DNA of 64,000 nucleotides, taken from NCBI RefSeq assembly GCF_900116145.1, contig NZ_FPAB01000001.1:310001-374000 (forward strand). Direction: 5' to 3'. The stretch comes from Streptomyces harbinensis. GTDB lineage: Bacteria > Actinomycetota > Actinomycetes > Streptomycetales > Streptomycetaceae. Of this stretch, positions 1 to 64,000 are shown in pieces; positions within the stretch are counted from its first letter, which is position 1, and every line of letters begins with the position of its first letter. The position numbers were made by a program, and so were the translations under genes. The notes below the pieces were generated by a model that saw only the letters and a program-made list of their open reading frames with translations, searched no databases and was not told the DNA's origin.

Positions 1-30
1 CGGCACGGCCGCCGGCTGTGTGTCGCTCAC
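1..30 (-). CDS. pstA: PstA phosphate ABC permease, 5' end only
   Basis: Only the first ten codons lie inside the window, read from a GTG whose last three bases form a GTGA overlap with the stop codon of the upstream pstC gene. The identity rests on position: the second permease subunit PstA normally follows PstC directly and is translationally coupled to it. Nothing in the ten visible residues is diagnostic by itself. Confidence 0.7.
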   Translation of the reverse strand, partial: MSDTQPAAVP

Positions 31-995
31 AGGGACCCCGAGTACTCCTTGCGGCGCGCGATGATGAGCCGCGCGGCGCCGTTGACCAGCAGGGTGAGGA
101 CGAACAGCACCAGGCCGGAGGCGATGAGCGCGTCGCGGCCCATGGAGCCGGCCTCCTTGAACTGGCTGGCGATGTTCTGGGCGAAGGTGCCGCCGCCGGA
201 CTCCAGCAGGCTGGCGTTGATGAGGAAGCTGGGCGACAGGACGGTGGCCACGGCCATCGTCTCGCCGAGCGCCCGGCCCAGGCCCAGCATCGAGGCGCTG
301 ATGATCCCGGAGCGGCCGAAGGGCAGCACGGTCATCCGGATGACCTCCCAGCGGGTGGCGCCCAGGGCCAGGGCGGCTTCCTCGTGGGCCTTGGGGGTCT
401 GCTTGAAGACCTCCCGGGTGACGCTGGTGATGATCGGCAGGATCATGATGGCCAGCAGGATGCCGACGGTCATCAGGGAACGGGCCGGGGTGCCGTCGTA
501 GGCGAAGATCCCGGTCCAGCCGAAGAACCGGTCCAGCCAGTCGAAGAGGCCGGTCATGTGCGGCACCAGGAAGAGCGCGCCCCACAGGCCGTAGATGATG
601 CTCGGGACGGCGGCCAGCAGGTCCACCACGTAGCCGATGATCCCGGCCAGGCGGCGCGGCGCGTAGTGCGAGATGAACAGCGCGATCCCTATGGCCACCG
701 GGACGGCGAGCGTCATGGCGATCACCGAGGAGACCACGGTGCCGAAGAGCAGCACCGCGATGCCGAAGACCGGCGGTGAGGCGTTGGCGTCCCACTGGAA
801 GGTGGTGAGGAAGTTTCCCTCGTTGTGGGCGATGGCGATCGCGGCGCGGATGGTGAGGAAGACGGCGATGGCCGCCATGATCACCAGCAGGGCGATGCCG
901 GAGCCCTTGGAGAGGCCGCTGAAGACCCGGTCACCGAGGCGCACCGTGTTCTTCCGGGGGGCGGTGGCGGGCGTTCCCATGGGTGTTCCGCTCAT
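27..995 (-). CDS. pstC: PstC, phosphate ABC transporter permease
   Basis: The 322-residue protein is a membrane subunit of the high-affinity PstSCAB phosphate importer. After a short cytoplasmic N-terminus it has about six hydrophobic spans, the first at about residues 30-55. The cytoplasmic EAA loop that contacts the ATPase is visible at about residues 205-225 (EEAALALGATRWEVI...LP), followed by the RALGETMAV segment typical of PstC. It lies about 60 bases downstream of pstS and overlaps pstA by four bases, so the three genes form one operon. Expression is probably controlled by PhoP through the PHO box upstream of pstS. Family assignment is secure. Confidence 0.96.
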   Translation of the reverse strand: MSGTPMGTPATAPRKNTVRLGDRVFSGLSKGSGIALLVIMAAIAVFLTIRAAIAIAHNEGNFLTTFQWDANASPPVFGIAVLLFGTVVSSVIAMTLAVPVAIGIALFISHYAPRRLAGIIGYVVDLLAAVPSIIYGLWGALFLVPHMTGLFDWLDRFFGWTGIFAYDGTPARSLMTVGILLAIMILPIITSVTREVFKQTPKAHEEAALALGATRWEVIRMTVLPFGRSGIISASMLGLGRALGETMAVATVLSPSFLINASLLESGGGTFAQNIASQFKEAGSMGRDALIASGLVLFVLTLLVNGAARLIIARRKEYSGSL

Positions 996-1052
996 ATCGA
1001 CTCGCAGGTACGGACGGCGTCGGCAGCGTACGGGGCAGGTGGGTGCGTCATG

Positions 1053-2153
1053 TCAGGACATCCCGGCCACTCGGTCGCGCACCTGCTCGATGATGCCGTC
1101 CGGGATCGGCGCGTAGTCGATCTCGGCGAGCGCGCCCTGTCCCTCCTCGCCCGCGGCGTAGCCGAGGAAGGCCCTGGTGAGATCGAGCGTGCCCGGGTTG
1201 TTGCCCTTGTCGCAGATGATCTCGTACGTGACCAGCACGATCGGGTAGGCGCCGGGCTCGCGGGTGGCGTAGTCGAGTTCGAGGGCGAGGTCGCCCCCGG
1301 TGCCGACGACCTCGCCGGCGGCGATGGCGCTGGAGGCGTTCTCCACGGAGACCGCGACCGGCTCGGGGGCGCCGGTGTCGATGGCGACCGTGCTGATGCC
1401 GTTCTGGTGGGCGTAGGACAGTTCGAAGTACGCGATGGCCCCGGCGTTCTGCTGCACCATGCCGACCAGCCCGGAGGAGCCGTCGGCGGCCTGGCCGCCC
1501 TTGCCGGTCCAGTTCTTGTTGGGCTCGTACGGCCACTGCTCGGGGGCCGAGCCGTGCAGGTACTGGGTGAGGTTGTCGGTGGTGCCCGAGCCGTCCGACC
1601 GGTGGAACGCGGTGATGGGGAGGTCGGGCAGGTCGGCGCCCGGGTTGAGCGCCGCGATGGCCGGGTCGTTCCAGCGGGTGATGCCGGAGTCGAAGATCAG
1701 GGCCAGGGTGGGGGCGTCCAGGACGAGGTCGTCCACGCCGGGCAGGTTGTAGCCGATGGCGATCGGTCCCGCGGCCATCGGCAGGTGGATGGCCTGGCCG
1801 CCGTCCCGGCACACCGCGCGGGAGTCCGCCAGCTCCTGGTCGCCGAGCAGGGAGTCGGAGCCGGCGAAGGCGGTCCGGCCCTGGAGGAACTCCTGGATGC
1901 CGGCGCCGGAGCCGGTCGCCTTGTAGTTGATCTGACTGTCGTCACAGTTGGCCTGGTAGGTGTTCACCCAGACCTCCATGGCGTTGGCCTGCGCGCTGGA
2001 CCCCGAGGCGAGCAGCGAGCCGGAGGGCGCGCACTCGATGTGGTCCGCGGAGAAGTCCACCGCGCCGGGCAGTCCCGAGTTGTCGTCGCTACCGCAGGCG
2101 GCAGTGAGGAGCAGGGCGCTGGAGACCAGGGCCGCTGCCGCGCCGAGCTTCAC
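1053..2153 (-). CDS. pstS: PstS, phosphate-binding lipoprotein
   Basis: This 366-residue protein is the extracytoplasmic phosphate receptor of the Pst importer. The N-terminus is a lipoprotein signal with lipobox LTAAC, so Cys20 should be lipidated. Two phosphate-binding loops of the PstS family are visible: GSSAQANAMEVW near residue 52 and RSDGSGTTDNL near residue 186. The gene is first in the pstSCA operon and sits behind a PHO box. The protein is expected on the outer face of the membrane and may be partly released. Confidence 0.97.
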   Translation of the reverse strand: MKLGAAAALVSSALLLTAACGSDDNSGLPGAVDFSADHIECAPSGSLLASGSSAQANAMEVWVNTYQANCDDSQINYKATGSGAGIQEFLQGRTAFAGSDSLLGDQELADSRAVCRDGGQAIHLPMAAGPIAIGYNLPGVDDLVLDAPTLALIFDSGITRWNDPAIAALNPGADLPDLPITAFHRSDGSGTTDNLTQYLHGSAPEQWPYEPNKNWTGKGGQAADGSSGLVGMVQQNAGAIAYFELSYAHQNGISTVAIDTGAPEPVAVSVENASSAIAAGEVVGTGGDLALELDYATREPGAYPIVLVTYEIICDKGNNPGTLDLTRAFLGYAAGEEGQGALAEIDYAPIPDGIIEQVRDRVAGMS

Positions 2154-2221
2154 TGTCGTTCATTTCCTTCCGGGAGACGTCCGAGACCGAAAGTAGGCAG
2201 AGCAGATGAAGCGACTGAAGG

Positions 2222-2244
2222 TCATAAGTGAACAGAAAATGAAT
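2222..2244 (-). promoter_or_regulatory. PHO box (PhoP-binding direct repeats) upstream of pstS
   Basis: Read on the minus strand, two adjacent 11-base units resemble the Streptomyces PHO-box unit GTTCATTTACC: ATTCATTTTCT and then GTTCACTTATG, followed by a weaker ACCTTCAGTCG. The site lies about 70-90 bases upstream of the pstS start codon, where PhoP acts as an activator in phosphate starvation. The repeats are seen in the sequence; regulation is inferred from the known family arrangement. Confidence 0.75.
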
Positions 2245-2332
2245 CCCACAGGGCAGCCCGGTGGACCGGACGCCGCCACATGTCACCCGGGAGGTGCACG
2301 ATACTGCCAGGCAGACGGCACATTCGTTACGC

Positions 2333-2351
2333 TATACCCATCGGGGGTATA
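2333..2351. promoter_or_regulatory. CsoR operator upstream of csoR
   Basis: The 19-base element reads TATACCC-ATCGG-GGGTATA. It is a pseudo-palindrome with the TATACCC/GGGTATA arms typical of CsoR-family operators. It ends about 20 bases before the csoR start codon, so bound repressor would block its own promoter. This supports copper-responsive autoregulation. Confidence 0.8.
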
Positions 2352-2372
2352 CGGCCGCAGGGAAGGACGATC

Positions 2373-2738
2373 ATGACCGCCACCGAGGAGACGACTCCCG
2401 CCCACCCGGCCACCGCGACCCCCCACGGCACGCCCGGCGCCCCGTCGCCCCAGGGCCCGCACGGCTACAGCAAGGACAAGGACGCCCACCTCAAACGGCT
2501 GCGCCGCATCGAGGGCCAGATCCGCGGCCTCCAGCGCATGGTGGACGAGGACGTCTACTGCATCGACATACTCACCCAGGTCTCCGCCTCCACCAAGGCG
2601 CTCCAGTCCTTCGCACTCCAGTTGCTGGAGGAGCACCTGCGGCACTGCGTCGCGCACGCCGCCCAGGAGGGCGGCCCCGAGATCGACGCCAAGGTCGAAG
2701 AGGCCACCGCCGCCATCGCCCGCCTGCTGCGCACCTGA
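2373..2738 (+). CDS. csoR: CsoR-family copper-sensing transcriptional repressor
   Basis: The 121-residue protein has a disordered N-terminal 35 residues and then the all-helical CsoR/RcnR domain. The Cu(I) ligand set is intact: Cys63 (in DVYCIDIL), His88 and Cys92 (HLRHC). The spacing equals that of the characterised mycobacterial CsoR (25 and 4 residues). Start ATG 2373 is preceded by GGAAGGA; in-frame codons back to 2280 would read through the operator and are rejected. The domain has no DNA-binding helix-turn-helix, as is normal for this fold. No copper exporter gene lies next to it, so its targets are probably elsewhere. Confidence 0.93.
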   Translation: MTATEETTPAHPATATPHGTPGAPSPQGPHGYSKDKDAHLKRLRRIEGQIRGLQRMVDEDVYCIDILTQVSASTKALQSFALQLLEEHLRHCVAHAAQEGGPEIDAKVEEATAAIARLLRT

Positions 2739-2760
2739 GACCCGGCCGGCCGCCGGCGGA

Positions 2761-3561
2761 TCAGCCCACGGCCCCCGCGTAGATGTCCTCCGGCACCGGC
2801 AGGGTCACCGGCACCGGCGTGCCGAACCCGGAGAACTCCACCGTGGAGGCCACGTCGATCCCGTCGGGACCCGTCTCGCTCCCCAGGCTGAACTGGAGCC
2901 GGATCTTGCGCGGCAGCCCGTCCGCCCCCAGATACGCGTCGAACGGCACCGCCGGGTCCGCGGGCCCGGCCAGTGCCGCCGCCAGCTGCTCCCCGGCCGG
3001 CCCCGACGCCTCCCGCGCCGCCACCACCAGATCCGTCACCCCGCGGAAGTGCCGCACCCACTCCCCGTGCAGCTCCGTCCCCGGCAGCTCCCGCACGCTC
3101 ACCACCCCGCGCAGCAGCTCCGCCGCCAGCAGCGGCTCGGTGGCCCCGTTCGCCACCAGATTGCCGTCCGTCAGCGTGGTCACATCCAGCCGCACCCACT
3201 TGTCGGCCGGCACCCCGGCGCCCCGGTTCTTCATGTACAGGGCGCCCGGGGTGAACACCTCCGTCACCGGCGGCACCCGCCCCGCCGGCATCTCCAGCGG
3301 CAGCGTCACCCGCAGTTCACCCGAGCGCGCCACGAAGTCGTAGCCGCCCTCGCCCCTGACCGTCACCCGGGTACCGCCCGAGGTCATCTCCATCGCCGTC
3401 GCCACCAGCGAGCTGCCCGCGCCCGCCAGCGCCTCCGGCAGCTGCCGCACCGTCTCCCGCGCCTGCCGCGCCCCGGCGTCTTCCTCCGCCGCCGCACCGG
3501 TCCCCGTGCACCCGCTCACCGCGAGCAGCAGGGCGGCCAGCGAAGCGATTCTGCCCACCAT
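2761..3561 (-). CDS. LppX/LolA-like lipoprotein
   Basis: The 266-residue product begins with a lipoprotein signal ending in AVSGC, so Cys18 is the lipid anchor. The C-terminal half shows the pattern of the LppX/LprAFG fold: a LGADGLPRKI strand, then a DGIDVASTVEFSGFG strand and a terminal hydrophobic VPVTLPVPEDI segment. Family members bind lipids or ligands outside the membrane; the ligand here is unknown. I chose ATG 3561, preceded by AGGCAGG, over the ATG nine codons upstream because it puts the signal peptide at the N-terminus. The gene converges on csoR. Confidence 0.75.
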   Translation of the reverse strand: MVGRIASLAALLLAVSGCTGTGAAAEEDAGARQARETVRQLPEALAGAGSSLVATAMEMTSGGTRVTVRGEGGYDFVARSGELRVTLPLEMPAGRVPPVTEVFTPGALYMKNRGAGVPADKWVRLDVTTLTDGNLVANGATEPLLAAELLRGVVSVRELPGTELHGEWVRHFRGVTDLVVAAREASGPAGEQLAAALAGPADPAVPFDAYLGADGLPRKIRLQFSLGSETGPDGIDVASTVEFSGFGTPVPVTLPVPEDIYAGAVG

Positions 3562-3630
3562 GGCCTGCCTAACGAGGGCCCCGCCCACCCGTCACGGGCC
3601 GGGCGGACACCCGGTGGTTACCGTGGAGAG

Positions 3631-3801
3631 GTGCAGGAAGCCAGCGCGGACGTCCCCCCGAGGCACGACGTCACCCTCCAGGAACGCGGACCCTTCATCG
3701 CCCCCCGGTGCAGCTGCGGCTGGTACGGGCCGGCCCGCCGCTCCCGGCCCCTGGCCCGGGACGAGGCCGCCGCCCACACGGCAACGGCCCGCCCCGCCTG
3801 A
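3631..3801 (+). CDS. Small conserved hypothetical protein with CxC-tryptophan motif
   Basis: From GTG 3631 a 56-residue protein can be read. It contains VTLQERGPFIAPRCSCGWYGPARRS in two parts: a strand-like start and a CSCGWYG core flanked by basic residues. Similar short Cys-Gly-Trp proteins occur in Streptomyces, and the CxCGW core suggests a half zinc-ribbon. A purine-rich GGAGAG directly abuts the start and would be a poor ribosome site. TACCGT six bases upstream could be a -10 of a leaderless transcript. I do not know the function. Confidence 0.5.
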   Translation: MQEASADVPPRHDVTLQERGPFIAPRCSCGWYGPARRSRPLARDEAAAHTATARPA

Positions 3802-3853
3802 GAAGCGGCGGAGCGGGCCGTGCGGAAGAAGAGCGGAAGAAGAAGGGGAACGC

Positions 3854-4591
3854 TCAGGAGGGGGACTGGGCACCGACCCCGCGCCGGGCCCGCGCCCGGT
3901 GCCGGCCGCCGCCGTCCTCGCCACCCGGCTCACCGCCGTCGACAGGGTCCCCCGGCTCCCGCTCCGCGTCCGGCCGCACATCCTCCCCGGCCGCGACCCA
4001 GCCGAACAGCCTGGTACCGGCCATCACCCGCACCAGCGGGGTCAGCGCGTACAGCGCCAGCGGGGAGAGCAGCAGCGCCACCGCCGTGGCCAGCGCGAAA
4101 CCGCCCAGCACATCGGTCGGGTAGTGCACCCCGGTGAACACCCGGCCCACACCCTGCACGATCGCCAGCGCGATCGCCGCGATCCCGATCCTGCGGTGCA
4201 CCAGCAGCAGCCCCACGGCGATCGCCATGGCCCCGGCCGAGTGATCGCTGACGAACGACCACCCCTCCTTGCCCTGCACCAGCACATGCAGATCCGGATG
4301 ATCGATGAACGGTCTGGGGCGGGCCACGAAACTACTGATCGGCTGATTGATCAGATACGACACCCCGGCCGCGCCCAGCGCCCACGACACCCCGGCCACC
4401 GCCTGCGCCGAGCCCGGACGGGAGCGCACCAGGAACCAGGTGCCCAGCACCGCCAGCACCAGACCGATCGCGAAGCCGTACTCCACCAGGAACGTCACGG
4501 CGTCGGACACCCAGCCCGGCAGACTGTCGGCATAGCCGTTGATCTTGTAGAGAAGATCGACATCGATGTCAGGGTTGTCGAGTCCAGCCAT
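3854..4591 (-). CDS. PAP2-family phosphatase, BcrC-like (undecaprenyl-diphosphatase candidate)
   Basis: The 245-residue membrane protein has about six spans and the three PAP2 active-site motifs: ARPRP at 90-94, SDHS at 115-118, and G149-R150 with H156 and D160 in GRVFTGVHYPTD. The lysine that opens the classical first motif is missing; instead NQPISSFVARPRP resembles the BcrC branch, which recycles undecaprenyl diphosphate for wall synthesis. The last 45 residues are a charged, Gly/Glu/Arg-rich cytoplasmic tail not needed by the family. The substrate is inferred; a generic lipid phosphatase is possible. Confidence 0.85.
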   Translation of the reverse strand: MAGLDNPDIDVDLLYKINGYADSLPGWVSDAVTFLVEYGFAIGLVLAVLGTWFLVRSRPGSAQAVAGVSWALGAAGVSYLINQPISSFVARPRPFIDHPDLHVLVQGKEGWSFVSDHSAGAMAIAVGLLLVHRRIGIAAIALAIVQGVGRVFTGVHYPTDVLGGFALATAVALLLSPLALYALTPLVRVMAGTRLFGWVAAGEDVRPDAEREPGDPVDGGEPGGEDGGGRHRARARRGVGAQSPS

Positions 4592-4761
4592 GTGCCGTTA
4601 CGGCCCCTTCATGATGTCGTCGTGGGGTGGGGGGAGGAGCGCCCGCGTACCCGTCCAGGAAACGTCATCCGCCGCGCCCGGAGTTCCGATGTCCCCGAAA
4701 GAGCATCACAGCGTTACCGAAGAGAGACGCCCGTGTGTGACGCAGCGCGACGACCAGACTA

Positions 4762-5745
4762 CTACCCCGCGGTGGGGCGCGTCGCGCCGAAATAATCGGC
4801 CGAATCAATGGGGTCGAAGCGGATCACGGCGCCAGTGTACGGGGCATTGATCATGTAGCCCCCGCCCACGTAGATCCCCACATGGTGGATGCTGCGGGAA
4901 TCCGTCAGGTCGTTGGCGAAGAACACCAGATCGCCCGGCAGCAGCTCGTCACGCTCCGGATGCGGCCCGGTCGCCCACTGGTCGTTGGCGACCCGGGGCA
5001 GCTCGATGCCGACCGACTCGTACGCGGCCCGGCTCAGCCCCGAGCAGTCGAATCGCCCGTCGTGCTCGGGCGTGCCGTTGCCGCCCCACAGATACGGGGT
5101 GCCGAGCTGGTCCTGCGCGAAGTGCACGGCTCCGGCCGCCAGTTCCGACGGGTCCAGCCGCGGCTGGTCCTCGGGCGGCGCCGCGAAGCTCTCCTCGGCG
5201 CCCCGGATGATGCGCACATAGTTCTGCGTCTCGGTGTACGGGGGGACGCCGCCGTACTGGATCACCGCGTACGGGCCGGCGTTGTAGGCGGCCAGCATGT
5301 TGTCGACCGGATCGCCGGGCACATCACGCACATAGGAGGCCAGCGAGCAGTTGTACGTCGCCGCCGACGGGATGGCGTCCTCCGGGTCCCACACATCGGC
5401 CACCCCGTCCCCGTTGGCGTCCAGCCCGTGCACCGCCCAGGTGCTGGGGATGAACTGCGCTATGCCCTGCGCGGCGGCGTGGCTCTGGGCCCCCGGGTTC
5501 CAGCCGCTCTCCTGGTTCAGCTGGGCGGCGAGCAGAGCGGGCGACAGCTCGGGGCAGAGGTTCCCCCACTCCTGCACCAGGCCCTCGTACGCGGCCGGCA
5601 CGGCGTTCTTCGCCAGCTTCCCGCCGTTCTTGCCGGCACCCCCGATGATCCCGGCGGCGGCGCTGTACACGCCCACCACCAGCAGCGCCACGAACAACGC
5701 CAGGCCCCCCAGCCCCAGCCCGGCGACCAGCGCCACCTTGCGCAT
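4762..5745 (-). CDS. Bifunctional wall hydrolase: lytic transglycosylase plus NlpC/P60 peptidase
   Basis: The 327-residue protein starts with one membrane span (about 5-35). A lysozyme-like transglycosylase domain follows at about 55-185, with catalytic Glu79 in LNQESGWNP, then the GIAQFIPSTW and AYNAGP motifs. The C-terminal domain (about 205-325) is NlpC/P60, with Cys234 in DCSGL and His288 in HHVGIY. It would cut both glycan and stem peptide. Start ATG 5745 is used because upstream codons precede the membrane anchor. The pairing of activities in one anchored protein resembles CwlT/VirB1-type hydrolases of transfer systems. It is divergent from the two-span protein at 5905. Confidence 0.9.
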   Translation of the reverse strand: MRKVALVAGLGLGGLALFVALLVVGVYSAAAGIIGGAGKNGGKLAKNAVPAAYEGLVQEWGNLCPELSPALLAAQLNQESGWNPGAQSHAAAQGIAQFIPSTWAVHGLDANGDGVADVWDPEDAIPSAATYNCSLASYVRDVPGDPVDNMLAAYNAGPYAVIQYGGVPPYTETQNYVRIIRGAEESFAAPPEDQPRLDPSELAAGAVHFAQDQLGTPYLWGGNGTPEHDGRFDCSGLSRAAYESVGIELPRVANDQWATGPHPERDELLPGDLVFFANDLTDSRSIHHVGIYVGGGYMINAPYTGAVIRFDPIDSADYFGATRPTAG

Positions 5746-5904
5746 CTCCCACCGCTCCCCTCGATCACCCCAAGTCTGCCCGGCGTTCCCCCGAACACAA
5801 CAGCCGCGGACCGTACTTCGGACAGTGCGGCGTGGCACAATCGCAAGCGGAACGCGTATCGAACAGCACAGCACGTACTCAAGCCAGTTGGGCGGTGAAC
5901 CCGG

Positions 5905-6213
5905 ATGTTCCTTGCGGCCGACTCAGAGGACATCACTGAACTCATCGGCGGTATCGCCCCGGACTGGGGGCCGTTCGCCACGGTGGGGGACGAGGCCCGG
6001 ACGATGATCCAGGTCATCATGGCCCTCGCCATCCTGATCTGCCTCGGCATCGCGATCTGGGGAGCGGCCAAGCAGCGGATCGGCTCCACCGCGATGCGGG
6101 ACTCCTTCAGCGCGGAACAGGGCAAGGGCCTGATCGTGGCCGGGCTGACCGGGGTGTTCATCATCGGTTCACTCGGCACGCTGTTCACCATCATCTACGG
6201 CATGGCGGTCTAG
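5905..6213 (+). CDS. Small two-span integral membrane protein
   Basis: The 102-residue protein has an acidic N-terminus, a hydrophobic span at about 33-52 (MIQVIMALAILICLGIAIWG), a short basic loop with AAKQRIG, and a second span at about 75-100. No enzyme motif is present. Size and hairpin topology recall VirB2/TrbC-like pilin subunits, but I see no sequence motif that proves this. The stop is five bases before the downstream lipoprotein start, so both are co-transcribed. The gene opposite is a transglycosylase/NlpC hydrolase. Confidence 0.8.
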   Translation: MFLAADSEDITELIGGIAPDWGPFATVGDEARTMIQVIMALAILICLGIAIWGAAKQRIGSTAMRDSFSAEQGKGLIVAGLTGVFIIGSLGTLFTIIYGMAV

Positions 6214-6218
6214 CGGCG

Positions 6219-7229
6219 ATGCGGCGCGCGGTGGCGGTGGCGGCGGTCCTGGCCGCCCTCACCACGGCCTGTGCGGGCGGCCCGGCCGCCGACCGGGCCG
6301 CGCAGCTGGGCGCGGCCCCAGGGGCCACGCCCGGCGAGGCGCCCGGCGGCCCGGACGGCGACCCGCCCGCCGAACCGCCGGACCGGGAGCCCGGGGACGA
6401 GCCGGCCGACCCGGTCGTCATCGCCCCGGAGCACGGCACGGTGGCGATCGCCGAGACCGTCGCCGAGGACCTGCCGCCCGGCCTGCGCCGCGCCGCCGCG
6501 CTCCCGGACGGCACCCTGCTGCTCACCCCCGCCACCGGCGGCACCGTCCACCACCTCGACCCGGCGACGGGGAACCTCACCGCGGCCGGAGAGGTGGAGA
6601 GCACCACCGGCGAGATGACGATCGTGGACATCGCGGCCTCCGAGGAGGCGGTGTACATCGCCTACGAGGGCGCGCAGAGCAACCGGATCTCCCGCTACAC
6701 CTACGAAGCGGGCACCCTGCGCCCCACCGGCTCCGCCGCCGCCCGCGATCTGCCGCGCGGCGCCGGCCTGATGACGTTCGGCCCGGACGGCCTGCTGTAC
6801 GCGAGCACCGGCCCGTCCGGCGACATCCTGCGCATCGACCCGGCCCGGCCCGCCGGCACCACCACCTTCTCCACCGGCCACACCGACCTGCGCGGCCTGG
6901 CCTGGGACCCCATGGGCGTCCTGTGGACGGTGGACCCGGGCAACGGCAGCACCACCGACATCTCCCCCGTCGTCCCGGAACAGCCCCTCCCGCCCGCGGA
7001 CACCACCGTCCCGGCCGCCGAGGACCCCACCGACGTGGCCCAGCTGGCCGGCTCGCTGTGGATGACGACCACGGCCGGCACCCTGTGGCGCTACCCGCTG
7101 CCGAACGCCTCGCCCGAGCCGTTCCTGACCGACGACCTCGGCCCCCTGACGGCGGTGCTGCCCACCCCGGACGGCGAGGACCTGTGGCTGCTGACGGAGA
7201 CCAGCCTGCTGCGGCTGACCGTCACCTGA
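6219..7229 (+). CDS. Beta-propeller lipoprotein
   Basis: The 336-residue protein carries a lipobox (ALTTAC, lipid on Cys18) and a Pro/Asp/Glu-rich linker to about residue 70. The rest consists of repeated strand units such as GTLLLTPATGGTVHHLDPATG, GLLYASTGPSGDILRIDPA and GSLWMTTTAGTLWRYPL. This is a propeller pattern like glucose/sorbosone dehydrogenases or NHL proteins. I see no quinone-binding signature, so catalysis is not supported. It starts five bases after the two-span membrane protein and should be exposed at the cell surface. Confidence 0.75.
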   Translation: MRRAVAVAAVLAALTTACAGGPAADRAAQLGAAPGATPGEAPGGPDGDPPAEPPDREPGDEPADPVVIAPEHGTVAIAETVAEDLPPGLRRAAALPDGTLLLTPATGGTVHHLDPATGNLTAAGEVESTTGEMTIVDIAASEEAVYIAYEGAQSNRISRYTYEAGTLRPTGSAAARDLPRGAGLMTFGPDGLLYASTGPSGDILRIDPARPAGTTTFSTGHTDLRGLAWDPMGVLWTVDPGNGSTTDISPVVPEQPLPPADTTVPAAEDPTDVAQLAGSLWMTTTAGTLWRYPLPNASPEPFLTDDLGPLTAVLPTPDGEDLWLLTETSLLRLTVT

Positions 7230-7314
7230 CACGAGGCACCACCGGCTCCGTCGACCGTGCCCGGCCCGCCGGGTACCGTAAGTACCGCTCAGGTGACACT
7301 CAGGAGGGGCCACC

Positions 7315-7545
7315 ATGGCGGAGAACCGCAGTCTCGATCATCTGGACTGGATCAGGGCCGAGGTCGAGGACGGCAGCGACGAGCACTGCTTCGAAGTTGC
7401 CGCCGGGGACGGGGATCTCATCCACATCCGGCAGACCGACGAGCCGGAGAAGATCGTGACGACGACCCGCGCCAAGTGGGACGCGTTCGTCCTGGGCGTG
7501 CGGAACAACGAGTTCGATCACTTCGTCGAGGATTCCCCCAGGTGA
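7315..7545 (+). CDS. DUF397-family protein
   Basis: The 76-residue protein matches the DUF397 layout: a Trp near the N-terminus (LDWIRA), a HCFEVA strand, a DLIHIRQT strand and the terminal W-x-AFVLGVRNNEF helix. DUF397 proteins are abundant in streptomycetes and usually sit beside a helix-turn-helix regulator; here no such regulator is adjacent. AGGAGGGG precedes the ATG. The biochemical role is unclear; some partners act as antitoxin-like modules. Confidence 0.8.
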   Translation: MAENRSLDHLDWIRAEVEDGSDEHCFEVAAGDGDLIHIRQTDEPEKIVTTTRAKWDAFVLGVRNNEFDHFVEDSPR

Positions 7546-7615
7546 CGTAACAAACCCCGCCGCGTGTCGTTGATATGACGGAACGTGATCGGATTCGACA
7601 CTGGGAGGTACGCTG

Positions 7616-8209
7616 ATGGCAGGGACACTCCTGGAGGCTCCGATGAACGACGTCACTGAACGCGACCGCGGACTGGAGCTGTACGAGAGCATGGACCCGA
7701 TCGAAGGCTTCTCCATGGAGTACCTCCGTGGGGAGATCGTCATGATGGCCGCACCCAACACCATCCACAACCGGATCGTGGTTCTGGTCGGCCAGCATTT
7801 CCCGGAGCCGGACTTCGCGTACTGGGCAACGACAGCGGTGGCCATCACCGGGCAGAGCGACCGGCCCGAGCCCGATCTCGCCGTCACCGGCGGGGAGCAC
7901 GCCGACGACTACTTCACCGCCGTGCCCTCCGAACTGGTGCTGTTCGCCCTGGAGGTCGTCTCCACCACCCGGCCCGCCAGGCGGCGCGACTACGAGGACA
8001 AGCCGGAGATCTACGCCCAGGGCGGCATCCCCGCCTACCTGCTGGTGGATCCCAACGACGGCACGTGGCGGCTGCACACCGACCCGCGGCCGGAGAAGGG
8101 GCGCTACCAGACGCTGCACATGGGCGCTTTCGGGGAGCCCGTCGTGCTGCCCGAGCCGCTCGGGGTCACCATCGGCACCGACCGGTTCCGTACCTACCCG
8201 GCCGGCTGA
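7616..8209 (+). CDS. Uma2-family (DUF820) restriction-endonuclease-fold protein
   Basis: The 197-residue protein has the Uma2 core of a PD-(D/E)xK-like fold: EYLRGEIVMMA at about residue 38, then RPEPDLAV at about 82 with the acidic residue, then LFALEVVSTTRPARRRDYEDKPEIYAQGGIPAYLLVDP, in which the Glu, the Lys and the Tyr-Leu-Leu-Val-Asp strand are conserved in the family. The ATG at 7616 has GGGAGG eight bases upstream. Uma2 genes are multi-copy in actinobacteria and cyanobacteria; the substrate is unknown. It follows the DUF397 gene by about 70 bases. Confidence 0.85.
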   Translation: MAGTLLEAPMNDVTERDRGLELYESMDPIEGFSMEYLRGEIVMMAAPNTIHNRIVVLVGQHFPEPDFAYWATTAVAITGQSDRPEPDLAVTGGEHADDYFTAVPSELVLFALEVVSTTRPARRRDYEDKPEIYAQGGIPAYLLVDPNDGTWRLHTDPRPEKGRYQTLHMGAFGEPVVLPEPLGVTIGTDRFRTYPAG

Positions 8210-8212
8210 GCG

Positions 8213-9139
8213 TCAGAGGATCGTCAGACCGCGTACCAGCAGGTCGGTCAGGGCGAAGGCGAACAGGGCGATGCCCACGAAGCCGTTGACCGTGAAGAAG
8301 GCGCGGTTCAGGCGGGAGAGGTCGTTCGGCTTCACCAGGGAGTGTTCGTAGACGAACGCACCCGCCACCACGGCGAGGCCGGTCCACAGCCAGGGGCCGG
8401 CGCCGGTGGCCGCCGCGTACCAGATCAGCAGGGCCATCGTCACCGCGTGGCAGGCGCGCGCCGTGCGCAGGGCGGCGGCCACGCCGAAGCGGGCGGGGAA
8501 GGACCGTACGCCCTGGGCGCGGTCCGTGGTGATGTCCTGGCAGGCGTAGATCAGGTCGAAGCCGCCGATCCAGATGCCCACCGCGAGGCCGAGCAGCACC
8601 GCGTCCCAGGACCAGGTGCCGGTCACGGCGAGCCAGGCGCCGACCGGGCCGGCCGCCTGGGCGAGGCCGAGGATGGCGTGCGGGAAGTCGGTGAAGCGCT
8701 TGCCGTAGGGGTAGACCACCATCGGCACCACCGCGACCGGCGCCAGCACCAGGCACAGCGGGTTCAGCAGCGCGGCGGCGCCGAGGAAGAGCAGCAGGGT
8801 GAGGGCCGCGCCCACCCAGCCGGCGCGGACGGAGAGGGCGCCGGTGACCATCTCCCGGCCCCGGGTGCGCGGGTTGCGCGCGTCGATCTCGCGGTCGATG
8901 ATCCGGTTCGCCGCCATCGCGAACGACCGCAGCCCCACCATCGCCGCCGTGACCAGGCCGAGCGTCCCCCACTCCACCCGCCGGCCCTCGGCCAGGAACA
9001 TCGCCGTCAGGGAGGCGGTGTAGGCGAAGGGCAGCGCGAAGACCGAGTGCTCGAACATCACCACGTTCAGGAACGCGCGCAGCCGCCCCGGCATGGCCGG
9101 CGGGGCGGGCTGGGACGCCGGGGCGGGGAGAGCGGTCAC
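8213..9139 (-). CDS. mqnP: UbiA-family prenyltransferase of the futalosine menaquinone pathway
   Basis: The 308-residue membrane protein attaches the polyprenyl chain during menaquinone synthesis. Two Asp-rich Mg-diphosphate motifs are visible: NRIIDREID at 78-86 and YACQDITTDRAQG at about 205. Seven to nine hydrophobic spans fit UbiA. I start at GTG 9139, which overlaps the stop of the upstream UbiD-type gene by four bases; longer in-frame starts would run deep into that gene. Pairing with the UbiD-type decarboxylase is the arrangement of mqnL-mqnP in Streptomyces, so the classical MenA role is less likely. Confidence 0.9.
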   Translation of the reverse strand: MTALPAPASQPAPPAMPGRLRAFLNVVMFEHSVFALPFAYTASLTAMFLAEGRRVEWGTLGLVTAAMVGLRSFAMAANRIIDREIDARNPRTRGREMVTGALSVRAGWVGAALTLLLFLGAAALLNPLCLVLAPVAVVPMVVYPYGKRFTDFPHAILGLAQAAGPVGAWLAVTGTWSWDAVLLGLAVGIWIGGFDLIYACQDITTDRAQGVRSFPARFGVAAALRTARACHAVTMALLIWYAAATGAGPWLWTGLAVVAGAFVYEHSLVKPNDLSRLNRAFFTVNGFVGIALFAFALTDLLVRGLTIL

Positions 9140-10587
9140 AGTCCGTATTCCTTCCAGCGGCGGTCCACCAGGGCCGCCGTATCCGGGTCCGACACCACCA
9201 TCTGCGGCCAGCCGCCGTCGCGGGTGTAGCCCTCCTCGGGCCACTTCGCGGTGGCGTCGATGCCGGCCTTGCCGCCCCAGAACTGCTGGTACGAGGCGTG
9301 GTCCAGGTGGTCGACGGGCCCTTCGGTGAGCAGCAGGTCCCGGGCGTAGTCCGTGTTGCCCAGGGCCCGCCACGCCACCTCGTGCAGGTCGTGCACATCG
9401 CAGTCGGAGTCGACCACGATGATCAGCTTCGTCAGGGACATCATGTGCGCACCCCAGACCGCGGACATCACTTTCTGCGCGTGTTTGGGGTATTTCTTGT
9501 CGATCGAGATGATCGCGCAGTTGTGGAAGCCGCCCGCCTCCGGCAGGTGGTAGTCCACGATGTCCGGGATGATGATCTTCAGCAGCGGCAGGAAGAAGCG
9601 TTCCGTCGCCCGGCCGAGCGGCCCGTCCTCGGTCGGCGGGCGGCCGACCACGATCGACTGGAAGACCGGCTTCTTCCGCATCGTCACGCAGTCGATGGTC
9701 AGCGCCGGGAAGGGCTCCTGCGGGGTGTAGAAGCCGGTGTGGTCGCCGAACGGGCCCTCCGGGAGCATCTCGCCCGGCTCCAGCCAGCCCTCCAGGACGA
9801 CCTCGGCGTGCGCCGGCACCTGGAGCGGCACGGTGACGCAGTCCACCATCTCCACCCGCTTGCCCTGGAGGAAGCCCGCGAACAGGTACTCGTCGATGTC
9901 ACCGGGCAGCGGCGCGGTGGAGGCGTACGTCACGGCCGGCGGGCAGCCGAAGGCGATCGCCACCGGCAGCCGCTCCCCGCGCCGGGCGGCCACCTGGTAG
10001 TGGTTGCGGCTGTCCTTGTGGATCTGCCAGTGCATGCCGATGGTGCGCTTGTCGTGCCGCTGGAGCCGGTACAGGCCCAGGTTGCGCACCCCGCTGACCG
10101 GGTCCTTGGTGTGGGTGAGGCCGAGGTTGAAGAAGGAGCCGCCGTCCTCGGGCCAGGTGAACAGCGCGGGCAGCGCCTCCAGGTCCACCTGGTCGCCCTT
10201 GAGCACGACCTCCTGCACCGGGCCGCTCTTCACCTTCTTCGGCGGTACGTGCGTCATCGAGCCGAGCTTGCCGAACGCCTCGCGCACCCCGGTGAAGCCG
10301 TGCGGCAGCTCCGGCTTCAGCAGCCCGCCGATCTTCTCGCCGATCTCGTCGTACGAGGTCAGGCCGAGCGCCTTCAGCAGCCGCCGGTCGGTGCCGAACA
10401 CGTTCATGGCCAGCGGCATCGAGGAGCCCTTGACGTTCTCGAACAGCAGCGCGGGGCCGCCGGCCTTGTTGACCCGGTCGGTGATCTCCCCCACTTCGAG
10501 GTGCGGATCGACCCGGGCGGTCACCCGCTTCAGCTCCCCGTCCTTCTCCAGGGCCTTCAGCAGCGCGCGCAGGTCGTCGTATGCCAT
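9136..10587 (-). CDS. mqnL: UbiD-type prenylated-flavin decarboxylase, menaquinone (MqnL)
   Basis: The 483-residue protein is a full-length UbiD-family decarboxylase. Family residues are visible: Arg174 in LYRLQ, and Glu277 with Asp282 in PEGPFGDHTGFY, which build the prenylated-FMN and substrate site. In this context it would decarboxylate the 1,4-dihydroxy-6-naphthoate-derived intermediate before or around prenylation. The prenyl-FMN synthase partner is not adjacent. Its stop overlaps the start of mqnP, showing translational coupling. Confidence 0.9.
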   Translation of the reverse strand: MAYDDLRALLKALEKDGELKRVTARVDPHLEVGEITDRVNKAGGPALLFENVKGSSMPLAMNVFGTDRRLLKALGLTSYDEIGEKIGGLLKPELPHGFTGVREAFGKLGSMTHVPPKKVKSGPVQEVVLKGDQVDLEALPALFTWPEDGGSFFNLGLTHTKDPVSGVRNLGLYRLQRHDKRTIGMHWQIHKDSRNHYQVAARRGERLPVAIAFGCPPAVTYASTAPLPGDIDEYLFAGFLQGKRVEMVDCVTVPLQVPAHAEVVLEGWLEPGEMLPEGPFGDHTGFYTPQEPFPALTIDCVTMRKKPVFQSIVVGRPPTEDGPLGRATERFFLPLLKIIIPDIVDYHLPEAGGFHNCAIISIDKKYPKHAQKVMSAVWGAHMMSLTKLIIVVDSDCDVHDLHEVAWRALGNTDYARDLLLTEGPVDHLDHASYQQFWGGKAGIDATAKWPEEGYTRDGGWPQMVVSDPDTAALVDRRWKEYGL

Positions 10588-10672
10588 GCGCCTCAGTATT
10601 GCCGACGCATTACCCTGGCCTTAGTCAGGGGGCCCCGCCCCGGCCCGGTCACACTTCCCCAGGGGGACGATC

Positions 10673-11107
10673 ATGCTCAGGGTACTGATGTATCTGGTAC
10701 CGCTCGCCCTTGCCATCTATGCCCTGGTGGACTGCATCAGCACCAAGGACGAGGAGGTCAAGCACCTCCCCAAGCTGATCTGGATCCTGCTGATCGTCTT
10801 CGCCTGGATCATCGGCCCGATCGCCTGGATCTTCATCGGCCGCAAGCGCGGTGCGGCGGCCGGCGGCACGGGCACCGGCCCCGGCTTCGGGCGCCGCACC
10901 GGCGGCGGGGGCGGCTGGGTCGCCCCGGACGACAACCCGGACTTCCTGCGCTCGCTGAACGACGAGAAGCAGCGCGAGGAGAACGCGAAGGACAAGGAGC
11001 TGCTGGAGAGCTGGGAGGAGGATCTGCGGCGCCGGGAGGAGGACCTGCGCCAGCAGGACCGGAACCCGGACGAGAGCGGCGGCCCGCAGGATCCCCCCGC
11101 GAAGTAG
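10673..11107 (+). CDS. PLDc_N-type small membrane protein
   Basis: The 144-residue protein has two spans (about 2-20 and 33-54), with a DxISTKDEEVKHLPKLIW linker and a second span reading IIGPIAWIFIGR. This is the phospholipase-D N-terminal cardiolipin-synthase-like membrane module, without any HKD catalytic domain. The remaining 90 residues are a Gly-rich stretch and then a highly charged, probably coiled-coil, tail. AGGGGG lies upstream of the ATG. The function of stand-alone PLDc_N proteins is unknown. Confidence 0.8.
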   Translation: MLRVLMYLVPLALAIYALVDCISTKDEEVKHLPKLIWILLIVFAWIIGPIAWIFIGRKRGAAAGGTGTGPGFGRRTGGGGGWVAPDDNPDFLRSLNDEKQREENAKDKELLESWEEDLRRREEDLRQQDRNPDESGGPQDPPAK

Positions 11108-11124
11108 CCCGGCCTCAGGCCGGG
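11108..11124. terminator. Convergent hairpin between the PLDc_N gene and ccsB
   Basis: A 7-3-7 perfect inverted repeat (CCCGGCC-tca-GGCCGGG) directly follows the stop codon of the plus-strand gene and lies about 20 bases from the stop of ccsB. It has no U-tract, as is common for terminators in high-GC actinobacteria, and could serve both genes. Confidence 0.5.
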
Positions 11125-11145
11125 GCGCGGCCCCGGCTCATCGGC

Positions 11146-12243
11146 TCACAGCCCCGAGTACGAGTGCAGGCTGTTCACGAACATGTTCACGCCGTAGTAG
11201 TTGATCAGGTAGCACACGAAGCCGGCGATCCCCAGATAGGCGGCCCGCCGGCCCTTCCAGCCGGCCGTGGCGCGGGCGTGCAGGTAGGCGGCGTACGCCA
11301 CCCAGGTGATGAACGCCCACACCTCCTTGGGGTCCCAGCCCCAGTAGCGGCCCCAGGCGTTCTCCGCCCAGATGGCGCCCGCGATGATGGTGAAGGTCCA
11401 CACCGGGAACACGGCGGCGGTGATCCGGTAGGAGAACTTGTCCAGCGACAGCGAGGACGGCAGCCGCTCCAGCACCGAGGTCGCCAGCTTCCCCGGGGTG
11501 CCGCCGGAGGCCAGCTTGTTCTCGTAGGAGTCGCGGAACAGGAACAGCACGGTGGAGACCACCGCGACGTACATCAGCGCCCCGCAGCCGATGGCGAGCG
11601 CGACATGGATGATCAGCCACACCGAGTCCAGCGCCGGCACCAGCTGGGTGCTGTCGGTGTAGAGCACCGCCACCGCCAGGCCCAGGTCCAGCAGCACGGT
11701 GGCGACCAGCGGCAGGCCCAGCCAGGCCACGTTCTTCTTCGCCAGCAGGAACAGCAGGTAGGCGCCCACCACGGTCATCGAGAACGAGGTGGAGAACTCG
11801 TACATGTTGGCCCACGGGGCCCGCTCCACGGCCACGGTCCGCACCACCACGGCCGCCAGGTGCATGAGGAACGCCAGGACCGTCAGCGAGAGGGCGATCC
11901 GCCCGTACAGGTCGCCCTTCTCGTCCCCGGCCGCCGCGCCCGGACCGTCCGGGACGGCGTCGCGCCGGGGGCTGGCGGAGCGGGTGACGACCGCCGGACG
12001 CTCCAGGACGTCGGTGCTGCCGCCCTTGCCGCGCACCGTCACGCCGATGGTGTCCGCGCCCCGCTGCGCCGGGACGGCCTCGGCGTCGGCGGTGAGCGCC
12101 GCCGCCGTACGGGCCACCTTGCTGCGGCTGCCGAACAGCCACTCGGCGATGTGCGCGAGGAAGGCCAGGGTGTAGACGGCCATCGCGGAATAGATCAGAT
12201 AGTTGCTGAGGTCGGCGAGTTCCTCGCTCATGGCGAGATTCAT
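11146..12243 (-). CDS. ccsB: CcsB/CcsA-type cytochrome c haem lyase subunit
   Basis: The 365-residue membrane protein carries the tryptophan-rich haem-handling WWD motif, WGRYWGWDPKEVWAF, near residue 300. It also has the family histidines in FLMHLAA and LIIHVAL and a terminal SLHSYSG. With ResB it forms the System II complex that exports haem and joins it to CxxCH sites of c-type cytochromes outside the membrane. A hydrophilic linker of about 80 residues follows the first span. ATG 12243 overlaps the ResB stop (ATGA), giving tight coupling. Confidence 0.95.
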   Translation of the reverse strand: MNLAMSEELADLSNYLIYSAMAVYTLAFLAHIAEWLFGSRSKVARTAAALTADAEAVPAQRGADTIGVTVRGKGGSTDVLERPAVVTRSASPRRDAVPDGPGAAAGDEKGDLYGRIALSLTVLAFLMHLAAVVVRTVAVERAPWANMYEFSTSFSMTVVGAYLLFLLAKKNVAWLGLPLVATVLLDLGLAVAVLYTDSTQLVPALDSVWLIIHVALAIGCGALMYVAVVSTVLFLFRDSYENKLASGGTPGKLATSVLERLPSSLSLDKFSYRITAAVFPVWTFTIIAGAIWAENAWGRYWGWDPKEVWAFITWVAYAAYLHARATAGWKGRRAAYLGIAGFVCYLINYYGVNMFVNSLHSYSGL

Positions 12244-14009
12244 GCGCGCGCTCCTTGATCGGAGGACTCGGGAATCATGGGGGCGTCCGGCTGGAGGGCG
12301 GCGGCGAGGTCGGCGAGTTCCTCGGGGATGCGCGCCGACTCGGTGCGGCCGAGCGAGGCCAGCTCCACCACGGTGCGGCCCGCCTCGTCGGTGGTGGCCC
12401 GCACCCACACCCGGCGGCGCTGGAGCAGCAGCGAGCCCGCCAGGCCCGCCACGGCGGCCAGGGCGCCGGTGAGCGCCCAGCCGTTGCCGGTCTTGGTGCT
12501 GACCTTGAAGGTGGCCCAGCGCTCGTACCCCTCGTAGCTGATCGTCCCCTTGCCGTCGGGCAGGTCGATGGACTCCCCGGGCAGCAGATCGAAGCGGAAC
12601 GGCTCGCCGTCCTCGTCCGTGAACTGCTCCAGCTTGCGGGTGTTGAGCTGGTAGACGTTCTGCGGAATGCCGGAGTCCAGGCCCAGGTCGCCGTGGTAGG
12701 CGGTCAGGGTGAGGACCGGCAGATCGGGGTCGGGGAAGGTGGAGTGCGGGCCGCGTACTTCGTCGATGGCGTAGCTGGGGTTGAAGAAGCCCTGGAAGCC
12801 GAGCTGTTCGGGCTCGCCGTTCTCGTCGAGGTAGTCGGTCACCTTCACCACGCCGGTGGAGGTGAGGGCGGTGTCCTGCGGCAGGAACGGCACCGGGCCC
12901 GAGTAGGCGGTACGGCCCTGGCCGTCGGTGACGGTGATGACGGGGGCGAAGCCGTGGCCGAGCAGGTAGATCTTGGAGTCGCCGATGACGACCGGCTGGT
13001 TGGGCTGGACGGTGGCGTCGGTCTCGGTGCCGTCCGGCGTCCAGTAGGTGATGTCGGCGCGGAAGACGGTGGGGGTGCCGAGGTCGGGGCCCTCGCGGGA
13101 GAACTCGGCGGTGAACTCGTTCAGGGTGAACCCGAACGGATCGAGGTCGTGGTCGACGTCGAAGAGCGTGCCGGAGGAGAAGTCGTCGTACTGCGGCAGG
13201 GTGTTGGAGAAGCCGTCGCCCTCCACCACCAGCTTGCCGCCCTCGGAGTAGAACAGCTGGCTGGTGCCGAAGGCGACCAGCATCACGATGAGCGAGAGAT
13301 GGAAGAGGAGATTGCCGGCCTCGCGCAGATAGCCCTTCTCGGCGGCCACCGAGCCCTCGCCCGGGGCGGTGCGGAACCAGCGGCGCTTGAGCACCCGCTG
13401 GGCCGCGCCGAGCACCTGCTCGGGGTCGGCGCCGGTGCGCCAGGTGGTGTACGCGGGCATCCGGTCCAGCCGGCGCGGGGCGCGCGGCGGGCGGCCGCGC
13501 AGCTGGCCGGTGAACTGCCAGGTGCGCGGGACGATGCAGCCGATGAGCGAGACGAACAGCAGGATGTAGATGGCGGAGAACCACACCGAGCTGTACACGT
13601 CGAACAGCTGGAGCCGTTCGTAGACCCGGCCCAGCAGGTCGTTGTCGGCCTTGAACTCCTCGACGAGGAGGGCGTTGGCGTCGCTCTGCGGGATGAGCGA
13701 GCCGGGGATGGCGCCGAGCGCGAGCAGGAAGAGCAGGATCAGCGCGACCCGCATCGAGGTCAGCTGCCGCCAGGCCCAGCGGGTCCAGCCGGTCACCTCG
13801 CGGGCCAGCCAGCCGGCCGCGCCGGCGGCGCCGGGGCGCCGTGCCCCGCCGAAGGAGCCGGGATGGACGGTGCCGCCCTCGCGCGGGGCGTCGGCCGCCG
13901 CCGGTGTCTCGTCCTCCTGCGCCGGGGCGGTGGACAGCCCGGCGCCGGCGGCGGCCTCGTCGCCGGCGTCCCGGGCGTCGCGCCCGTCGTTCACGTTGTC
14001 GCTGGCCAT
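12240..14009 (-). CDS. resB: ResB, cytochrome c biogenesis protein
   Basis: The 589-residue protein has a charged 65-residue cytoplasmic N-terminus and then ResB-type spans starting with the VALILLFLLALGAIPGSLIPQ helix. A large extracytoplasmic domain (about residues 270-520) and a final span complete it. It partners CcsB in haem delivery to apocytochromes. ATG 14009 is chosen because longer in-frame starts run into ccdA; the start lies five bases after the ccdA stop. Order resA-like, ccdA, resB, ccsB is the classic actinobacterial System II operon. Confidence 0.94.
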   Translation of the reverse strand: MASDNVNDGRDARDAGDEAAAGAGLSTAPAQEDETPAAADAPREGGTVHPGSFGGARRPGAAGAAGWLAREVTGWTRWAWRQLTSMRVALILLFLLALGAIPGSLIPQSDANALLVEEFKADNDLLGRVYERLQLFDVYSSVWFSAIYILLFVSLIGCIVPRTWQFTGQLRGRPPRAPRRLDRMPAYTTWRTGADPEQVLGAAQRVLKRRWFRTAPGEGSVAAEKGYLREAGNLLFHLSLIVMLVAFGTSQLFYSEGGKLVVEGDGFSNTLPQYDDFSSGTLFDVDHDLDPFGFTLNEFTAEFSREGPDLGTPTVFRADITYWTPDGTETDATVQPNQPVVIGDSKIYLLGHGFAPVITVTDGQGRTAYSGPVPFLPQDTALTSTGVVKVTDYLDENGEPEQLGFQGFFNPSYAIDEVRGPHSTFPDPDLPVLTLTAYHGDLGLDSGIPQNVYQLNTRKLEQFTDEDGEPFRFDLLPGESIDLPDGKGTISYEGYERWATFKVSTKTGNGWALTGALAAVAGLAGSLLLQRRRVWVRATTDEAGRTVVELASLGRTESARIPEELADLAAALQPDAPMIPESSDQGARA

Positions 14010-14014
14010 GTCGT

Positions 14015-14785
14015 TCAGATCCAAACGTCGAACTCGGAGGACCACACCTGGAGGTCGTACACCAGCCGGTCCCAGGTGCCGGTGAACAGCAGGACGCCGG
14101 TGACGATCATCAGCAGCCCGCCGACCCGCATCACGGCCACATAGTGCCGCTTGAACCAGGCGAACGCGCCCAGGGCGCGGCGGAAGAAGAGCGCCGCGAG
14201 GATGAACGGCAGGCCCAGGCCCAGGCAGTAGAAGACGGTGAGGAGCGCACCGCGGCCGGCGGTGGCCTCGTTCAGGGCGAGGAACTGCACGGAGGCGAGG
14301 GTGGGGCCGATGCACGGGGTCCAGCCGATGCCGAACACCGCGCCCAGCAGCGGGGCGCCGGCGAGCCCGGCGCCGGGCTTGACGGGCAGCTTGAACTGGC
14401 GCCCGGACAGCCGGGGCAGCAGCCCCATGAAGAGCAGGCCCATGACGACGATGAGGGCGCCCGCGACCTTGTTGATGATCTCGCGGTGTTCCAGCAGGGT
14501 GCGGCCGAACTCGCCGAACAGCGCGCCGGTGGAGACGAAGACGAGCGTGAAGCCGAGCACGAACAGCAGGGTGCCGAGGAACATCCGGCCGCGCCGCGCG
14601 TCCTTCAGGTCGGCGCCGCCCGCCCCGGTCACGTAGGAGAGGTAGCCGGGGACCAGCGGCAGCACGCAGGGGGAGAAGAAGGAGACGAGGCCGCCGAAGA
14701 GGGCCACCGGTATGGCCAGCAGCAGCGCCCCGGTCAGTATCGTCTCGTTGCCGTCGGTGACGGCGGCGAGAGTGTGCAAGGACAT
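14015..14785 (-). CDS. ccdA: CcdA-type thiol-disulfide membrane transporter
   Basis: The 256-residue, six-span protein passes reducing power from cytoplasmic thioredoxin to extracytoplasmic thioredoxins. The redox pair is present: Cys40 in FFSPCVLPLVPGYLSY and Cys158 in GWTPCIGPTLA. It lies between the ResA-like thioredoxin, its expected client, and resB, which needs reduced haem-binding cysteines in apocytochromes. Confidence 0.95.
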   Translation of the reverse strand: MSLHTLAAVTDGNETILTGALLLAIPVALFGGLVSFFSPCVLPLVPGYLSYVTGAGGADLKDARRGRMFLGTLLFVLGFTLVFVSTGALFGEFGRTLLEHREIINKVAGALIVVMGLLFMGLLPRLSGRQFKLPVKPGAGLAGAPLLGAVFGIGWTPCIGPTLASVQFLALNEATAGRGALLTVFYCLGLGLPFILAALFFRRALGAFAWFKRHYVAVMRVGGLLMIVTGVLLFTGTWDRLVYDLQVWSSEFDVWI

Positions 14786-14792
14786 CGGGCCG

Positions 14793-15431
14793 TCACTTCT
14801 CGGTGGTACCGGCGGCCTCGGCCAGCACCGGCTCGATGGCCGAGCGCAGTTCCTCCTCGGTCAGCGGCTTCAGCGCGCGGGCGGCGATGTTGCCCTCCGG
14901 GTCGACGACCAGGGTGGAGGGGATGGCCTGCGGATTGAGGCTGCCCTTGGGGAACTGGAGCAGCAGCTTGCCGCTCGGGTCGTACAGGCTGGGGTACGGG
15001 ACGCCGAAGCGCTCGTCGAAGGAGCGGGCGTTGGCGGCGTCCAGGTCGCGGGTGTTGATGCCGACGAACTGCACCCCGTCCTCGGCCAGGTCCTCGGCGA
15101 CGGTGACGAGGTTGGGGGCCTCGGCGCGGCAGGGCGCGCACCAGGAGCCCCACACGTTCAGCACCAGGATCCCGCCCCGGTAGTCGGCGAGGTCGAGCTC
15201 CTCGCCCTCGGTGGTCTCGCCGCTCAGGTCCGGCAGCGGCTGGCGTTCGCCGGCCGGGACGTGGGTGATCTGGCCGGTGCCCTGGACGATGTTGCTGTTG
15301 CCGCCGGACGGGCCGGCCGATGCTCCGGAGCAGGCGGTGAGAACAGCGGCCAGGGACAGGACGGCGGCGCCCGTCCTCAGGGCCTGTCCGGGGCGGCGGC
15401 GTCGGCGCGGGGACACGCGGCTCTCGATCAT
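14793..15431 (-). CDS. resA: ResA-like thioredoxin lipoprotein
   Basis: The 212-residue protein has a basic N-terminus, a lipobox (VLTAC, Cys34) and a TlpA/ResA thioredoxin domain with active site WCAPC (Cys98, Cys101) and the cis-proline segment AIPSTLVVD. It should keep the CxxCH cysteines of apocytochrome c reduced, using electrons from CcdA seven bases downstream. A TlpA-like role in oxidase copper-site assembly is an alternative, but the gene order favours cytochrome c. ATG 15431 puts the signal at the N-terminus. Confidence 0.9.
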   Translation of the reverse strand: MIESRVSPRRRRRPGQALRTGAAVLSLAAVLTACSGASAGPSGGNSNIVQGTGQITHVPAGERQPLPDLSGETTEGEELDLADYRGGILVLNVWGSWCAPCRAEAPNLVTVAEDLAEDGVQFVGINTRDLDAANARSFDERFGVPYPSLYDPSGKLLLQFPKGSLNPQAIPSTLVVDPEGNIAARALKPLTEEELRSAIEPVLAEAAGTTEK

Positions 15432-15546
15432 GTGAAAAGTTTCCCATGCGCCCCGAGGCGATCTTCCGCGCCCCCCTTGTCCCGAATACAGCCCCGTTGA
15501 GCTGGGCAAACGCATCGGGACAGGGAGCGGGCGGCGACGGGTGCGC

Positions 15547-16236
15547 TCAGGCGCCGACGCCCTTGGAGGCGCCCTTCTCCGGCTTGGCACCGGCCCGCAG
15601 ATGGGCCGGGACGAGCTCGATGGCGGGCTCCCAGTAGCGCACCGAGACGATCCGGTCGTCCTCGTAGGTGAAGCTGGTGAGCGAGGCCAGCGTGCACTGC
15701 CGCTTGCGCGGGTCGTGCCACAGCCTGCGGTGCTCGACATAGCTGCGCAGGATCCAGATGGGCAGCTGGTGGCTGACGCAGACCGCCTCGTGGCCGCGCG
15801 CGGCATCCCGGGCGGCGTCCAGGGCGCTCTTCATCCGCACCACCTGCTCGACGTACGGCTCGCCCCACGACGGGCGGAACGGGTTGCGCAGGTGCCGCCA
15901 GTTGCCGGGGTGGCGCAGCGAGCCGTCGCCGACGCCGAAGCTCTTGCCCTGGAAGACGTTGGCCGCCTCGATCAGCCGCCCGTCGGTGGCCACCGGCAGC
16001 CCGTGCGCCTTGGCCACCGGCTCGGCGGTCTCCTGGGCGCGCTCCAGCGGGGAGGCGACGACGTGGGTGATGTCGCGCCCGGCCAGGGCCTCGGCGACCG
16101 TCTCGGCCATCCGCTCGCCCAGTGCGGACAGGTGGTATCCGGGGAGCCGCCCGTAGAGCAGTCCGTCGGGGTTGTGCACCTCGCCGTGCCGCATCACATG
16201 GACGGTGGTGCGCTCGGTGCCGGTCGCGCTGCTCAC
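15547..16236 (-). CDS. Histidine phosphatase family protein (phosphoglycerate-mutase-like)
   Basis: The 229-residue protein has the RHG motif (VMRHGEVHNP, catalytic His17) and the second catalytic His in VSHQLPIW near residue 168. A SPLERAQETAEP segment is typical of the branch. Start GTG 16236 has GAGGAG nine bases upstream; the in-frame codons before it are GTA and cannot start. It lies 24 bases downstream of the hemL stop, so it is probably co-transcribed with hemL. The phosphorylated substrate is unknown; it is a phosphatase by motif, not necessarily a glycolytic mutase. Confidence 0.88.
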   Translation of the reverse strand: MSSATGTERTTVHVMRHGEVHNPDGLLYGRLPGYHLSALGERMAETVAEALAGRDITHVVASPLERAQETAEPVAKAHGLPVATDGRLIEAANVFQGKSFGVGDGSLRHPGNWRHLRNPFRPSWGEPYVEQVVRMKSALDAARDAARGHEAVCVSHQLPIWILRSYVEHRRLWHDPRKRQCTLASLTSFTYEDDRIVSVRYWEPAIELVPAHLRAGAKPEKGASKGVGA

Positions 16237-16262
16237 TGGTACGTACTCCTCGCTGCTCGGGG

Positions 16263-17573
16263 TTACTCGGTGGCCTCGGCCGCGGCCCGGGCGGCGGCGG
16301 GCAGCGCGTCGGCGATCCGCTCCAGCGCGCGGTCGTCGTGCGCCGTGGACAGGAACCACGCCTCGAAGGCGGACGGCGGGAGGTACACCCCGGCCGCGAG
16401 CATGGCGTGGAAGAACGCGGTGAAGCGGAACGTCTGCTGGCGGCGGGCGGCGGCGTAGTCGGGGACGGCCGCCTCGGTGAAGAAGACGGAGAACATGCTG
16501 CCCGCCGACTGGATGGTGTGCGGGACGCCCTGCCCGGCGAGCGCGGCGGTGACCATCGCCCGTACCTTGGCGGCGGCGTCGTCGACCGTGGCGTAGGCGG
16601 CGTCGTCCAGCAGCCGCAGCTGGGCGAGGCCGGCGGCGGTGGCCACCGGGTTCCCGGAGAGGGTGCCCGCCTGGTAAACGGGGCCCGCCGGGGCGAGCTT
16701 CTCCATCACATCGGCACGCCCGCCGAAGGCCGCGGCGGGGAAGCCGCCGCCCATCACCTTGCCGAAGGTCATCAGATCGGGTGTTACCCCGTCCAGGCCG
16801 AACCACCCCTGGCGGCTGACCCGGAAGCCGGTCATCACCTCGTCGGAGATGTACAGCGCGCCGTGCTCGGCGCACAGGTCCTTCAGGCCCTGGTTGAAGC
16901 CGGGGAGCGGCGGGACGACGCCCATGTTGCCGGCGGCGGCCTCGGTGATGACGCAGGCGATCTCGCCGGGGTGGCGGGCGAAGGCGGCGCGTACCGCCTC
17001 CAGGTCGTTGTACGGGAGCACCACGGTCTCGCCGGCCGCGGCGCCGGTGACGCCGGGCGTGTCGGGCAGCCCGAAGGTGGCGACGCCGGACCCGGCCTGG
17101 GCGAGCAGCGCGTCCACGTGGCCGTGGTAGCAGCCGGCGAACTTGATGATCTTCTCCCGGCCGGTGAAGCCGCGGGCCAGCCGGATCGCCGACATGGTGG
17201 CCTCGGTGCCGGAGGAGACCAGTCGCACCCGCTCCACCGGGGCGACGCGGTCGACGATCTCCTCGGCGAGCGCCACCTCGCCCTCGGTGGGGGTGCCGAA
17301 GGAGGTGCCCCGGGCGACCGCCGCCTGTACGGCCTCGACGACGGCCGGGTGGGCGTGGCCGAGGATCATCGGCCCCCAGGAGCACACCAGATCGACGTAT
17401 TCGCGGCCGTCGGCGTCCGTGACGTACGGACCGGTACCGGATGCCATGAACCGGGGCACTCCGCCCACCGCGCCGAAGGCCCGCACCGGAGAGTTCACGC
17501 CGCCGGGGGTCACGCGGGCTGCACGGGAGAAGAGTGTCTGCGAAACTGGGGTGGCCTCAGAGGTGTGCGTCAC
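16263..17573 (-). CDS. hemL: Glutamate-1-semialdehyde 2,1-aminomutase
   Basis: The 436-residue class-III aminotransferase makes 5-aminolevulinate, the tetrapyrrole precursor, by the C5 route. The PLP lysine is Lys272 in [11 protein letters not shown], with the phosphate loop SSGTEATM at about 120 and DEVMTGFR at 244-251. Its place at the head of a cytochrome c maturation cluster links haem supply with haem attachment. Length and motifs are typical. Confidence 0.96.
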
Positions 17574-17702
17574 CGTTCCATGGTGGCAGAGCCCTCAGAC
17601 AGCTGTGCGTTCGGGCGTTTCGCGAGCGCCTGTCGGGGGAGGTCCCTTCTGAGACGATGATCGGATTGCGCGGCGGGGACCGCGCCGAGGCGGGGCGGTG
17701 AC

Positions 17703-18314
17703 ATGCAGCGCGGAGGCGGACTGGGCGAGGGGGACCTCGGTCCCGAACCTGCGCCGCGCCCGCGTTCGCGCAGAGGCCGGCACCGCCGCAAGGGCGAGGC
17801 CGGCGGCACCCCCGCCACCGGCGGTGCGGGCGGCGCCGGCGGCCCGGCGGAGAGCGAGATCCGGCTGGGCGGGGGCCGGCTGGCCGTGACGTACAAGTAC
17901 TTCGGCGCTCCGGACGGCGCCACCGCCGCCCGCGTCCCGCTGTCGATGCGCCCCGAGGAGCTGGGCGGCGACGAGCTGGGGCAGGGCATGTTCACCCGCA
18001 TCAAGCCGGAGACCATGGCCGCCATGGTGCTCACCGGCATCGAGGGCATCCCGCTGCACCGCGTCCCGCCGCTGGAGCTGGTGGTGCTCCACCCCGACTA
18101 CGCCGTGGTGAAGCTGCCCACCACCGCCGTCGACCCGCTGCGCGCCATCGGGGACGAGACGGTGGGCGCCGCCGCCTTCATCTGGTCCACCGTGCCCGAC
18201 CGGCGCGGGCCCACCGACGCGTTCGGCGTCTACCGGCTGCTCAACGAGTGGCAGGACTTCTCCCGCCGGCTGCACGAGGCCGGCCACCAGCCGTACTGCC
18301 TGGTCTGGCCCTGA
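17703..18314 (+). CDS. Conserved hypothetical protein
   Basis: The 203-residue protein begins with about 55 residues of Gly/Arg/Pro-rich low-complexity sequence. A compact folded region follows, starting ESEIRLGGGRLAVTYKYFG and ending at the C-terminal tryptophan. No signal peptide, membrane span or known catalytic motif is visible. It is divergent from hemL, 130 bases away, an arrangement I believe is common in streptomycetes. I cannot assign a function. Confidence 0.75.
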   Translation: MQRGGGLGEGDLGPEPAPRPRSRRGRHRRKGEAGGTPATGGAGGAGGPAESEIRLGGGRLAVTYKYFGAPDGATAARVPLSMRPEELGGDELGQGMFTRIKPETMAAMVLTGIEGIPLHRVPPLELVVLHPDYAVVKLPTTAVDPLRAIGDETVGAAAFIWSTVPDRRGPTDAFGVYRLLNEWQDFSRRLHEAGHQPYCLVWP

Positions 18315-18322
18315 CCCCGCCG

Positions 18323-18341
18323 CGCCCGGGCAGCCCGGGCG
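18323..18341 (+). terminator. GC-rich hairpin after the hypothetical gene
   Basis: A perfect inverted repeat, CGCCCGGGC and GCCCGGGCG around a single A, starts nine bases after the stop codon at 18314. In practice the central bases would form the loop. No U-tract follows. It could terminate the hypothetical gene before the divergent-looking regulator unit at 18476. Confidence 0.4.
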
Positions 18342-18475
18342 GCCCACTGGCAGGAGTGCCACCCACCGGCGGATAACCGCCATCCGGCCCCGGAAGCCGC
18401 TCCACCTGGCCCGATGCCCGCTCCCTCCCGCCTCCGGGGACAGGTTCCGCCTCGGCGGAGGAGTACGTTCTGGCC

Positions 18476-19486
18476 ATGCACACCGTCGCCGTACTCGCCC
18501 TGGACCGGGTGATCCCGTTCGACCTGTCCACCCCGCTGGAGGTCTTCGCCCGCACCCGGCTGCCGGACGGGCGGCCCGGCTACCGGGTCCGGGTATGCGC
18601 CGAGCGGCCCGAGGTCGACGCGGGCGCCTTCACCCTGCGCGCCCCCTGGGACCTGGAGGGGCTGCGCGACGCCGACACGGTGATCGTGCCCGGCACCGCC
18701 GACCCCACCGCCCCGCTGCCGCCCGCCGTCCGGGACGCGCTGCGGGCCGCCGCCGCGCGGGGCACCCGGATCGCCTCCATCTGCTCGGGCACCTTCCCGC
18801 TGGCGGCCACCGGGCTGCTCGACGGCCTGCGCGCCACCACCCACTGGATCGCGGCCGGGGAACTGGCCGAGCGGCACCCGGCCGTGGAGGTGGACCCGGA
18901 CGTCCTGTACGTGGACAACGGGCAGTTCCTCACCTCGGCCGGCGCCGCCGCCGGCCTCGATCTGTGTCTGCACCTGATCCGCCGCGACTACGGCTCGGCG
19001 GTCGCCGCCCACGCCGCCCGGCTGTCCGTCATGCCGCTGGAACGGGAGGGCGGGCAGGCGCAGTTCATCGTGCACGACCTCCCGCCCCGGCCGCGCGGCG
19101 CCACCCTGGAGCCGCTGCTGGACTGGCTCCAGGAGAACCTGGCCCGCGAGCTGAGCCTGGCCGACATCGCCGCCCACGCCGGCACCAGCACCCGTACCCT
19201 CATCCGCCGCTTCCGCGAACAGACCGGCACCACCCCGCTCCAGTGGCTGCACCGCGCCCGCATCCGCCAGGCCCAGCACCTGCTGGAGACCACCGACCAC
19301 CCCGTGGAGGGCATCGCCGCCCGGGTCGGCTTCGGCTCCCCCACCGCCTTCCGCGACCGCTTCAAACGCACCACCGGCGTCAGCCCGCACACCTACCGCC
19401 GCACATTCGGCTCACCACCCCCGCAAAGTCAGACAAACTACCTTATTGCGGCAAGCGGGCGAGCGTCCCGGCGGGCCGTGCGGTAG
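18476..19486 (+). CDS. GlxA-family AraC-type transcriptional regulator (DJ-1/PfpI plus HTH)
   Basis: The 336-residue protein has an N-terminal DJ-1/PfpI-like amidotransferase-fold domain (about 1-175), including the elbow ASICSGTFPLAATGLLDG. A C-terminal AraC double helix-turn-helix spans about 215-315, with LSLADIAAHAGTSTRTLIRRF and VEGIAARVGFGSPTAFRDRFKR. Such regulators often sense small metabolites through the DJ-1 domain. No obvious target operon is adjacent; the next genes are lipoproteins in the same direction. Confidence 0.9.
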   Translation: MHTVAVLALDRVIPFDLSTPLEVFARTRLPDGRPGYRVRVCAERPEVDAGAFTLRAPWDLEGLRDADTVIVPGTADPTAPLPPAVRDALRAAAARGTRIASICSGTFPLAATGLLDGLRATTHWIAAGELAERHPAVEVDPDVLYVDNGQFLTSAGAAAGLDLCLHLIRRDYGSAVAAHAARLSVMPLEREGGQAQFIVHDLPPRPRGATLEPLLDWLQENLARELSLADIAAHAGTSTRTLIRRFREQTGTTPLQWLHRARIRQAQHLLETTDHPVEGIAARVGFGSPTAFRDRFKRTTGVSPHTYRRTFGSPPPQSQTNYLIAASGRASRRAVR

Positions 19487-19533
19487 ACATGTCCCCCGGA
19501 GAGCGTCCACACCACACCGTCCGGGAGGCAGCC

Positions 19534-20364
19534 ATGCGCAGTGCGCCGGCAGTGCTGCGCACCGCCCTCGCCGCCACGCTGCTCGGCGCACTCACCGCCG
19601 GGTGCAGCACCGGGGACGGCACCGACGGCGGCGGCACCGGCACAGGACCGGGCGGCAGCACCGCCGGGGCCGCCAAGCCGGGCCGCTACTCGGCCCTGCC
19701 CGAACCCTGCGGCTCCGTCAGCGAGAGCACCCTGCGCCGGGTGCTGCCCGACGCCGCACCCGAGGCGTACCGGGGCACCCCCGCCGTGACGTACGACACC
19801 GGCCGCCGGGGCGGCTGCTCCTGGCAGGGCACCGACGCCGAGACCGGCAGCACCCTGCAACTGAGCGTCGACTTCGAACGGGTCATCTCCTACGACCCCG
19901 AGGTCAGCGACGACGACCGGGCCGCCCTCGACTTCACCGCCCGCGCCGTCGCGGCCGGCCTCCCCGACCCGGACGCGCCGCAGGACGACACCGCGGACGG
20001 CAGCGCGGACGACGCCGACGACGACAGCGCCGACGACGCCGCGGCCGGCGAGCAGGACGGCGCACCCGCCGACGGCCGGGAGCCGGACGCGGCGGACGCC
20101 CCGGGCCGCACCGACAGCGAGGGCGAACCCGTGCCGCGCACCGTCAGCGGCATCGGCAGCGAGGCCTACCTCGACGACCGGCTCAGCAGCACCGCCACCG
20201 GCGCGCGCCGCGAGGTCACCCTGGCGTTCCGCAGCGCGAACGTCATCGCCACCGTCCACTACACCCGGATCAGCCCCGGCAGCGACACGCCCCCCGCCAG
20301 CACCCCGCTCCAGGACGGCGCCCAGCGCGTGGGCCGGCACCTGGCCGGCGGCTTCGACGATTAG
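19534..20364 (+). CDS. DUF3558-like lipoprotein
   Basis: The 276-residue protein has a lipobox (ALTAGC, Cys22 area), a Gly/Thr-rich linker and a folded region with the paired cysteines of DUF3558-type proteins: LPEPCGSVSESTLRRVLP and GGCSWQG. An Asp/Ala-rich acidic insertion occupies about residues 145-190. ATG 19534 is preceded by GGGAGGC; longer in-frame starts would lie inside the regulator gene and are rejected. It is a diverged tandem paralogue of the next gene. Function unknown; surface exposed. Confidence 0.8.
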   Translation: MRSAPAVLRTALAATLLGALTAGCSTGDGTDGGGTGTGPGGSTAGAAKPGRYSALPEPCGSVSESTLRRVLPDAAPEAYRGTPAVTYDTGRRGGCSWQGTDAETGSTLQLSVDFERVISYDPEVSDDDRAALDFTARAVAAGLPDPDAPQDDTADGSADDADDDSADDAAAGEQDGAPADGREPDAADAPGRTDSEGEPVPRTVSGIGSEAYLDDRLSSTATGARREVTLAFRSANVIATVHYTRISPGSDTPPASTPLQDGAQRVGRHLAGGFDD

Positions 20365-20446
20365 CACCCGCGGCGGGCCGAGGGCTGTACCGTGCTGTGC
20401 GGCGGACCGTCCCGACCGCCCCTGGATTAACGGAAGCGAAGAGATC

Positions 20447-21220
20447 ATGCACCCCACCGCCACCCCCCAAAAGGCCCTGCGCGCGCTGGCCTGGGCCGCC
20501 GTGCCCGCCCTGCTGATCGCCGGCTGCTCCTCCCCCGCCTCCGACTCCGGCGCGGACGGCAACGACGACGGGGCGGCGGCCGAGGGCAGCGAGAGCGCAC
20601 CCGAGCCGGAGCCGGTACGGTTCGCCGATCTGCCCAGCCCCTGCGCCGTCATCGGCGAGGACACCATCGACGACATCGTGCCCAAGGCCGACCCCAAGGG
20701 CGGCTCGGCGCTGACCTCGAACGACACCTCCCTGTCCGGCACCTGCCTGTGGAGCGGGCTGAAGGAGTACCAGTACCGCTCGCTGACCGTCTCGCTGCGC
20801 CGCTTCGAGTCCGATCTGTCGCTGGGCAGCGGCGACGAGCGGGCGCAGGGCTTCATCGCGCAGCAGGTCGAGGAGATCACCGGGGACGGCGCCAACAGCG
20901 ACATCGCCCAGGAGGATCTGGCGGGTACCGGCGACTCGGCGATCACGATCGCGTACAACGCCGAGAAGGACATCGACGACGACACCCAGGACTTCCGCCA
21001 GCAGCGGGTCGTGGTCCGCACCGGCAATGTGGTGGTGACCGTCGACTACGCGGCCACCGGCCTGGAGGGCGACGACATGCCCGGCGCCAAGGGCGTCCGG
21101 GAGCGCGCCGAGACGGCCGCGGCCGAGGCCGTGGAGCGGCTGGACGCGACCGCGCAGGAGGACGGCGGCGACGCGGACGAGGAGAGTGGCGCGGACACGG
21201 ACAAGAAGGACGACGCGTAG
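20447..21220 (+). CDS. DUF3558-like lipoprotein, tandem paralogue
   Basis: The 257-residue lipoprotein (lipobox LIAGC) has the same plan as its upstream neighbour: an acidic linker, LPSPCAVIGEDTIDDIVP, then GTCLWSG, then a hydrophobic RVVVRTGNVVVTVDY strand, and an acidic Asp/Glu/Lys tail. The two genes are about 80 bases apart and are followed by a DUF2637 membrane protein. They look like an old duplication. No ligand can be inferred. Confidence 0.82.
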   Translation: MHPTATPQKALRALAWAAVPALLIAGCSSPASDSGADGNDDGAAAEGSESAPEPEPVRFADLPSPCAVIGEDTIDDIVPKADPKGGSALTSNDTSLSGTCLWSGLKEYQYRSLTVSLRRFESDLSLGSGDERAQGFIAQQVEEITGDGANSDIAQEDLAGTGDSAITIAYNAEKDIDDDTQDFRQQRVVVRTGNVVVTVDYAATGLEGDDMPGAKGVRERAETAAAEAVERLDATAQEDGGDADEESGADTDKKDDA

Positions 21221-21301
21221 CCGAGCCGCCGGGGCCGGCCCCGCGGTGTGCGAGTCTTGGGCCCGCGAGGGAACACCAGTTCACACGGGGAGGCCCCACC
21301 A

Positions 21302-22594
21302 GTGGCCGCGATCAAGCTCACACGCGCACACCGCGTCCTGGTCGGGATCATCCTGGCCGGGGCGGTCGTCATCGCCGCCATCGGCTTTGTCGGCTCCTAC
21401 ACGGCGGTCCGTGAACTGGCCGAGCAGAAAGGATTCGGCGCCTTCTCGCCGTTCTTCCCCATCGGCATCGACGCGGGCATCGTCGTCCTGCTCTCCCTCG
21501 ACCTGCTGCTGACCTGGCTGCGCATCCCGTTCCCGCTGCTGCGCCAGACCGCCTGGCTGCTCACCGCCGCCACCATCGCCTTCAACGGCGCCGCCGCCTG
21601 GGGCGACCCGCTCGGCGTCGGCATGCACGCGATCATCCCGGTCCTCTTCGTGATCACCGTGGAGGCCGCCCGGCACGCCATCGGCCGGGTCGCCGACATC
21701 ACCGCGGACAAGCACATGGAGGGCGTCCGCATGTGGCGCTGGCTGCTCTCCCCGGTGCCCACCTTCCGGCTGTGGCGCCGGATGAAGCTGTGGGAGCTGC
21801 GCTCCTACGAAGAGGTCATCTCCATGGAGCGCGACCGGCTCGTCTACCAGACCCGGCTGCGCGCCGAGTACGGCCGCGCCTGGCGCCGGCGGGCCCCGGT
21901 GGAGGAACTGATGCCGCTGAAGCTGGCCCGCTTCGGCGTCCCGCTCAGCGAGACCGCCCCCGCACTCCGGCGCGCCGACGCGGCTGGCGACCCGGACCCG
22001 GGCCGGGCCCAGCCGCCCCGGTTCCCGCTGCCCGAACTGCCGGTGCTCCAGCCCCGCGCCGACCGCGAGGAGTGGTACGGCGCCGGCGGGCCGGCCGGAC
22101 CGGAGCCGGAGGCGGACTCGGCGGCGGGAACGGCTCCCGGGGCCGCGCCGGAAGCCGCGCGGCCGGAGCCCGTACAACCAGAGCCCGTACAGCCCGAACC
22201 CGGCGCCGAGCCCGAGCCCGAGCCGTACCCCGACGCCACCGTTCCGGTCGCCCCCGGCCGCCGCCGCAGCCTCGGCCAGGCCCCGGCCCCCGGCCTGCTG
22301 CCCGCGCAGCGCGGCGGCGAGGCCGACTACCTCCCGGACGAGGCGATCGACCCCGAGCCCATCGAGTTGCCCACCGATCTCGCCGAGGACGAGCGGTACT
22401 ACGCGGCCTACCACCGCTACGTCGTCGAGACCGGCGGCTTCCCGACCCCCCGTCAGCTCTCCGTCATGCTGAACGAACGCTTCGGCGTCACCGACGCGGA
22501 CGGCAATCTGCTCAGCGAGCAGCACGTGCGCGAGGTCATGCGCACCTACGGCTTCAAGGAGCGCTACAACTCCGACATGGGCACCAGCGTCTGA
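21302..22594 (+). CDS. DUF2637 membrane protein with Pro/Glu-rich tail
   Basis: The 430-residue protein starts at GTG 21302, eight bases after GGGGAGG. Four spans fill about residues 8-135 (for example VLVGIILAGAVVIAAIGFVGSY), the DUF2637 layout seen in actinobacterial chromosomes and conjugative plasmids. A basic cytoplasmic region (about 140-210) is followed by a low-complexity PEPVQPEP repeat segment. A C-terminal helical region (about 360-430), with PTPRQLSVMLNERFG and VREVMRTYGF, resembles a helix-turn-helix used in DNA-binding proteins of this group. It may couple membrane and DNA; the role is inferred. Confidence 0.8.
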   Translation: MAAIKLTRAHRVLVGIILAGAVVIAAIGFVGSYTAVRELAEQKGFGAFSPFFPIGIDAGIVVLLSLDLLLTWLRIPFPLLRQTAWLLTAATIAFNGAAAWGDPLGVGMHAIIPVLFVITVEAARHAIGRVADITADKHMEGVRMWRWLLSPVPTFRLWRRMKLWELRSYEEVISMERDRLVYQTRLRAEYGRAWRRRAPVEELMPLKLARFGVPLSETAPALRRADAAGDPDPGRAQPPRFPLPELPVLQPRADREEWYGAGGPAGPEPEADSAAGTAPGAAPEAARPEPVQPEPVQPEPGAEPEPEPYPDATVPVAPGRRRSLGQAPAPGLLPAQRGGEADYLPDEAIDPEPIELPTDLAEDERYYAAYHRYVVETGGFPTPRQLSVMLNERFGVTDADGNLLSEQHVREVMRTYGFKERYNSDMGTSV

Positions 22595-22683
22595 CCCGGC
22601 GGCCGGGACGCGGCTCAGGCCGCCCAGGGCAGGACGTGACGCCACAGGGGCCGTTGGCCACCGGCTGCCCTAGGGTGACGGGC

Positions 22684-23112
22684 ATGTCGCGCGACGCCTC
22701 CCTTTCCTCCGTCTGGCCGGTCCTGCACTACGACGACACCGGAGCGGCGTTGCGCTTCCTGGTCGAGGTGCTCGGCTTCACCGAAGCCGTCGCCGCGCCG
22801 GACGAGCACGGCGGAATCGGGCACGCCGAGGTGCGCTGGCCCGGTGGTGGGGCGCTGGTGTTCGGCTCGACCCGGCACAAGGACAGCGTGCACGGCCGGA
22901 TGCGCGCCGGGAGCAGCGCCGTGTACGTGGTCACCGACGAGGTGGAAGCGGTGCACCGGCGGGTGTGCGACGCGGGCGGGGACGTACTGGAGCCACCGCA
23001 CCGCACCGTGTTCGGGTCGGGCGCGGCGGCGTACGTGTGCACGGTGCGCGACCCGGAGGGCAATCTGTGGACGTTCGGCACCTACCGCGGCCCGGCGGCT
23101 GAGCGGCCGTGA
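22684..23112 (+). CDS. Glyoxalase/bleomycin-resistance (VOC) family protein
   Basis: The 142-residue VOC-fold protein shows the two beta-alpha-beta-beta-beta halves: VWPVLHYDDTGAALRFLVEVLGF at the N-terminus and the closing RDPEGNLWTFGTY strand typical of the family. The DPEGN-W-F-GTY metal-side motif is present. The substrate is unknown. It stands alone between the DUF2637 gene and the convergent SulP gene. Confidence 0.85.
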   Translation: MSRDASLSSVWPVLHYDDTGAALRFLVEVLGFTEAVAAPDEHGGIGHAEVRWPGGGALVFGSTRHKDSVHGRMRAGSSAVYVVTDEVEAVHRRVCDAGGDVLEPPHRTVFGSGAAAYVCTVRDPEGNLWTFGTYRGPAAERP

Positions 23113-23131
23113 CGGCTGGCCCCGGCCGGCC

Positions 23132-24637
23132 TCAGTGCCCGGCCGGTTCGCCGGTGAGGCGCTCGTGCAGGTGGGCGCTCGGGGCGTTGAGGCCGGTGAT
23201 CTCGACGGTCTTGCCGCGCCGGGCGTACTTCGCCTCGATGGCGTCGAGGGCGGCGACGGAGGAGGCGTCCCAGATGTGGGCGGCGGACAGGTCGATGACG
23301 ACGCGTCCGGGGTCGCCCGCGTAGTCGAACCGGCCGACGAGGTCGTTGGACGAGGCGAAGAACAGCGCGCCGGTGACCCGGTAGACGACGGTGGTCCCGT
23401 CCGGGTCGGTGACGGCGGTGACCTCGGCGAGGTGGGCGACGCGCCGGGCGAAGACGGCCATGGCGGTGAGGGAGCCGACGACGACGCCGATGGCCAGGTT
23501 GTGGGTGGCGACGACGCAGCCGACGGTGATCACCATGACGGCGATCTCCCCGGCGGGCAGCCGCCGCAGGGTACGGGGCGCGACGGAGTGCCAGTCGAAG
23601 GTGGCGAACGACACCATGACCATGACGGCGACCAGGGCGGCCATCGGGATGTCGGAGACGACGGGGCCGAAGACGACGCACAGCACCATGAGGAACGCGC
23701 CCGCGAGGAACGTCGACAGCCGGGTGCGGGCGCCGGAGACCTTCACGTTGATCATCGTCTGGCCGATCATGGCGCAGCCGCCCATGCCGCCGAAGAAGCC
23801 GGTGACGATGTTCGCGATGCCCTGCCCGACGGACTCCCGGGTCTTGTTGGAGGGGGTGTCGGTGATGTCGTCGACGAGCTTGGCGGTCATGAGCGACTCC
23901 ATCAGGCCGACCAGCGCCACGGCGAACGCGTACGGGGCGATCGTCGTCAGCGTTTCGACGGTGAACGGCACGTCCGGCAGGCCGGGTACCGGCAGCGCGG
24001 AGGGGAGTTCGCCCTTGTCGCCCACCGTGGGGACGGCGAGGGCCGCCGCCACCGTGATGACCGTGAGGATGACGATCGAGACCAGCGGGGCGGGCACGGC
24101 GGTGGTGATGCGGGGGAAGAGCACCATGAGGGCCAGCCCGCCGATGATCAGCGGATACACGGGCCAGGGCACATCCGTCATCTCCGGGACCTGGGCCATG
24201 AAGATCAGGATGGCGAGGGAGTTGACGAAGCCGGTCATCACCGGGCGCGGGATGAACCGCATCAGCTTGGCCACCCCGAGCGCGCCCAGGACCACCTGGA
24301 AGACGCCGGCGAGGATGACGGCGGCCACCAGGTGGCCCAGCCCGTGCTCGCGCTGGAGCGGGGCGATGACGAGGGCGACGGCGCCGGTGGCGGCGGAGAT
24401 CATGGCGCGCCGGCCGCCGACGACGGCGATGGTGACGGCCATGGTGAAGGAGGCGAACAGGCCGACCGCGGGATCGACCCCGGCGATGATCGAGAACGAT
24501 ATGGCCTCGGGGATCAGCGCCAGGGCGACGACGAGGCCCGCGAGGATCTCGGTGCGCCAGACCTTCGGGTCGGCGATCCAGTCGGGCGTCAGCGCGCGCA
24601 GGCGCGCGGCCGGGGACAGGGGGGTGCTGGAGGACAC
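23132..24637 (-). CDS. SulP-family anion transporter with STAS domain
   Basis: The 501-residue protein has 11 or so spans, beginning WRTEILAGLVVALALIPEAISFSIIAGVDP, the SulP signature region. A cytoplasmic STAS domain (about 395-490) includes VVIDLSAAHIWDASSVAALDAI. SulP proteins move sulfate, bicarbonate or other anions; substrate cannot be told here. I take GTG 24637 as start; in-frame codons upstream are Pro/Arg-rich and unlike coding sequence. It faces the MerR gene across a 380-base gap holding a perfect dyad. Confidence 0.85.
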   Translation of the reverse strand: MSSSTPLSPAARLRALTPDWIADPKVWRTEILAGLVVALALIPEAISFSIIAGVDPAVGLFASFTMAVTIAVVGGRRAMISAATGAVALVIAPLQREHGLGHLVAAVILAGVFQVVLGALGVAKLMRFIPRPVMTGFVNSLAILIFMAQVPEMTDVPWPVYPLIIGGLALMVLFPRITTAVPAPLVSIVILTVITVAAALAVPTVGDKGELPSALPVPGLPDVPFTVETLTTIAPYAFAVALVGLMESLMTAKLVDDITDTPSNKTRESVGQGIANIVTGFFGGMGGCAMIGQTMINVKVSGARTRLSTFLAGAFLMVLCVVFGPVVSDIPMAALVAVMVMVSFATFDWHSVAPRTLRRLPAGEIAVMVITVGCVVATHNLAIGVVVGSLTAMAVFARRVAHLAEVTAVTDPDGTTVVYRVTGALFFASSNDLVGRFDYAGDPGRVVIDLSAAHIWDASSVAALDAIEAKYARRGKTVEITGLNAPSAHLHERLTGEPAGH

Positions 24638-24919
24638 GGGGGGCGGAACCTGTCGTGCTCGGGCGCACCGGTGCGGCGGCAGGGGTGCGCGGGGGGGAAG
24701 GGGTGGCCGGAACGGCGTGGGGGACGGGGCTGGCCGGCGCGGTGGCGCGGGCGGGCCGGTGTCCCGGGGGGCGTTACGGCGGGCAGGCGGAGGCGGCGGG
24801 CGCCGGGGACGCGGGCACACTGCCCTCCTGCGAGAATCGGGACGTCACCGGGGGCGTCGTCGTCTCCGGCATGGCAGGGCGCAGGGCGGGAAAACGGAAC
24901 GCGCCCGCACCACCCGCAA
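24638..24919. other. Divergent intergenic region, no gene seen
   Basis: This stretch between the SulP gene and the MerR operator is GC-rich and homopurine/pyrimidine biased. I see no start with a convincing ribosome site and no recognised RNA motif. It should contain the SulP promoter and leader. Confidence 0.4.
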
Positions 24920-24943
24920 CTCTACCCTGACGTAAGGGTAGAG
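24920..24943. promoter_or_regulatory. Perfect dyad, probable MerR-family operator
   Basis: CTCTACCCT and AGGGTAGAG are perfect 9-base arms around the six-base spacer GACGTA. The 24-base size and its place about 75 bases before the MerR start fit an operator for the MerR-type regulator, bound between promoter elements. Which direction it controls cannot be settled from sequence. Autoregulation is the simplest reading, with the SulP gene as a second candidate target. Confidence 0.7.
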
Positions 24944-24961
24944 ATCGGCGGAGGGTGCGGC

Positions 24962-24994
24962 CCCGGCCCGCGACAGCCCGCGACAGCCCGCGAC
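24962..24994 (+). repeat. Ten-base tandem repeat in the merR leader
   Basis: The unit GCCCGCGACA, or its close variant, is present three times in a row between the dyad and the start codon of the MerR gene. It probably arose by slippage in GC-rich DNA. It lengthens the leader and lies too far upstream to act as the ribosome site. Confidence 0.6.
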
Positions 24995-25018
24995 GAGAAG
25001 AGCCAGGGGATCACCGAC

Positions 25019-25453
25019 GTGGACAGCAGGCACATGCAGATCGGCGAGGTCGCCGCGCGCACGGAGCTGTCCCTGCGAACCATCCGGCACTACGAGGAAA
25101 CCGGCCTGGTCACCCCCTCCGCCCGCTCCCAGGGCGGCTTCCGCCTCTACACCGAAGCCGACGTGGCCCGGCTCATGGTCATCCGCCGTATGAAGCCGCT
25201 GGGCTTCACCCTCGACCAGATGCGCGACCTCCTGGACGCCACCGACCGCCTCGACGCCGGCACCGCCGCGGACGCCGCCGAGCACGCGGCGCTGCTGGAG
25301 CGCGTACGGACCTACGAGCGGGCCGCCACCGAGCAGGTGGAGAAGCTGCGCGTCCAGCTGGCCCGCGCCGAGGACTTCGCCGCCACCCTGGCCGCCCGCC
25401 TGGAGCGGACGGCCGGCGCCGGGACGGCGGACCACCCGCCGACGGGCCCGTAG
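25019..25453 (+). CDS. MerR-family transcriptional regulator
   Basis: The 144-residue protein has the MerR winged helix (about 6-75: [20 protein letters not shown], then [11 protein letters not shown] and [14 protein letters not shown]). A dimerisation coiled coil follows (about 85-130). No metal-binding cysteines occur in the C-terminal part, so it is not a classical metal sensor. GTG 25019, eight bases after AGGGGA, is preferred to ATG 25034. The dyad upstream supports autoregulation. Its effector is unknown. Confidence 0.88.
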
Positions 25454-25490
25454 CCCCACCGCCGGCCGGCGCGGACCAGCCGCCGGTCCG

Positions 25491-27224
25491 CTAGCCGCCC
25501 AGCAGCGTCCGCACCCGGTCCGCGCCCACCGCGAGCAGCAGGGTGGGCAGCCGCGGGCCGGTCTCCTTGCCGATCAGCAGCCGGTACAGCAGCGCGAAGA
25601 AGCTCCGCTGCGCCACCTTCAGTTCCGGCGTCGGCTTGGCGTCCGGCGCCAGCCCGGCCCGTACCTTCGGCACGCCGTACACCAGCGTCGTCAGCCCGTC
25701 CAGCGACCAGTGGTCGGCGAGCCCGTCCCGCAGCAGCCGCAGCGACTCGCGCTGCTCCTCCTCCAGCGAGCCGAGCAGCTCCGCGTCCGGCTCCGCGCGC
25801 ACCTGGGTGCGCGCCTCGGCCGGCATCTGGGTGGCCACCCAGCGCGCCGCCCGGTCCAGCCGCGGCCGGGTCTCGTCCAGGTCGCGCACCGGGTGCTCGG
25901 GGTCGAGCTCGCTCAGGATCCGCAGCGTCTGCTCGTCGTCGCCGGTGGTGATGTCCACCACCGAGGCGAGCATCCGGTACGGCAGCCGGCGCGGGGTGCC
26001 GGGCAGTTCGCCGGCGGCCGTGCCGATCGCCCGCCGGTAGGCCGCCGCGTCCGCCGGCTGGGCGGCGCCGTCGGCGACCTTCCTGGCCAGCGCGTCCCAC
26101 TCGTCGTAGGTGCGCTGGATCTCGCCGTCGAAGGCGATCTTGAACGACTGGTTGGGCTTGCGCCGCGCGTACAGCCAGCGCAGCAGCGGCGCCTCCATGA
26201 TCTCCAGCGCGTCGGCCGCGATCGGCACCCCGCCCTTGGAGCTGGACATCTTCGCCATGCCGCTGATGCCGACGAACGCGTACATCGGGCCGATCGGCTG
26301 CTTGCCGCCGAAGATCTCCGAGACCAGCTGCCCGCCGACCACCCACGAGGAGCCCGGCGAGTGGTGGTCCACGCCCGAGGGCTCGAAGACGACGCCCTCG
26401 TACGCCCAGCGCATCGGCCAGTCGACCTTCCACACCAGCTTGCCGTGGTCGAACTCCGCCAGCTTCACCGTCTCGCCGTGCCCGCAGGCCTCGCAGCGGT
26501 AGGTCAGCTCGGTGGTGTCGTCGTCGTACGCGGTGACCGTGGTCATGTCCCGCTCGCACACGGTGCAGTACGGCTTGTACGGGTAGTACGCGCCGCTGCC
26601 CGCGCTGCCGTCGTCCTCGGCGGCGGCGCCGGAGCCCTCGGCCGCGGCCAGCTCCGCCTCGTCCACGGCCTGCTGCTGGGAGGGCTTGGCGGCGGCGGCC
26701 TTGGCCTTGGTGCGGTACCGCTCCAGCACGGCGTCGATCCGGCGCCGCTCGCGCATCGCGAACAGGATCTGCTCGCGGTACACGCCCGAGGTGTACTGCT
26801 CGGTCTGGCTGATCGCGCGCACCTCGATGCCCATCTCGGCGAGCGCCGCCAGCATCGGGGCCTTGAAGTGCTCGGCCCAGCTGCCGTACGGGCTGCCGGC
26901 CGGGGCCGGGACGGAGGTCAGCGGCTTGCCGATGTGCTCGCTCCAGGAGGCGTCCACCCCGTCGACGCCGGCCGGGACCTTGCGGAACCGGTCGTAGTCG
27001 TCCCAGGAGAGCAGGTGGACGCACTCCACCCCGCGCCGCTTGATCTCGTCGGCGACCAGGTGCGGCACCATGACCTCGCGCAGATTGCCGAGGTGAATCG
27101 GTCCGGACGGGCTGAGCCCCGAGGCGCAGACAACGGGTTTGCCGGGGGCGCGCAGCTCCGCCTCGGCGATGACCTCGTCCGCGAGCCGGGAGACCCAGTC
27201 GGTCTCCGGGGTGGTCCGATCCAC
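25491..27224 (-). CDS. lysS: Lysyl-tRNA synthetase, class I
   Basis: The 577-residue enzyme is the rare class I form. It has a HIGH-type motif HLGN at 44-47 and KMSSSKG at 325-331 in a Rossmann catalytic domain. Cys220/Cys223 and Cys244/Cys247 form a probable zinc knuckle. An Ala/Glu-rich insertion (about 172-212) precedes the knuckle and looks disordered. It is unrelated in fold to the common class II LysRS. The gene is divergent from argS with a gap of about 117 bases, so both synthetases may share control. Confidence 0.94.
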
Positions 27225-27278
27225 TGCTGTGCACTTCCTTCTGATATCGGGTGGCGGTCCGCGTGGGATACTGACGAA

Positions 27279-27291
27279 GATTCTCAGAATC
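27279..27291. promoter_or_regulatory. Short dyad in the lysS-argS divergent promoter
   Basis: GATTCT-C-AGAATC is a perfect 6-1-6 palindrome in an unusually AT-rich patch between the two divergent synthetase genes. It may be a promoter-associated or regulator site. I know of no regulator with this motif, so this is an observation only. Confidence 0.3.
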
Positions 27292-27341
27292 CGCGTTCAC
27301 TCCGCGAATCCATTGTCTCCTACGGAATGGCTCGCTCCCCC

Positions 27342-29105
27342 ATGTCCTCGGTCCCCGCACTCGCCACCGTCGTCAACCAGCGGCTCGCCGCCGCTCTGGA
27401 GGCCGCCCGACCCGAGGCCGCCGGCGCCGATCCGCTGCTGCGACGCAGTGACCGGGCGGACTTCCAGGCGAACGGGATGCTCGCGCTGGCCAAGCGGCTG
27501 AAGGCCAATCCGCGCGAGCTGGCGACGGACGTGGTGGCGGCCGTCACCTCCGGCGGCCCGGTCCGGGACATCGAGGTGTCCGGGCCCGGCTTCCTCAACA
27601 TCACCGTCACGGACGAGGCGATCACCGCCAACCTGGCCGCCCGCGCCGCCGACGACCGGCTCGGGGTGCCGTACACCGCGCACCCGAGCACGATGATCAT
27701 CGAGTACTCGCAGCCGAACGTCGCCAAGGAGATGCACGTCGGCCATCTGCGCTCCACCGTGATCGGTGACGCGCTGGTGCGGCTGATGGAGTACCGGGGC
27801 GAGAAGGTCATCCGGCGCAACCACATCGGCGACTGGGGCACCCAGTTCGGGATGCTCATCCAGTATCTGATCGAGCACCCGCACGAGCTGGACCACCAGG
27901 GCGGTACGGAGGCGGGCGAGGCGGCGATCTCCCGGCTCAACCACCTCTACCGGGCCTCGCGCGCGGTCTTCGACTCCGACCCGGAGTTCAAGGAGCGGGC
28001 CAGGCGCCGGGTGGTGGAGCTGCAGGCCGGCGAGAAGGAAACGCTGGAGCTGTGGCAGAAGATCGTCGACGAGTCGAAGCTGTACTTCAACGCCGTGTAC
28101 GACCGGCTCGATGTGCTGCTCACCGATGACGACGTGGTGGGCGAGTCGGCCTACAACGACGATCTGGCCACGCTCGCGGCCGAGTTGGAGGAGTCGGGCG
28201 TCGCGGTGCGGTCGGACGGCGCGCTGTGCGTGTTCTTCGACGACGTCAAGGGGCCCGACGACCGCCCGGTGCCGCTGATCGTGCAGAAGGCGGACGGCGG
28301 CTTCGGGTACGCCGCCACCGACCTGGCCGCCGTCCGCAACCGGGTGCGGGTACTGGGCGCCGACACCATGCTCTACATCGTGGACGCGCGGCAGTCGCTG
28401 CACTTCAAGATGGTCTTCGAGACGGCACGCCGGGCCGGCTGGCTGCCGGACGGGGTGGCGCACCACCTGCCGTTCGGTTCGGTGCTGGGCAAGGACGGCA
28501 AGCCGTTCAAGACCCGGGCGGGCGAGACGGTGCGGCTGATGGATCTGCTGGACGAGGCGGTGGAGCGCGCCGGCACGGTGGTGCGCGAGAAGGCGCCGGA
28601 GCTGGCGGACGCGGAGGTCGCGGAGCGGGCGGGCCAGGTCGGCATCGGCGCGGTCAAGTACGCGGACCTGTCCACCTCCCGGTCCCGGGACTACGTCTTC
28701 GACCTGGACCGGATGGTGTCGCTGAACGGCGACACGAGTGTGTACCTCCAGTACGCGTACGCCCGGATCCAGTCGATCCTGCGGCGCGGGCGCGAGCAGG
28801 GGGTGACGCGCGCGGTGGCCCATCCGGAGCTGCCGCTGGCGCCGGCGGAGCGGGCGCTCGGTCTGCATCTGGACGAGTTCGGGCAGACGCTGGAGGAGGC
28901 GGCGCGGACGTACGAGCCGCACCGGCTGGCCGGTTATCTGTACGCGCTGGCCTCGCACTACGCGACCTTCTACGAGAACTGCCCGGTGCTGAAGGCGGAG
29001 ACGCCGGAGACCGTGGAGAACCGGCTGCTGCTGTGCGAGTTGACGGCCCGCACGCTGCACCAGGGCATGGCGCTGCTCGGCATCAGGACGCCCGAGCGGC
29101 TGTAG
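27342..29105 (+). CDS. argS: Arginyl-tRNA synthetase
   Basis: The 587-residue class I synthetase charges tRNA-Arg. It has the N-terminal Add-1 domain, the HIGH motif HVGH at 132-135 ([12 protein letters not shown]), the degenerate KMSKS loop normal for many ArgRS ([11 protein letters not shown]), and a C-terminal DALR anticodon-binding domain ending in [11 protein letters not shown] 27342 gives the family N-terminus (MSSVPALA); an in-frame ATG at 27327 is an alternative that adds five residues. Neither has a strong ribosome site. Confidence 0.94.
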
Positions 29106-29407
29106 TACCCGCATCTTCCCCTCTACTGCGGTCACTTCTGCGGGGGCGGTGGAAAGCTGCCAGAAATTCGGCGCTTTCCCCGCCCCCGCGGGGTTTATCT
29201 CCCCGGCTACCCGGGCCACATGTCGTTGGTTGTGTCACTGCGTGACGCCTGCATGACATATACGTGACAAACGCCAACACCCCCTTGCCGGTCTCCTCTG
29301 CCGCGACGAATGATTTCCGCTGTGCCGATCGCGGGTGTCATGCCCACGTCTGTCGTGCACGGCTCTTCCCCCACAGCAGCAGCACCTCTATGAGGAGGAC
29401 CCCTCAG
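29106..29407. other. argS-subtilase intergenic region
   Basis: This 300-base, relatively AT-rich gap holds an argS terminator hairpin, a 13-base palindrome GTCAC-TGC-GTGAC at 29234-29246, and nearby TGACA/GTGACA half-site-like words. The subtilase ribosome site GAGGAGG is at about 29391-29397. No small gene with coding character is seen. The palindrome and repeats probably belong to the protease promoter. Confidence 0.5.
29178..29197 (+). terminator. Terminator hairpin after argS
   Basis: CCCCGC-cccc-GCGGGG forms a perfect 6-4-6 stem followed by TTTATCT, one of few hairpins in this window with a T-rich tail. It lies about 70 bases after the argS stop. Confidence 0.65.
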
Positions 29408-30595
29408 ATGGCAGTGATGCGCAAGACAGTTCTTGCCACCGCCGCAGTCCTGGCCGTCGGTGTGGCCGTCGCCCTGCCCGCGCACGCCACCACCGCGGAC
29501 CAGCCCCAGGGCTTCATCACCAATGCCGACGCCCCCGGCACGATCGACGACAGCTACATCGTCATACTCGAGGACTCCACGTTCTCCGCCGCCTCCGCCG
29601 CGGCCGAGAATCTGGCCGACAAGTACGACGCCGAGATCGTCACCACCTACGAACACGCCCTCAACGGCTACGAGATCGCCGCCACCGAGGCCGAAGCCCT
29701 CGCCCTGGCCGCCGACCCCGCCGTCAAGGAAGTCGTGCAGAACCAGGTCTTCACCATCGACGCCACCCAGACCAACCCGCCCTCCTGGGGTCTGGACCGC
29801 ATCGACCAGCCCGCCCTCCCCCTCGACCAGTCCTACACCTACCCCGACTCCGCCGGCGCGGGCACCACCGTCTACGTCATCGACACCGGCATCCGCACCA
29901 CCCACCAGGACTTCGGCGGACGCGCCAGCTTCGGCTACGACTACTGGGGCGGCACCGCCAACGACGGCAACGGCCACGGCACCCACGTCGCCTCCACCGC
30001 CGCCGGCACCGCCTACGGCGTCGCCAAGAACGCCGACATCGTCGCCGTCAAGGTCCTCAACGACGCCGGCAGCGGCACCACCGCCTCCGTCGTCGGCGGC
30101 ATCGACTGGGTCACCGGCAACGCCTCCGGACCCTCCGTCGCCAACGTCAGCCTCGGCGGCGGCGCCGACACCACCCTCGACCAGGCCGTCCGCAACTCCA
30201 TCGCGGCCGGGGTGACCTACGCGATCGCGGCGGGCAACAGCAACGCGAACGCTGCCAACTACTCGCCGGCCCGGGTCTCCGAGGCCATCACGGTGGGCGC
30301 CACCCAGAGCAACGACTCCCGCGCCAGCTACTCCAACTGGGGCGCGACGGTGGACATCTTCGCCCCGGGCACCAGCATCACGGCCGCCTGGCACACCAGC
30401 GACACCGCCACCAACACCATCTCCGGCACCTCGATGGCGACCCCGCACGTCGCCGGTGTGGCCGCCCTCTACCTGGCCGACAACCCCGGCGCCACCCCGG
30501 CCCAGACCTGGTCCGCGCTGGACTCCGCCGCCGCCACCGGCCAGGTCACCAACCCGGGCAGCGGCTCCCCGGACAAGCTCCTCCAGGTCCCCTGA
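29408..30595 (+). CDS. Secreted subtilisin-family serine protease (proteinase K-like)
   Basis: The 395-residue preproprotein has a Sec signal (cleavage near AHA27), an inhibitor-I9 propeptide (about 45-118) and an S8 catalytic domain. The triad is Asp159 (YVIDTGI), His190 (GHGTHVAS) and Ser342 (GTSMATPHVAG), with oxyanion Asn277. It ends right after the catalytic fold, with no carbohydrate-binding or anchor domain, so it should be free in the medium. ATG 29408 follows GAGGAGG by ten bases. Third-position base use changes from almost pure C to mixed G/C near 30200, within the gene. Confidence 0.96.
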   Translation: MAVMRKTVLATAAVLAVGVAVALPAHATTADQPQGFITNADAPGTIDDSYIVILEDSTFSAASAAAENLADKYDAEIVTTYEHALNGYEIAATEAEALALAADPAVKEVVQNQVFTIDATQTNPPSWGLDRIDQPALPLDQSYTYPDSAGAGTTVYVIDTGIRTTHQDFGGRASFGYDYWGGTANDGNGHGTHVASTAAGTAYGVAKNADIVAVKVLNDAGSGTTASVVGGIDWVTGNASGPSVANVSLGGGADTTLDQAVRNSIAAGVTYAIAAGNSNANAANYSPARVSEAITVGATQSNDSRASYSNWGATVDIFAPGTSITAAWHTSDTATNTISGTSMATPHVAGVAALYLADNPGATPAQTWSALDSAAATGQVTNPGSGSPDKLLQVP

Positions 30596-30674
30596 CACGG
30601 CGCGGCGGTGGCCCCGGCAGCTGCCGGAACCACCGCCGTCACCGCGCAGCGGGGCCGCCTCGCGCACGCCGCGC

Positions 30675-31832
30675 TCAGAAGGGGCGCAGCTCCGCCTCCA
30701 GCGCGTCCAGCTCCCGCTCGAACCGGGCGCGGGCCTCGGCCCGCTCGGCGTCCGGCAGCCAGGACGCGTCGATACCCGCCAGGGACATCTCCCGCAGCCG
30801 GGCCGGGGACAGACCGATGTCCTCGGAGGCGATCCGGTACTCCTCGGCCAGGCTGGTCGGGAACATCCCCGGGTCGTCGGAGGCCAGGATGACGTTCAGT
30901 CCCGCCTCGGCCATCGCCGCGATGGACGCGCGGCGCCAGGGGCGCCACGAGCGGCGGGAGGTGGTGGAGATCACCGTGAACGGCACCCGTTCCGCGCGGC
31001 AGCGCTCGACCATGACCTCGTCCTCCAGGACGTAGTAGCCGTGGTCGATGCGGTCGCAGCCGAGCAGGTCCAGGCAGGTCGCGGTGTTGATGGCCACCGG
31101 CGCGTGCTCCGAGGAGTGCGCGGTGCGGCGCAGCCCCGCGTCGCCCGCCAGCCGGTACGCCTCGGCGAACCGCTCGGGCGGACCGGCCAGTTCGAGATTG
31201 ACCAGCCCGATGCCCGCGAGGTACTCGTGCGGCCGTGCCACCACCCGGCGCACGAACTCCAGCGCCTGCTCGGCGCTGTGGCTGCGGTCGATCGAGGCGA
31301 TGAGCCGGCCGGTCATGCCGAAGTCGCGCTCGGCCAGCCGGATGCCGTCCGCACAGGCGTCCACCAGGCCGTGGAAGCCGAGCGAGGCCAGCTGCGGCGG
31401 CACGTCGTCGATCTGGAGCTCCAGATGACGGGTGGCGCTCCGGTGCGCGGCGGCGAACGCCTCGTAGGTGATGCGGGTGATGTCGTCCGCGCTGCGCAGC
31501 GCGGCGTTGACCCACTCGCTGGCCTGGAACAGCGAGTAGGGCCGCTCCGGCTCGTCCGGGCCCTGCCCCTGCGGCACCGGGATGCGGGTGTTGCGGTAGA
31601 GGGCGGGGTCCGGCGGCAGGGAGTTGATGTCCCGCCAGATGGTCTCCGGGGCGTCGGGCAGGTCGAGCCCGGCGTTGCGGGCGAGTTCGGCGAAGGTGGC
31701 GGCGGACACGGTGCCGATCAGATGGCAGTGCAGGTCCGTCTTCGGCATCCGGGCGACGTACGCGGCGACGCGCTCCGCCCGGCTCGCGTCCGTGGCGGGG
31801 GTGCCGGGCTGTGCGGTGGTGGTGTCGGTCAT
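30675..31832 (-). CDS. Adenosine-deaminase-like purine/amine deaminase
   Basis: The 385-residue metal-dependent deaminase has all catalytic parts of the adenosine deaminase branch: HCH (His35, His37 in DLHCHLIG), His239/Glu242 in HSSEH (replacing the usual HAGE), His264 in DHGYYV and Asp319/Asp320 in ASDDPG. An insertion around 70-120 (proline-rich, then YSLFQASEWV) is typical of a bacterial subset. It is the last gene of an operon with a PotABCD-type importer, four bases after the binding-protein stop. The importer probably brings in its substrate. Adenosine, adenine and other aminopurines remain possible. Confidence 0.85.
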   Translation of the reverse strand: MTDTTTAQPGTPATDASRAERVAAYVARMPKTDLHCHLIGTVSAATFAELARNAGLDLPDAPETIWRDINSLPPDPALYRNTRIPVPQGQGPDEPERPYSLFQASEWVNAALRSADDITRITYEAFAAAHRSATRHLELQIDDVPPQLASLGFHGLVDACADGIRLAERDFGMTGRLIASIDRSHSAEQALEFVRRVVARPHEYLAGIGLVNLELAGPPERFAEAYRLAGDAGLRRTAHSSEHAPVAINTATCLDLLGCDRIDHGYYVLEDEVMVERCRAERVPFTVISTTSRRSWRPWRRASIAAMAEAGLNVILASDDPGMFPTSLAEEYRIASEDIGLSPARLREMSLAGIDASWLPDAERAEARARFERELDALEAELRPF

Positions 31833-31835
31833 CGC

Positions 31836-32924
31836 TTACTTCCCCGAGACTTCCCGCGCGAACCGCTCGACCCAGTCGGTGCGGTTGGCCGTGATCTCCT
31901 CCGGGGAGAGCGTCCGGTAGCCCATCTCCACCGGGTCGCCGGCGTTCTCGCCCATCAGTCCGGTGAAGGACGGGGCGGCGGTCACGTCGGGCCGCACCGG
32001 GAGGTCGGTGGCGATGGACGCCTCCTGGGCCTCCTGGGAGAGCATGTAGTCGATGAAGGCGTACGCGCCCTCCAGGTTCGGGGCGCCCTCGGGGATCATC
32101 AGCCGGTTGGTCGCCATGTAGCGGCCCTCGTTCGGCGGGATCCAGCCGATCGGCTGGCCGGAGGCGACCAGCGGCGGGACGAAGCCGATGATCGTCGGCA
32201 CGGCGAGGATCTCGCCCTGGGAGATCAGGTTCGAGACCTCGGTGGTCGAGGTGTAGAACTGGAGCACGTCCGGCGCCCAGTCACCCATGACGGAGAAGGC
32301 GGTGTCCACGTCGTAGGGGCCGCTGCCGTAGGCCTCGGCGATTCCGGAGACGGTGAGCTGGCCGGCGGTCGCCGAGATGTCGGGCAGCGCCACCTTGCCG
32401 GCGAGTGCGGGGTCCTCGAACAGCGACCACTCGGCGGCCTCCTCGGAGGTGATCTCGTCCGAGCGGTAGAGGATGCCGTTGAGCTGGTAGGTGTAGGCCG
32501 GTCCCGCGTAGGCGTCGTCCACGGCGAACTCGTTCAGCTCGGCGAGGTTGGGCACGTCCTCGGCGTCGAACCGCTGGAACAGGTCCTGTTCCTGGCCGAG
32601 GGCGGCGAAGGTGTCGGAGATCAGCATCACGTCCACGCCCGGGCTGCCGCCGGAGAGCTGGAGCTGGGTGAGGCGGTCGGCGTTGCTGCCGCTGTCGATC
32701 TCGACCTTGGCGCCGGTGGCCCGCTCGAAGGGCTCCACGATGTTGGTCTGGAAGTCCTCCACGCCGAACGGGAAGGTGCTGACGACGATGGTGGAGCCGG
32801 CCAGCTCACCGCTCTCGCCGGATCCGGAATCCGAGCCGGACCCGGAGCCGCAGGCGGTGAGGGTGAGCAGGGCCGCAGTGGTGCCGGCGGCGAGCACGCC
32901 GCCACGCAGCTTCGGTATTGCCAT
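31836..32924 (-). CDS. ABC transporter substrate-binding lipoprotein (PotD-like)
   Basis: The 362-residue lipoprotein has lipobox LTLTAC (Cys25), a Ser/Gly linker and a type-II periplasmic-binding fold of the spermidine/putrescine group: VVSTFPFGVEDFQ, the TYQLNGILYRSDEI hinge region and GRYMATNRLMIPEGAPNLEGAYAFIDYML. It would feed the two permeases and ATPase encoded upstream. The ligand is unproven; with a deaminase gene in the operon a nitrogenous base or nucleoside is as likely as a polyamine. Confidence 0.88.
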   Translation of the reverse strand: MAIPKLRGGVLAAGTTAALLTLTACGSGSGSDSGSGESGELAGSTIVVSTFPFGVEDFQTNIVEPFERATGAKVEIDSGSNADRLTQLQLSGGSPGVDVMLISDTFAALGQEQDLFQRFDAEDVPNLAELNEFAVDDAYAGPAYTYQLNGILYRSDEITSEEAAEWSLFEDPALAGKVALPDISATAGQLTVSGIAEAYGSGPYDVDTAFSVMGDWAPDVLQFYTSTTEVSNLISQGEILAVPTIIGFVPPLVASGQPIGWIPPNEGRYMATNRLMIPEGAPNLEGAYAFIDYMLSQEAQEASIATDLPVRPDVTAAPSFTGLMGENAGDPVEMGYRTLSPEEITANRTDWVERFAREVSGK

Positions 32925-33017
32925 GATGTCCGTGAGCCTCGCTTTTCTGGTGGTGCGGGGTTGGTGCGGTGGAGCGGTGATGCGGTGGAACGGATCGGGG
33001 GCCCGGCGTCAACGATT

Positions 33018-34049
33018 TCAGGCGCTGAGCCGCACCAGATGACCGGGGTCGGCGCCGACGGTGACCCGGCCGCCGGGCAGCAGGGCCGGCAGGTCCCGGG
33101 AGTCGATGGCGTCGCGGCGGACCGAGGCGATCAGCGGCACGGTGGCGCCCGTGGCGTCCACCGCGTCGAGGGCGACCCGCAGTTCCACGCCCCGGTAGGC
33201 GATGGAGGTCACGGTCGCGGGGACGGCGGTGGCCGGGGCCGTGCCGTGGCCGGCCGCCTCCAGGTGCTCGCCGCGCAGTTCGAGCAGTTCGGGGCGGACG
33301 GTCACCAGTCCGCGGCCGGGCAGTTCGAGGAAGTTCTCGTAACCGAGGAACTCGGCCACGAACCGGTTGGCCGGGGCGGGGAAGAGCTCGTCCGGCGGGC
33401 CTTCCTGCATCACCCGGCCGCCGTTCATCACCACCATCCGGTCGGACATCTCCAGCGCCTCCTCCTGGTCGTGGGTGACCAGGACGACGGTGAGGCCGGC
33501 CTCGGCCTGGATGCGGCGGATCTCCTCGCGCATCTGCACGCGCAGCCGGGCGTCGAGGTTGGACAGCGGTTCGTCCAGGAGCAGCAGCCGGGGGCGGATC
33601 ACGATGGCGCGGGCGAGCGCGACGCGCTGTTGCTGGCCGCCGGAGAGCGCCTTGGGGCGCCGGTCGGCGAGATGCCCGAGCCCGACCAGTTCCAGCGCCT
33701 CGGCGACCCGCCGGGCCCGCTCGGCGCGCGGGACCTTGCGCAGCTTGAGGCCGTAGCCGACGTTGTCGGCGACGCTCATGTGCGGGAACAGCGCGTAGGA
33801 CTGGAAGACCATGCCCAGGCCGCGCTTCTCCGGCGGTGTGCGGGTGACGTCCTCGCCGCCGATCCATATCTGGCCCTCGCTGGGGGCGAGGTAGCCGGCG
33901 AGCATCCGCAGCGAGGTGGTCTTGCCGCAGCCACTGGGCCCGAGCAGGGTGGTCAGCTCGCCCTCGCGGATGGTCAGGTCGAGGCCGTCGACCGCGGTGA
34001 AGTCTCCGAAGTGGCGGCTGACCGCCACGAACTCGGCGGCGGTGGTCAT
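33018..34049 (-). CDS. ABC transporter ATPase (PotA-like)
   Basis: The 343-residue ATPase has Walker A GPSGCGKTT (about 38-46), the Q-loop FQSYALFPH, signature LSGGQQQRVALA, Walker B LLLLDEP and switch LVTHDQEEAL. A C-terminal TOBE domain (about 245-340) regulates or stabilises it. ATG 34049 overlaps the permease stop by four bases. It belongs to the CUT1/MOI class that serves PotD-type receptors. Confidence 0.93.
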   Translation of the reverse strand: MTTAAEFVAVSRHFGDFTAVDGLDLTIREGELTTLLGPSGCGKTTSLRMLAGYLAPSEGQIWIGGEDVTRTPPEKRGLGMVFQSYALFPHMSVADNVGYGLKLRKVPRAERARRVAEALELVGLGHLADRRPKALSGGQQQRVALARAIVIRPRLLLLDEPLSNLDARLRVQMREEIRRIQAEAGLTVVLVTHDQEEALEMSDRMVVMNGGRVMQEGPPDELFPAPANRFVAEFLGYENFLELPGRGLVTVRPELLELRGEHLEAAGHGTAPATAVPATVTSIAYRGVELRVALDAVDATGATVPLIASVRRDAIDSRDLPALLPGGRVTVGADPGHLVRLSA

Positions 34050-34843
34050 CGGTTGATCCCTCCGAAGATGCGGGCGAAGCCGAGGATCCGCTCGGCGGCG
34101 AAGGCGAGTACGACGGTGCCGGCCAGCAGCAGCGTGGACATGGCGGCGACGATCGGGGTGTAGTTCTGCTGCACGTAGTCGAGCATGGTGACCGGCAGGG
34201 TGCGGAAGTCGCGGGACTGGAGCAGCAGGGAGATGGGGACGTTGTTGAAGGAGGTGACGAAGCTGAGCAGCGCCGCGGAGATGATGCCGGGCCGCAGCAC
34301 CGGCAGGGTCACCGTCCAGAAGCTGCGCCACGCCGAGGCGCCCAGGCCCCGGGCCGCGTCCTCCAGCGCGGGGTCGGCCAGCGCGAGCGAGGCGCCGGTG
34401 ACCCGGACCGTGTAGGGGAGCAGGATCGCGGTGTGCCCGATGAGCAGGGTCCGGAAGTTGTCCATCTCCAGGTGGATCATGAACTGCTGGAAGAGGGCGA
34501 GGCCGACGACGAGTTCGGGCAGGATCAGCGGCGAGAGGAACAGCCCCTCGACGACCGACTTGCCGGGCAGCCGGCCGCGCATGATGGCGAGGGTGGCCGG
34601 GATGCCGATGCCCAGCGCGAGCACGGTGGAGATGAGCGCGAGCTGGAGGCTGGAGACCAGGGCGCGGGTGAACGGCTCGTAGGAGATCGCCGCTTCGAAC
34701 CAGCGCAGCGAGAGGCCCTCGGGCGGGAAGGTGAGGGCGTCGCCGTCGGTGAACGCGGTGGCCACCACGAACAGGATGGGCACGATCATCACGACATAGC
34801 CGAGGAAGGCCAGTGTGACGGCGATGGGGCTGGAACGCTTCAT
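34046..34843 (-). CDS. ABC transporter permease (PotC-like)
   Basis: The 265-residue, six-span permease has the EAA loop LEDAARGLGASAWRSFWTVTLPVLRPG at about 175-200. It pairs with the preceding PotB-like permease. Both its start (ATGA with the upstream stop) and its stop (ATGA with the ATPase start) overlap neighbours, showing strict coupling. Confidence 0.93.
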   Translation of the reverse strand: MKRSSPIAVTLAFLGYVVMIVPILFVVATAFTDGDALTFPPEGLSLRWFEAAISYEPFTRALVSSLQLALISTVLALGIGIPATLAIMRGRLPGKSVVEGLFLSPLILPELVVGLALFQQFMIHLEMDNFRTLLIGHTAILLPYTVRVTGASLALADPALEDAARGLGASAWRSFWTVTLPVLRPGIISAALLSFVTSFNNVPISLLLQSRDFRTLPVTMLDYVQQNYTPIVAAMSTLLLAGTVVLAFAAERILGFARIFGGINR

Positions 34844-35670
34844 CGGGAGACCGCCTTCGCCCGGGTGATTGCGGTGGACAGGCTGTAGACGACGAGCACC
34901 AGCACGGTCATGATCAGCGCGGTCGCGGACGCGGCGGCCCAGTCGAGGCTGACGCCGGAGTACCGGAAGAGCTGGGTGGCGAGCATCGTCTGCCGGGAGC
35001 CGCCGAGCAGGTACGGCGTGGTGTAGGCGGTGACGGCGCCGGCGAACACGAGGGTGGCCGCCATGGCGATGCCGGGCATCGACAGCGGGATGGTGACGCT
35101 CCACAGGGTGCGCATGCGCCCGGCGCCGAGGCCGCGGGCCGCCTCGTCGAGGTTGGCGTCGACCTGGGCGACGGCCGAGTAGCAGGTGATGATCGCCAGC
35201 GGCAGGAAGAGCTGGGTGAGGCCGAGCACCACGGCGAGTTCGGTGTAGAGGAGCTGGGGCGCGGGGTCGGCGAGTCCCAGGCCCTCGATGGTCTGCCCGA
35301 CGACGCCGTTGCGGCCGAGGACCACCAGCCAGCCGTAGGTGCGGACGACGTTGCTCAGCAGCAGCGGGAAGATCGCGAGGGCGAGCAGCACGCCGGCCCA
35401 GCGGGAGCGGGAGCGGGCGAGCAGGTAGGCGGTGGGGAAGCCGAGGACGAGGCACAGGCCGGTGACGGTCAGGCCGATGCGCAGGGTCCGCCAGATGATG
35501 GCGAGGTCGTAGGGGTCGCTGAGCATGCGGCCGAGCCGGTCGAAGACCTCGCCGGTGGAGACCCTCGGCGGCGACAGCAGCATGGTCAGCGCGGGTATCA
35601 CCACGCCCGCGACGAGCAGGACGAGCCCGGGGAGCAGCAGCACCAGCGCGATGCGGCGCGAACGGATCAT
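34840..35670 (-). CDS. ABC transporter permease (PotB-like)
   Basis: The 276-residue, six-span permease is the first gene of the operon. Its EAA loop reads LDEAARGLGAGRMRTLWSVTIPLSMPG at about 180-205. ATG 35670 puts the basic MIRSRR start before the first span; an in-frame start at 35847 would cross the operator array and is rejected. Transcription must begin at or downstream of the three 12-base palindromes. Confidence 0.92.
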   Translation of the reverse strand: MIRSRRIALVLLLPGLVLLVAGVVIPALTMLLSPPRVSTGEVFDRLGRMLSDPYDLAIIWRTLRIGLTVTGLCLVLGFPTAYLLARSRSRWAGVLLALAIFPLLLSNVVRTYGWLVVLGRNGVVGQTIEGLGLADPAPQLLYTELAVVLGLTQLFLPLAIITCYSAVAQVDANLDEAARGLGAGRMRTLWSVTIPLSMPGIAMAATLVFAGAVTAYTTPYLLGGSRQTMLATQLFRYSGVSLDWAAASATALIMTVLVLVVYSLSTAITRAKAVSR

Positions 35671-35766
35671 GTGGTTTCTCGGTGGGTTCTCTCGGTGGTA
35701 CGGGGCGGTGCTCGACCGGCGCCACAACGGTGGGGTGGGGGGTGGTGGTGTCTGCGACGGCCCAAC

Positions 35767-35802
35767 GCAACCGGTTGCGCAATCGGTTGTGCAACCGGTT
35801 GT
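35767..35802. promoter_or_regulatory. Array of three abutting 12-base palindromic operators
   Basis: Three 12-base units follow each other with no spacer: GCAACCGGTTGC, GCAATCGGTTGT and GCAACCGGTTGT. The first is a perfect palindrome with the central CG of LacI/GalR operators; the others differ by one or two bases. They lie between the transporter-deaminase operon and the divergent LacI-type gene, about 100 bases from each start. Operators for that LacI protein is the direct inference. Confidence 0.82.
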
Positions 35803-35908
35803 GGTGACAGTAATGTCCGACTGCGGAACTTCTCCAGCGGTGCTCACTAACGATACGTAAATGTTGCAGACGCCCGCGTAACTCTGTGTAATATTCCTTC
35901 AGGTCACC

Positions 35909-36904
35909 GTGACGGTGCCGGATCGCTATGGGGGTCGTGTGCCAACGCTGGACGATGTCGCCCGGCTCGCGGGAGTCTCCAAGTCCACGGCCTCCAGGGC
36001 GCTGGGCCGGCCCGCACTGGTGGCGCCCGAGACCGCGGTGCGGGTCCGCGAGGTCGCCGAGCGGCTCGGCTTCGTGCCCAACCGCGCGGCCTCCGCCCTC
36101 GCCCGGGGCCGCACCGGAGTGGTGGCCGTCGTCGTCCCCACCCTGGAGAACGCCTTCTTCCCCCCGATCGTCGGCGGCGCCCAGCAACGGGCCGCCGACT
36201 GCGGGCTCCAGCTCACCGTGGTGGTCAACGGCCTGGAGACGGACGCGGACGTGGCGGCGCTGGCCCGGCTCTCGGCCCAGGTCGACGGGTTCCTGCTGAC
36301 CGCGCCGCGCGGCTCGGACGCCCAGGTGGCGGCCTCCTGCGGATACAAACCGGCCGTGTTGATCGACCGCGAACTCCCCGGCGTGCCCTCGGTGGTGGCC
36401 GATACCGCCACCGCCTTCGCCACGGTGGCCCGGCACTTCGTCGAGCGCGGCCACCGGCACATCGCCCTGGTCGGTGGCACGGACCGCTCCTGGCAGAACG
36501 GCCGGCGCATGGCGGCGGTGCGCGCCGTCACCGAGGAGACCTCGGCGGTGCTGACCGCCTTCGGCCCGCTGCCGCCCACCTTCGGGGCCGGTACCCGGAT
36601 AGCCCCGGCGGTGGCGACCTGCGGCGCGACCGCCGTCATCCCGTACGCCACCGCGCTCGGGCTCGGCATCGTCTTCACCCTCGGGGCGCGCGGCATCCGC
36701 ATCCCCGACGACATGGCGGTCACCATCGAACGCCCGGTGGCCGAGGCCCTCGGCTTCTCCGCCATGCCCTCCATCGACGTGGACGGCGCCCAGCTGGGCG
36801 GCACCGCGATGGACGTGCTGCGCACCCACATGACCACCGACCGCGCCGTACCGCCCCCGCCACCCGCCCGGCTGCGGCTGTCCGTCCCGGTGGTACTGCC
36901 CTGA
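35909..36904 (+). CDS. LacI-family transcriptional regulator
   Basis: The 331-residue protein has the LacI helix-turn-helix and hinge (TLDDVARLAGVSKSTASRALGR, then AVRVREVAERLGFVPNRAASALA) and a periplasmic-binding-like effector domain. GTG 35909 (AGG five bases upstream) is used; GTG 35939, which starts directly at VPTLDDVAR as many family members do, is a good alternative giving 321 residues. It is divergent from the PotABCD/deaminase operon and separated from it by the operator array, so it probably represses that operon and itself in response to the imported compound or a product. Confidence 0.92.
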   Translation: MTVPDRYGGRVPTLDDVARLAGVSKSTASRALGRPALVAPETAVRVREVAERLGFVPNRAASALARGRTGVVAVVVPTLENAFFPPIVGGAQQRAADCGLQLTVVVNGLETDADVAALARLSAQVDGFLLTAPRGSDAQVAASCGYKPAVLIDRELPGVPSVVADTATAFATVARHFVERGHRHIALVGGTDRSWQNGRRMAAVRAVTEETSAVLTAFGPLPPTFGAGTRIAPAVATCGATAVIPYATALGLGIVFTLGARGIRIPDDMAVTIERPVAEALGFSAMPSIDVDGAQLGGTAMDVLRTHMTTDRAVPPPPPARLRLSVPVVLP

Positions 36905-37003
36905 TCCCGCCGATTGTGGCCGGGTAACGACCAACCGAAACACGCGCCTCCGCTTCCGGGCTACCTTCCCTGGCGTTCATGACAGCCCTGCTCGGGAGGT
37001 TCG

Positions 37004-40000
37004 TTGAAAGCACGGAAGACGAGATCGATCGCGGCGGTCCTCGTCACCGCAACGGTGCTGGCGCTGACCGCCGGCCCGACCGGCGCCGCCGCCCTGCCCA
37101 CCGCACCGCCGGGCTCGGGCGCGGGCGCCACCCTCACCCTGATCACCGGCGACCGGGTGCTGCTGGACGGCACCGGCGCGGTGAGCGCCGTCCAGCGCGG
37201 CGAGGGACGCGAGCACATACCCATACGCGTGGCGGAACACGAGGGCACCACCCTGGTGGTGCCCTGGGACGCGGAGGCGCTGATCGCCGAAGGGACGCTG
37301 GACGCCGCCCTGTTCGACGTGCGCGAGCTGACCCGGGAGGCGTACCGCTCCTTCGACGGCACCCCGCTCATCGTCTCCTACGAGGACGGCTCCCGGGCCG
37401 TGACGGACACCCTGCGCGCGGACGACGGCATCGAGGTCCGGGCCCGGCTGAACGCGGCGTCGGCCGACGCGCTCACCGTGGAGGACGAGAGCACCGCCAC
37501 CCTGTGGGAGACCGTGACGCACTCCGGTCCCGCTCCCGAGGACACCCTCTCCCCCACCGCGGCCCCCGGTATCAAGGCGGTCTCGCTGGACCGGGTGCGT
37601 GAGCCGAGTCTGGAGCACAGCACGGGCCAGATCGGGGCCGACACCGCCTGGGAGGCGGGGTACGACGGCAGCGGGGTGACCATCGCGGTGCTGGACACCG
37701 GGATCACGGCGGACCACGGTGACTTCGGCGACCGGATCCGGGGAAACGCCGACTTCACCGACGAGGGCACCGCGGACACCGAGGGCCACGGCACCCATGT
37801 GGCCTCCATCGCCGCCGGATCGGGCGACCGCTCGGACGGCACCTACCGGGGTGTGGCACCGGGCGCCGACCTGCTGATCGGCAAGGTCCTCGGCGAGCGC
37901 GGCGGCCTGGACTCGTGGATCATCGCGGGCATGGAGTGGGCCGTCGACGAGGGCGCCGACATCGTCAACATGAGCCTGGGCGCCGCCGCGTGGCCCGGTC
38001 ACGACCCGCTGGTGGAGGCGGTCGACCAGCTCTCCGAGGCGCACGAGGACGTGCTGTTCGTCATCGCGGCCGGCAACGACGGCCCGGACGAGGAGACCGT
38101 GGGCTCCCCCGGTATCGCCGCCGGCGCCCTGACCGTCGGCGCCGTGGACCGGGACGACACCGTCGGCGACTTCTCCTCGGCCGGCCCGGTGCCGCTGCGC
38201 GACGGCGCGCTCAAGCCGGACCTGTCCGCGCCGGGCGTCGAGATCGTCGCCGCCGCGGCACCCGGCAGCGCCGCGGAACTCACCGGAACACCGGTGACCG
38301 ACGGGTACCTCGGGCTCTCCGGCACCTCGATGGCCACCCCGCACGTGGCGGGCGCCGCCGCCCTGCTGCGCCAGCGGAACCCGGAGCTGACCGGCGCGGA
38401 GCTCAAGAGCACGCTCGTCGGCTCGGCCACCGCCATCGACGCCGCGCCGGCCCGTACCGGGACCGGCCGCCTGGACCTGGTGCGCGCTCTCGACCAGACG
38501 CTCACCGCCGGCTCGGCCGCGCTCGACTTCGGCACGGTGCCCTTCCCGTACGGCGGCGCCGACCGCATCACCCGGGAGATCACCTACCGCAACAGCGGGG
38601 ACCAGGAGCTGACGCTCGGCCTCGAACTGTCGGGCGGCGCCCCGGAGAAGCTGTTCAGCCTCGGCGCCGACACGGTGACCGTACCGGCCGGCGGCACGGC
38701 CACCGTCGCGGTCACCGCCGACCCGGCGACGCTCCCCGCCTCGGCGGCCGGCCACTACGGCCTCGTGGTCACCGGCACCGCCGGCGACCAGCAGATCCGT
38801 ACGGCCGGCTCCCTCACCCTGGAACCCGAACTCGTCGACATCACCGTCGAGATCACCGGCCACGACGGCCGGCCGGCGGAGGGCGCCCGGCTGTTCGTCG
38901 TCGGGGAGGAGGACGGCTTCAACGTCCTGAGCGAGGACGGTATCGCCACCGGGCGGGTACAGGCCGGCGACTACCTCATCGAGGTGCTCGCCCCCAGCCC
39001 CTGGGACGCGGGCCCCGACGACACCCGCACCGACTGGGCGCTGGCCCCGGTGATGACACTCGACGCCACCACCACGCTCCAGGTGGACCTGCGCGAGACC
39101 GAGCCCCTGGACTTCACCGCGCCCGACCCGGCGGCCGTTCCGAACGAACTCGCCGCCGCGTACACCACCCCCGACTCCGGCTTCTGGATGTGGTACTTCG
39201 GCGCGCCACCGGACGGCGTCAGCTCGCTGGCGATCCCCGGCGCGGGGCACGACGGCCTCACCCTGTCGCTGGCTTCCTTCCACACCGGGCAGGACGGCGA
39301 GCAGTACCACGGGTATCGCGAGCTGACCGACACCTTCCCCACCGGCCTGGACAACCACCCCGCACCGGCGGACGTCGCCCAGGTCACCGCGGTGGCCGGC
39401 ACCCGGCTGCCCGGCTCGTCCGGCTACGTCGGCGCCGTCTCCCCCGGCTTCGGGCTCGGCCTCGGGGCCGACACCGAGCTGCCCGGCACCGTCGAGCTGT
39501 ATCTCCAGTCCGGCGCGCCGTGGGGCATCACCGCCTCCCAGTACGACGCGGACGGGATGCTGGTGCAGACCTCGCGCGACCCGCAGCGGGAGTTCGCCCC
39601 CGGCCGGGAGCACACCGTCACCCTCAACTCGGGTGTCTTCGGGCCCGCTCACCCCGTCGGCGGGGCGTTCGTCCGCGACGGGAACCTGCTGTGGGGAGAG
39701 CTGTCCTTCTTCACCCCGGGCAGCGCCGAGGACGGCTGGAGCGAAGCGCTCCAGGGCCGTACCCGCGTCTACCGCGACGGCGAACTGGTGCGCGACCTCG
39801 CCGAGCACATCGGCTACCTCGCCTTCGGGCTGCCCGCAGGTGAGTCCGAGTACCGGATCGTCTCCACCGCCTCGCGCGCCGATCTCGGCTACACCGACGT
39901 GTCCACCGAGGTGACGGTCGATCACACCTTCCGCTCGGACACCACCGCCGGCCCCGAGCCGGTCACAGGGCCGCTGGCCGTGCGCTACGCCCCGGAGCTG

Positions 40001-40267
40001 GCCGCGGACAACACCGCGCCGGGCGGCGCGGCCGGGTTCCCGGTGCCGCTGTCGGTGCAGGGCGGTACGGCGGTGTCCCTGGCCGTCGAGGTGTCGGTGG
40101 ACGGCGGCGAGAGCTGGCACACCGTCCACGACGGCGCGGGTGACATCGGCGCGGTCGCGGTGGACAACCCGCCCGCCGGCGGCTCGGTGTCGCTGCGTGC
40201 CACGGCGGTCGGTCCGGACGGGCACCGCACCGTCCAGACCATCATCGACGCCTACCGCACCCACTGA
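37004..40267 (+). CDS. Large secreted subtilisin-family serine protease
   Basis: The 1087-residue protein starts at a TTG codon (37004) five bases after GGGAGG. The signal peptide ends near residue 30; a prodomain extends to about 200. The S8 domain holds Asp231 (AVLDTGI), His262 (GHGTHVAS) and Ser442 (GTSMATPHVAG). The remaining 600 residues are beta-rich: a DFGTVPFPYGG Ig-like region, an ASPEL-like carboxypeptidase-regulatory-type segment (ITGHDGRPAEGARLF) and further strands. No anchor is seen, so it is probably released. Two hairpins follow the gene. Confidence 0.93.
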   Translation: MKARKTRSIAAVLVTATVLALTAGPTGAAALPTAPPGSGAGATLTLITGDRVLLDGTGAVSAVQRGEGREHIPIRVAEHEGTTLVVPWDAEALIAEGTLDAALFDVRELTREAYRSFDGTPLIVSYEDGSRAVTDTLRADDGIEVRARLNAASADALTVEDESTATLWETVTHSGPAPEDTLSPTAAPGIKAVSLDRVREPSLEHSTGQIGADTAWEAGYDGSGVTIAVLDTGITADHGDFGDRIRGNADFTDEGTADTEGHGTHVASIAAGSGDRSDGTYRGVAPGADLLIGKVLGERGGLDSWIIAGMEWAVDEGADIVNMSLGAAAWPGHDPLVEAVDQLSEAHEDVLFVIAAGNDGPDEETVGSPGIAAGALTVGAVDRDDTVGDFSSAGPVPLRDGALKPDLSAPGVEIVAAAAPGSAAELTGTPVTDGYLGLSGTSMATPHVAGAAALLRQRNPELTGAELKSTLVGSATAIDAAPARTGTGRLDLVRALDQTLTAGSAALDFGTVPFPYGGADRITREITYRNSGDQELTLGLELSGGAPEKLFSLGADTVTVPAGGTATVAVTADPATLPASAAGHYGLVVTGTAGDQQIRTAGSLTLEPELVDITVEITGHDGRPAEGARLFVVGEEDGFNVLSEDGIATGRVQAGDYLIEVLAPSPWDAGPDDTRTDWALAPVMTLDATTTLQVDLRETEPLDFTAPDPAAVPNELAAAYTTPDSGFWMWYFGAPPDGVSSLAIPGAGHDGLTLSLASFHTGQDGEQYHGYRELTDTFPTGLDNHPAPADVAQVTAVAGTRLPGSSGYVGAVSPGFGLGLGADTELPGTVELYLQSGAPWGITASQYDADGMLVQTSRDPQREFAPGREHTVTLNSGVFGPAHPVGGAFVRDGNLLWGELSFFTPGSAEDGWSEALQGRTRVYRDGELVRDLAEHIGYLAFGLPAGESEYRIVSTASRADLGYTDVSTEVTVDHTFRSDTTAGPEPVTGPLAVRYAPELAADNTAPGGAAGFPVPLSVQGGTAVSLAVEVSVDGGESWHTVHDGAGDIGAVAVDNPPAGGSVSLRATAVGPDGHRTVQTIIDAYRTH

Positions 40268-40270
40268 CCG

Positions 40271-40291
40271 GGCCCCGCGCGGCGCGGGGCC
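40271..40291 (+). terminator. First hairpin after the large protease gene
   Basis: GGCCCCGCGC and GCGCGGGGCC form a perfect 10-base inverted repeat around a single G, starting three bases after the stop codon. It is the first of two closely spaced hairpins. Confidence 0.6.
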
Positions 40292-40303
40292 ATTGGGAGG
40301 AGA

Positions 40304-40340
40304 GGAACGGCCCCGGCGGCCTGTCGGCCGGGGCCGTTCC
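40304..40340 (+). terminator. Second, 14-bp hairpin after the large protease gene
   Basis: GGAACGGCCCCGGC pairs perfectly with GCCGGGGCCGTTCC across a nine-base loop. With the hairpin just before it, this makes a strong double terminator ahead of the F420 oxidoreductase gene. Confidence 0.75.
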
Positions 40341-40407
40341 GGCGTGCCTGGCAGCGTGCGGTGGGGCGGGCGCGGGAGTGCGCACCTACGGCGGACGAGG
40401 GAGTCGG

Positions 40408-41379
40408 ATGCAGATCGGGTACAAGCTGGCGGCCGAGGGGTACGGCCCGGCGGAGCTGGTACGGCAGGCGGTGCTCGCCGAGCGGGCCGGGTTCGACTTC
40501 GTGGAGATCAGCGACCACTACCATCCCTGGCTGGACAACCAGGGCCACTCCCCGTTCGCCTGGTCGGTGCTGGGCGCGATCGCCGCACGGACCGAACGGA
40601 TCGGTCTGGCGACCGGGGTCACCTGCCCGACCGTCCGCTACCACCCGGCGATCATCGCGCAGGCCGCCGCCACGCTGGCGCTGCTGTCCGAGGGCCGGTT
40701 CACACTCGGCGTCGGCTCCGGGGAGCGGCTGAACGAGCATGTCGTGGGCCGGGCTTTCCCCGACTCGGTGCGGGTCAGGCACGAGATGCTGCGCGAAGCG
40801 CTGGAGATCATCCGGCTGCTGTGGCAGGGCGGTTACCGCTCGTACGAGGGCCGGCATCTGCGGCTGGAGGACGCGCGGGTGTTCGATCTGCCGTCGAGTC
40901 CGCCGCTGCTCGCGGTGGCCGCCGGGGGCGAGCAGGCCGCCCGCATCGCGGCGGAGCTCGGTGACGGGCTGTTCGCGACCGAGGCCCGCGAGGACCTGGT
41001 CCGCCACTACCGGGACGCGGGCGGCGGCGGCCCGCGCTACGTCGAGGTGCCGATGGCGTGGGCCCCCGACGAGGCGACGGCGGTGCGGGCCGCGCTGGAG
41101 ACCAGCCGGTGGGCGCTGACCGGCTGGAAGGTGATGAGCGAACTCCCCAACCCTGTCAACTTCGCCGCGGCCTCCGCCACGGTGCGGGAGGAGGACATCC
41201 GCGAGCACTTCGCCTGCGGCCCCGACCCGGCCCGGTACATCGAGGTGGTCCGCCCGTTCGTCGAAGCGGGCTACGACCGCCTGGTGATGCAGAACGCGGG
41301 CCCCGACCCGGACGGCTTCATCGAGTTCTTCCGCACCGAACTGGACGACCGCATCCGCTCACTGCACCCGGCCGGCTGA
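40408..41379 (+). CDS. LLM-class F420-dependent oxidoreductase
   Basis: The 323-residue protein has the luciferase-like TIM-barrel layout: IGYKLAAEGYGPAELVRQAVLAERAGFDF, then EISDHYHPW with the His typical of the F420-dependent glucose-6-phosphate dehydrogenase-like branch, then TGVTCPTVRYHPAI, then the cofactor loop GVGSGERLNEHV. ATG 40408 follows GAGGGAG. The substrate is unknown; true sugar-phosphate dehydrogenase activity is not shown by these motifs alone. Confidence 0.88.
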   Translation: MQIGYKLAAEGYGPAELVRQAVLAERAGFDFVEISDHYHPWLDNQGHSPFAWSVLGAIAARTERIGLATGVTCPTVRYHPAIIAQAAATLALLSEGRFTLGVGSGERLNEHVVGRAFPDSVRVRHEMLREALEIIRLLWQGGYRSYEGRHLRLEDARVFDLPSSPPLLAVAAGGEQAARIAAELGDGLFATEAREDLVRHYRDAGGGGPRYVEVPMAWAPDEATAVRAALETSRWALTGWKVMSELPNPVNFAAASATVREEDIREHFACGPDPARYIEVVRPFVEAGYDRLVMQNAGPDPDGFIEFFRTELDDRIRSLHPAG

Positions 41380-41388
41380 CCGGCCGGG
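41367..41388. terminator. Hairpin overlapping the stop codon of the F420 oxidoreductase gene
   Basis: CCCGGCCGG-CTGA-CCGGCCGGG is a perfect 9-4-9 stem whose loop contains the TGA stop. It sits in the short gap to the convergent MFS small-subunit gene and could act on both strands. Confidence 0.55.
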
Positions 41389-41412
41389 TGCCGCGCGGCC
41401 CGGTCCGGGAGG

Positions 41413-41559
41413 TCAGCCGGTGAACAACTGTGTCGCCTTGCGGGCCAGTTCGTACACCCCGTAGGCGAGGGGGACGCCCACCCACAGCCAGGAGAAGACG
41501 ATCAGCGCCCGCCGGCCGGACGGCGCGGCTGGTGGGTCGTGCGGGTCAGTCCGTGCCAT
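41413..41559 (-). CDS. MFS transporter small subunit
   Basis: This 48-residue protein reads MARTDPHDPPAAP, a basic GRR, a single span (about 19-36, ALIVFSWLWVGVPLAYGVY) and a short ELARKATQLFTG tail. Proteins of this exact plan occur next to oxalate/formate-type (OFA) carriers and are annotated as small subunits. Its ATG lies inside the end of the carrier gene, a 14-base overlap in a different frame, so translation should be coupled. It is too short for a normal gene caller. Confidence 0.8.
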   Translation of the reverse strand: MARTDPHDPPAAPSGRRALIVFSWLWVGVPLAYGVYELARKATQLFTG

Positions 41560-42892
41560 GGGTGGCCTCCTTCGGGGAGGGCGGGGCGGCGGGGGCGGGG
41601 AGGTGGTGGCGCGGATGGACCGGGCGGACCAGTTCGTTGGCGAGGAACCCGACCACCAGCAGGCCGATCATGATGCCCAGGGACAGGGCGTACAGGTCGG
41701 GTCCTTCCTTGCCCGCCGCCGCTTCGCGGTCGGCGAGCCAGTTGACGATGAGCGGGCCGAGGACACCGGCGGTGGACCAGGCGGTGAGCAGCCGGCCGTG
41801 GATGGCGCCGACCTGGTAGGTGCCGAAGAGGTCCTTGAGGTAGGCGGGGATGGTGGCGAAACCGCCGCCGTAGAAGGAGAGGATCACCAGGGTGCAGATC
41901 ACGAAGACCGGCTTGGACGCGCCGCCGAACAGCGCGATCAGCAGATACATGAGGGCGCCCGCGCCGAGGTAGAGGCGGTAGACGTTCTTGCGGCCGATGA
42001 GGTCGGAGGTGGCCGACCAGCCGAGGCGTCCGGCCATGTTGGCGGCCGAGAGCAGCGCCACGAAGCCGGCCGCGGCGGATGCGGTGACCGGGGCGCTGGA
42101 GGTCGCGAAGAAGTCGGTGATCATCGGCGCGGCCTTCTCCAGGATGCCGATGCCGGCTGTGACGTTCATGCACAGCACCACCCACAGGCACCAGAACTGC
42201 GGGGTGCGGACGGCGCTGCGGGCGGAGACCCGGATGCCGTCGCCGCTGCCGGGTGCCGCCGGGTCCGGTGCGCCGGCGGGCGCGGGGCGGGGGCGCGGCA
42301 CCCGGATCAGCAGGACGCCGAGCGACATGAAGACGGCGTATGTCAGCCCGTGCACGAGGAAGGCGAGGGCGATGCCGGTGTGGTCCTGGCCGAAGGAGTC
42401 GAGCATCCGGGCCGACCAGGGGGAGGCGATCAGCGCGCCGCCGCCGAATCCCATGATGGCGATGCCGGTGGCGAGCCCCGGCCGGTCGGGGAACCACTTG
42501 ATGAGGGTGGATACCGGGGAGATGTAGCCGATGCCGAGGCCGATGCCGCCGACCACCCCGTAGCCGAACACGATCAGCCAGTACTGGGAGGTGGCGGCGC
42601 CGAGGGCGGAGAGCAGGAAGCCGGAGGAGAAGCAGACCAGGGCGACGGTCATCGCCCAGCGCGGGCCGTGCCGTTCGACCAGCGTGCCGCCGAACGCGGC
42701 CGACAGACCCAGCATCACGATGCCGAGCTGGAACGGCAGCGCGCTCTGGGTGCCGCTGAGGCCGAGGGCGGATTCGAGGGGTGGTTTGAAGACGCTCCAG
42801 GCGTACGCCTGGCCGATCGAGAGGTGGACGGACAGGGCGGCCGGGGGAACGAGCCAGCGGCTCCAGCCGGGTGGGGCGACGGGGGCGCTCAT
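41546..42892 (-). CDS. OFA-type MFS carrier (oxalate/formate antiporter family)
   Basis: The 448-residue, 12-span transporter has OFA hallmarks: LSIGQAYAWSVFKPPLE in the first span, GYGVVGGIGLGIGYISPVSTLIKWFPDRPGLATGIAIMGFG, and the closing GPLIVNWLADR region. OFA carriers exchange organic anions such as oxalate and formate; substrate is not shown. ATG 42892 gives the usual short N-terminus before span one; the in-frame codons upstream are unlike coding sequence. The small-subunit gene overlaps its end. Confidence 0.9.
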   Translation of the reverse strand: MSAPVAPPGWSRWLVPPAALSVHLSIGQAYAWSVFKPPLESALGLSGTQSALPFQLGIVMLGLSAAFGGTLVERHGPRWAMTVALVCFSSGFLLSALGAATSQYWLIVFGYGVVGGIGLGIGYISPVSTLIKWFPDRPGLATGIAIMGFGGGALIASPWSARMLDSFGQDHTGIALAFLVHGLTYAVFMSLGVLLIRVPRPRPAPAGAPDPAAPGSGDGIRVSARSAVRTPQFWCLWVVLCMNVTAGIGILEKAAPMITDFFATSSAPVTASAAAGFVALLSAANMAGRLGWSATSDLIGRKNVYRLYLGAGALMYLLIALFGGASKPVFVICTLVILSFYGGGFATIPAYLKDLFGTYQVGAIHGRLLTAWSTAGVLGPLIVNWLADREAAAGKEGPDLYALSLGIMIGLLVVGFLANELVRPVHPRHHLPAPAAPPSPKEATHGTD

Positions 42893-42967
42893 GGGGCGCA
42901 ACGGTAGGAACCCGTGGGGCGGTTGGGAAGGGTCCTGACGGCACCGGCGCACGCCGTGGTGGCGCGG

Positions 42968-44233
42968 TTACCGGGCCGCCGCCCGGCGGATGCCGTACGC
43001 CGCCGCGCCGAGCGCCAGGACCGCCGTGCCGGTGAGGACGGAGGTGGCCGGCAGCGCGCAGGCCAGCACCAGGCAGCCGGCCAGGCCGAGGACGGGGACG
43101 GCCCGGGGCGGCCGGCCCTCGTCGGCGGTGAGGGTGAGGGCGGAGGCGTTGGCCACCGCGTAGTAGACCAGCACGGCGAAGGAGGAGAACCCGATGACGC
43201 CGCGCACGTCGGTCGTCGCGGCGAGCACCGCGACGACGGCGCCGACGCACAGCTCGGCGCGGTGCGGGACGCGGAAGCGGGGATGCACGGCGGCGAGGGT
43301 GTGCGGCAGATGGTGGTCGCGCGCCATGGCGAGGGTGGTGCGCGAGACACCGAGGATCAGGGCGAGCAGCGAGCCGAGCGCGGCCACCGTGGCGCCGGTG
43401 CGCACCACGGGGGCCAGCCAGTCGGCGCCGGCGGCGCGCACGGCTTCGGAGAGCGGCGCGGTGGACTGGGCGAGGGCGGCCGGGCCCAGCACCGCGAGGA
43501 CGGCGACGGCGACGGCCGCGTACAGGGCCAGGGTGATGCCGAGGGCGAGCGGGACGGCGCGCGGGATGGTGCGGGCCGGGTCGCGTACCTCCTCGCCGAG
43601 GGTGGCGATGCGCGCGTACCCGGCGAAGGCGAAGAACAGCAGGCCGGCCGCCTGGAGTACGCCCGCCGCGGTGGTGTCCGCACCGACGGCGAGCCGCGCC
43701 GTGTCGGCTCCCGGTGCGGTGAGGGCGGCGATGACGACGGCGAGCAGCACGGCCAGGACCAGGGCCACGATCGCCCGGGTCAGCAGCGCGGACTTCTGTA
43801 CGCCGGCGTAGTTGACGGCCGTCAGCAGCACGACGGCGGCGACCGCGACCGCGTGCTGCTGCCCGGGCCAGGCGTAGGCGCCGACGGTGAGGGCCATGGC
43901 CGCGCACGAGGCCGTCTTGCCGACCACGAAGCCCCAGCCGGCCAGGTAGCCCCAGAACTCGCCCAGCCGTTCCCTGCCGTAGACGTAGGTGCCGCCGGAG
44001 GCCGGGTAACGGGCGGCGAGCCGGGCGGAGGAGGTGGCGTTGCAGTAGGCGACGGCGGCGGCAAGGGCGAGGGCGATCAGGAGCCCGGAGCCCGCCGCCC
44101 GCGCGGCCGGGGCGAGCGCGGCGAAGATCCCGGCGCCGATCATGGAACCGAGGCCGATGACCACGGCGTCCGTGGTGCCCAGGTGCCGGCGCAGCGCGTC
44201 GGGGGTGGGGCGGGGGTGGTGTGCTGCGCTCAT
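42968..44233 (-). CDS. APC-family amino acid permease
   Basis: The 421-residue protein has 11-12 spans and the APC start signature VVIGLGSMIGAGIFAALAPAA with the Gly-rich break in span one, then SARLAARYPASGGTYVYGRERLG. The EEVRDPARTIPRA loop is conserved in the family. Likely a proton-coupled amino acid or amine importer; the specific substrate is unknown. It lies about 75 bases upstream of the OFA carrier on the same strand. Confidence 0.88.
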   Translation of the reverse strand: MSAAHHPRPTPDALRRHLGTTDAVVIGLGSMIGAGIFAALAPAARAAGSGLLIALALAAAVAYCNATSSARLAARYPASGGTYVYGRERLGEFWGYLAGWGFVVGKTASCAAMALTVGAYAWPGQQHAVAVAAVVLLTAVNYAGVQKSALLTRAIVALVLAVLLAVVIAALTAPGADTARLAVGADTTAAGVLQAAGLLFFAFAGYARIATLGEEVRDPARTIPRAVPLALGITLALYAAVAVAVLAVLGPAALAQSTAPLSEAVRAAGADWLAPVVRTGATVAALGSLLALILGVSRTTLAMARDHHLPHTLAAVHPRFRVPHRAELCVGAVVAVLAATTDVRGVIGFSSFAVLVYYAVANASALTLTADEGRPPRAVPVLGLAGCLVLACALPATSVLTGTAVLALGAAAYGIRRAAAR

Positions 44234-44325
44234 GTCCCGGCCTTTCGGTGGCGCGTCCGCACGCTATTACACCCTCCCCGGGTGGCGGGGTGCCGGGCGC
44301 CCCCGGGCCGGACGCCGCGGCGGTG

Positions 44326-45837
44326 TCAGGGCGGTGCGGCGCCGCGGCGGGCGGCGGCGGCCAGGACGTCGGCGAGGTCGTCCAGGCGGTCCAGGGTGTG
44401 GAGGGTGCGGGCCATCCGGGGGTGGTGGGCGAAGCGCTCGCGGTGGCGGTGGAGGAAGGCCCAGTAGCCGGTGGTGTACGGGCAGGCGCGGTCGCCGGTG
44501 CGGTCCGAGGGGCGGTAGGCGCAGCCGTCGCACAGGTCGCTCATCCGGTGGATGTAGGCGCCGCCGGTGGTGTACGGCTTGCTGGTCATCGCGCCGTCGT
44601 CCGCGTACTGGGACATGCCCAGGACGTTGGGCAGCATCACCCAGTCGTAGCCGTCCACGAAGCAGCGGTGGAACCAGTCGGTGACCGCGGCCGGGTCCCA
44701 GCCGTCCTGGAGGGCGCGGCTGCCCAGCACCATCAGGCGCGGGATGTGGTGGGTCCAGCCGGTGTCGCGGACCTGGGCGAGGGTGGTGGACAAGCAGCGG
44801 GCCCGTACGGCGTCGGCGTCCAGGTCGAGGAACCAGCGCGGCAGCGGCTCGTGGTGGCCGAGCGCGTTGCGGTCGCGATAGGCGGGGCCGAAGTGCCAGT
44901 ACAGCTGCCACACGAACTCCCGCCACCCGGCGACCTGCCGGATGTAGCCCTCGGCGCTGTTGAGCGGGGCGTTCCCGGACCGCCAGGCCAGTTCGGCGCG
45001 GCCCACGCACTCGGCCGGGTCGAGCAGTCCGAGGTTGAGGGAACTGGAGAGCAGGCTGTGGGCGAGGACGCCGTCGCGGGCGAGCATGGCGTCCTCGTAG
45101 CTGCCGAACGCCGGCAGCCGGTGGTCCACGAAGTGGCGCAGGGCGGCCAGTGCCTGCCGCCGGGTGGCGGGGAAGCGGCGCGGGCCGTCCCGGCCGGCGA
45201 AGGAGACCAGGCCCTTGCGTTCCCACCGGTCGAGGTCGTGCCGGACCTCTTCGTCGATGGCGTCTTCCTTGGCCTGCCAGGGTCGCGGGACCGGGAGCCG
45301 GTCGTGGTCGCGCGGCGGGGGTTCGCGGTTGTCGTGGTCGAGGTTCCAGGTGCCGCCGGCCGGGCCGCCGTCGTCCATCAGCAGGCCCTGTGAGGTGCGC
45401 ACCCACCGGTAGAAGTCCTCCATGCGCAGGCCCTGTGCGCCGCGCCCCTCGGCCCAGGTGGCGAAGTCGGCGCGGGAGGTGAGGAATCCGCGGGGCTCCA
45501 GCACGTCCACGCCGTCCAGGGAGGTGACGAAGTCCAGCGCGGCGCGGGAGGTCGGGGCGTGGACGGTCAGCCGGTCGCCGGAGCGCAGCGCCGTGCGCAG
45601 GCCCTGCCGGTAGGTGTCGGCCCGTACGTAGCGGACGCGGTCGCCGAGTTCGGCGGCGCGGTGGCGCATGGCGGAGAGGACGAGATGGGCCTTGGCGCGG
45701 TGGAACCGGCGGCGGCGCAGGACCGAGCGGGCCTCGATCATCAGCAGCGGTGCCCCGCGGTCGCAGCCGCCGTGCCGGGGGTCGGTGAAGCGGGGGCCGA
45801 GCTGGTCCCCGAAGAGCCAGTGCGTCCGTGCGGCCAT
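44326..45837 (-). CDS. FeS-BCP-type photolyase/cryptochrome (PhrB-like)
   Basis: The 503-residue protein starts HWLFGDQLGP, the N-terminal fold of the prokaryotic (6-4) photolyase clade. Four cysteines match the [4Fe-4S] ligands of that clade: Cys348 (RCLSTTL), Cys436, Cys439 and Cys452 (CDGCAYRPSD...ACPY). The FAD region includes NSAEGYIRQVAGWREFVWQLYW and LPNVLGMSQYADDGAMTSKPYT. It would repair UV (6-4) photoproducts or act as a photoreceptor. ATG 45837 follows GAGGAC; longer starts add poly-proline. Confidence 0.92.
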   Translation of the reverse strand: MAARTHWLFGDQLGPRFTDPRHGGCDRGAPLLMIEARSVLRRRRFHRAKAHLVLSAMRHRAAELGDRVRYVRADTYRQGLRTALRSGDRLTVHAPTSRAALDFVTSLDGVDVLEPRGFLTSRADFATWAEGRGAQGLRMEDFYRWVRTSQGLLMDDGGPAGGTWNLDHDNREPPPRDHDRLPVPRPWQAKEDAIDEEVRHDLDRWERKGLVSFAGRDGPRRFPATRRQALAALRHFVDHRLPAFGSYEDAMLARDGVLAHSLLSSSLNLGLLDPAECVGRAELAWRSGNAPLNSAEGYIRQVAGWREFVWQLYWHFGPAYRDRNALGHHEPLPRWFLDLDADAVRARCLSTTLAQVRDTGWTHHIPRLMVLGSRALQDGWDPAAVTDWFHRCFVDGYDWVMLPNVLGMSQYADDGAMTSKPYTTGGAYIHRMSDLCDGCAYRPSDRTGDRACPYTTGYWAFLHRHRERFAHHPRMARTLHTLDRLDDLADVLAAAARRGAAPP

Positions 45838-46013
45838 GGTCCGTCCTCGGCTTCCGCGCGGGGGGGGTGGAGGGGGCGTCACGCTCAGGGTAGGGCGGTG
45901 TGGGCCGGGCCGCGCGTCCGGCGGGCCGCGTCGGAATCCGTCGCCGGGGTAGGTGGGGTGGACGGTGCAAGCTGGGAAGACGGAGTTTCCGAGGGATCAG
46001 GAGGGTGTGCGGC

Positions 46014-46427
46014 ATGGACAGTACGGCGTTGCGGGTGATCGGGGCGGCCACGTGCGCGTACGGGGTGGCGGTGGCGGTCAGGCCGCGCTGGCTGGCCCGG
46101 CCGTCCGGGTTGGGCGGGGACGCGCGGGTGGATGCCGCGCTGCGGCCGGTGGGGCTGCGGGACGCCGTGTCGGGGGCGGCCATGGTGCTGGCGCCGGAGG
46201 GGCCGGCGCTGCGGACGGCGGCGCTGGTGCGGATCGCCGCCGATGTCGGGGACGCGGTGGTCCTGGGGCGGACGCTGGAGGGGGTGTGGCGGCGGCGGGG
46301 CGCGGTGGCGGTGTCGCTGGCCTGGGGGGCGTTGTCGGCGGGTGCGCTGGTGGCGCCGCACCGGGTGTCCTCCCGGGGGCGTGGCGGCGGGGCGGGGCGG
46401 CCGGTGGCCTCCCCGGCCGCCGGCTGA
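46014..46427 (+). CDS. Small hypothetical membrane protein
   Basis: The 137-residue protein has about three to four weak hydrophobic spans: ALRVIGAATCAYGVAVAV, AVSGAAMVLAPEG and AVAVSLAWGALSAGALVAPH. A DALRPVGLRDAVSG-like segment recalls small DUF4267-type proteins, but I am not certain of the family. GGAGGG lies eight bases before the ATG. It is divergent from the photolyase and convergent with the catalase. Confidence 0.7.
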   Translation: MDSTALRVIGAATCAYGVAVAVRPRWLARPSGLGGDARVDAALRPVGLRDAVSGAAMVLAPEGPALRTAALVRIAADVGDAVVLGRTLEGVWRRRGAVAVSLAWGALSAGALVAPHRVSSRGRGGGAGRPVASPAAG

Positions 46428-46441
46428 GGGGTCGCCGGGCG

Positions 46442-46473
46442 CCGCGGGCCGGGGGCTGTTCCCCGGCCCGCGG
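46442..46473. terminator. Bidirectional terminator between the membrane protein and catalase genes
   Basis: CCGCGGGCCGGGG and CCCCGGCCCGCGG form a perfect 13-base stem with a six-base loop, filling the 54-base gap between two convergent stop codons. It can serve both strands. Confidence 0.8.
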
Positions 46474-46481
46474 TGTCCGGT

Positions 46482-48731
<2,250 letters not shown>

Positions 48732-48752
48732 GGGGCTCCTTAGGCAGGGCGG

Positions 48753-48783
48753 AAAATGCCTATATCGACATTTTGCTTGTCAA
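48753..48783 (-). promoter_or_regulatory. Catalase promoter region with AAAATG/CATTTT dyad
   Basis: AAAATG (48753-48758) and CATTTT (48769-48774) form a perfect six-base dyad with a ten-base AT-rich centre. On the coding strand a TTGACA (-35-like) directly precedes it at 48783-48778. The AT-rich patch stands out from its GC-rich surroundings 22-52 bases upstream of the start. A peroxide-responsive Fur-type repressor site is a guess, not shown. Confidence 0.45.
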
Positions 48784-48891
48784 CTCGACCAGTTCCGGGG
48801 TGTTCCGGTCAAGGAACGGGCCCCGCGTGTCCGTACCGGTGTGCGACATCCCTCCGATGCCGCTGTCCGGACCGTGCACGCCGGGCACCGT

Positions 48892-51800
48892 TCAGCGGCG
48901 CCGGCCGAGCCATCGGGCCGCCAGGAAGGCGGTGGCGAGAGCCGCGGCCGTCACCAGGGGCGCGTCCACGCCGTGCCGTTCGGTGCGGGGCGCCGCCTCG
49001 CGCTCCGGCTTCTCGCGGGGGGCGGCGGGCGCTCCGGGCAGGCCGAGGGCGAGCGCCTCGGCCAGATGCATCGCCCGGCGTCCGGTGTCCGCCTGGTCGA
49101 TCTGGGTGCGGCAGCTGAAGCCGTCGGCCAGGACGAGCGCGTCGGCGGGCGCGCGCCGGACGGCGGGCAGCAGGACGCGTTCCGCGCAGGCCATCGACAC
49201 CGCGTGGTGGCCTCGTTCGAAGCCGAAGTTGCCGGCCAGGCCGCAGCAGCCGGAGTCGGGGATCTCGGCGTCGATGCCGGCCCGGCGCATGACTTCCCGG
49301 TCCGGATCCTGGCCGAGGACCGCGTGCTGGTGGCAGTGGGTCTGCACCAGGGCGCCGCGGTCCAGCCGCGGTGGCCGCCAGTCGTCGGGGGTGCGGTGCA
49401 GCAGCGCCTCGGAGAGCGTGACGGTGGACTGCGCCAGCCGCTGGACGTCCTCGTTCTGGCTGAACATCTCCGGCGCGTCGGCGCGGAAGACGGCGGTGCA
49501 GGAGGGTTCCAGGCCGACGATCGGGGTACCGGCGGCCAGCCACGGCCGCAGGGTGTCGACGGTCGAGCGCAGCACCCGGCGGGCGCGGTCCAGTTGTCCG
49601 GTGGAGATCCAGGTCAGCCCGCAGCACACCGGCCGGCGGGGGACGGCGACCCGCAGCCCGGCGTGTTCGAGGACGGCAACGGCGGCCTGGAGGACGTGCG
49701 GGTGGAAGTAGGTGCTGAAGGTGTCCGGCCACAGCACGACGGCGCGCGGGTCGCCGGGCTCCGGTTCGGGAGCGGCGCGCCGCCGCCACCAGGCGAGGAA
49801 GGACTCCTCCGCGAACAGCGGCGCCGGGCGTTCGGCGGTGACACCGGCCAGCCGTTTGCCGAGCCGGGCCAGTCCCGGGGCGTGCAGGAGGGCGTTCACC
49901 GTGCGCGGCGAGACCTGGGCGGCGCGGGCCCACACCGGCAGCCAGCCCAGCGCGTAGTGCGCGGCCGGGCGCGGCCTACCGGCGTAGTGGTGGGAGAGGA
50001 ACTCGGCCTTGTAGGTGGCCATGTCCACCCCGGTGGGGCAGTCGGATTTGCATCCCTTGCAGGCCAGGCACAGATCCAGGGCGTCGCGGACGGCGGTGGA
50101 GCGCCAGCCGTCGGTGATCGCCGAGTCCGCGTGCCCGCCGAGCATTTCGAAGAGCAGCCGGGCCCGGCCCCGGGTGGAGTGCTCCTCCTCGCCGGTGGCC
50201 CGGTAGGAGGGGCACATGACGCCGCCCCGGTGCGAGCGGCAGTTGCCGATGCCGACGCAGCGCATCACGGAGCGGCGGAAGCTGTGCGCGTCCTCGGGGT
50301 AGTCGAAGTGCTGTTCCGGTGTCTCGTGCGGCTGCCAGTGGGGGCCGAGCCGCAGTTCGCCGTCGACCGGGTGCGGGCCCGTGGTGCGGTCGGGCGAGAC
50401 GATCTTGCCGGGGTTCATCCGGTCGTCCGGGTCGAACAGCGCCTTGAACTCGGTGAACGCGCCGACCAGCCGCTCGCCGAACATGCGGACCAGGAGTTCG
50501 CCGCGGGCCTGGCCGTCCCCGTGTTCGCCCGACAGCGAGCCGCCGTAGGCGTGCACGAGGTCGGCGGCGCGGGCCAGGAAGTCCCGGAATCCGGCGACGC
50601 CCCGCGCGTTCTTCAGTCCGAACGGGATGCGGGTGTGCACGCAGCCGTGGCCGAAGTGGCCGTAGAGCGAGGGGTGGTCGTAGCCGAACTCGGCGAACAG
50701 GGCCTTGAGGTCCCGCAGATAGTCGCCGAGCCGTTCGGGAGCGACGGCCGAGTCCTCCCAGCCCTCCCAGGTCTCGCGGCCGTCCGGCGGCCGGGCGGTC
50801 ACCCCCAGGCCCGCCTCCCTGGCCTGGAGGAAGCGCTGTTCCCGGTCGGTGTCGTCCGAGATCGCCACCCGGGGGTCGTCGGCGGTCAGGCCGAGACCGG
50901 CGAGCAGGGCGTCCACCCGGGCGTCGGCGTCCTCCTTGCTGTCGCCGCCCAGCTGCACGAACAGCCAGCTCTCTCCGGCCGGGAGCAGGGACAGCGACTC
51001 GGTGTGCACCCGCTCCTCGCGCATGAGCTGGGCCATCCGGTCGTCCAGCGCCTCCAGTTGCAGCGGCTCGCAGTGTGCGAGCAGCCGTGGTACGTCGTCG
51101 GCCGCCGCGCAGATGTCCGGGTAGCCGAGGACCACCAGGGCGTCGGCCGCCTCGATCGGGACCAGGTCGAGTTCGGCGCGGAGCACGGTCACGAGGGTGG
51201 ATTCGCTGCCGACGAGCGCGCGGGCCAGGTCGAAGCCCTTCTCCGGCAGCAGCGAGTCGAGGTTGTAGCCGGAGACCCGGCGCGGGATGTCGGGGAAGCC
51301 GGCCCGGATGTCGTCCGCGTACCGTTCGGCCAGCTCCCGGGCGCCCCGATACAGCCGGGCCATCTCGCCGCCTCCGGCCAGGATCTCCGCGTACCGGCCC
51401 TCGTCGGTCGGCCCGGCCCACAGCCGGCAGCCGCCGTAGGTGAGGACCTCCAGCCGGCGTACGTTGTCGACCGTCTTGCCGTAGCGCTGGGCGGAGGCGC
51501 CGCAGGAGTTGTTGCCGATCATGCCGCCAAGGGTGCAGTGCGTGTGGGTGGCGGGCTTGGGTCCGAACTTCAGCCCGTACGGCTCCAGCCCGCGGTTGAG
51601 TTCGTCGAGGGCGATGCCCGGCTCCACCACGCAGGTACGGGCCTCGGCGTCCACGGAGACCAGGCGGTGGCAGTACTTGGACCAGTCGAGTACCACGGCC
51701 ACGTTGGTGCACTGTCCGGCCAGGCTGGTGCCGCCGCCCCGGGAGAGCACCGGCGCGCCGTGCGCCGCGCAGACCGCGACCGCCTCGGCCCCGGCGTCCA

Positions 51801-51996
51801 CCGTGCGGGGGACGACCACGGCGATCGGCACCTGCCGGTAATTGGAGGCGTCGGTGGCGTAGGCACCCCGGCTGCCGGGGTCGAACCGGATCTCCCCGTC
51901 GACCCGTTGCCGCAGTTCGGCTTCCAGGCTCCGCAGGTCGAGGCCGGCCGGATCCGCCGGTTCTCCCTCGTCCGTCACCGGCTGGCGCGTCGTCAT
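48892..51996 (-). CDS. FAD/Fe-S dehydrogenase, YdiJ-like (D-2-hydroxyacid type)
   Basis: The 1034-residue protein fuses a GlcD-like half and a GlpC-like half. An FAD-binding PCMH domain (RGGGTSLAGQC near residue 87, GGMIGNNSCGAS near 150) and an FAD-oxidase C domain (SGEHGDGQARG near 490) are followed by iron-sulfur cysteines (CVGIGNC, CLACKGCKSDCPTG near 695) and two CCG domains (RRPVCCGLTW, DSGCCGLAGNFGFE). A C-terminal hydrophobic stretch (TAAALATAFLAARWLG) could anchor it. Family members oxidise D-2-hydroxyglutarate or D-lactate. The start overlaps the ThDP remnant stop (ATGA). Confidence 0.9.
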   Translation of the reverse strand: MTTRQPVTDEGEPADPAGLDLRSLEAELRQRVDGEIRFDPGSRGAYATDASNYRQVPIAVVVPRTVDAGAEAVAVCAAHGAPVLSRGGGTSLAGQCTNVAVVLDWSKYCHRLVSVDAEARTCVVEPGIALDELNRGLEPYGLKFGPKPATHTHCTLGGMIGNNSCGASAQRYGKTVDNVRRLEVLTYGGCRLWAGPTDEGRYAEILAGGGEMARLYRGARELAERYADDIRAGFPDIPRRVSGYNLDSLLPEKGFDLARALVGSESTLVTVLRAELDLVPIEAADALVVLGYPDICAAADDVPRLLAHCEPLQLEALDDRMAQLMREERVHTESLSLLPAGESWLFVQLGGDSKEDADARVDALLAGLGLTADDPRVAISDDTDREQRFLQAREAGLGVTARPPDGRETWEGWEDSAVAPERLGDYLRDLKALFAEFGYDHPSLYGHFGHGCVHTRIPFGLKNARGVAGFRDFLARAADLVHAYGGSLSGEHGDGQARGELLVRMFGERLVGAFTEFKALFDPDDRMNPGKIVSPDRTTGPHPVDGELRLGPHWQPHETPEQHFDYPEDAHSFRRSVMRCVGIGNCRSHRGGVMCPSYRATGEEEHSTRGRARLLFEMLGGHADSAITDGWRSTAVRDALDLCLACKGCKSDCPTGVDMATYKAEFLSHHYAGRPRPAAHYALGWLPVWARAAQVSPRTVNALLHAPGLARLGKRLAGVTAERPAPLFAEESFLAWWRRRAAPEPEPGDPRAVVLWPDTFSTYFHPHVLQAAVAVLEHAGLRVAVPRRPVCCGLTWISTGQLDRARRVLRSTVDTLRPWLAAGTPIVGLEPSCTAVFRADAPEMFSQNEDVQRLAQSTVTLSEALLHRTPDDWRPPRLDRGALVQTHCHQHAVLGQDPDREVMRRAGIDAEIPDSGCCGLAGNFGFERGHHAVSMACAERVLLPAVRRAPADALVLADGFSCRTQIDQADTGRRAMHLAEALALGLPGAPAAPREKPEREAAPRTERHGVDAPLVTAAALATAFLAARWLGRRR

Positions 51997-52316
51997 GGCG
52001 TGTCCTTCTCGCGTCGGTGCGGCGCCCGGTCCGGACGGCCGGGCAGGAACTCCTGGAGCTTCTGCTTCAGACCGTCCTTGACCACATGGGCCCGGTCGGG
52101 ATCGCCCTCGATCAGGGCGGTGGCGGTGGACTTGGCCTGGGACCAGGTCGCGTGCGGCGGGATCGGCGGGATGGCCGGGTCGGTGACGAACTCCGCCACG
52201 AATGGCCGGTCCGCCGCCAGCAGCCCGTTGATGCCGTCCCCGGCGTAGGCGAAGACGTGCTCGACACCCCATTCACGCAAACGGCGCAGCAGGTAGTCCG
52301 CCACCTTTTCGCCCAT
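51993..52316 (-). pseudogene. Internally deleted thiamine-diphosphate enzyme (pyruvate oxidase-like) remnant
   Basis: The 107-codon frame joins a perfect N-terminus of the acetolactate synthase/pyruvate oxidase family (MGEKVADYLLRRLREWGVEHVFAYAGDGINGLLAA) to the family C-terminus (DRPFVAEFVTDPAIPPIPPHATW, then IEGDPDRAHVVKDGLKQKLQEFLPG). Between them about 450 residues, including the central and ThDP-binding domains, are missing. The join keeps the frame open, so a 107-residue product could still be made, but it cannot be an enzyme. Its stop overlaps the start of the YdiJ-like gene by four bases, so translation may be kept for coupling. Confidence 0.85.
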
Positions 52317-52568
52317 GCCACCAACCCGTTCAGGAAGTTTGTGCGGAATTCCTTGATAGCACCGGATCATCCTCTTCGTCGGCCCGCCGGTACCGGCCCG
52401 GTCGGCCATTGGGAGGGGGTGGCGCACTCCGGCGGCCTGTCGGCGCCCGGGCGCCCGCCGGGGGCTGGCAGCGTTCCGCGCACCGGGGCGTCCGGCCCCG
52501 GGCACCGCGCCGAACGAGGAGTGGACGGAGCAGATGCCGAACGCGTACCGGCCGAGCGGGCCACGCGG

Positions 52569-53717
52569 GTGAGCGCCCGCCCCGGCACCGCGCCCCCGCC
52601 ACCGGCCGGACCGGTCGTGGAACGGGTCGAGACGCACGCCTTCCGGGTGCCGGTGGACGGCCCGGGCGGCATCGAGCAGGACGGCACACTCGACTGGAGC
52701 GCCACCACGCTGGTGCTGGTCCGGGTGTGGTCGGCCGGCACCGCCGGCCTCGGCTACACCTACGGCGACCGGTCCGTCGCCGCGTTCCTGGAGTCCACCC
52801 TGGCCGAGGCCGTACGCGGCGCCGACGCCCTCGCCCCGGCGGCGCTGTGGCAGCACTGCGACGCCCTGCTCCGCAACGCGGGCCGGCCGGGGGCCGGCGC
52901 GATGGCGCTCTCCGCCCTCGACATCGCCCTGTGGGACCTGAAAAGCCGTCTGCTCGGGCTGCCGCTGGTGCATCTGCTGCCGGCCTGGCACCGGGAGGTC
53001 CCCGTCTACGGCAGCGGCGGCTTCACCAACTACCCGCTCGGCCGGCTCGTGGAGCAGCTGGCCGGCTGGGTCGAACAGGGCATCCCCCGGGTCAAGCTGA
53101 AGACCTCCCGCTCCCCCGCCCACGACCCCGCGCGGCTGACCGCCGTCCGGCGCGCGATCGGGGACGCCCCGGAGCTGATGGCCGACGCCAACGGGGCGCT
53201 CTCCGGAAAACAGGCGCTGTACTGGGCCGGACGGCTGGCCGAGGAGTGGGGGGTCGGCTGGTTCGAGGAACCCGTCAGCTCCGACGACCCGCGGGGCCTG
53301 GCGCTGCTGCGGGAGCGCGGGCCGGCCGGACTGGACATCGCGGCCGGCGAGTACGCCTACCTCCTGCGGGACGTCACCGACCTGATCGAGGTGGTCGACT
53401 GCCTCCAGGCCGACGTCACCCGCTGCGGCGGCATCACCGCACTGCTGCGCATCGGCGGGCTCAGCGCCGCCCGGCACATCGATGTGTCGGCGCACTGCGC
53501 GCCGGCCGTCTCCGCCCACGCCTTCTGCGCGGTGCCGCGGCTGCGCCACCTGGAGTACTTCCACGACCACGTCCGGGTGGAAGGGCTGCTCTTCGACGGC
53601 GTACCGCAGCCCGCGGCCGGCGTGGTGCGCCCCGACACCGGCCGCCCGGGCCTGGGCCTGGAGGTCAGATGGGCGGACGCCGAACCCTGGCGGGTGCACG
53701 GGGAGCGACCCGGCTGA
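52569..53717 (+). CDS. Enolase-superfamily enzyme (mandelate racemase/muconate lactonising type)
   Basis: The protein of about 382 residues has the superfamily capping domain and barrel. The Lys pair KLKTS, metal ligands in ADANGA, FEEPVSSDD and AGEYAY, and the late catalytic DVSAHCAPAVSAH are all visible. It abstracts an alpha proton from a carboxylate, probably an acid sugar; the exact reaction is unknown. GTG 52569 overlaps the stop of a possible 12-codon leader frame (52534-52572). GTG 52521, directly after GAGGA, is an in-frame alternative start adding 16 residues. Confidence 0.87.
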   Translation: MSARPGTAPPPPAGPVVERVETHAFRVPVDGPGGIEQDGTLDWSATTLVLVRVWSAGTAGLGYTYGDRSVAAFLESTLAEAVRGADALAPAALWQHCDALLRNAGRPGAGAMALSALDIALWDLKSRLLGLPLVHLLPAWHREVPVYGSGGFTNYPLGRLVEQLAGWVEQGIPRVKLKTSRSPAHDPARLTAVRRAIGDAPELMADANGALSGKQALYWAGRLAEEWGVGWFEEPVSSDDPRGLALLRERGPAGLDIAAGEYAYLLRDVTDLIEVVDCLQADVTRCGGITALLRIGGLSAARHIDVSAHCAPAVSAHAFCAVPRLRHLEYFHDHVRVEGLLFDGVPQPAAGVVRPDTGRPGLGLEVRWADAEPWRVHGERPG

Positions 53718-53784
53718 CCCGCGCCCTCCGCTCTCCCCCTCCCCCGCGCCCTCCCCGCGCCGACGTCCCCGGAGGAACCACCCC

Positions 53785-54399
53785 ATGCCACCCACCCCTT
53801 CCGGCGAACCGTCCACCCCGGGCCGGCCCCGCCCCTGGGCTCTGCGCGACTACGCCGTCCTCGCGGACGGCGAACGCGGCGCCGTGGTGGGACCGCACGG
53901 CGAGATCGTGTGGCTGTGCGTGCCGCGCTGGGACAGCGACCCCGTGTTCTCCTCGCTCGTCGGCGGCGCCGGCACGTTCACCGTCGGCCCCGAGGACCCG
54001 TGGCACGTGTGGGGCGGCTCGTACGAGGACGGCTCCCTCATCCATGTCGGCCGCTGGGTCACCGGCGACACGGTGATCGAGTGCCGGGAGGCCCTGGCCG
54101 CCCCGGCCGCCGCCGACCGGGTGGTGCTGCTGCGCCGGATCCGGGCGGTGCGCGGCACGGCGCGGGTGCGGGTGCTGCTGGAGGGCCGCGACGGCTTCGG
54201 GTCCGTCCCCATGACCGGGGCGCGCCGGCACGGTGACACCTGGACCGCCCGGGCCGGGCGGCACCTGCTGCGGCTCGACGGCGCCCCCGGGGCGGCCGGC
54301 AGCTGCACCATGGTGAGGCGCACCGGGGTCCGGTCGTGGCGCAGTTCGCAGCGCAGCGCGTCGATGAAGCCGCGCAGTGCGCTCTTGGCACCGCAGTAG
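53785..54399 (+). pseudogene. Glycoside hydrolase family 15-type protein, N-terminal fragment
   Basis: From ATG 53785 (GGAGGA upstream) the frame encodes the N-terminal domain of GH15/trehalase-like proteins: LRDYAVLADGERGAVVGPHGEIVWLCVPRWDSD, then FTVGPEDPWHVWGGSY, then a RVRVLLEGRDGFG strand. Family similarity stops near 54295, about 170 residues in; a whole protein is about 600 residues and the catalytic (alpha/alpha)6 barrel is absent. The last 34 codons are antisense to an SDR gene fragment and are meaningless. The gene was cut by a deletion. Confidence 0.85.
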
Positions 54400-54755
54400 G
54401 CGCTCTGGAGCGGGACGCTGCGGTAGGTCAGCGCGGAGCCGACCTGCACCACGGTGCCGCCGCCGGAGTGCGCCATGGCGCGCAGCGCCGCCTGGACCCC
54501 GTGGACGGACCCGAGGTAGGTGACCTGGTGGCGCGGCCGATCTCGGCGGCGCCCATCCTCCCGACCGGCCCGAAGACGGTCGAGAAGGCGGCGTTCACCC
54601 ACACATCGATCCGGCCGTACTCGGCCAGCACCCGGTCGGCCGCCGCGTCCACCGCCGCGGCGTCGGCCACGTCCACCGGGACGACCAGGGCCCGGCCGCC
54701 CGCCGCCCGGACCTCGGCGGCGGCGGCCTCCAGGCCCCGGCGCCCGCGCGCCGGC
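54297..54755 (-). pseudogene. Short-chain dehydrogenase fragment, truncated and frameshifted
   Basis: Two frames together give an SDR without its ends. GLEAAAAEVRAAGGRALVVPVDVAD, then VDAAADRVLAEYGRIDVWVNAAF, are in one frame. TYLGSVHGVQAALRAMA, GGGTVVQVGSALTYRSVPLQSAYCGAKSALRG (active-site Tyr and Lys) and VRLTMVQLPA are in the next. One missing base near 54525 explains the shift. The N-terminal nucleotide-binding Gly-rich loop and the C-terminal third are gone. It is in convergent, tail-to-tail contact with the GH15 fragment. Confidence 0.85.
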
Positions 54756-54803
54756 CGCGCCGGAGCGGGTTTGCGGCCGGTGCGCGGGGGCACTCGCGGC
54801 GGC

Positions 54804-55679
54804 ATGCCGGAGAACTCCCTGGCCGTGGTCATCGCCACCCGGAACCGCCGCAGCCGGCTCGCGCACACCCTGGAGAAGCTGCTGGAGCTGCCCGAGCGGC
54901 CGGCCGTCCTCGTCGTGGACAACGCCTCCACCGACGGCACCCGCGAGATGGTCGCCGCACGGTTCCCCGCCGTGCGCACCCTGGCCCTGCCGGTGAACCG
55001 GGGCGCGCTCGCCCGCAACGCGGGGGTGGCACTGCTGCCGCACCGCTACATCGCCTTCAGCGACGACGACTCCTGGTGGGAGCCGGGGGCGCTGGCCCGC
55101 GCCACCGGCGTCATGGAACGGGACCGGCGCGTCGGACTGGTCGCCGCGCACACCACGGTGGCGCCGCACGGCACCCCGGACCCGCTGAACCGGGCGCTGG
55201 CCGGCTCACCGCTGCGCGGCCCGGCCGGACTGCCGGGGCCCGCCGTACTCGGCTTCCTGGGCTGCGCGGCGGTGGTGCGCCGCGAGGCGTTCGTCGCCGC
55301 CGGCGGCTACCACCCGCTGCTGTTCTTCGGCGCCGAAGAGGCGCTGCTCGCCTACGACATGTCGGCCACCGGCTGGGTGCTGTGCCACCACCCGGGGGTG
55401 ACGGCGGTGCACGGCCCCGACCCGGGCCCGCGTCCGGGGCGCAGCACGCTGATCCAGCGCAACGAGACGCTCACCGCCTGGCTGCGCCGTCCGCTGCCGG
55501 TGGCCCTGCGGCACACCTGGGGCCTGGCCAGACGCTCGCCGGCCGATCCGGCCGCCCGGCGGGCCCTGGGGCAGCTGGTGGTCCGGCTGCCCGCCGCCCT
55601 GGCCGCGCGCCGCCGGCTGCCCGCCCGGGTGGAGGCCGACGTACGCCGACTGGAGCTGGCCCGTGACGGCGCCGGCTGA
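54804..55679 (+). CDS. GT2-family glycosyltransferase
   Basis: The 291-residue cytoplasmic protein has the GT-A fold: AVVIATRNRRSRLAHTLEKLLELP, VVDNASTDGT, the metal motif FSDDDSWWEPG (about 91-101) and a GAEEALLAYDMSATGW acceptor-side acidic segment. A nucleotide-sugar transferase for a cell-surface glycan or lipid is likely. The ATG is just after the SDR scar. The next gene starts before this one stops, and both share the same plan, so they are a tandem duplication. Confidence 0.85.
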   Translation: MPENSLAVVIATRNRRSRLAHTLEKLLELPERPAVLVVDNASTDGTREMVAARFPAVRTLALPVNRGALARNAGVALLPHRYIAFSDDDSWWEPGALARATGVMERDRRVGLVAAHTTVAPHGTPDPLNRALAGSPLRGPAGLPGPAVLGFLGCAAVVRREAFVAAGGYHPLLFFGAEEALLAYDMSATGWVLCHHPGVTAVHGPDPGPRPGRSTLIQRNETLTAWLRRPLPVALRHTWGLARRSPADPAARRALGQLVVRLPAALAARRRLPARVEADVRRLELARDGAG

Positions 55680-56571
55680 ACCCGCCCGCGTCACCGTCGC
55701 GATCATCACGCACGACCGGCGGCGGGAACTGCTGCACACCCTCGACCGGCTGGCCGGGCTGCCGGAGCGCCCGCCGGTGATCGTGGTCGACAACGGCTGC
55801 ACGGACGGCACCGCCGAGGCCGTCGCGCAGCGGTATCCGGAGGTCACCGTGGTGCGGCCGGGCGCCAACCTCGGTGCGGTGGGGCGCAACCTCGCCGCCC
55901 GGCAGGTGCGCACGCCCTATCTCGCCTTCTGCGACGACGACACTTGGTGGGAGGCCGGCTCGCTGGACCGCGCCGTCGCCGTACTGGACGCGCACCCGCA
56001 GGTCGCCACCCTGACCGCCCGGATCGTGGTCGAACCGGGCGGACGGGAGGACCCGATCGTGCCCGAGCTGCGCGACTCGCCGCTGCCCCGGCCCACCGGG
56101 CTGCCCGGGCCCGCCCTCGGCTCCTTCCTGGCCGGGGCGACGGTGGTGCGCACCGAGGCATTCCGCCGGGCCGGCGGGTTCTCGCCGCGGCTGTGGCTGG
56201 GCGGCGAGGAGGAACTGCTGGCGGCCGACCTGATGACGGCGGGCTGGTGGCTGGTCTTCGACGAGGAGATGCTGATCCATCACCGGCCCTCCGCGCTGCG
56301 CGACCCGACCCGGCGCCGCGCGGACGGAATCCGCAACACGCTGTGGTTCACCTGGCTGCGCCGCCCCCCGCGCTCCGCGCTGCGACGCACCGTCCAGCTG
56401 CTGGCCACCGTCCCCCACGACCGCACCACGGCCCGCGCCCTGGCCCGCGCACTGGCGGGGGCACCCTGGGTGCTGCGCGACCGCCGCCCGGTCCCGGCCG
56501 CGGTGGAGCAGCGGCTCGCCGCACTGGAAGCGGCACAGCGCGCCTCGACGGCGCGCCGGTACGTCGGCTGA
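55663..56571 (+). CDS. GT2-family glycosyltransferase, tandem paralogue
   Basis: The 302-residue protein repeats the layout of its upstream neighbour: VAIITHDRRRELLHTLDRLAGLPERPP, VVDNGCTDGT, FCDDDTWWEAG and GGEEELLAADLMTAGWWL. It starts at GTG 55663 inside the end of the first gene, giving a 17-base overlap. No membrane span is present. It converges on the heptose operon and may act on the same glycan. Confidence 0.86.
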   Translation: MTAPAEPARVTVAIITHDRRRELLHTLDRLAGLPERPPVIVVDNGCTDGTAEAVAQRYPEVTVVRPGANLGAVGRNLAARQVRTPYLAFCDDDTWWEAGSLDRAVAVLDAHPQVATLTARIVVEPGGREDPIVPELRDSPLPRPTGLPGPALGSFLAGATVVRTEAFRRAGGFSPRLWLGGEEELLAADLMTAGWWLVFDEEMLIHHRPSALRDPTRRRADGIRNTLWFTWLRRPPRSALRRTVQLLATVPHDRTTARALARALAGAPWVLRDRRPVPAAVEQRLAALEAAQRASTARRYVG

Positions 56572-56624
56572 GTGGCGCGCCCGCGCGGGGTATGCGGGTC
56601 CGGTGCCGTACCGGCCGGCCCGGC

Positions 56625-57620
56625 TCAGGCGGGGTGGGTGGGGCGGGCCGGTTGCCGGGTCGGGGCGGCCAGGACCTCCTCGATCGCGGTCCGCGCCTCG
56701 TCGGCGCCGATCCGCAGCAGCCGGGCGTCGGGGTGGTCGCCGTGCGGGTCGCCGGGGCGGACGGGGGCGGTGGCCGGGTCGGTGCCGGTGTCGGGGTGCC
56801 ACAGCGCCCGGTGGGCCGGGGCCGGGGGCGGGCCCCACAGGCGGGGGGAGACCGGGCCGAACAGGACCACCGACGGGGTGCCGTGCGCCGTCGCCAGGTG
56901 GGCGACCCCGGTGTCGCCCACCAGGACCGCCGCGGCGTGCGCGACCAGGGCCGAGAGCGCGTCGAAGGAGAGCCCGGACAGCACCGCGCCGGCCGGCAGG
57001 CCGGCCAGCGCGGCGACCCGGCGTGCCAGTCGCTCCTCCCCCGGGCCCGCGCTCACCACCACCGGGCGCGGGGCGAGCGCGGCAGCCACCGCGGCGAACC
57101 GTTCGGCGGGCCAGCGCCGGGCCGCCGCCTCGGCCCCGGGGTGGACGACGACGGCGCCGGGCGCGGGGCTCGGGGTGGCCGGGGCGGTGATGGCGACGTC
57201 CGCCGGGTCGGCGTTCATGCCGTGTCCGCGCAGCAGCCGGCACCAGCGTTCGCGTTCGTGCTCGGCGGGCCGCCATTCGGGCCCTGCCGCGCCGGCGTAG
57301 CCGATGAGGCGGCGCGGGCCGAGTGCGGCCAGGGGCCGCAGGCTCTGCGGTCCGCAGCCGTGCAGGTCCACGGCGAGGGCGGGGGCCGGGCCGCGCCAGG
57401 GGATCGCCGGCGGGACCTCGCGGCCGGGGGCCCGGGCGGGGACGAGCCCGTCCACGGCGCCGGTGGCCGCGACGGCGCCGGCCAGGGCGGGGGGTGCGGC
57501 CAGCAGCAGCCGGGCGGCCGGGTACGTGCGCCGCAGCGCGCGCAGCGCCGGGACGGCCGTCAGCAGGTCGCCGAGGCCGAGGGCGCGCAGGACGACGATC
57601 CGTTCCGGCGGGCGGCTCAC
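56625..57620 (-). CDS. GT9-family (heptosyltransferase-like) glycosyltransferase
   Basis: The 331-residue GT-B protein matches ADP-heptose transferases: ERIVVLRALGLGDLLTAVPALRALRR at the N-terminus, VVVHPGAEAAARRWPAERFAAV in the middle, and LVGDTGVAHLATAHGTPSVVLFGPVSPRLWGPP near the C-terminus, the donor-binding region. GTG 57620 overlaps the hldE stop by four bases. It is the last gene of the heptose operon. The acceptor is unknown in this Gram-positive. Confidence 0.9.
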   Translation of the reverse strand: MSRPPERIVVLRALGLGDLLTAVPALRALRRTYPAARLLLAAPPALAGAVAATGAVDGLVPARAPGREVPPAIPWRGPAPALAVDLHGCGPQSLRPLAALGPRRLIGYAGAAGPEWRPAEHERERWCRLLRGHGMNADPADVAITAPATPSPAPGAVVVHPGAEAAARRWPAERFAAVAAALAPRPVVVSAGPGEERLARRVAALAGLPAGAVLSGLSFDALSALVAHAAAVLVGDTGVAHLATAHGTPSVVLFGPVSPRLWGPPPAPAHRALWHPDTGTDPATAPVRPGDPHGDHPDARLLRIGADEARTAIEEVLAAPTRQPARPTHPA

Positions 57621-59053
57621 GTCCGGGAGCCGGCCGCCCGGCGGGCCAGGTCCGTGGTGGAGCGGCCCTCCAGGTAGGGCAGGACGAGGGTCTGGCCGTT
57701 CCACTCCCGCAACTGCGCGGCTTCCGGCAGGTCCCGCACGCTGTAGTCGCCGCCCTTGACCCAGATGTCCGGCCGCAGCCGCTGGAGCAGGGCCTGCGGG
57801 GTGTCCTCGCCGAATTCGGCGACCGCGTCCACGCAGCCGAGGCCGGCCAGCACCCGTACCCGGTCGGCGGCGGCGTTGAGCGGCCGGCCGGGGCCCTTGA
57901 GGCGGCGGACGGAGGCGTCGGAGTTGACGCACACGATGAGCAGGTCGCCGGTGCGGCGCGCGTTCTCCAGGAACTGGACGTGCCCGGCGTGCAGCAGGTC
58001 GAAGCAGCCGCCGGCCGCCACCACGGTGCCGCCGCGCGAGCGGACGGCGTTCGCCAGGGCCAGGATGTCCTCCAGCCGGTGCGGTTTGTCCGGGCGCGGT
58101 CCGGAAGGGCCGCGCACCGAGGGGTTTCTGCCGGTGTGCCAGATGGCGTGCTCGCCGGTGCCGCCGGCGGCGACGAAGGAGGCGGCGGCCTCGGTCGCGG
58201 CGCCGGCCGCCTCGGGCGGCAGCCCGCCGTCGGCGAGGACGGCCGCCGCCGTGGCGGCGAAGCAGTCGCCCGCGCCGCACGGGTCGCCGTCGCCGCGCGA
58301 GACCACCGGGATGTAGAGCGGATCGTCGCACCGGGGGCGGGTGAGGACGGCGCCCCGGGCGCCGAGGGTCACCGCGACCGACGCGCACTGCCAGCGTTCG
58401 GCGAGCAGCGAGCCGCGCCGGGCGTGGGCGCGCAGCGAGTCGTCCGCGTCCTCCACCGAGCCGGACCGGTCCGCGCCGTGCCGGCGCAGGAACCAGCGGG
58501 CCTCGCGTTCGTTGGGGGTGACCATGCGCAGCCCGGGAATGGGCCGGGTGCCCTGCGGGTGCGGGTCCCACAGCACCGGCACGCGCTGGGCGGCCCTCTG
58601 CACGGCGGAGCGCACCGCGGAGACGGCGCCCCGGCCGTAGTCGGCCACCAGGATGGTGCCCGCTTCCTCCAGGACGCGCAGCACTCGGTCGCCGGGGGCG
58701 CCGGTCCGGCCGCCGCCGTGGTCCATCCGCATCAGCGGGCGGCCTCCGGCGAGCACCCGGCATTTGACGGGCAGGCTGCCCTCCAGCGGCAGTTCGGCCA
58801 GCCGGACGCCGGGCGGCAGCAGGGAACGTACCGTGTCGCTCGCCTCGTCGTGGCCCAGCCCGGTCACCAGGATCACCTCGCGCCCGTCGCGGGCGGCCAG
58901 CGCGGCGGCGAGTCCCGCGCCGCCGGGGCGGCACCGCTCGTCGGCCACGTCGACCACCGGCACCGGCGCGTCGGGGGCGAGCCGGCCGGCCCGGCCGGTG
59001 ATGTCCCGGTCCAGCAGGACGTCGCCGACGACGACGATCGGCCGGCCGCTCAC
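57617..59053 (-). CDS. hldE: Bifunctional heptose-7-phosphate kinase / heptose-1-phosphate adenylyltransferase
   Basis: The 478-residue protein joins two enzymes. The ribokinase-type kinase domain (about 1-310) begins PIVVVGDVLLDRDITGRAGRLAPDAPVPVV and has the catalytic GDGDPCGAGDCFAA loop. The nucleotidyltransferase domain (about 335-478) has GGCFDLLHAGHVQFLENAR with the HAGH motif, and VKGGDYSVRDLPE. It makes heptose-1,7-bisphosphate and later ADP-heptose, which marks the ADP rather than GDP route. GTG 59053 overlaps the gmhA stop. Confidence 0.93.
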   Translation of the reverse strand: MSGRPIVVVGDVLLDRDITGRAGRLAPDAPVPVVDVADERCRPGGAGLAAALAARDGREVILVTGLGHDEASDTVRSLLPPGVRLAELPLEGSLPVKCRVLAGGRPLMRMDHGGGRTGAPGDRVLRVLEEAGTILVADYGRGAVSAVRSAVQRAAQRVPVLWDPHPQGTRPIPGLRMVTPNEREARWFLRRHGADRSGSVEDADDSLRAHARRGSLLAERWQCASVAVTLGARGAVLTRPRCDDPLYIPVVSRGDGDPCGAGDCFAATAAAVLADGGLPPEAAGAATEAAASFVAAGGTGEHAIWHTGRNPSVRGPSGPRPDKPHRLEDILALANAVRSRGGTVVAAGGCFDLLHAGHVQFLENARRTGDLLIVCVNSDASVRRLKGPGRPLNAAADRVRVLAGLGCVDAVAEFGEDTPQALLQRLRPDIWVKGGDYSVRDLPEAAQLREWNGQTLVLPYLEGRSTTDLARRAAGSRT

Positions 59054-59685
59054 GCCGCGTCCTCGGCCGGGACCACCGCGGGCTCGCGGGCCGTGCGGGT
59101 GGGGACGGCGAGGGCCTCGTCGAACGCCTCGCAGACCACGTGCAGGGCGACCAGGTGGGCTTCCTGGACGCTGGCGGGCGAGTCGGAGCGGATGGCCACC
59201 ACCGAGTCGGCCTGCGCGGCGAGCGGGTTGGGGGTGGGTCCGGTCATCGCCCACACCCGGACGCCGGCGGCGCGGGCGGCGGTGGCGGCGTCCAGCAGGT
59301 TGTCGCTGCGGCCGGAGGTGGACAGCAGCAGCGCGACGTCGCCGGGGCGGCCGTGGGCGGCGATCTGCCGGGCGTAGATCTCGTCGAAGCCGTAGTCGTT
59401 GCCGATGGCGGTCACCGCCGAGGTCTCGGCGTGCAGGGCGATCGCCGAGTACGGTCCGCGCTCGCCCGCGTAGCGCCCGACGAGTTCGGCCGTCATGTGC
59501 TGCGCCTGCGCGGCGCTGCCGCCGTTGCCGGCGGCCAGCAGGCGCCCGCCGGAGGCGAGCACCACGGCCAGCCTGCGGCCCCAGTCCGCGGCTTCGGCGA
59601 GTCCGGTGTCCGGGTCCTCGTGGAAGTCGAGCAGCGCCTGCCGGAGGGACTCGCAGTGGCGGCGTGCGGTGGCTGTGGGGTGCAC
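59050..59685 (-). CDS. gmhA: Sedoheptulose-7-phosphate isomerase
   Basis: The 211-residue SIS-domain protein catalyses the first step of heptose synthesis, sedoheptulose-7-phosphate to D-glycero-D-manno-heptose-7-phosphate. Family segments are LLAAGNGGSAAQAQHMTAELVGRY, ALLLSTSGRSDNLLDAATAA and the metal-binding VQEAHLVALHVVCEAFDE with its His. It is followed without gap by hldE. Confidence 0.94.
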   Translation of the reverse strand: MHPTATARRHCESLRQALLDFHEDPDTGLAEAADWGRRLAVVLASGGRLLAAGNGGSAAQAQHMTAELVGRYAGERGPYSAIALHAETSAVTAIGNDYGFDEIYARQIAAHGRPGDVALLLSTSGRSDNLLDAATAARAAGVRVWAMTGPTPNPLAAQADSVVAIRSDSPASVQEAHLVALHVVCEAFDEALAVPTRTAREPAVVPAEDAA

Positions 59686-59797
59686 GGGCGATCCTTTCTG
59701 TGGCGGTCTGTGGCGGTCGGGGTCGGGGGCGGGTTCTCCCGCCGGCCGGGTGGCCGGACGCGGTCGTGGCGCGCGGGGTGCGCGCGCCGCGGTGCGG

Positions 59798-61054
59798 TCA
59801 GACGCGGTGGACGGCGGGCGCCGGGTCGCGGACGCGCAGGTCGCGGTAGACGCGTTCGGTGGCCTCGGCCACCGAGGCCCAGCGGTAGCGGGTGAGGACC
59901 CGGCGGCGTCCGGCCGCGCCGCACGCCGCGCGCTGCGCGGGGTCGTCGAGCAGTTCCGTGACGGCGGCGGCCAGCGCCGCCGGGTCGCCCGGTGGTACGA
60001 GCCGTCCGGTGGCCGGGTCGGCGACCGTGTCCAGCTGCCCGCCGACGGCGCTGGCGACCACCGGTACGCCGCAGGCCATGGCCTCCAGCGGGACGATGCC
60101 GAACGGCTCGTAGGTGGCCGGGCACAGCACCAGGTCGCAGCCGCGCATCAGGGCGGGCACCTCGGGGCGGGGCACGGCGCCGGCGAAGCGGACGCGGTCG
60201 GTGACGCCGCAGCGCCGGGCGACGGCACGCAGCCGCCGTACCTCGGGGTCCCGGCCGGGTGCGGCGCCCGGGGAGCCGCCGGCGATGACCAGTTCGGCGC
60301 CGGGGACGCGGGCCAGCGCCTCGATGGCGACCTCGGCGCCCTTGCGCGGCACCAGCCGCCCGATGTGCAGCAGCCGGAACGGGCGTCCGTGCGGCGGCGC
60401 GTCCTGCGCCGGGCGGGGCCGGGGGGAGAACCACTGGGGGTCCACTCCGCACGGCACCACCCGCACCTTGCCCACCGGCACGCCGAGGGCGACGAGTTCG
60501 GTGACCTCGTCGCGGCAGGTCGCCACCGTGATGTCGCAGTGCGAGCCGATCTGCCGTTCCCAGTCGATGCGCCCGGGCGGGCTGGTGTCGGCGGCGCCCT
60601 GGTGGCGGCGCTTCACGCTGCCGAGCGCGTGGAAGGTGTGGACGAACGGGATGCCGAGGGCCCGGGTCGCCCACCAGGTGGCGATGCCGGACATCCAGAA
60701 GTGCGCGTGGGCCAGGTGGGGCGGTCTGCGGGTCCACTCGCGTTCCAGGAACTCGCTGAACTCCGGCATGTGGGGCAGCAGCTCGTCCTTGGGCAGGCTG
60801 TGCGCCGGCCCGGCGGGCACGTGCCGGATCTCCAGGCCGGGGCGGATGCGGACGGTGCGGGGCAGGGTGGCGCAGTCGCGGCGGGTGTAGACGGTCACCC
60901 GGTGGCCGCGTTCGGCGAGTTGTCCGGCCAGCTGGGCGACGTGCACGTTCTGGCCGCCGGCGTCGGCGCCGCCGAGTGCGGCCAGCGGGCTGGCGTGTTC
61001 GGAGACCAGGGCGATCTCCAGGGGTTCGGCCGGGCCGGGCCATGGGGGCCGCAT
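59798..61054 (-). CDS. GT4-family glycosyltransferase
   Basis: The 418-residue GT-B protein has the GT4 donor site: LLHIGRLVPRKGAEVAIEAL, VIAGGSPG, then CPATYEPFGIVPLEAMACGVPVVASAVGGQLDTV with the E-x7-E signature. The N-terminus (EHASPLAALGGADAGGQNVHVAQLA) resembles MshA and sucrose-phosphate synthase-type enzymes. It probably adds a sugar to the heptose-containing product. Its ATG shares a base with the stop of the upstream transferase; a 112-base gap follows before gmhA. Confidence 0.92.
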   Translation of the reverse strand: MRPPWPGPAEPLEIALVSEHASPLAALGGADAGGQNVHVAQLAGQLAERGHRVTVYTRRDCATLPRTVRIRPGLEIRHVPAGPAHSLPKDELLPHMPEFSEFLEREWTRRPPHLAHAHFWMSGIATWWATRALGIPFVHTFHALGSVKRRHQGAADTSPPGRIDWERQIGSHCDITVATCRDEVTELVALGVPVGKVRVVPCGVDPQWFSPRPRPAQDAPPHGRPFRLLHIGRLVPRKGAEVAIEALARVPGAELVIAGGSPGAAPGRDPEVRRLRAVARRCGVTDRVRFAGAVPRPEVPALMRGCDLVLCPATYEPFGIVPLEAMACGVPVVASAVGGQLDTVADPATGRLVPPGDPAALAAAVTELLDDPAQRAACGAAGRRRVLTRYRWASVAEATERVYRDLRVRDPAPAVHRV

Positions 61055-62019
61055 CAGCGGATCACCTCCTCGATCAGCCGGTCCCAGTCGGCGAGGAACC
61101 GTTTGAGGCCGTACCGGGCCAGCGCCGCCTGCCGGGCCGCCGCGCCGGCCTGCCGGGCGGCGTCCGGGTCGCGGGCGTAGCGGGCCGCCGCCTCGGCCAG
61201 CACCTCGGGCCGGGTGGAGAGCACCCCGGCACCGGGGGGTACCGCTTCCACCGCCTCGGTGGTGGCGAGGGCGACCACCGGCATGCCCAGGTGCATGGCT
61301 TCGACGAGGGAGAGCCCGAGCGAGGTCCAGCGCACCGGGTGCAGATAGACCCGGCAGCGGGCCATCTCGGTGTGCAGCCGCTCTTGCGGCAGCTCGCGCA
61401 CCCGGCAGCGGGGTTCGGGGATGCCGAGCCGGGCGGGCAGGTCAGCGGTACCCATGCCGAAGATCTCCAGCGGGACGGAGCGGGCCAGTTCCGGCAGCAG
61501 ATCGGTGCCGGTGGTCCGGCCGCGCCGCAGCGGCTCGTTGACGACGACGGCGGCGGCGGCCCGTTCGCCGCTGTAGCGGTGGCCGGGGTCGACGACGCCG
61601 TGTTCGACGACGGTGGTGGGGGCGCGGCCGTTGTCCCAGAAGAGCCGGTTGAAGTGGGTGACGTGGACGAGGGTGAGGTCGTCGCGGTCGGCGCACGGGT
61701 GCCGGGTGTCGGGGACGTTCCCGTCGGGGGCGTTGTGTTCCAGGTAGACGGCGGGGATGTCGCGGCCGGGGCGGCGCCCGCCGAGCCACCGTTCGGCCAG
61801 CTCCGCCTCGTGCGGGCGCTGGAGCACCACCAGGTCGACCGGTGCGTCGCGCAGTTGTTCCGGGGTGCGTTCGCGTACCGAGGCGGGCCAGTTCCAGCTG
61901 TCGGCCCGGCCGCGTCCGTCGGCGGTGCGCCCGGGGAGCAGCGGCAGCAGATAGGTGTGCGGGCCCTGGACGAACGCGGTCGTCCAGGAGCCGTGCACGT
62001 GCCACATGAGGATGTTCAT
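61054..62019 (-). CDS. Glycosyltransferase, GT4-like
   Basis: The 321-residue protein reads MNILMWHVHGSWTTAFVQGPH at the start and has a donor-side segment YLHPVRWTSLGLSLVEAMHLGMPVVALATTEA, the E-x7-like GT-B end signature. An HNAPDGNVPDTRHP segment near residue 95 is typical of a group often encoded in actinobacterial surface-glycan clusters. ATG 62019 overlaps the stop of the GT9 gene by four bases. Acceptor unknown. Confidence 0.87.
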   Translation of the reverse strand: MNILMWHVHGSWTTAFVQGPHTYLLPLLPGRTADGRGRADSWNWPASVRERTPEQLRDAPVDLVVLQRPHEAELAERWLGGRRPGRDIPAVYLEHNAPDGNVPDTRHPCADRDDLTLVHVTHFNRLFWDNGRAPTTVVEHGVVDPGHRYSGERAAAAVVVNEPLRRGRTTGTDLLPELARSVPLEIFGMGTADLPARLGIPEPRCRVRELPQERLHTEMARCRVYLHPVRWTSLGLSLVEAMHLGMPVVALATTEAVEAVPPGAGVLSTRPEVLAEAAARYARDPDAARQAGAAARQAALARYGLKRFLADWDRLIEEVIR

Positions 62020-63125
62020 GTCCGTTCCTCCGGTGCGGGTGCCGATGCCGGTGCGGGTGCAGCTGCTGTTGCCGGTGCCGTTGCCGGGCGGATGCCGGGG
62101 GCGGCGCTGACGGTCAGCCGCTCGACGGCGGCCAGGACCTCCTCGTCGGTGATGGAGTCCAGGCAGGGGTGGCCGTCGACCGGGCATTCGCGGGCCCGGC
62201 TGCCCGCGCAGGCCGAGTCCTGCCGGCCGAGCAGCAGGTGGGGGACGCGGTAGGGCAGCCAGCGCTCCGGGCTGACGACGGGGGCGAAGAGGCTGATGAC
62301 GGGGGTGCGGACGGCGGCGGCCAGATGGGCCGGGCCGGTGTTGCCCGCGATGGTGAGCCGGGCGCGGGAGAGCACGCCGGCCAGTTCCCCCATGTGGGTG
62401 CGCCCGCCCAGGTCCAGGGCGTGCCGTCCGGCGACGTGCCGGGTGAGATCGGCCTCCTGGGGGCTGCCGGTGACCACGACCCGGTGTCCGGCGGCGGCCA
62501 GCACCGCGACGGCCCGGGCGGCGCGGTCGGCGCTCCAGGTCCGGGCAGGGACGGCGGCTCCGGGGTGCAGGACGAGGTAGGGCTCCTCGCCGGTGAGTGC
62601 GCTGGTGTCCGGTGGGGTGCGCACGCGCAGTTCGCCGCGGTCGCCGTCCGGCAGCCGGAATCCGGCGGCCTCGGCGAGTTCCAGCGCGGCGGTGGCCTCG
62701 TGCCGGTGGGCGGCGCGGTGGTGGCGCAGTTGCAGCAGGGAGCCGGGGTAGTGCTCGCTGTCGGCGCCGATCCAGGGGATGCCGGCGAGCTTGAGCAGCA
62801 GGGCGGCGGGCAGCGGGCTCTGGTGCTGGGACGCCAGGATCAGGGCGCGGTCGTAGCCGCCGCGCTCGATGCGGCGCACGAGGTGGGCCACCTCCGCCGG
62901 GTCGGTGGCGGGGGCGGCCAGCCGCACCCAGGGCGCGTCGAACACCTCCACCCGGTCCACGCCCGGCAGCAGGCGGCCGGCGGCCTCGCCCAGCGGGCCG
63001 CAGAGCATGGTGACGGACCGGGAGCCGGCGGCGACGGCCCGGACGGCGGGTCCGGCCAGCAGGACGTCTCCCGCGCTGTCCAGCCGGACGACGAGGGTGT
63101 GCGGGAGCGTGCCGGGCGCTGTCAC
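62016..63125 (-). CDS. GT9-family (heptosyltransferase-like) glycosyltransferase
   Basis: The 369-residue GT-B protein has the GT9 start TLVVRLDSAGDVLLAGPAVRAVA, the central YLVLHPGAAVPARTWSADRAARAVAVL and the donor loop IAGNTGPAHLAAAVRTPVISLFAPVVSPERWLP. A Cys-containing tail (CAGSRARECPVDGHPC) is common to actinobacterial GT9 proteins, and the last 30 residues are Ala/Pro-rich. GTG 63125 overlaps the gmhB stop. A second heptosyltransferase gene in one operon suggests at least two heptose additions. Confidence 0.9.
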   Translation of the reverse strand: MTAPGTLPHTLVVRLDSAGDVLLAGPAVRAVAAGSRSVTMLCGPLGEAAGRLLPGVDRVEVFDAPWVRLAAPATDPAEVAHLVRRIERGGYDRALILASQHQSPLPAALLLKLAGIPWIGADSEHYPGSLLQLRHHRAAHRHEATAALELAEAAGFRLPDGDRGELRVRTPPDTSALTGEEPYLVLHPGAAVPARTWSADRAARAVAVLAAAGHRVVVTGSPQEADLTRHVAGRHALDLGGRTHMGELAGVLSRARLTIAGNTGPAHLAAAVRTPVISLFAPVVSPERWLPYRVPHLLLGRQDSACAGSRARECPVDGHPCLDSITDEEVLAAVERLTVSAAPGIRPATAPATAAAPAPASAPAPEERT

Positions 63126-63751
63126 GGGGCGCCCGCCGTGCCGGGGGCGGGCCGCAGCAGGGCGCGTACGGCGGTCAGCAGGTCGGGGGCGCGGTGGGGC
63201 GCGGCGGCGACCTCGGCGATCCGGGTCGCCGGGGTGGGTACCAGGACGCCGTGGGCTCCGGCGGCGCGGGCGGCGTCCAGGTCGCTGCCGATGTCGCCGA
63301 TCACGACGGTGTGGCGCGGGGCGACGCCCAGCCGGCGGCAGGCCGCCGCGACGAGGCCGGGGGCGGGTTTGCGGCAGCCGCAGCCGTCGGCGGGGCCGTG
63401 CGGGCAGACGGCCCAGACGCCGAAGGGGCCGAGCAGGGTTTCGACCCGGGTGCGGACCGCCGCGACCTCGGCGTGTCCGATGCGGCCCCGGGCGACGCCG
63501 GACTGGTTGCTGACCACGCCGAGGGCCACGCCGTGGTCGCGCAGCAGCGTCAGGGCGGCGCGGACCCGGGGCAGCGGCCGGACGAGGGCGGGGTCGCCGT
63601 TGTAGGGGACGTCCTCGATCAGGGTGCCGTCCCGGTCGAACAGCACGGCCCGGGGCCCGCGCCGCCGGCCGCCGGGGTGGAGCGAGGCCGGGCGGGAGGG
63701 ACCGGGCGGAAAGAGCCAGGGGCGGGCCCCGGCTGCCGAGTCGTCAGCCAT
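63122..63751 (-). CDS. gmhB: D-glycero-heptose-1,7-bisphosphate phosphatase
   Basis: The 209-residue HAD-IIIA phosphatase has the nucleophile motif FDRDGTLIEDVPY (about 38-50), the Thr/Ser motif VVSNQSGVARG, a zinc loop CPHGPADGCGCRKP and the acidic GDIGSDLDAA motif. It removes the 7-phosphate from heptose-1,7-bisphosphate between the two steps of HldE. An N-terminal extension of about 30 residues is unusual. Its ATG overlaps the end of the upstream transferase by eight bases. Confidence 0.92.
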   Translation of the reverse strand: MADDSAAGARPWLFPPGPSRPASLHPGGRRRGPRAVLFDRDGTLIEDVPYNGDPALVRPLPRVRAALTLLRDHGVALGVVSNQSGVARGRIGHAEVAAVRTRVETLLGPFGVWAVCPHGPADGCGCRKPAPGLVAAACRRLGVAPRHTVVIGDIGSDLDAARAAGAHGVLVPTPATRIAEVAAAPHRAPDLLTAVRALLRPAPGTAGAP

Positions 63752-64000
63752 GCCCCGGAGAGTTGCCCGATATGTCCGATTTAAACACCGGCTGCGGGGT
63801 GACTCCCCGGTGCCGGGCCAGCCCCAGCGCCCAGTGCCCCACCGCGACCGGCGGGATCGCCGCGCTGGTGAGCACCATCCGCCACAGCTCCGGCCCGGTA
63901 CGCGGCCCCGGCCGGATCCGCGCGGCGGCGAACTCGGCCGTGCCCGCCAGCCACAGCGCCCCGCTCATCAGCGCCGCCCGCCGCCGTCCCGTCCCCAGCG
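63744..64000 (-). CDS. C-terminal end of a membrane-associated glycosyltransferase-like protein (partial)
   Basis: The frame is open to the window edge and gives 84 codons. A hydrophobic-amphipathic region, RRRAALMSGALWLAGTAEFAAARI, is followed by LWRMVLTSAAIPPVAVGHWALGLARHRG. The TSAAIPPVAVxHWxxG pattern is the usual C-terminus of actinobacterial GT2 transferases with a membrane tail, so I infer one. It overlaps gmhB and so is the first visible gene of the heptose operon. Confidence 0.6.
   Translation of the reverse strand, partial: LGTGRRRAALMSGALWLAGTAEFAAARIRPGPRTGPELWRMVLTSAAIPPVAVGHWALGLARHRGVTPQPVFKSDISGNSPGHG

Follow-up and report, generated by a model that had tools for sequence, protein, structure and literature searches.

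A heptose-gene operon of Streptomyces harbinensis as a probable orthologue of the S. coelicolor cwg operon

Gene content and organization of the operon

We analysed a window of 64,000 nucleotides (positions 310001-374000 of contig NZ_FPAB01000001.1) from the 5.8 Mb genome of Streptomyces harbinensis, together with the sequence past position 64000 (locus L004, also given in window numbering). The genes of interest are listed below under the names of their counterparts in the cwg (cell wall glycan) operon of S. coelicolor, with activities as predicted from homology.

66494-67495 (L004:4494-5495), outside the window, upstream of cwgB: cwgA counterpart, UXS-like SDR, 333 aa, first gene of the operon
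64775-66439 (L004:2775-4439), outside the window, upstream of cwgC: cwgB counterpart, O-carbamoyltransferase, 554 aa
63744-64778 (L004:1744-2778), minus strand, 3' end in the window at 63744-64000: cwgC counterpart, GT2 glycosyltransferase
63122-63751, minus strand: cwgD counterpart, gmhB, D,D-heptose 1,7-bisphosphate phosphatase (HAD-IIIA; Pfam/NCBIfam, motifs)
62016-63125, minus strand: cwgE counterpart, GT9 heptosyltransferase-like (Pfam/NCBIfam, structure model)
61054-62019, minus strand: cwgF counterpart, GT4-like glycosyltransferase (Pfam/NCBIfam)
59798-61054, minus strand: cwgG counterpart, GT4 glycosyltransferase (closest solved relatives Tll1590 and MshA)
59050-59685, minus strand: cwgH counterpart, gmhA, sedoheptulose 7-phosphate isomerase (Pfam/NCBIfam, motifs)
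57617-59053, minus strand: cwgI counterpart, hldE, heptose 7-phosphate kinase / heptose 1-phosphate nucleotidyltransferase, with YLEGRSTT
56625-57620, minus strand: cwgJ counterpart, GT9 heptosyltransferase-like, GTG start, 4-base overlap with hldE
55663-56571, plus strand, convergent to the operon: cwgK/L counterpart, GT2 glycosyltransferase
54804-55679, plus strand, convergent to the operon: cwgK/L counterpart, GT2 glycosyltransferase

An earlier, sequence-only reading had placed gmhA, hldE, gmhB, two GT9 and two GT4 genes on the minus strand next to the end of another transferase gene. All are present, with Pfam/NCBIfam matches well beyond chance, and the gene interrupted at position 64000 is a GT2. 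The same reading had described all junctions but one as overlapping by 1-8 bases, and thus as translationally coupled, which is exact (C/D -8, D/E -4, E/F -4, F/G -1, H/I -4 and I/J -4 bases); the sole gap, of 112 bases, lies between cwgG and cwgH. Past position 64000 the operon runs 3.5 kb more, to 67495, and thereby gains the GT2, a carbamoyltransferase and a UXS homologue. The last GT9 gene (cwgJ) most likely starts at the GTG at 57620, rather than at the far-upstream start of the longest ORF.

No sigma-70-type promoters or terminators were found within positions 56400-64000, and no Rfam RNAs in the window. An NRPS cluster lies ~19 kb from the operon, with other genes in between; apparent gas-vesicle genes, followed by very large NRPS genes, are located upstream of the operon (L004:13943-17783, L005:3534-19998).

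Enzymes of heptose-nucleotide synthesis

HldE matches the families of both its domains (PfkB, 7.8e-15; CTP_transf_like, 2e-19) and, over its full length, PRK11316 (8.8e-85). GmhA matches SIS_2 (4.9e-23), and GmhB matches HAD-IIIA (1.7e-31) and retains its DRDGT and CxH/CxC zinc motifs; the catalytic motifs of all three proteins are retained across 73-81 homologues. These sequences support an enzyme set that would be complete for the conversion of S7P to NDP-D,D-heptose (isomerase, kinase, phosphatase and nucleotidyltransferase).

All three proteins score lower than their NCBI equivalog cut-offs (HldE, 285 versus 521 bits), and we therefore infer their substrate. Those scores, the conservation of N262 instead of D in one of the GT9 proteins, and the fact that SIS enzymes can be misnamed (NagS) would each fit a reading in which another nucleotide sugar is the product of the GmhA, HldE and GmhB homologues and other donors serve the GT9 proteins. 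We consider that reading quite improbable, since the three heptose enzymes share one block throughout and keep their catalytic motifs. Judged by its GAGHS motif, the strongest SIS_2 match in the genome (L001:1375-2232) resembles NagS (GlcNAc-6-phosphate dehydratase) and not GmhA, a caution against naming such proteins by domain only.

The fusion of the two HldE domains had been read as a sign of the ADP route. The fusion itself stands, but the nucleotide assignment is weakened by the motif (F/L)XXGRSTT (the STTR5 type), a mark of NTP-promiscuous heptose nucleotidyltransferases in which the R corresponds to acceptance of CTP and UTP as well (PMC11573728). The HldE of the window ends in YLEGRSTT, with the key R present and Y, versus F/L, at the first position; the R of GRSTT is found in 70 of 80 HldE sequences, including this one. 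ADP is therefore not certain.

The lack of an HldD gene, noted earlier for the window, holds genome-wide at the curated cut-off, with the extension past 64000 included: the best match to TIGR02197 reaches 103 bits versus a cut-off of 274.6. The heptose is therefore predicted to be the D,D form.

CwgA, CwgB and the glycosyltransferases

The best solved relative of CwgA is human UXS1, a UDP-glucuronate decarboxylase (316 bits, the next family reaching 104). Aligned to 2b69, CwgA carries the UXS-type TSE, Y, K and R at human positions 118-120, 147, 151 and 277, the active-site positions, with conservation in 27 sequences. As a candidate HldD this SDR was rejected (TIGR02197, 63.7 bits versus 274.6), its sequence being UXS-like. 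Genes of the UDP-glucose dehydrogenase family are present elsewhere in the genome. The cluster of Nocardia carnea is followed by an apparent gene for UDP-glucose dehydrogenase (L054:11423-12739), which fits a step from UDP-glucuronate to UDP-xylose. CwgB belongs to the NovN/GdmN/TobZ family of carbamoyltransferases.

Both GT9 proteins match PF01075 over the cut-off (7.3e-21 and 1.2e-26), and both GT4 proteins match their own family. Structure models of the GT9 pair (pLDDT 89 and 93) have WaaF, WaaC and a Veillonella GT9 among their nearest solved structures; none of the NCBIfam heptosyltransferase models scores over its cut-off for either protein. On homology, their donor would be heptose. TibC is also among the GT9 fold matches, which raises the alternative that one or both enzymes place heptose on proteins in the manner of TibC; this appears very improbable, as TibC is a poorer match than WaaC and WaaF, the carbamoyltransferase and five more glycosyltransferases would suit a longer glycan, and an acceptor adhesin is absent from the operon.

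A simple hydropathy scan gave no convincing membrane segments in the operon's proteins. Neither a transporter nor a ligase was found among its genes. A search for a flippase or polyprenyl-phosphate transferase gave none in the operon or its immediate flanks.

Relationship to the cwg operon of S. coelicolor

The cwg operon was published in 2002 (Hong, Paget and Buttner) as part of the sigma-E regulon and comprises SCO6179-6190 in S. coelicolor (PMC6767563; PMC5839063). There it is under sigma-E and vancomycin control and responds to wall damage, and its product as a cell-wall glycan is likewise only a prediction (PMC6767563). SCO6186 is listed as a phosphoheptose isomerase and SCO6187 as a bifunctional synthase/transferase, with transferases where glycosyltransferases or the carbamoyltransferase stand in the S. 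harbinensis operon (PMC5839063); the 'dehydratase' SCO6182 of that list is gmhB by position.

We compared our operon with this published gene list and with close relatives of S. coelicolor. All twelve cwg gene types are present in S. harbinensis, A-J being ordered on one strand and the last two GT2 genes inverted. In S. cellulosae and S. violaceoruber (L017 and L019) all twelve counterparts share a strand, with A-J ordered as in S. harbinensis and the two GT2 genes after them. The operon is thus probably the orthologue of S. coelicolor cwg, with a heptose-containing envelope glycan as its product. The system, which had been put forward as an undescribed surface glycan, has therefore been in print since 2002 (PMC6767563; PMC5839063). 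The operon itself is already known, and what we add is a prediction of composition and a promoter change. The literature found does not give the identity of the cwg product.

Distribution in Actinomycetes

The gmhB-GT9-GT4-GT4-gmhA-hldE block occurs in Streptomyces, Micromonospora, Salinispora, Arthrobacter, Pseudarthrobacter, Microbacterium and others (80 related loci); in Nocardia and Mycobacterium these genes recur with the GT4 pair shifted to the front. At E <= 1e-40, 53 of 150 genomes from the same genus and 68 of 297 from the class have an HldE match. Some of these matches may be tridomain NDP-heptose synthetases, which are reported from actinobacteria (Tang 2022). In a tree of HldE, sequences group largely by family, and that of the window falls among Streptomyces.

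Several of these loci have further features. In other genera a short-chain dehydrogenase gene directly follows hldE (L049:11491-12177, L031:11496-12197, L072:11350-12066, L054:9800-10489), and it is absent in Streptomyces; its product does not resemble HldD, and modification of the heptose or of its nucleotide form is a possible role. Arthrobacter has a second HldE-like gene, 33% identical, downstream of the first (L031:13728-15305, with similar places in other loci). In Actinomadura and Kitasatospora (L055, L057, L074, L084), gmhA-hldE occurs without the GT9-GT4-GT4 block, so heptose may serve another use there.

The distribution bears on whether the operon decorates a secreted small molecule of the septacidin or hygromycin type rather than the envelope. 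S7P-derived heptoses are already known from Streptomyces antibiotics, CwgB is nearest to antibiotic-tailoring enzymes, and the NRPS cluster is ~19 kb off. We nevertheless regard a secreted metabolite as unlikely: the operon has no scaffold gene, other genes separate it from the NRPS genes, the order of the core block is conserved in many non-related genera and follows taxonomy, and the S. coelicolor operon is induced by wall damage.

A sigma-B-type element upstream of cwgA

Just before cwgA, on the minus strand, lies the element GTTT-N15-GGGTAC (67526-67550 in window numbering; L004:5526-5550). GTTT-N15/16-GGGTAC precedes cwgA in S. harbinensis and in loci L006-L011 and L016, and L012 and L014 show a variant with GATT; the element stands before cwgA in nine species. 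Across the S. harbinensis genome the GTTT form occurs 6 times and the extended form GTTT-N14-16-GGGTACYTG once. Several mapped S. coelicolor SigB-type promoters share this form (for example GTTTGC-N14-GGGTAC; PMC8346170), and six SigB-family factors score over the cut-off in the genome. Transcription of cwg in the S. harbinensis clade probably starts at this sigma-B-type promoter, whose activity we infer from sequence.

The element is absent from the S. coelicolor-type loci that include the upstream region (L017, L019, L021-L025 and L027). None of the loci examined has the exact sigma-E site published for S. coelicolor; the single sigma-E-like match of the S. harbinensis locus (AAAAAC-N18-CGTCCG) shares bases with the sigma-B-type element, and relatives do not conserve it. 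No clear cse set, as in sigE-cseABC, was seen in the ECF neighbourhoods inspected in the S. harbinensis genome. In S. coelicolor, cwgA is salt-induced (PMC13011467). It is possible that cwg has switched stress regulons, with sigma-E in S. coelicolor versus a sigma-B-type factor in the S. harbinensis clade. A sigma-E promoter is a regulatory trait and is not decisive for orthology.

Proposed product

In the pathway that we propose for the cwg glycan, CwgA would convert UDP-glucuronate to UDP-xylose, and the glycosyltransferases (two GT9, two GT4, three GT2) would assemble, in the cytosol or on the inner side of the membrane, an oligosaccharide that contains heptose. CwgB would O-carbamoylate it, possibly on the heptose, like WapO in the Pseudomonas LPS core, and machinery encoded elsewhere would export it to the cell envelope. 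The predicted composition is D,D-heptose, xylose and O-carbamoyl, and the earlier suggestion of an acceptor other than LPS is supported. The literature found contains no demonstration of heptose in a Streptomyces envelope. We tentatively advance a fuller proposal, in which the long-studied operon would make a D,D-heptose/xylose oligosaccharide that bears carbamoyl groups, belongs to the Gram-positive envelope, is widely conserved in Actinomycetes, has moved between stress regulons and is a counterpart of the LPS inner core.

A role in heptose signalling had also been suggested. In such a system the signal would be NDP-heptose itself, a type of molecule that acts as an agonist of ALPK1 in animals. 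Nothing in the operon supports such a role, as it has no receptor, sensor or export gene and its many glycosyltransferases point to an oligosaccharide, and we find the suggestion scarcely credible.

Since 2002 the literature has named cwg as a target in the response that Streptomyces mounts to vancomycin and other wall-active antibiotics, and the predicted composition makes the question of its product testable by ordinary sugar analysis. If true, it would reveal a use for heptose in Gram-positive envelopes, at a time when NDP-heptoses are known as immune agonists.

Comparison with known systems

The closest system is cwg of S. coelicolor, which shares the twelve gene types, their order, the placement of gmhA and hldE and a promoter, predicted in S. 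harbinensis, at the first gene; S. harbinensis differs in the inversion of its last two GT2 genes and in having a sigma-B-type element before cwgA with no clear sigma-E site. With the LPS inner-core pathway (GmhA, HldE, GmhB, HldD, WaaC and WaaF) the operon shares the nucleotide-heptose enzymes and two GT9 proteins, but it lacks HldD, it belongs to a Gram-positive host without LPS, and its GT9 proteins are only about 18-19% identical to WaaC and WaaF. The Pseudomonas system likewise has a carbamoyltransferase within one genetic neighbourhood, WapO being the putative enzyme for the heptose of the core (PMC8005017). By analogy, CwgB recalls WapO.

The heptose of septacidin and hygromycin B is reportedly derived from S7P (Tang 2018). 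These pathways and the NDP-heptose synthetases (Tang 2022) would share with cwg an actinobacterial, S7P-derived heptose. In septacidin and hygromycin B that heptose ends in an antibiotic, whereas cwg has no scaffold gene; and unlike the tridomain-fusion synthetases, cwg encodes its isomerase and HldE separately.
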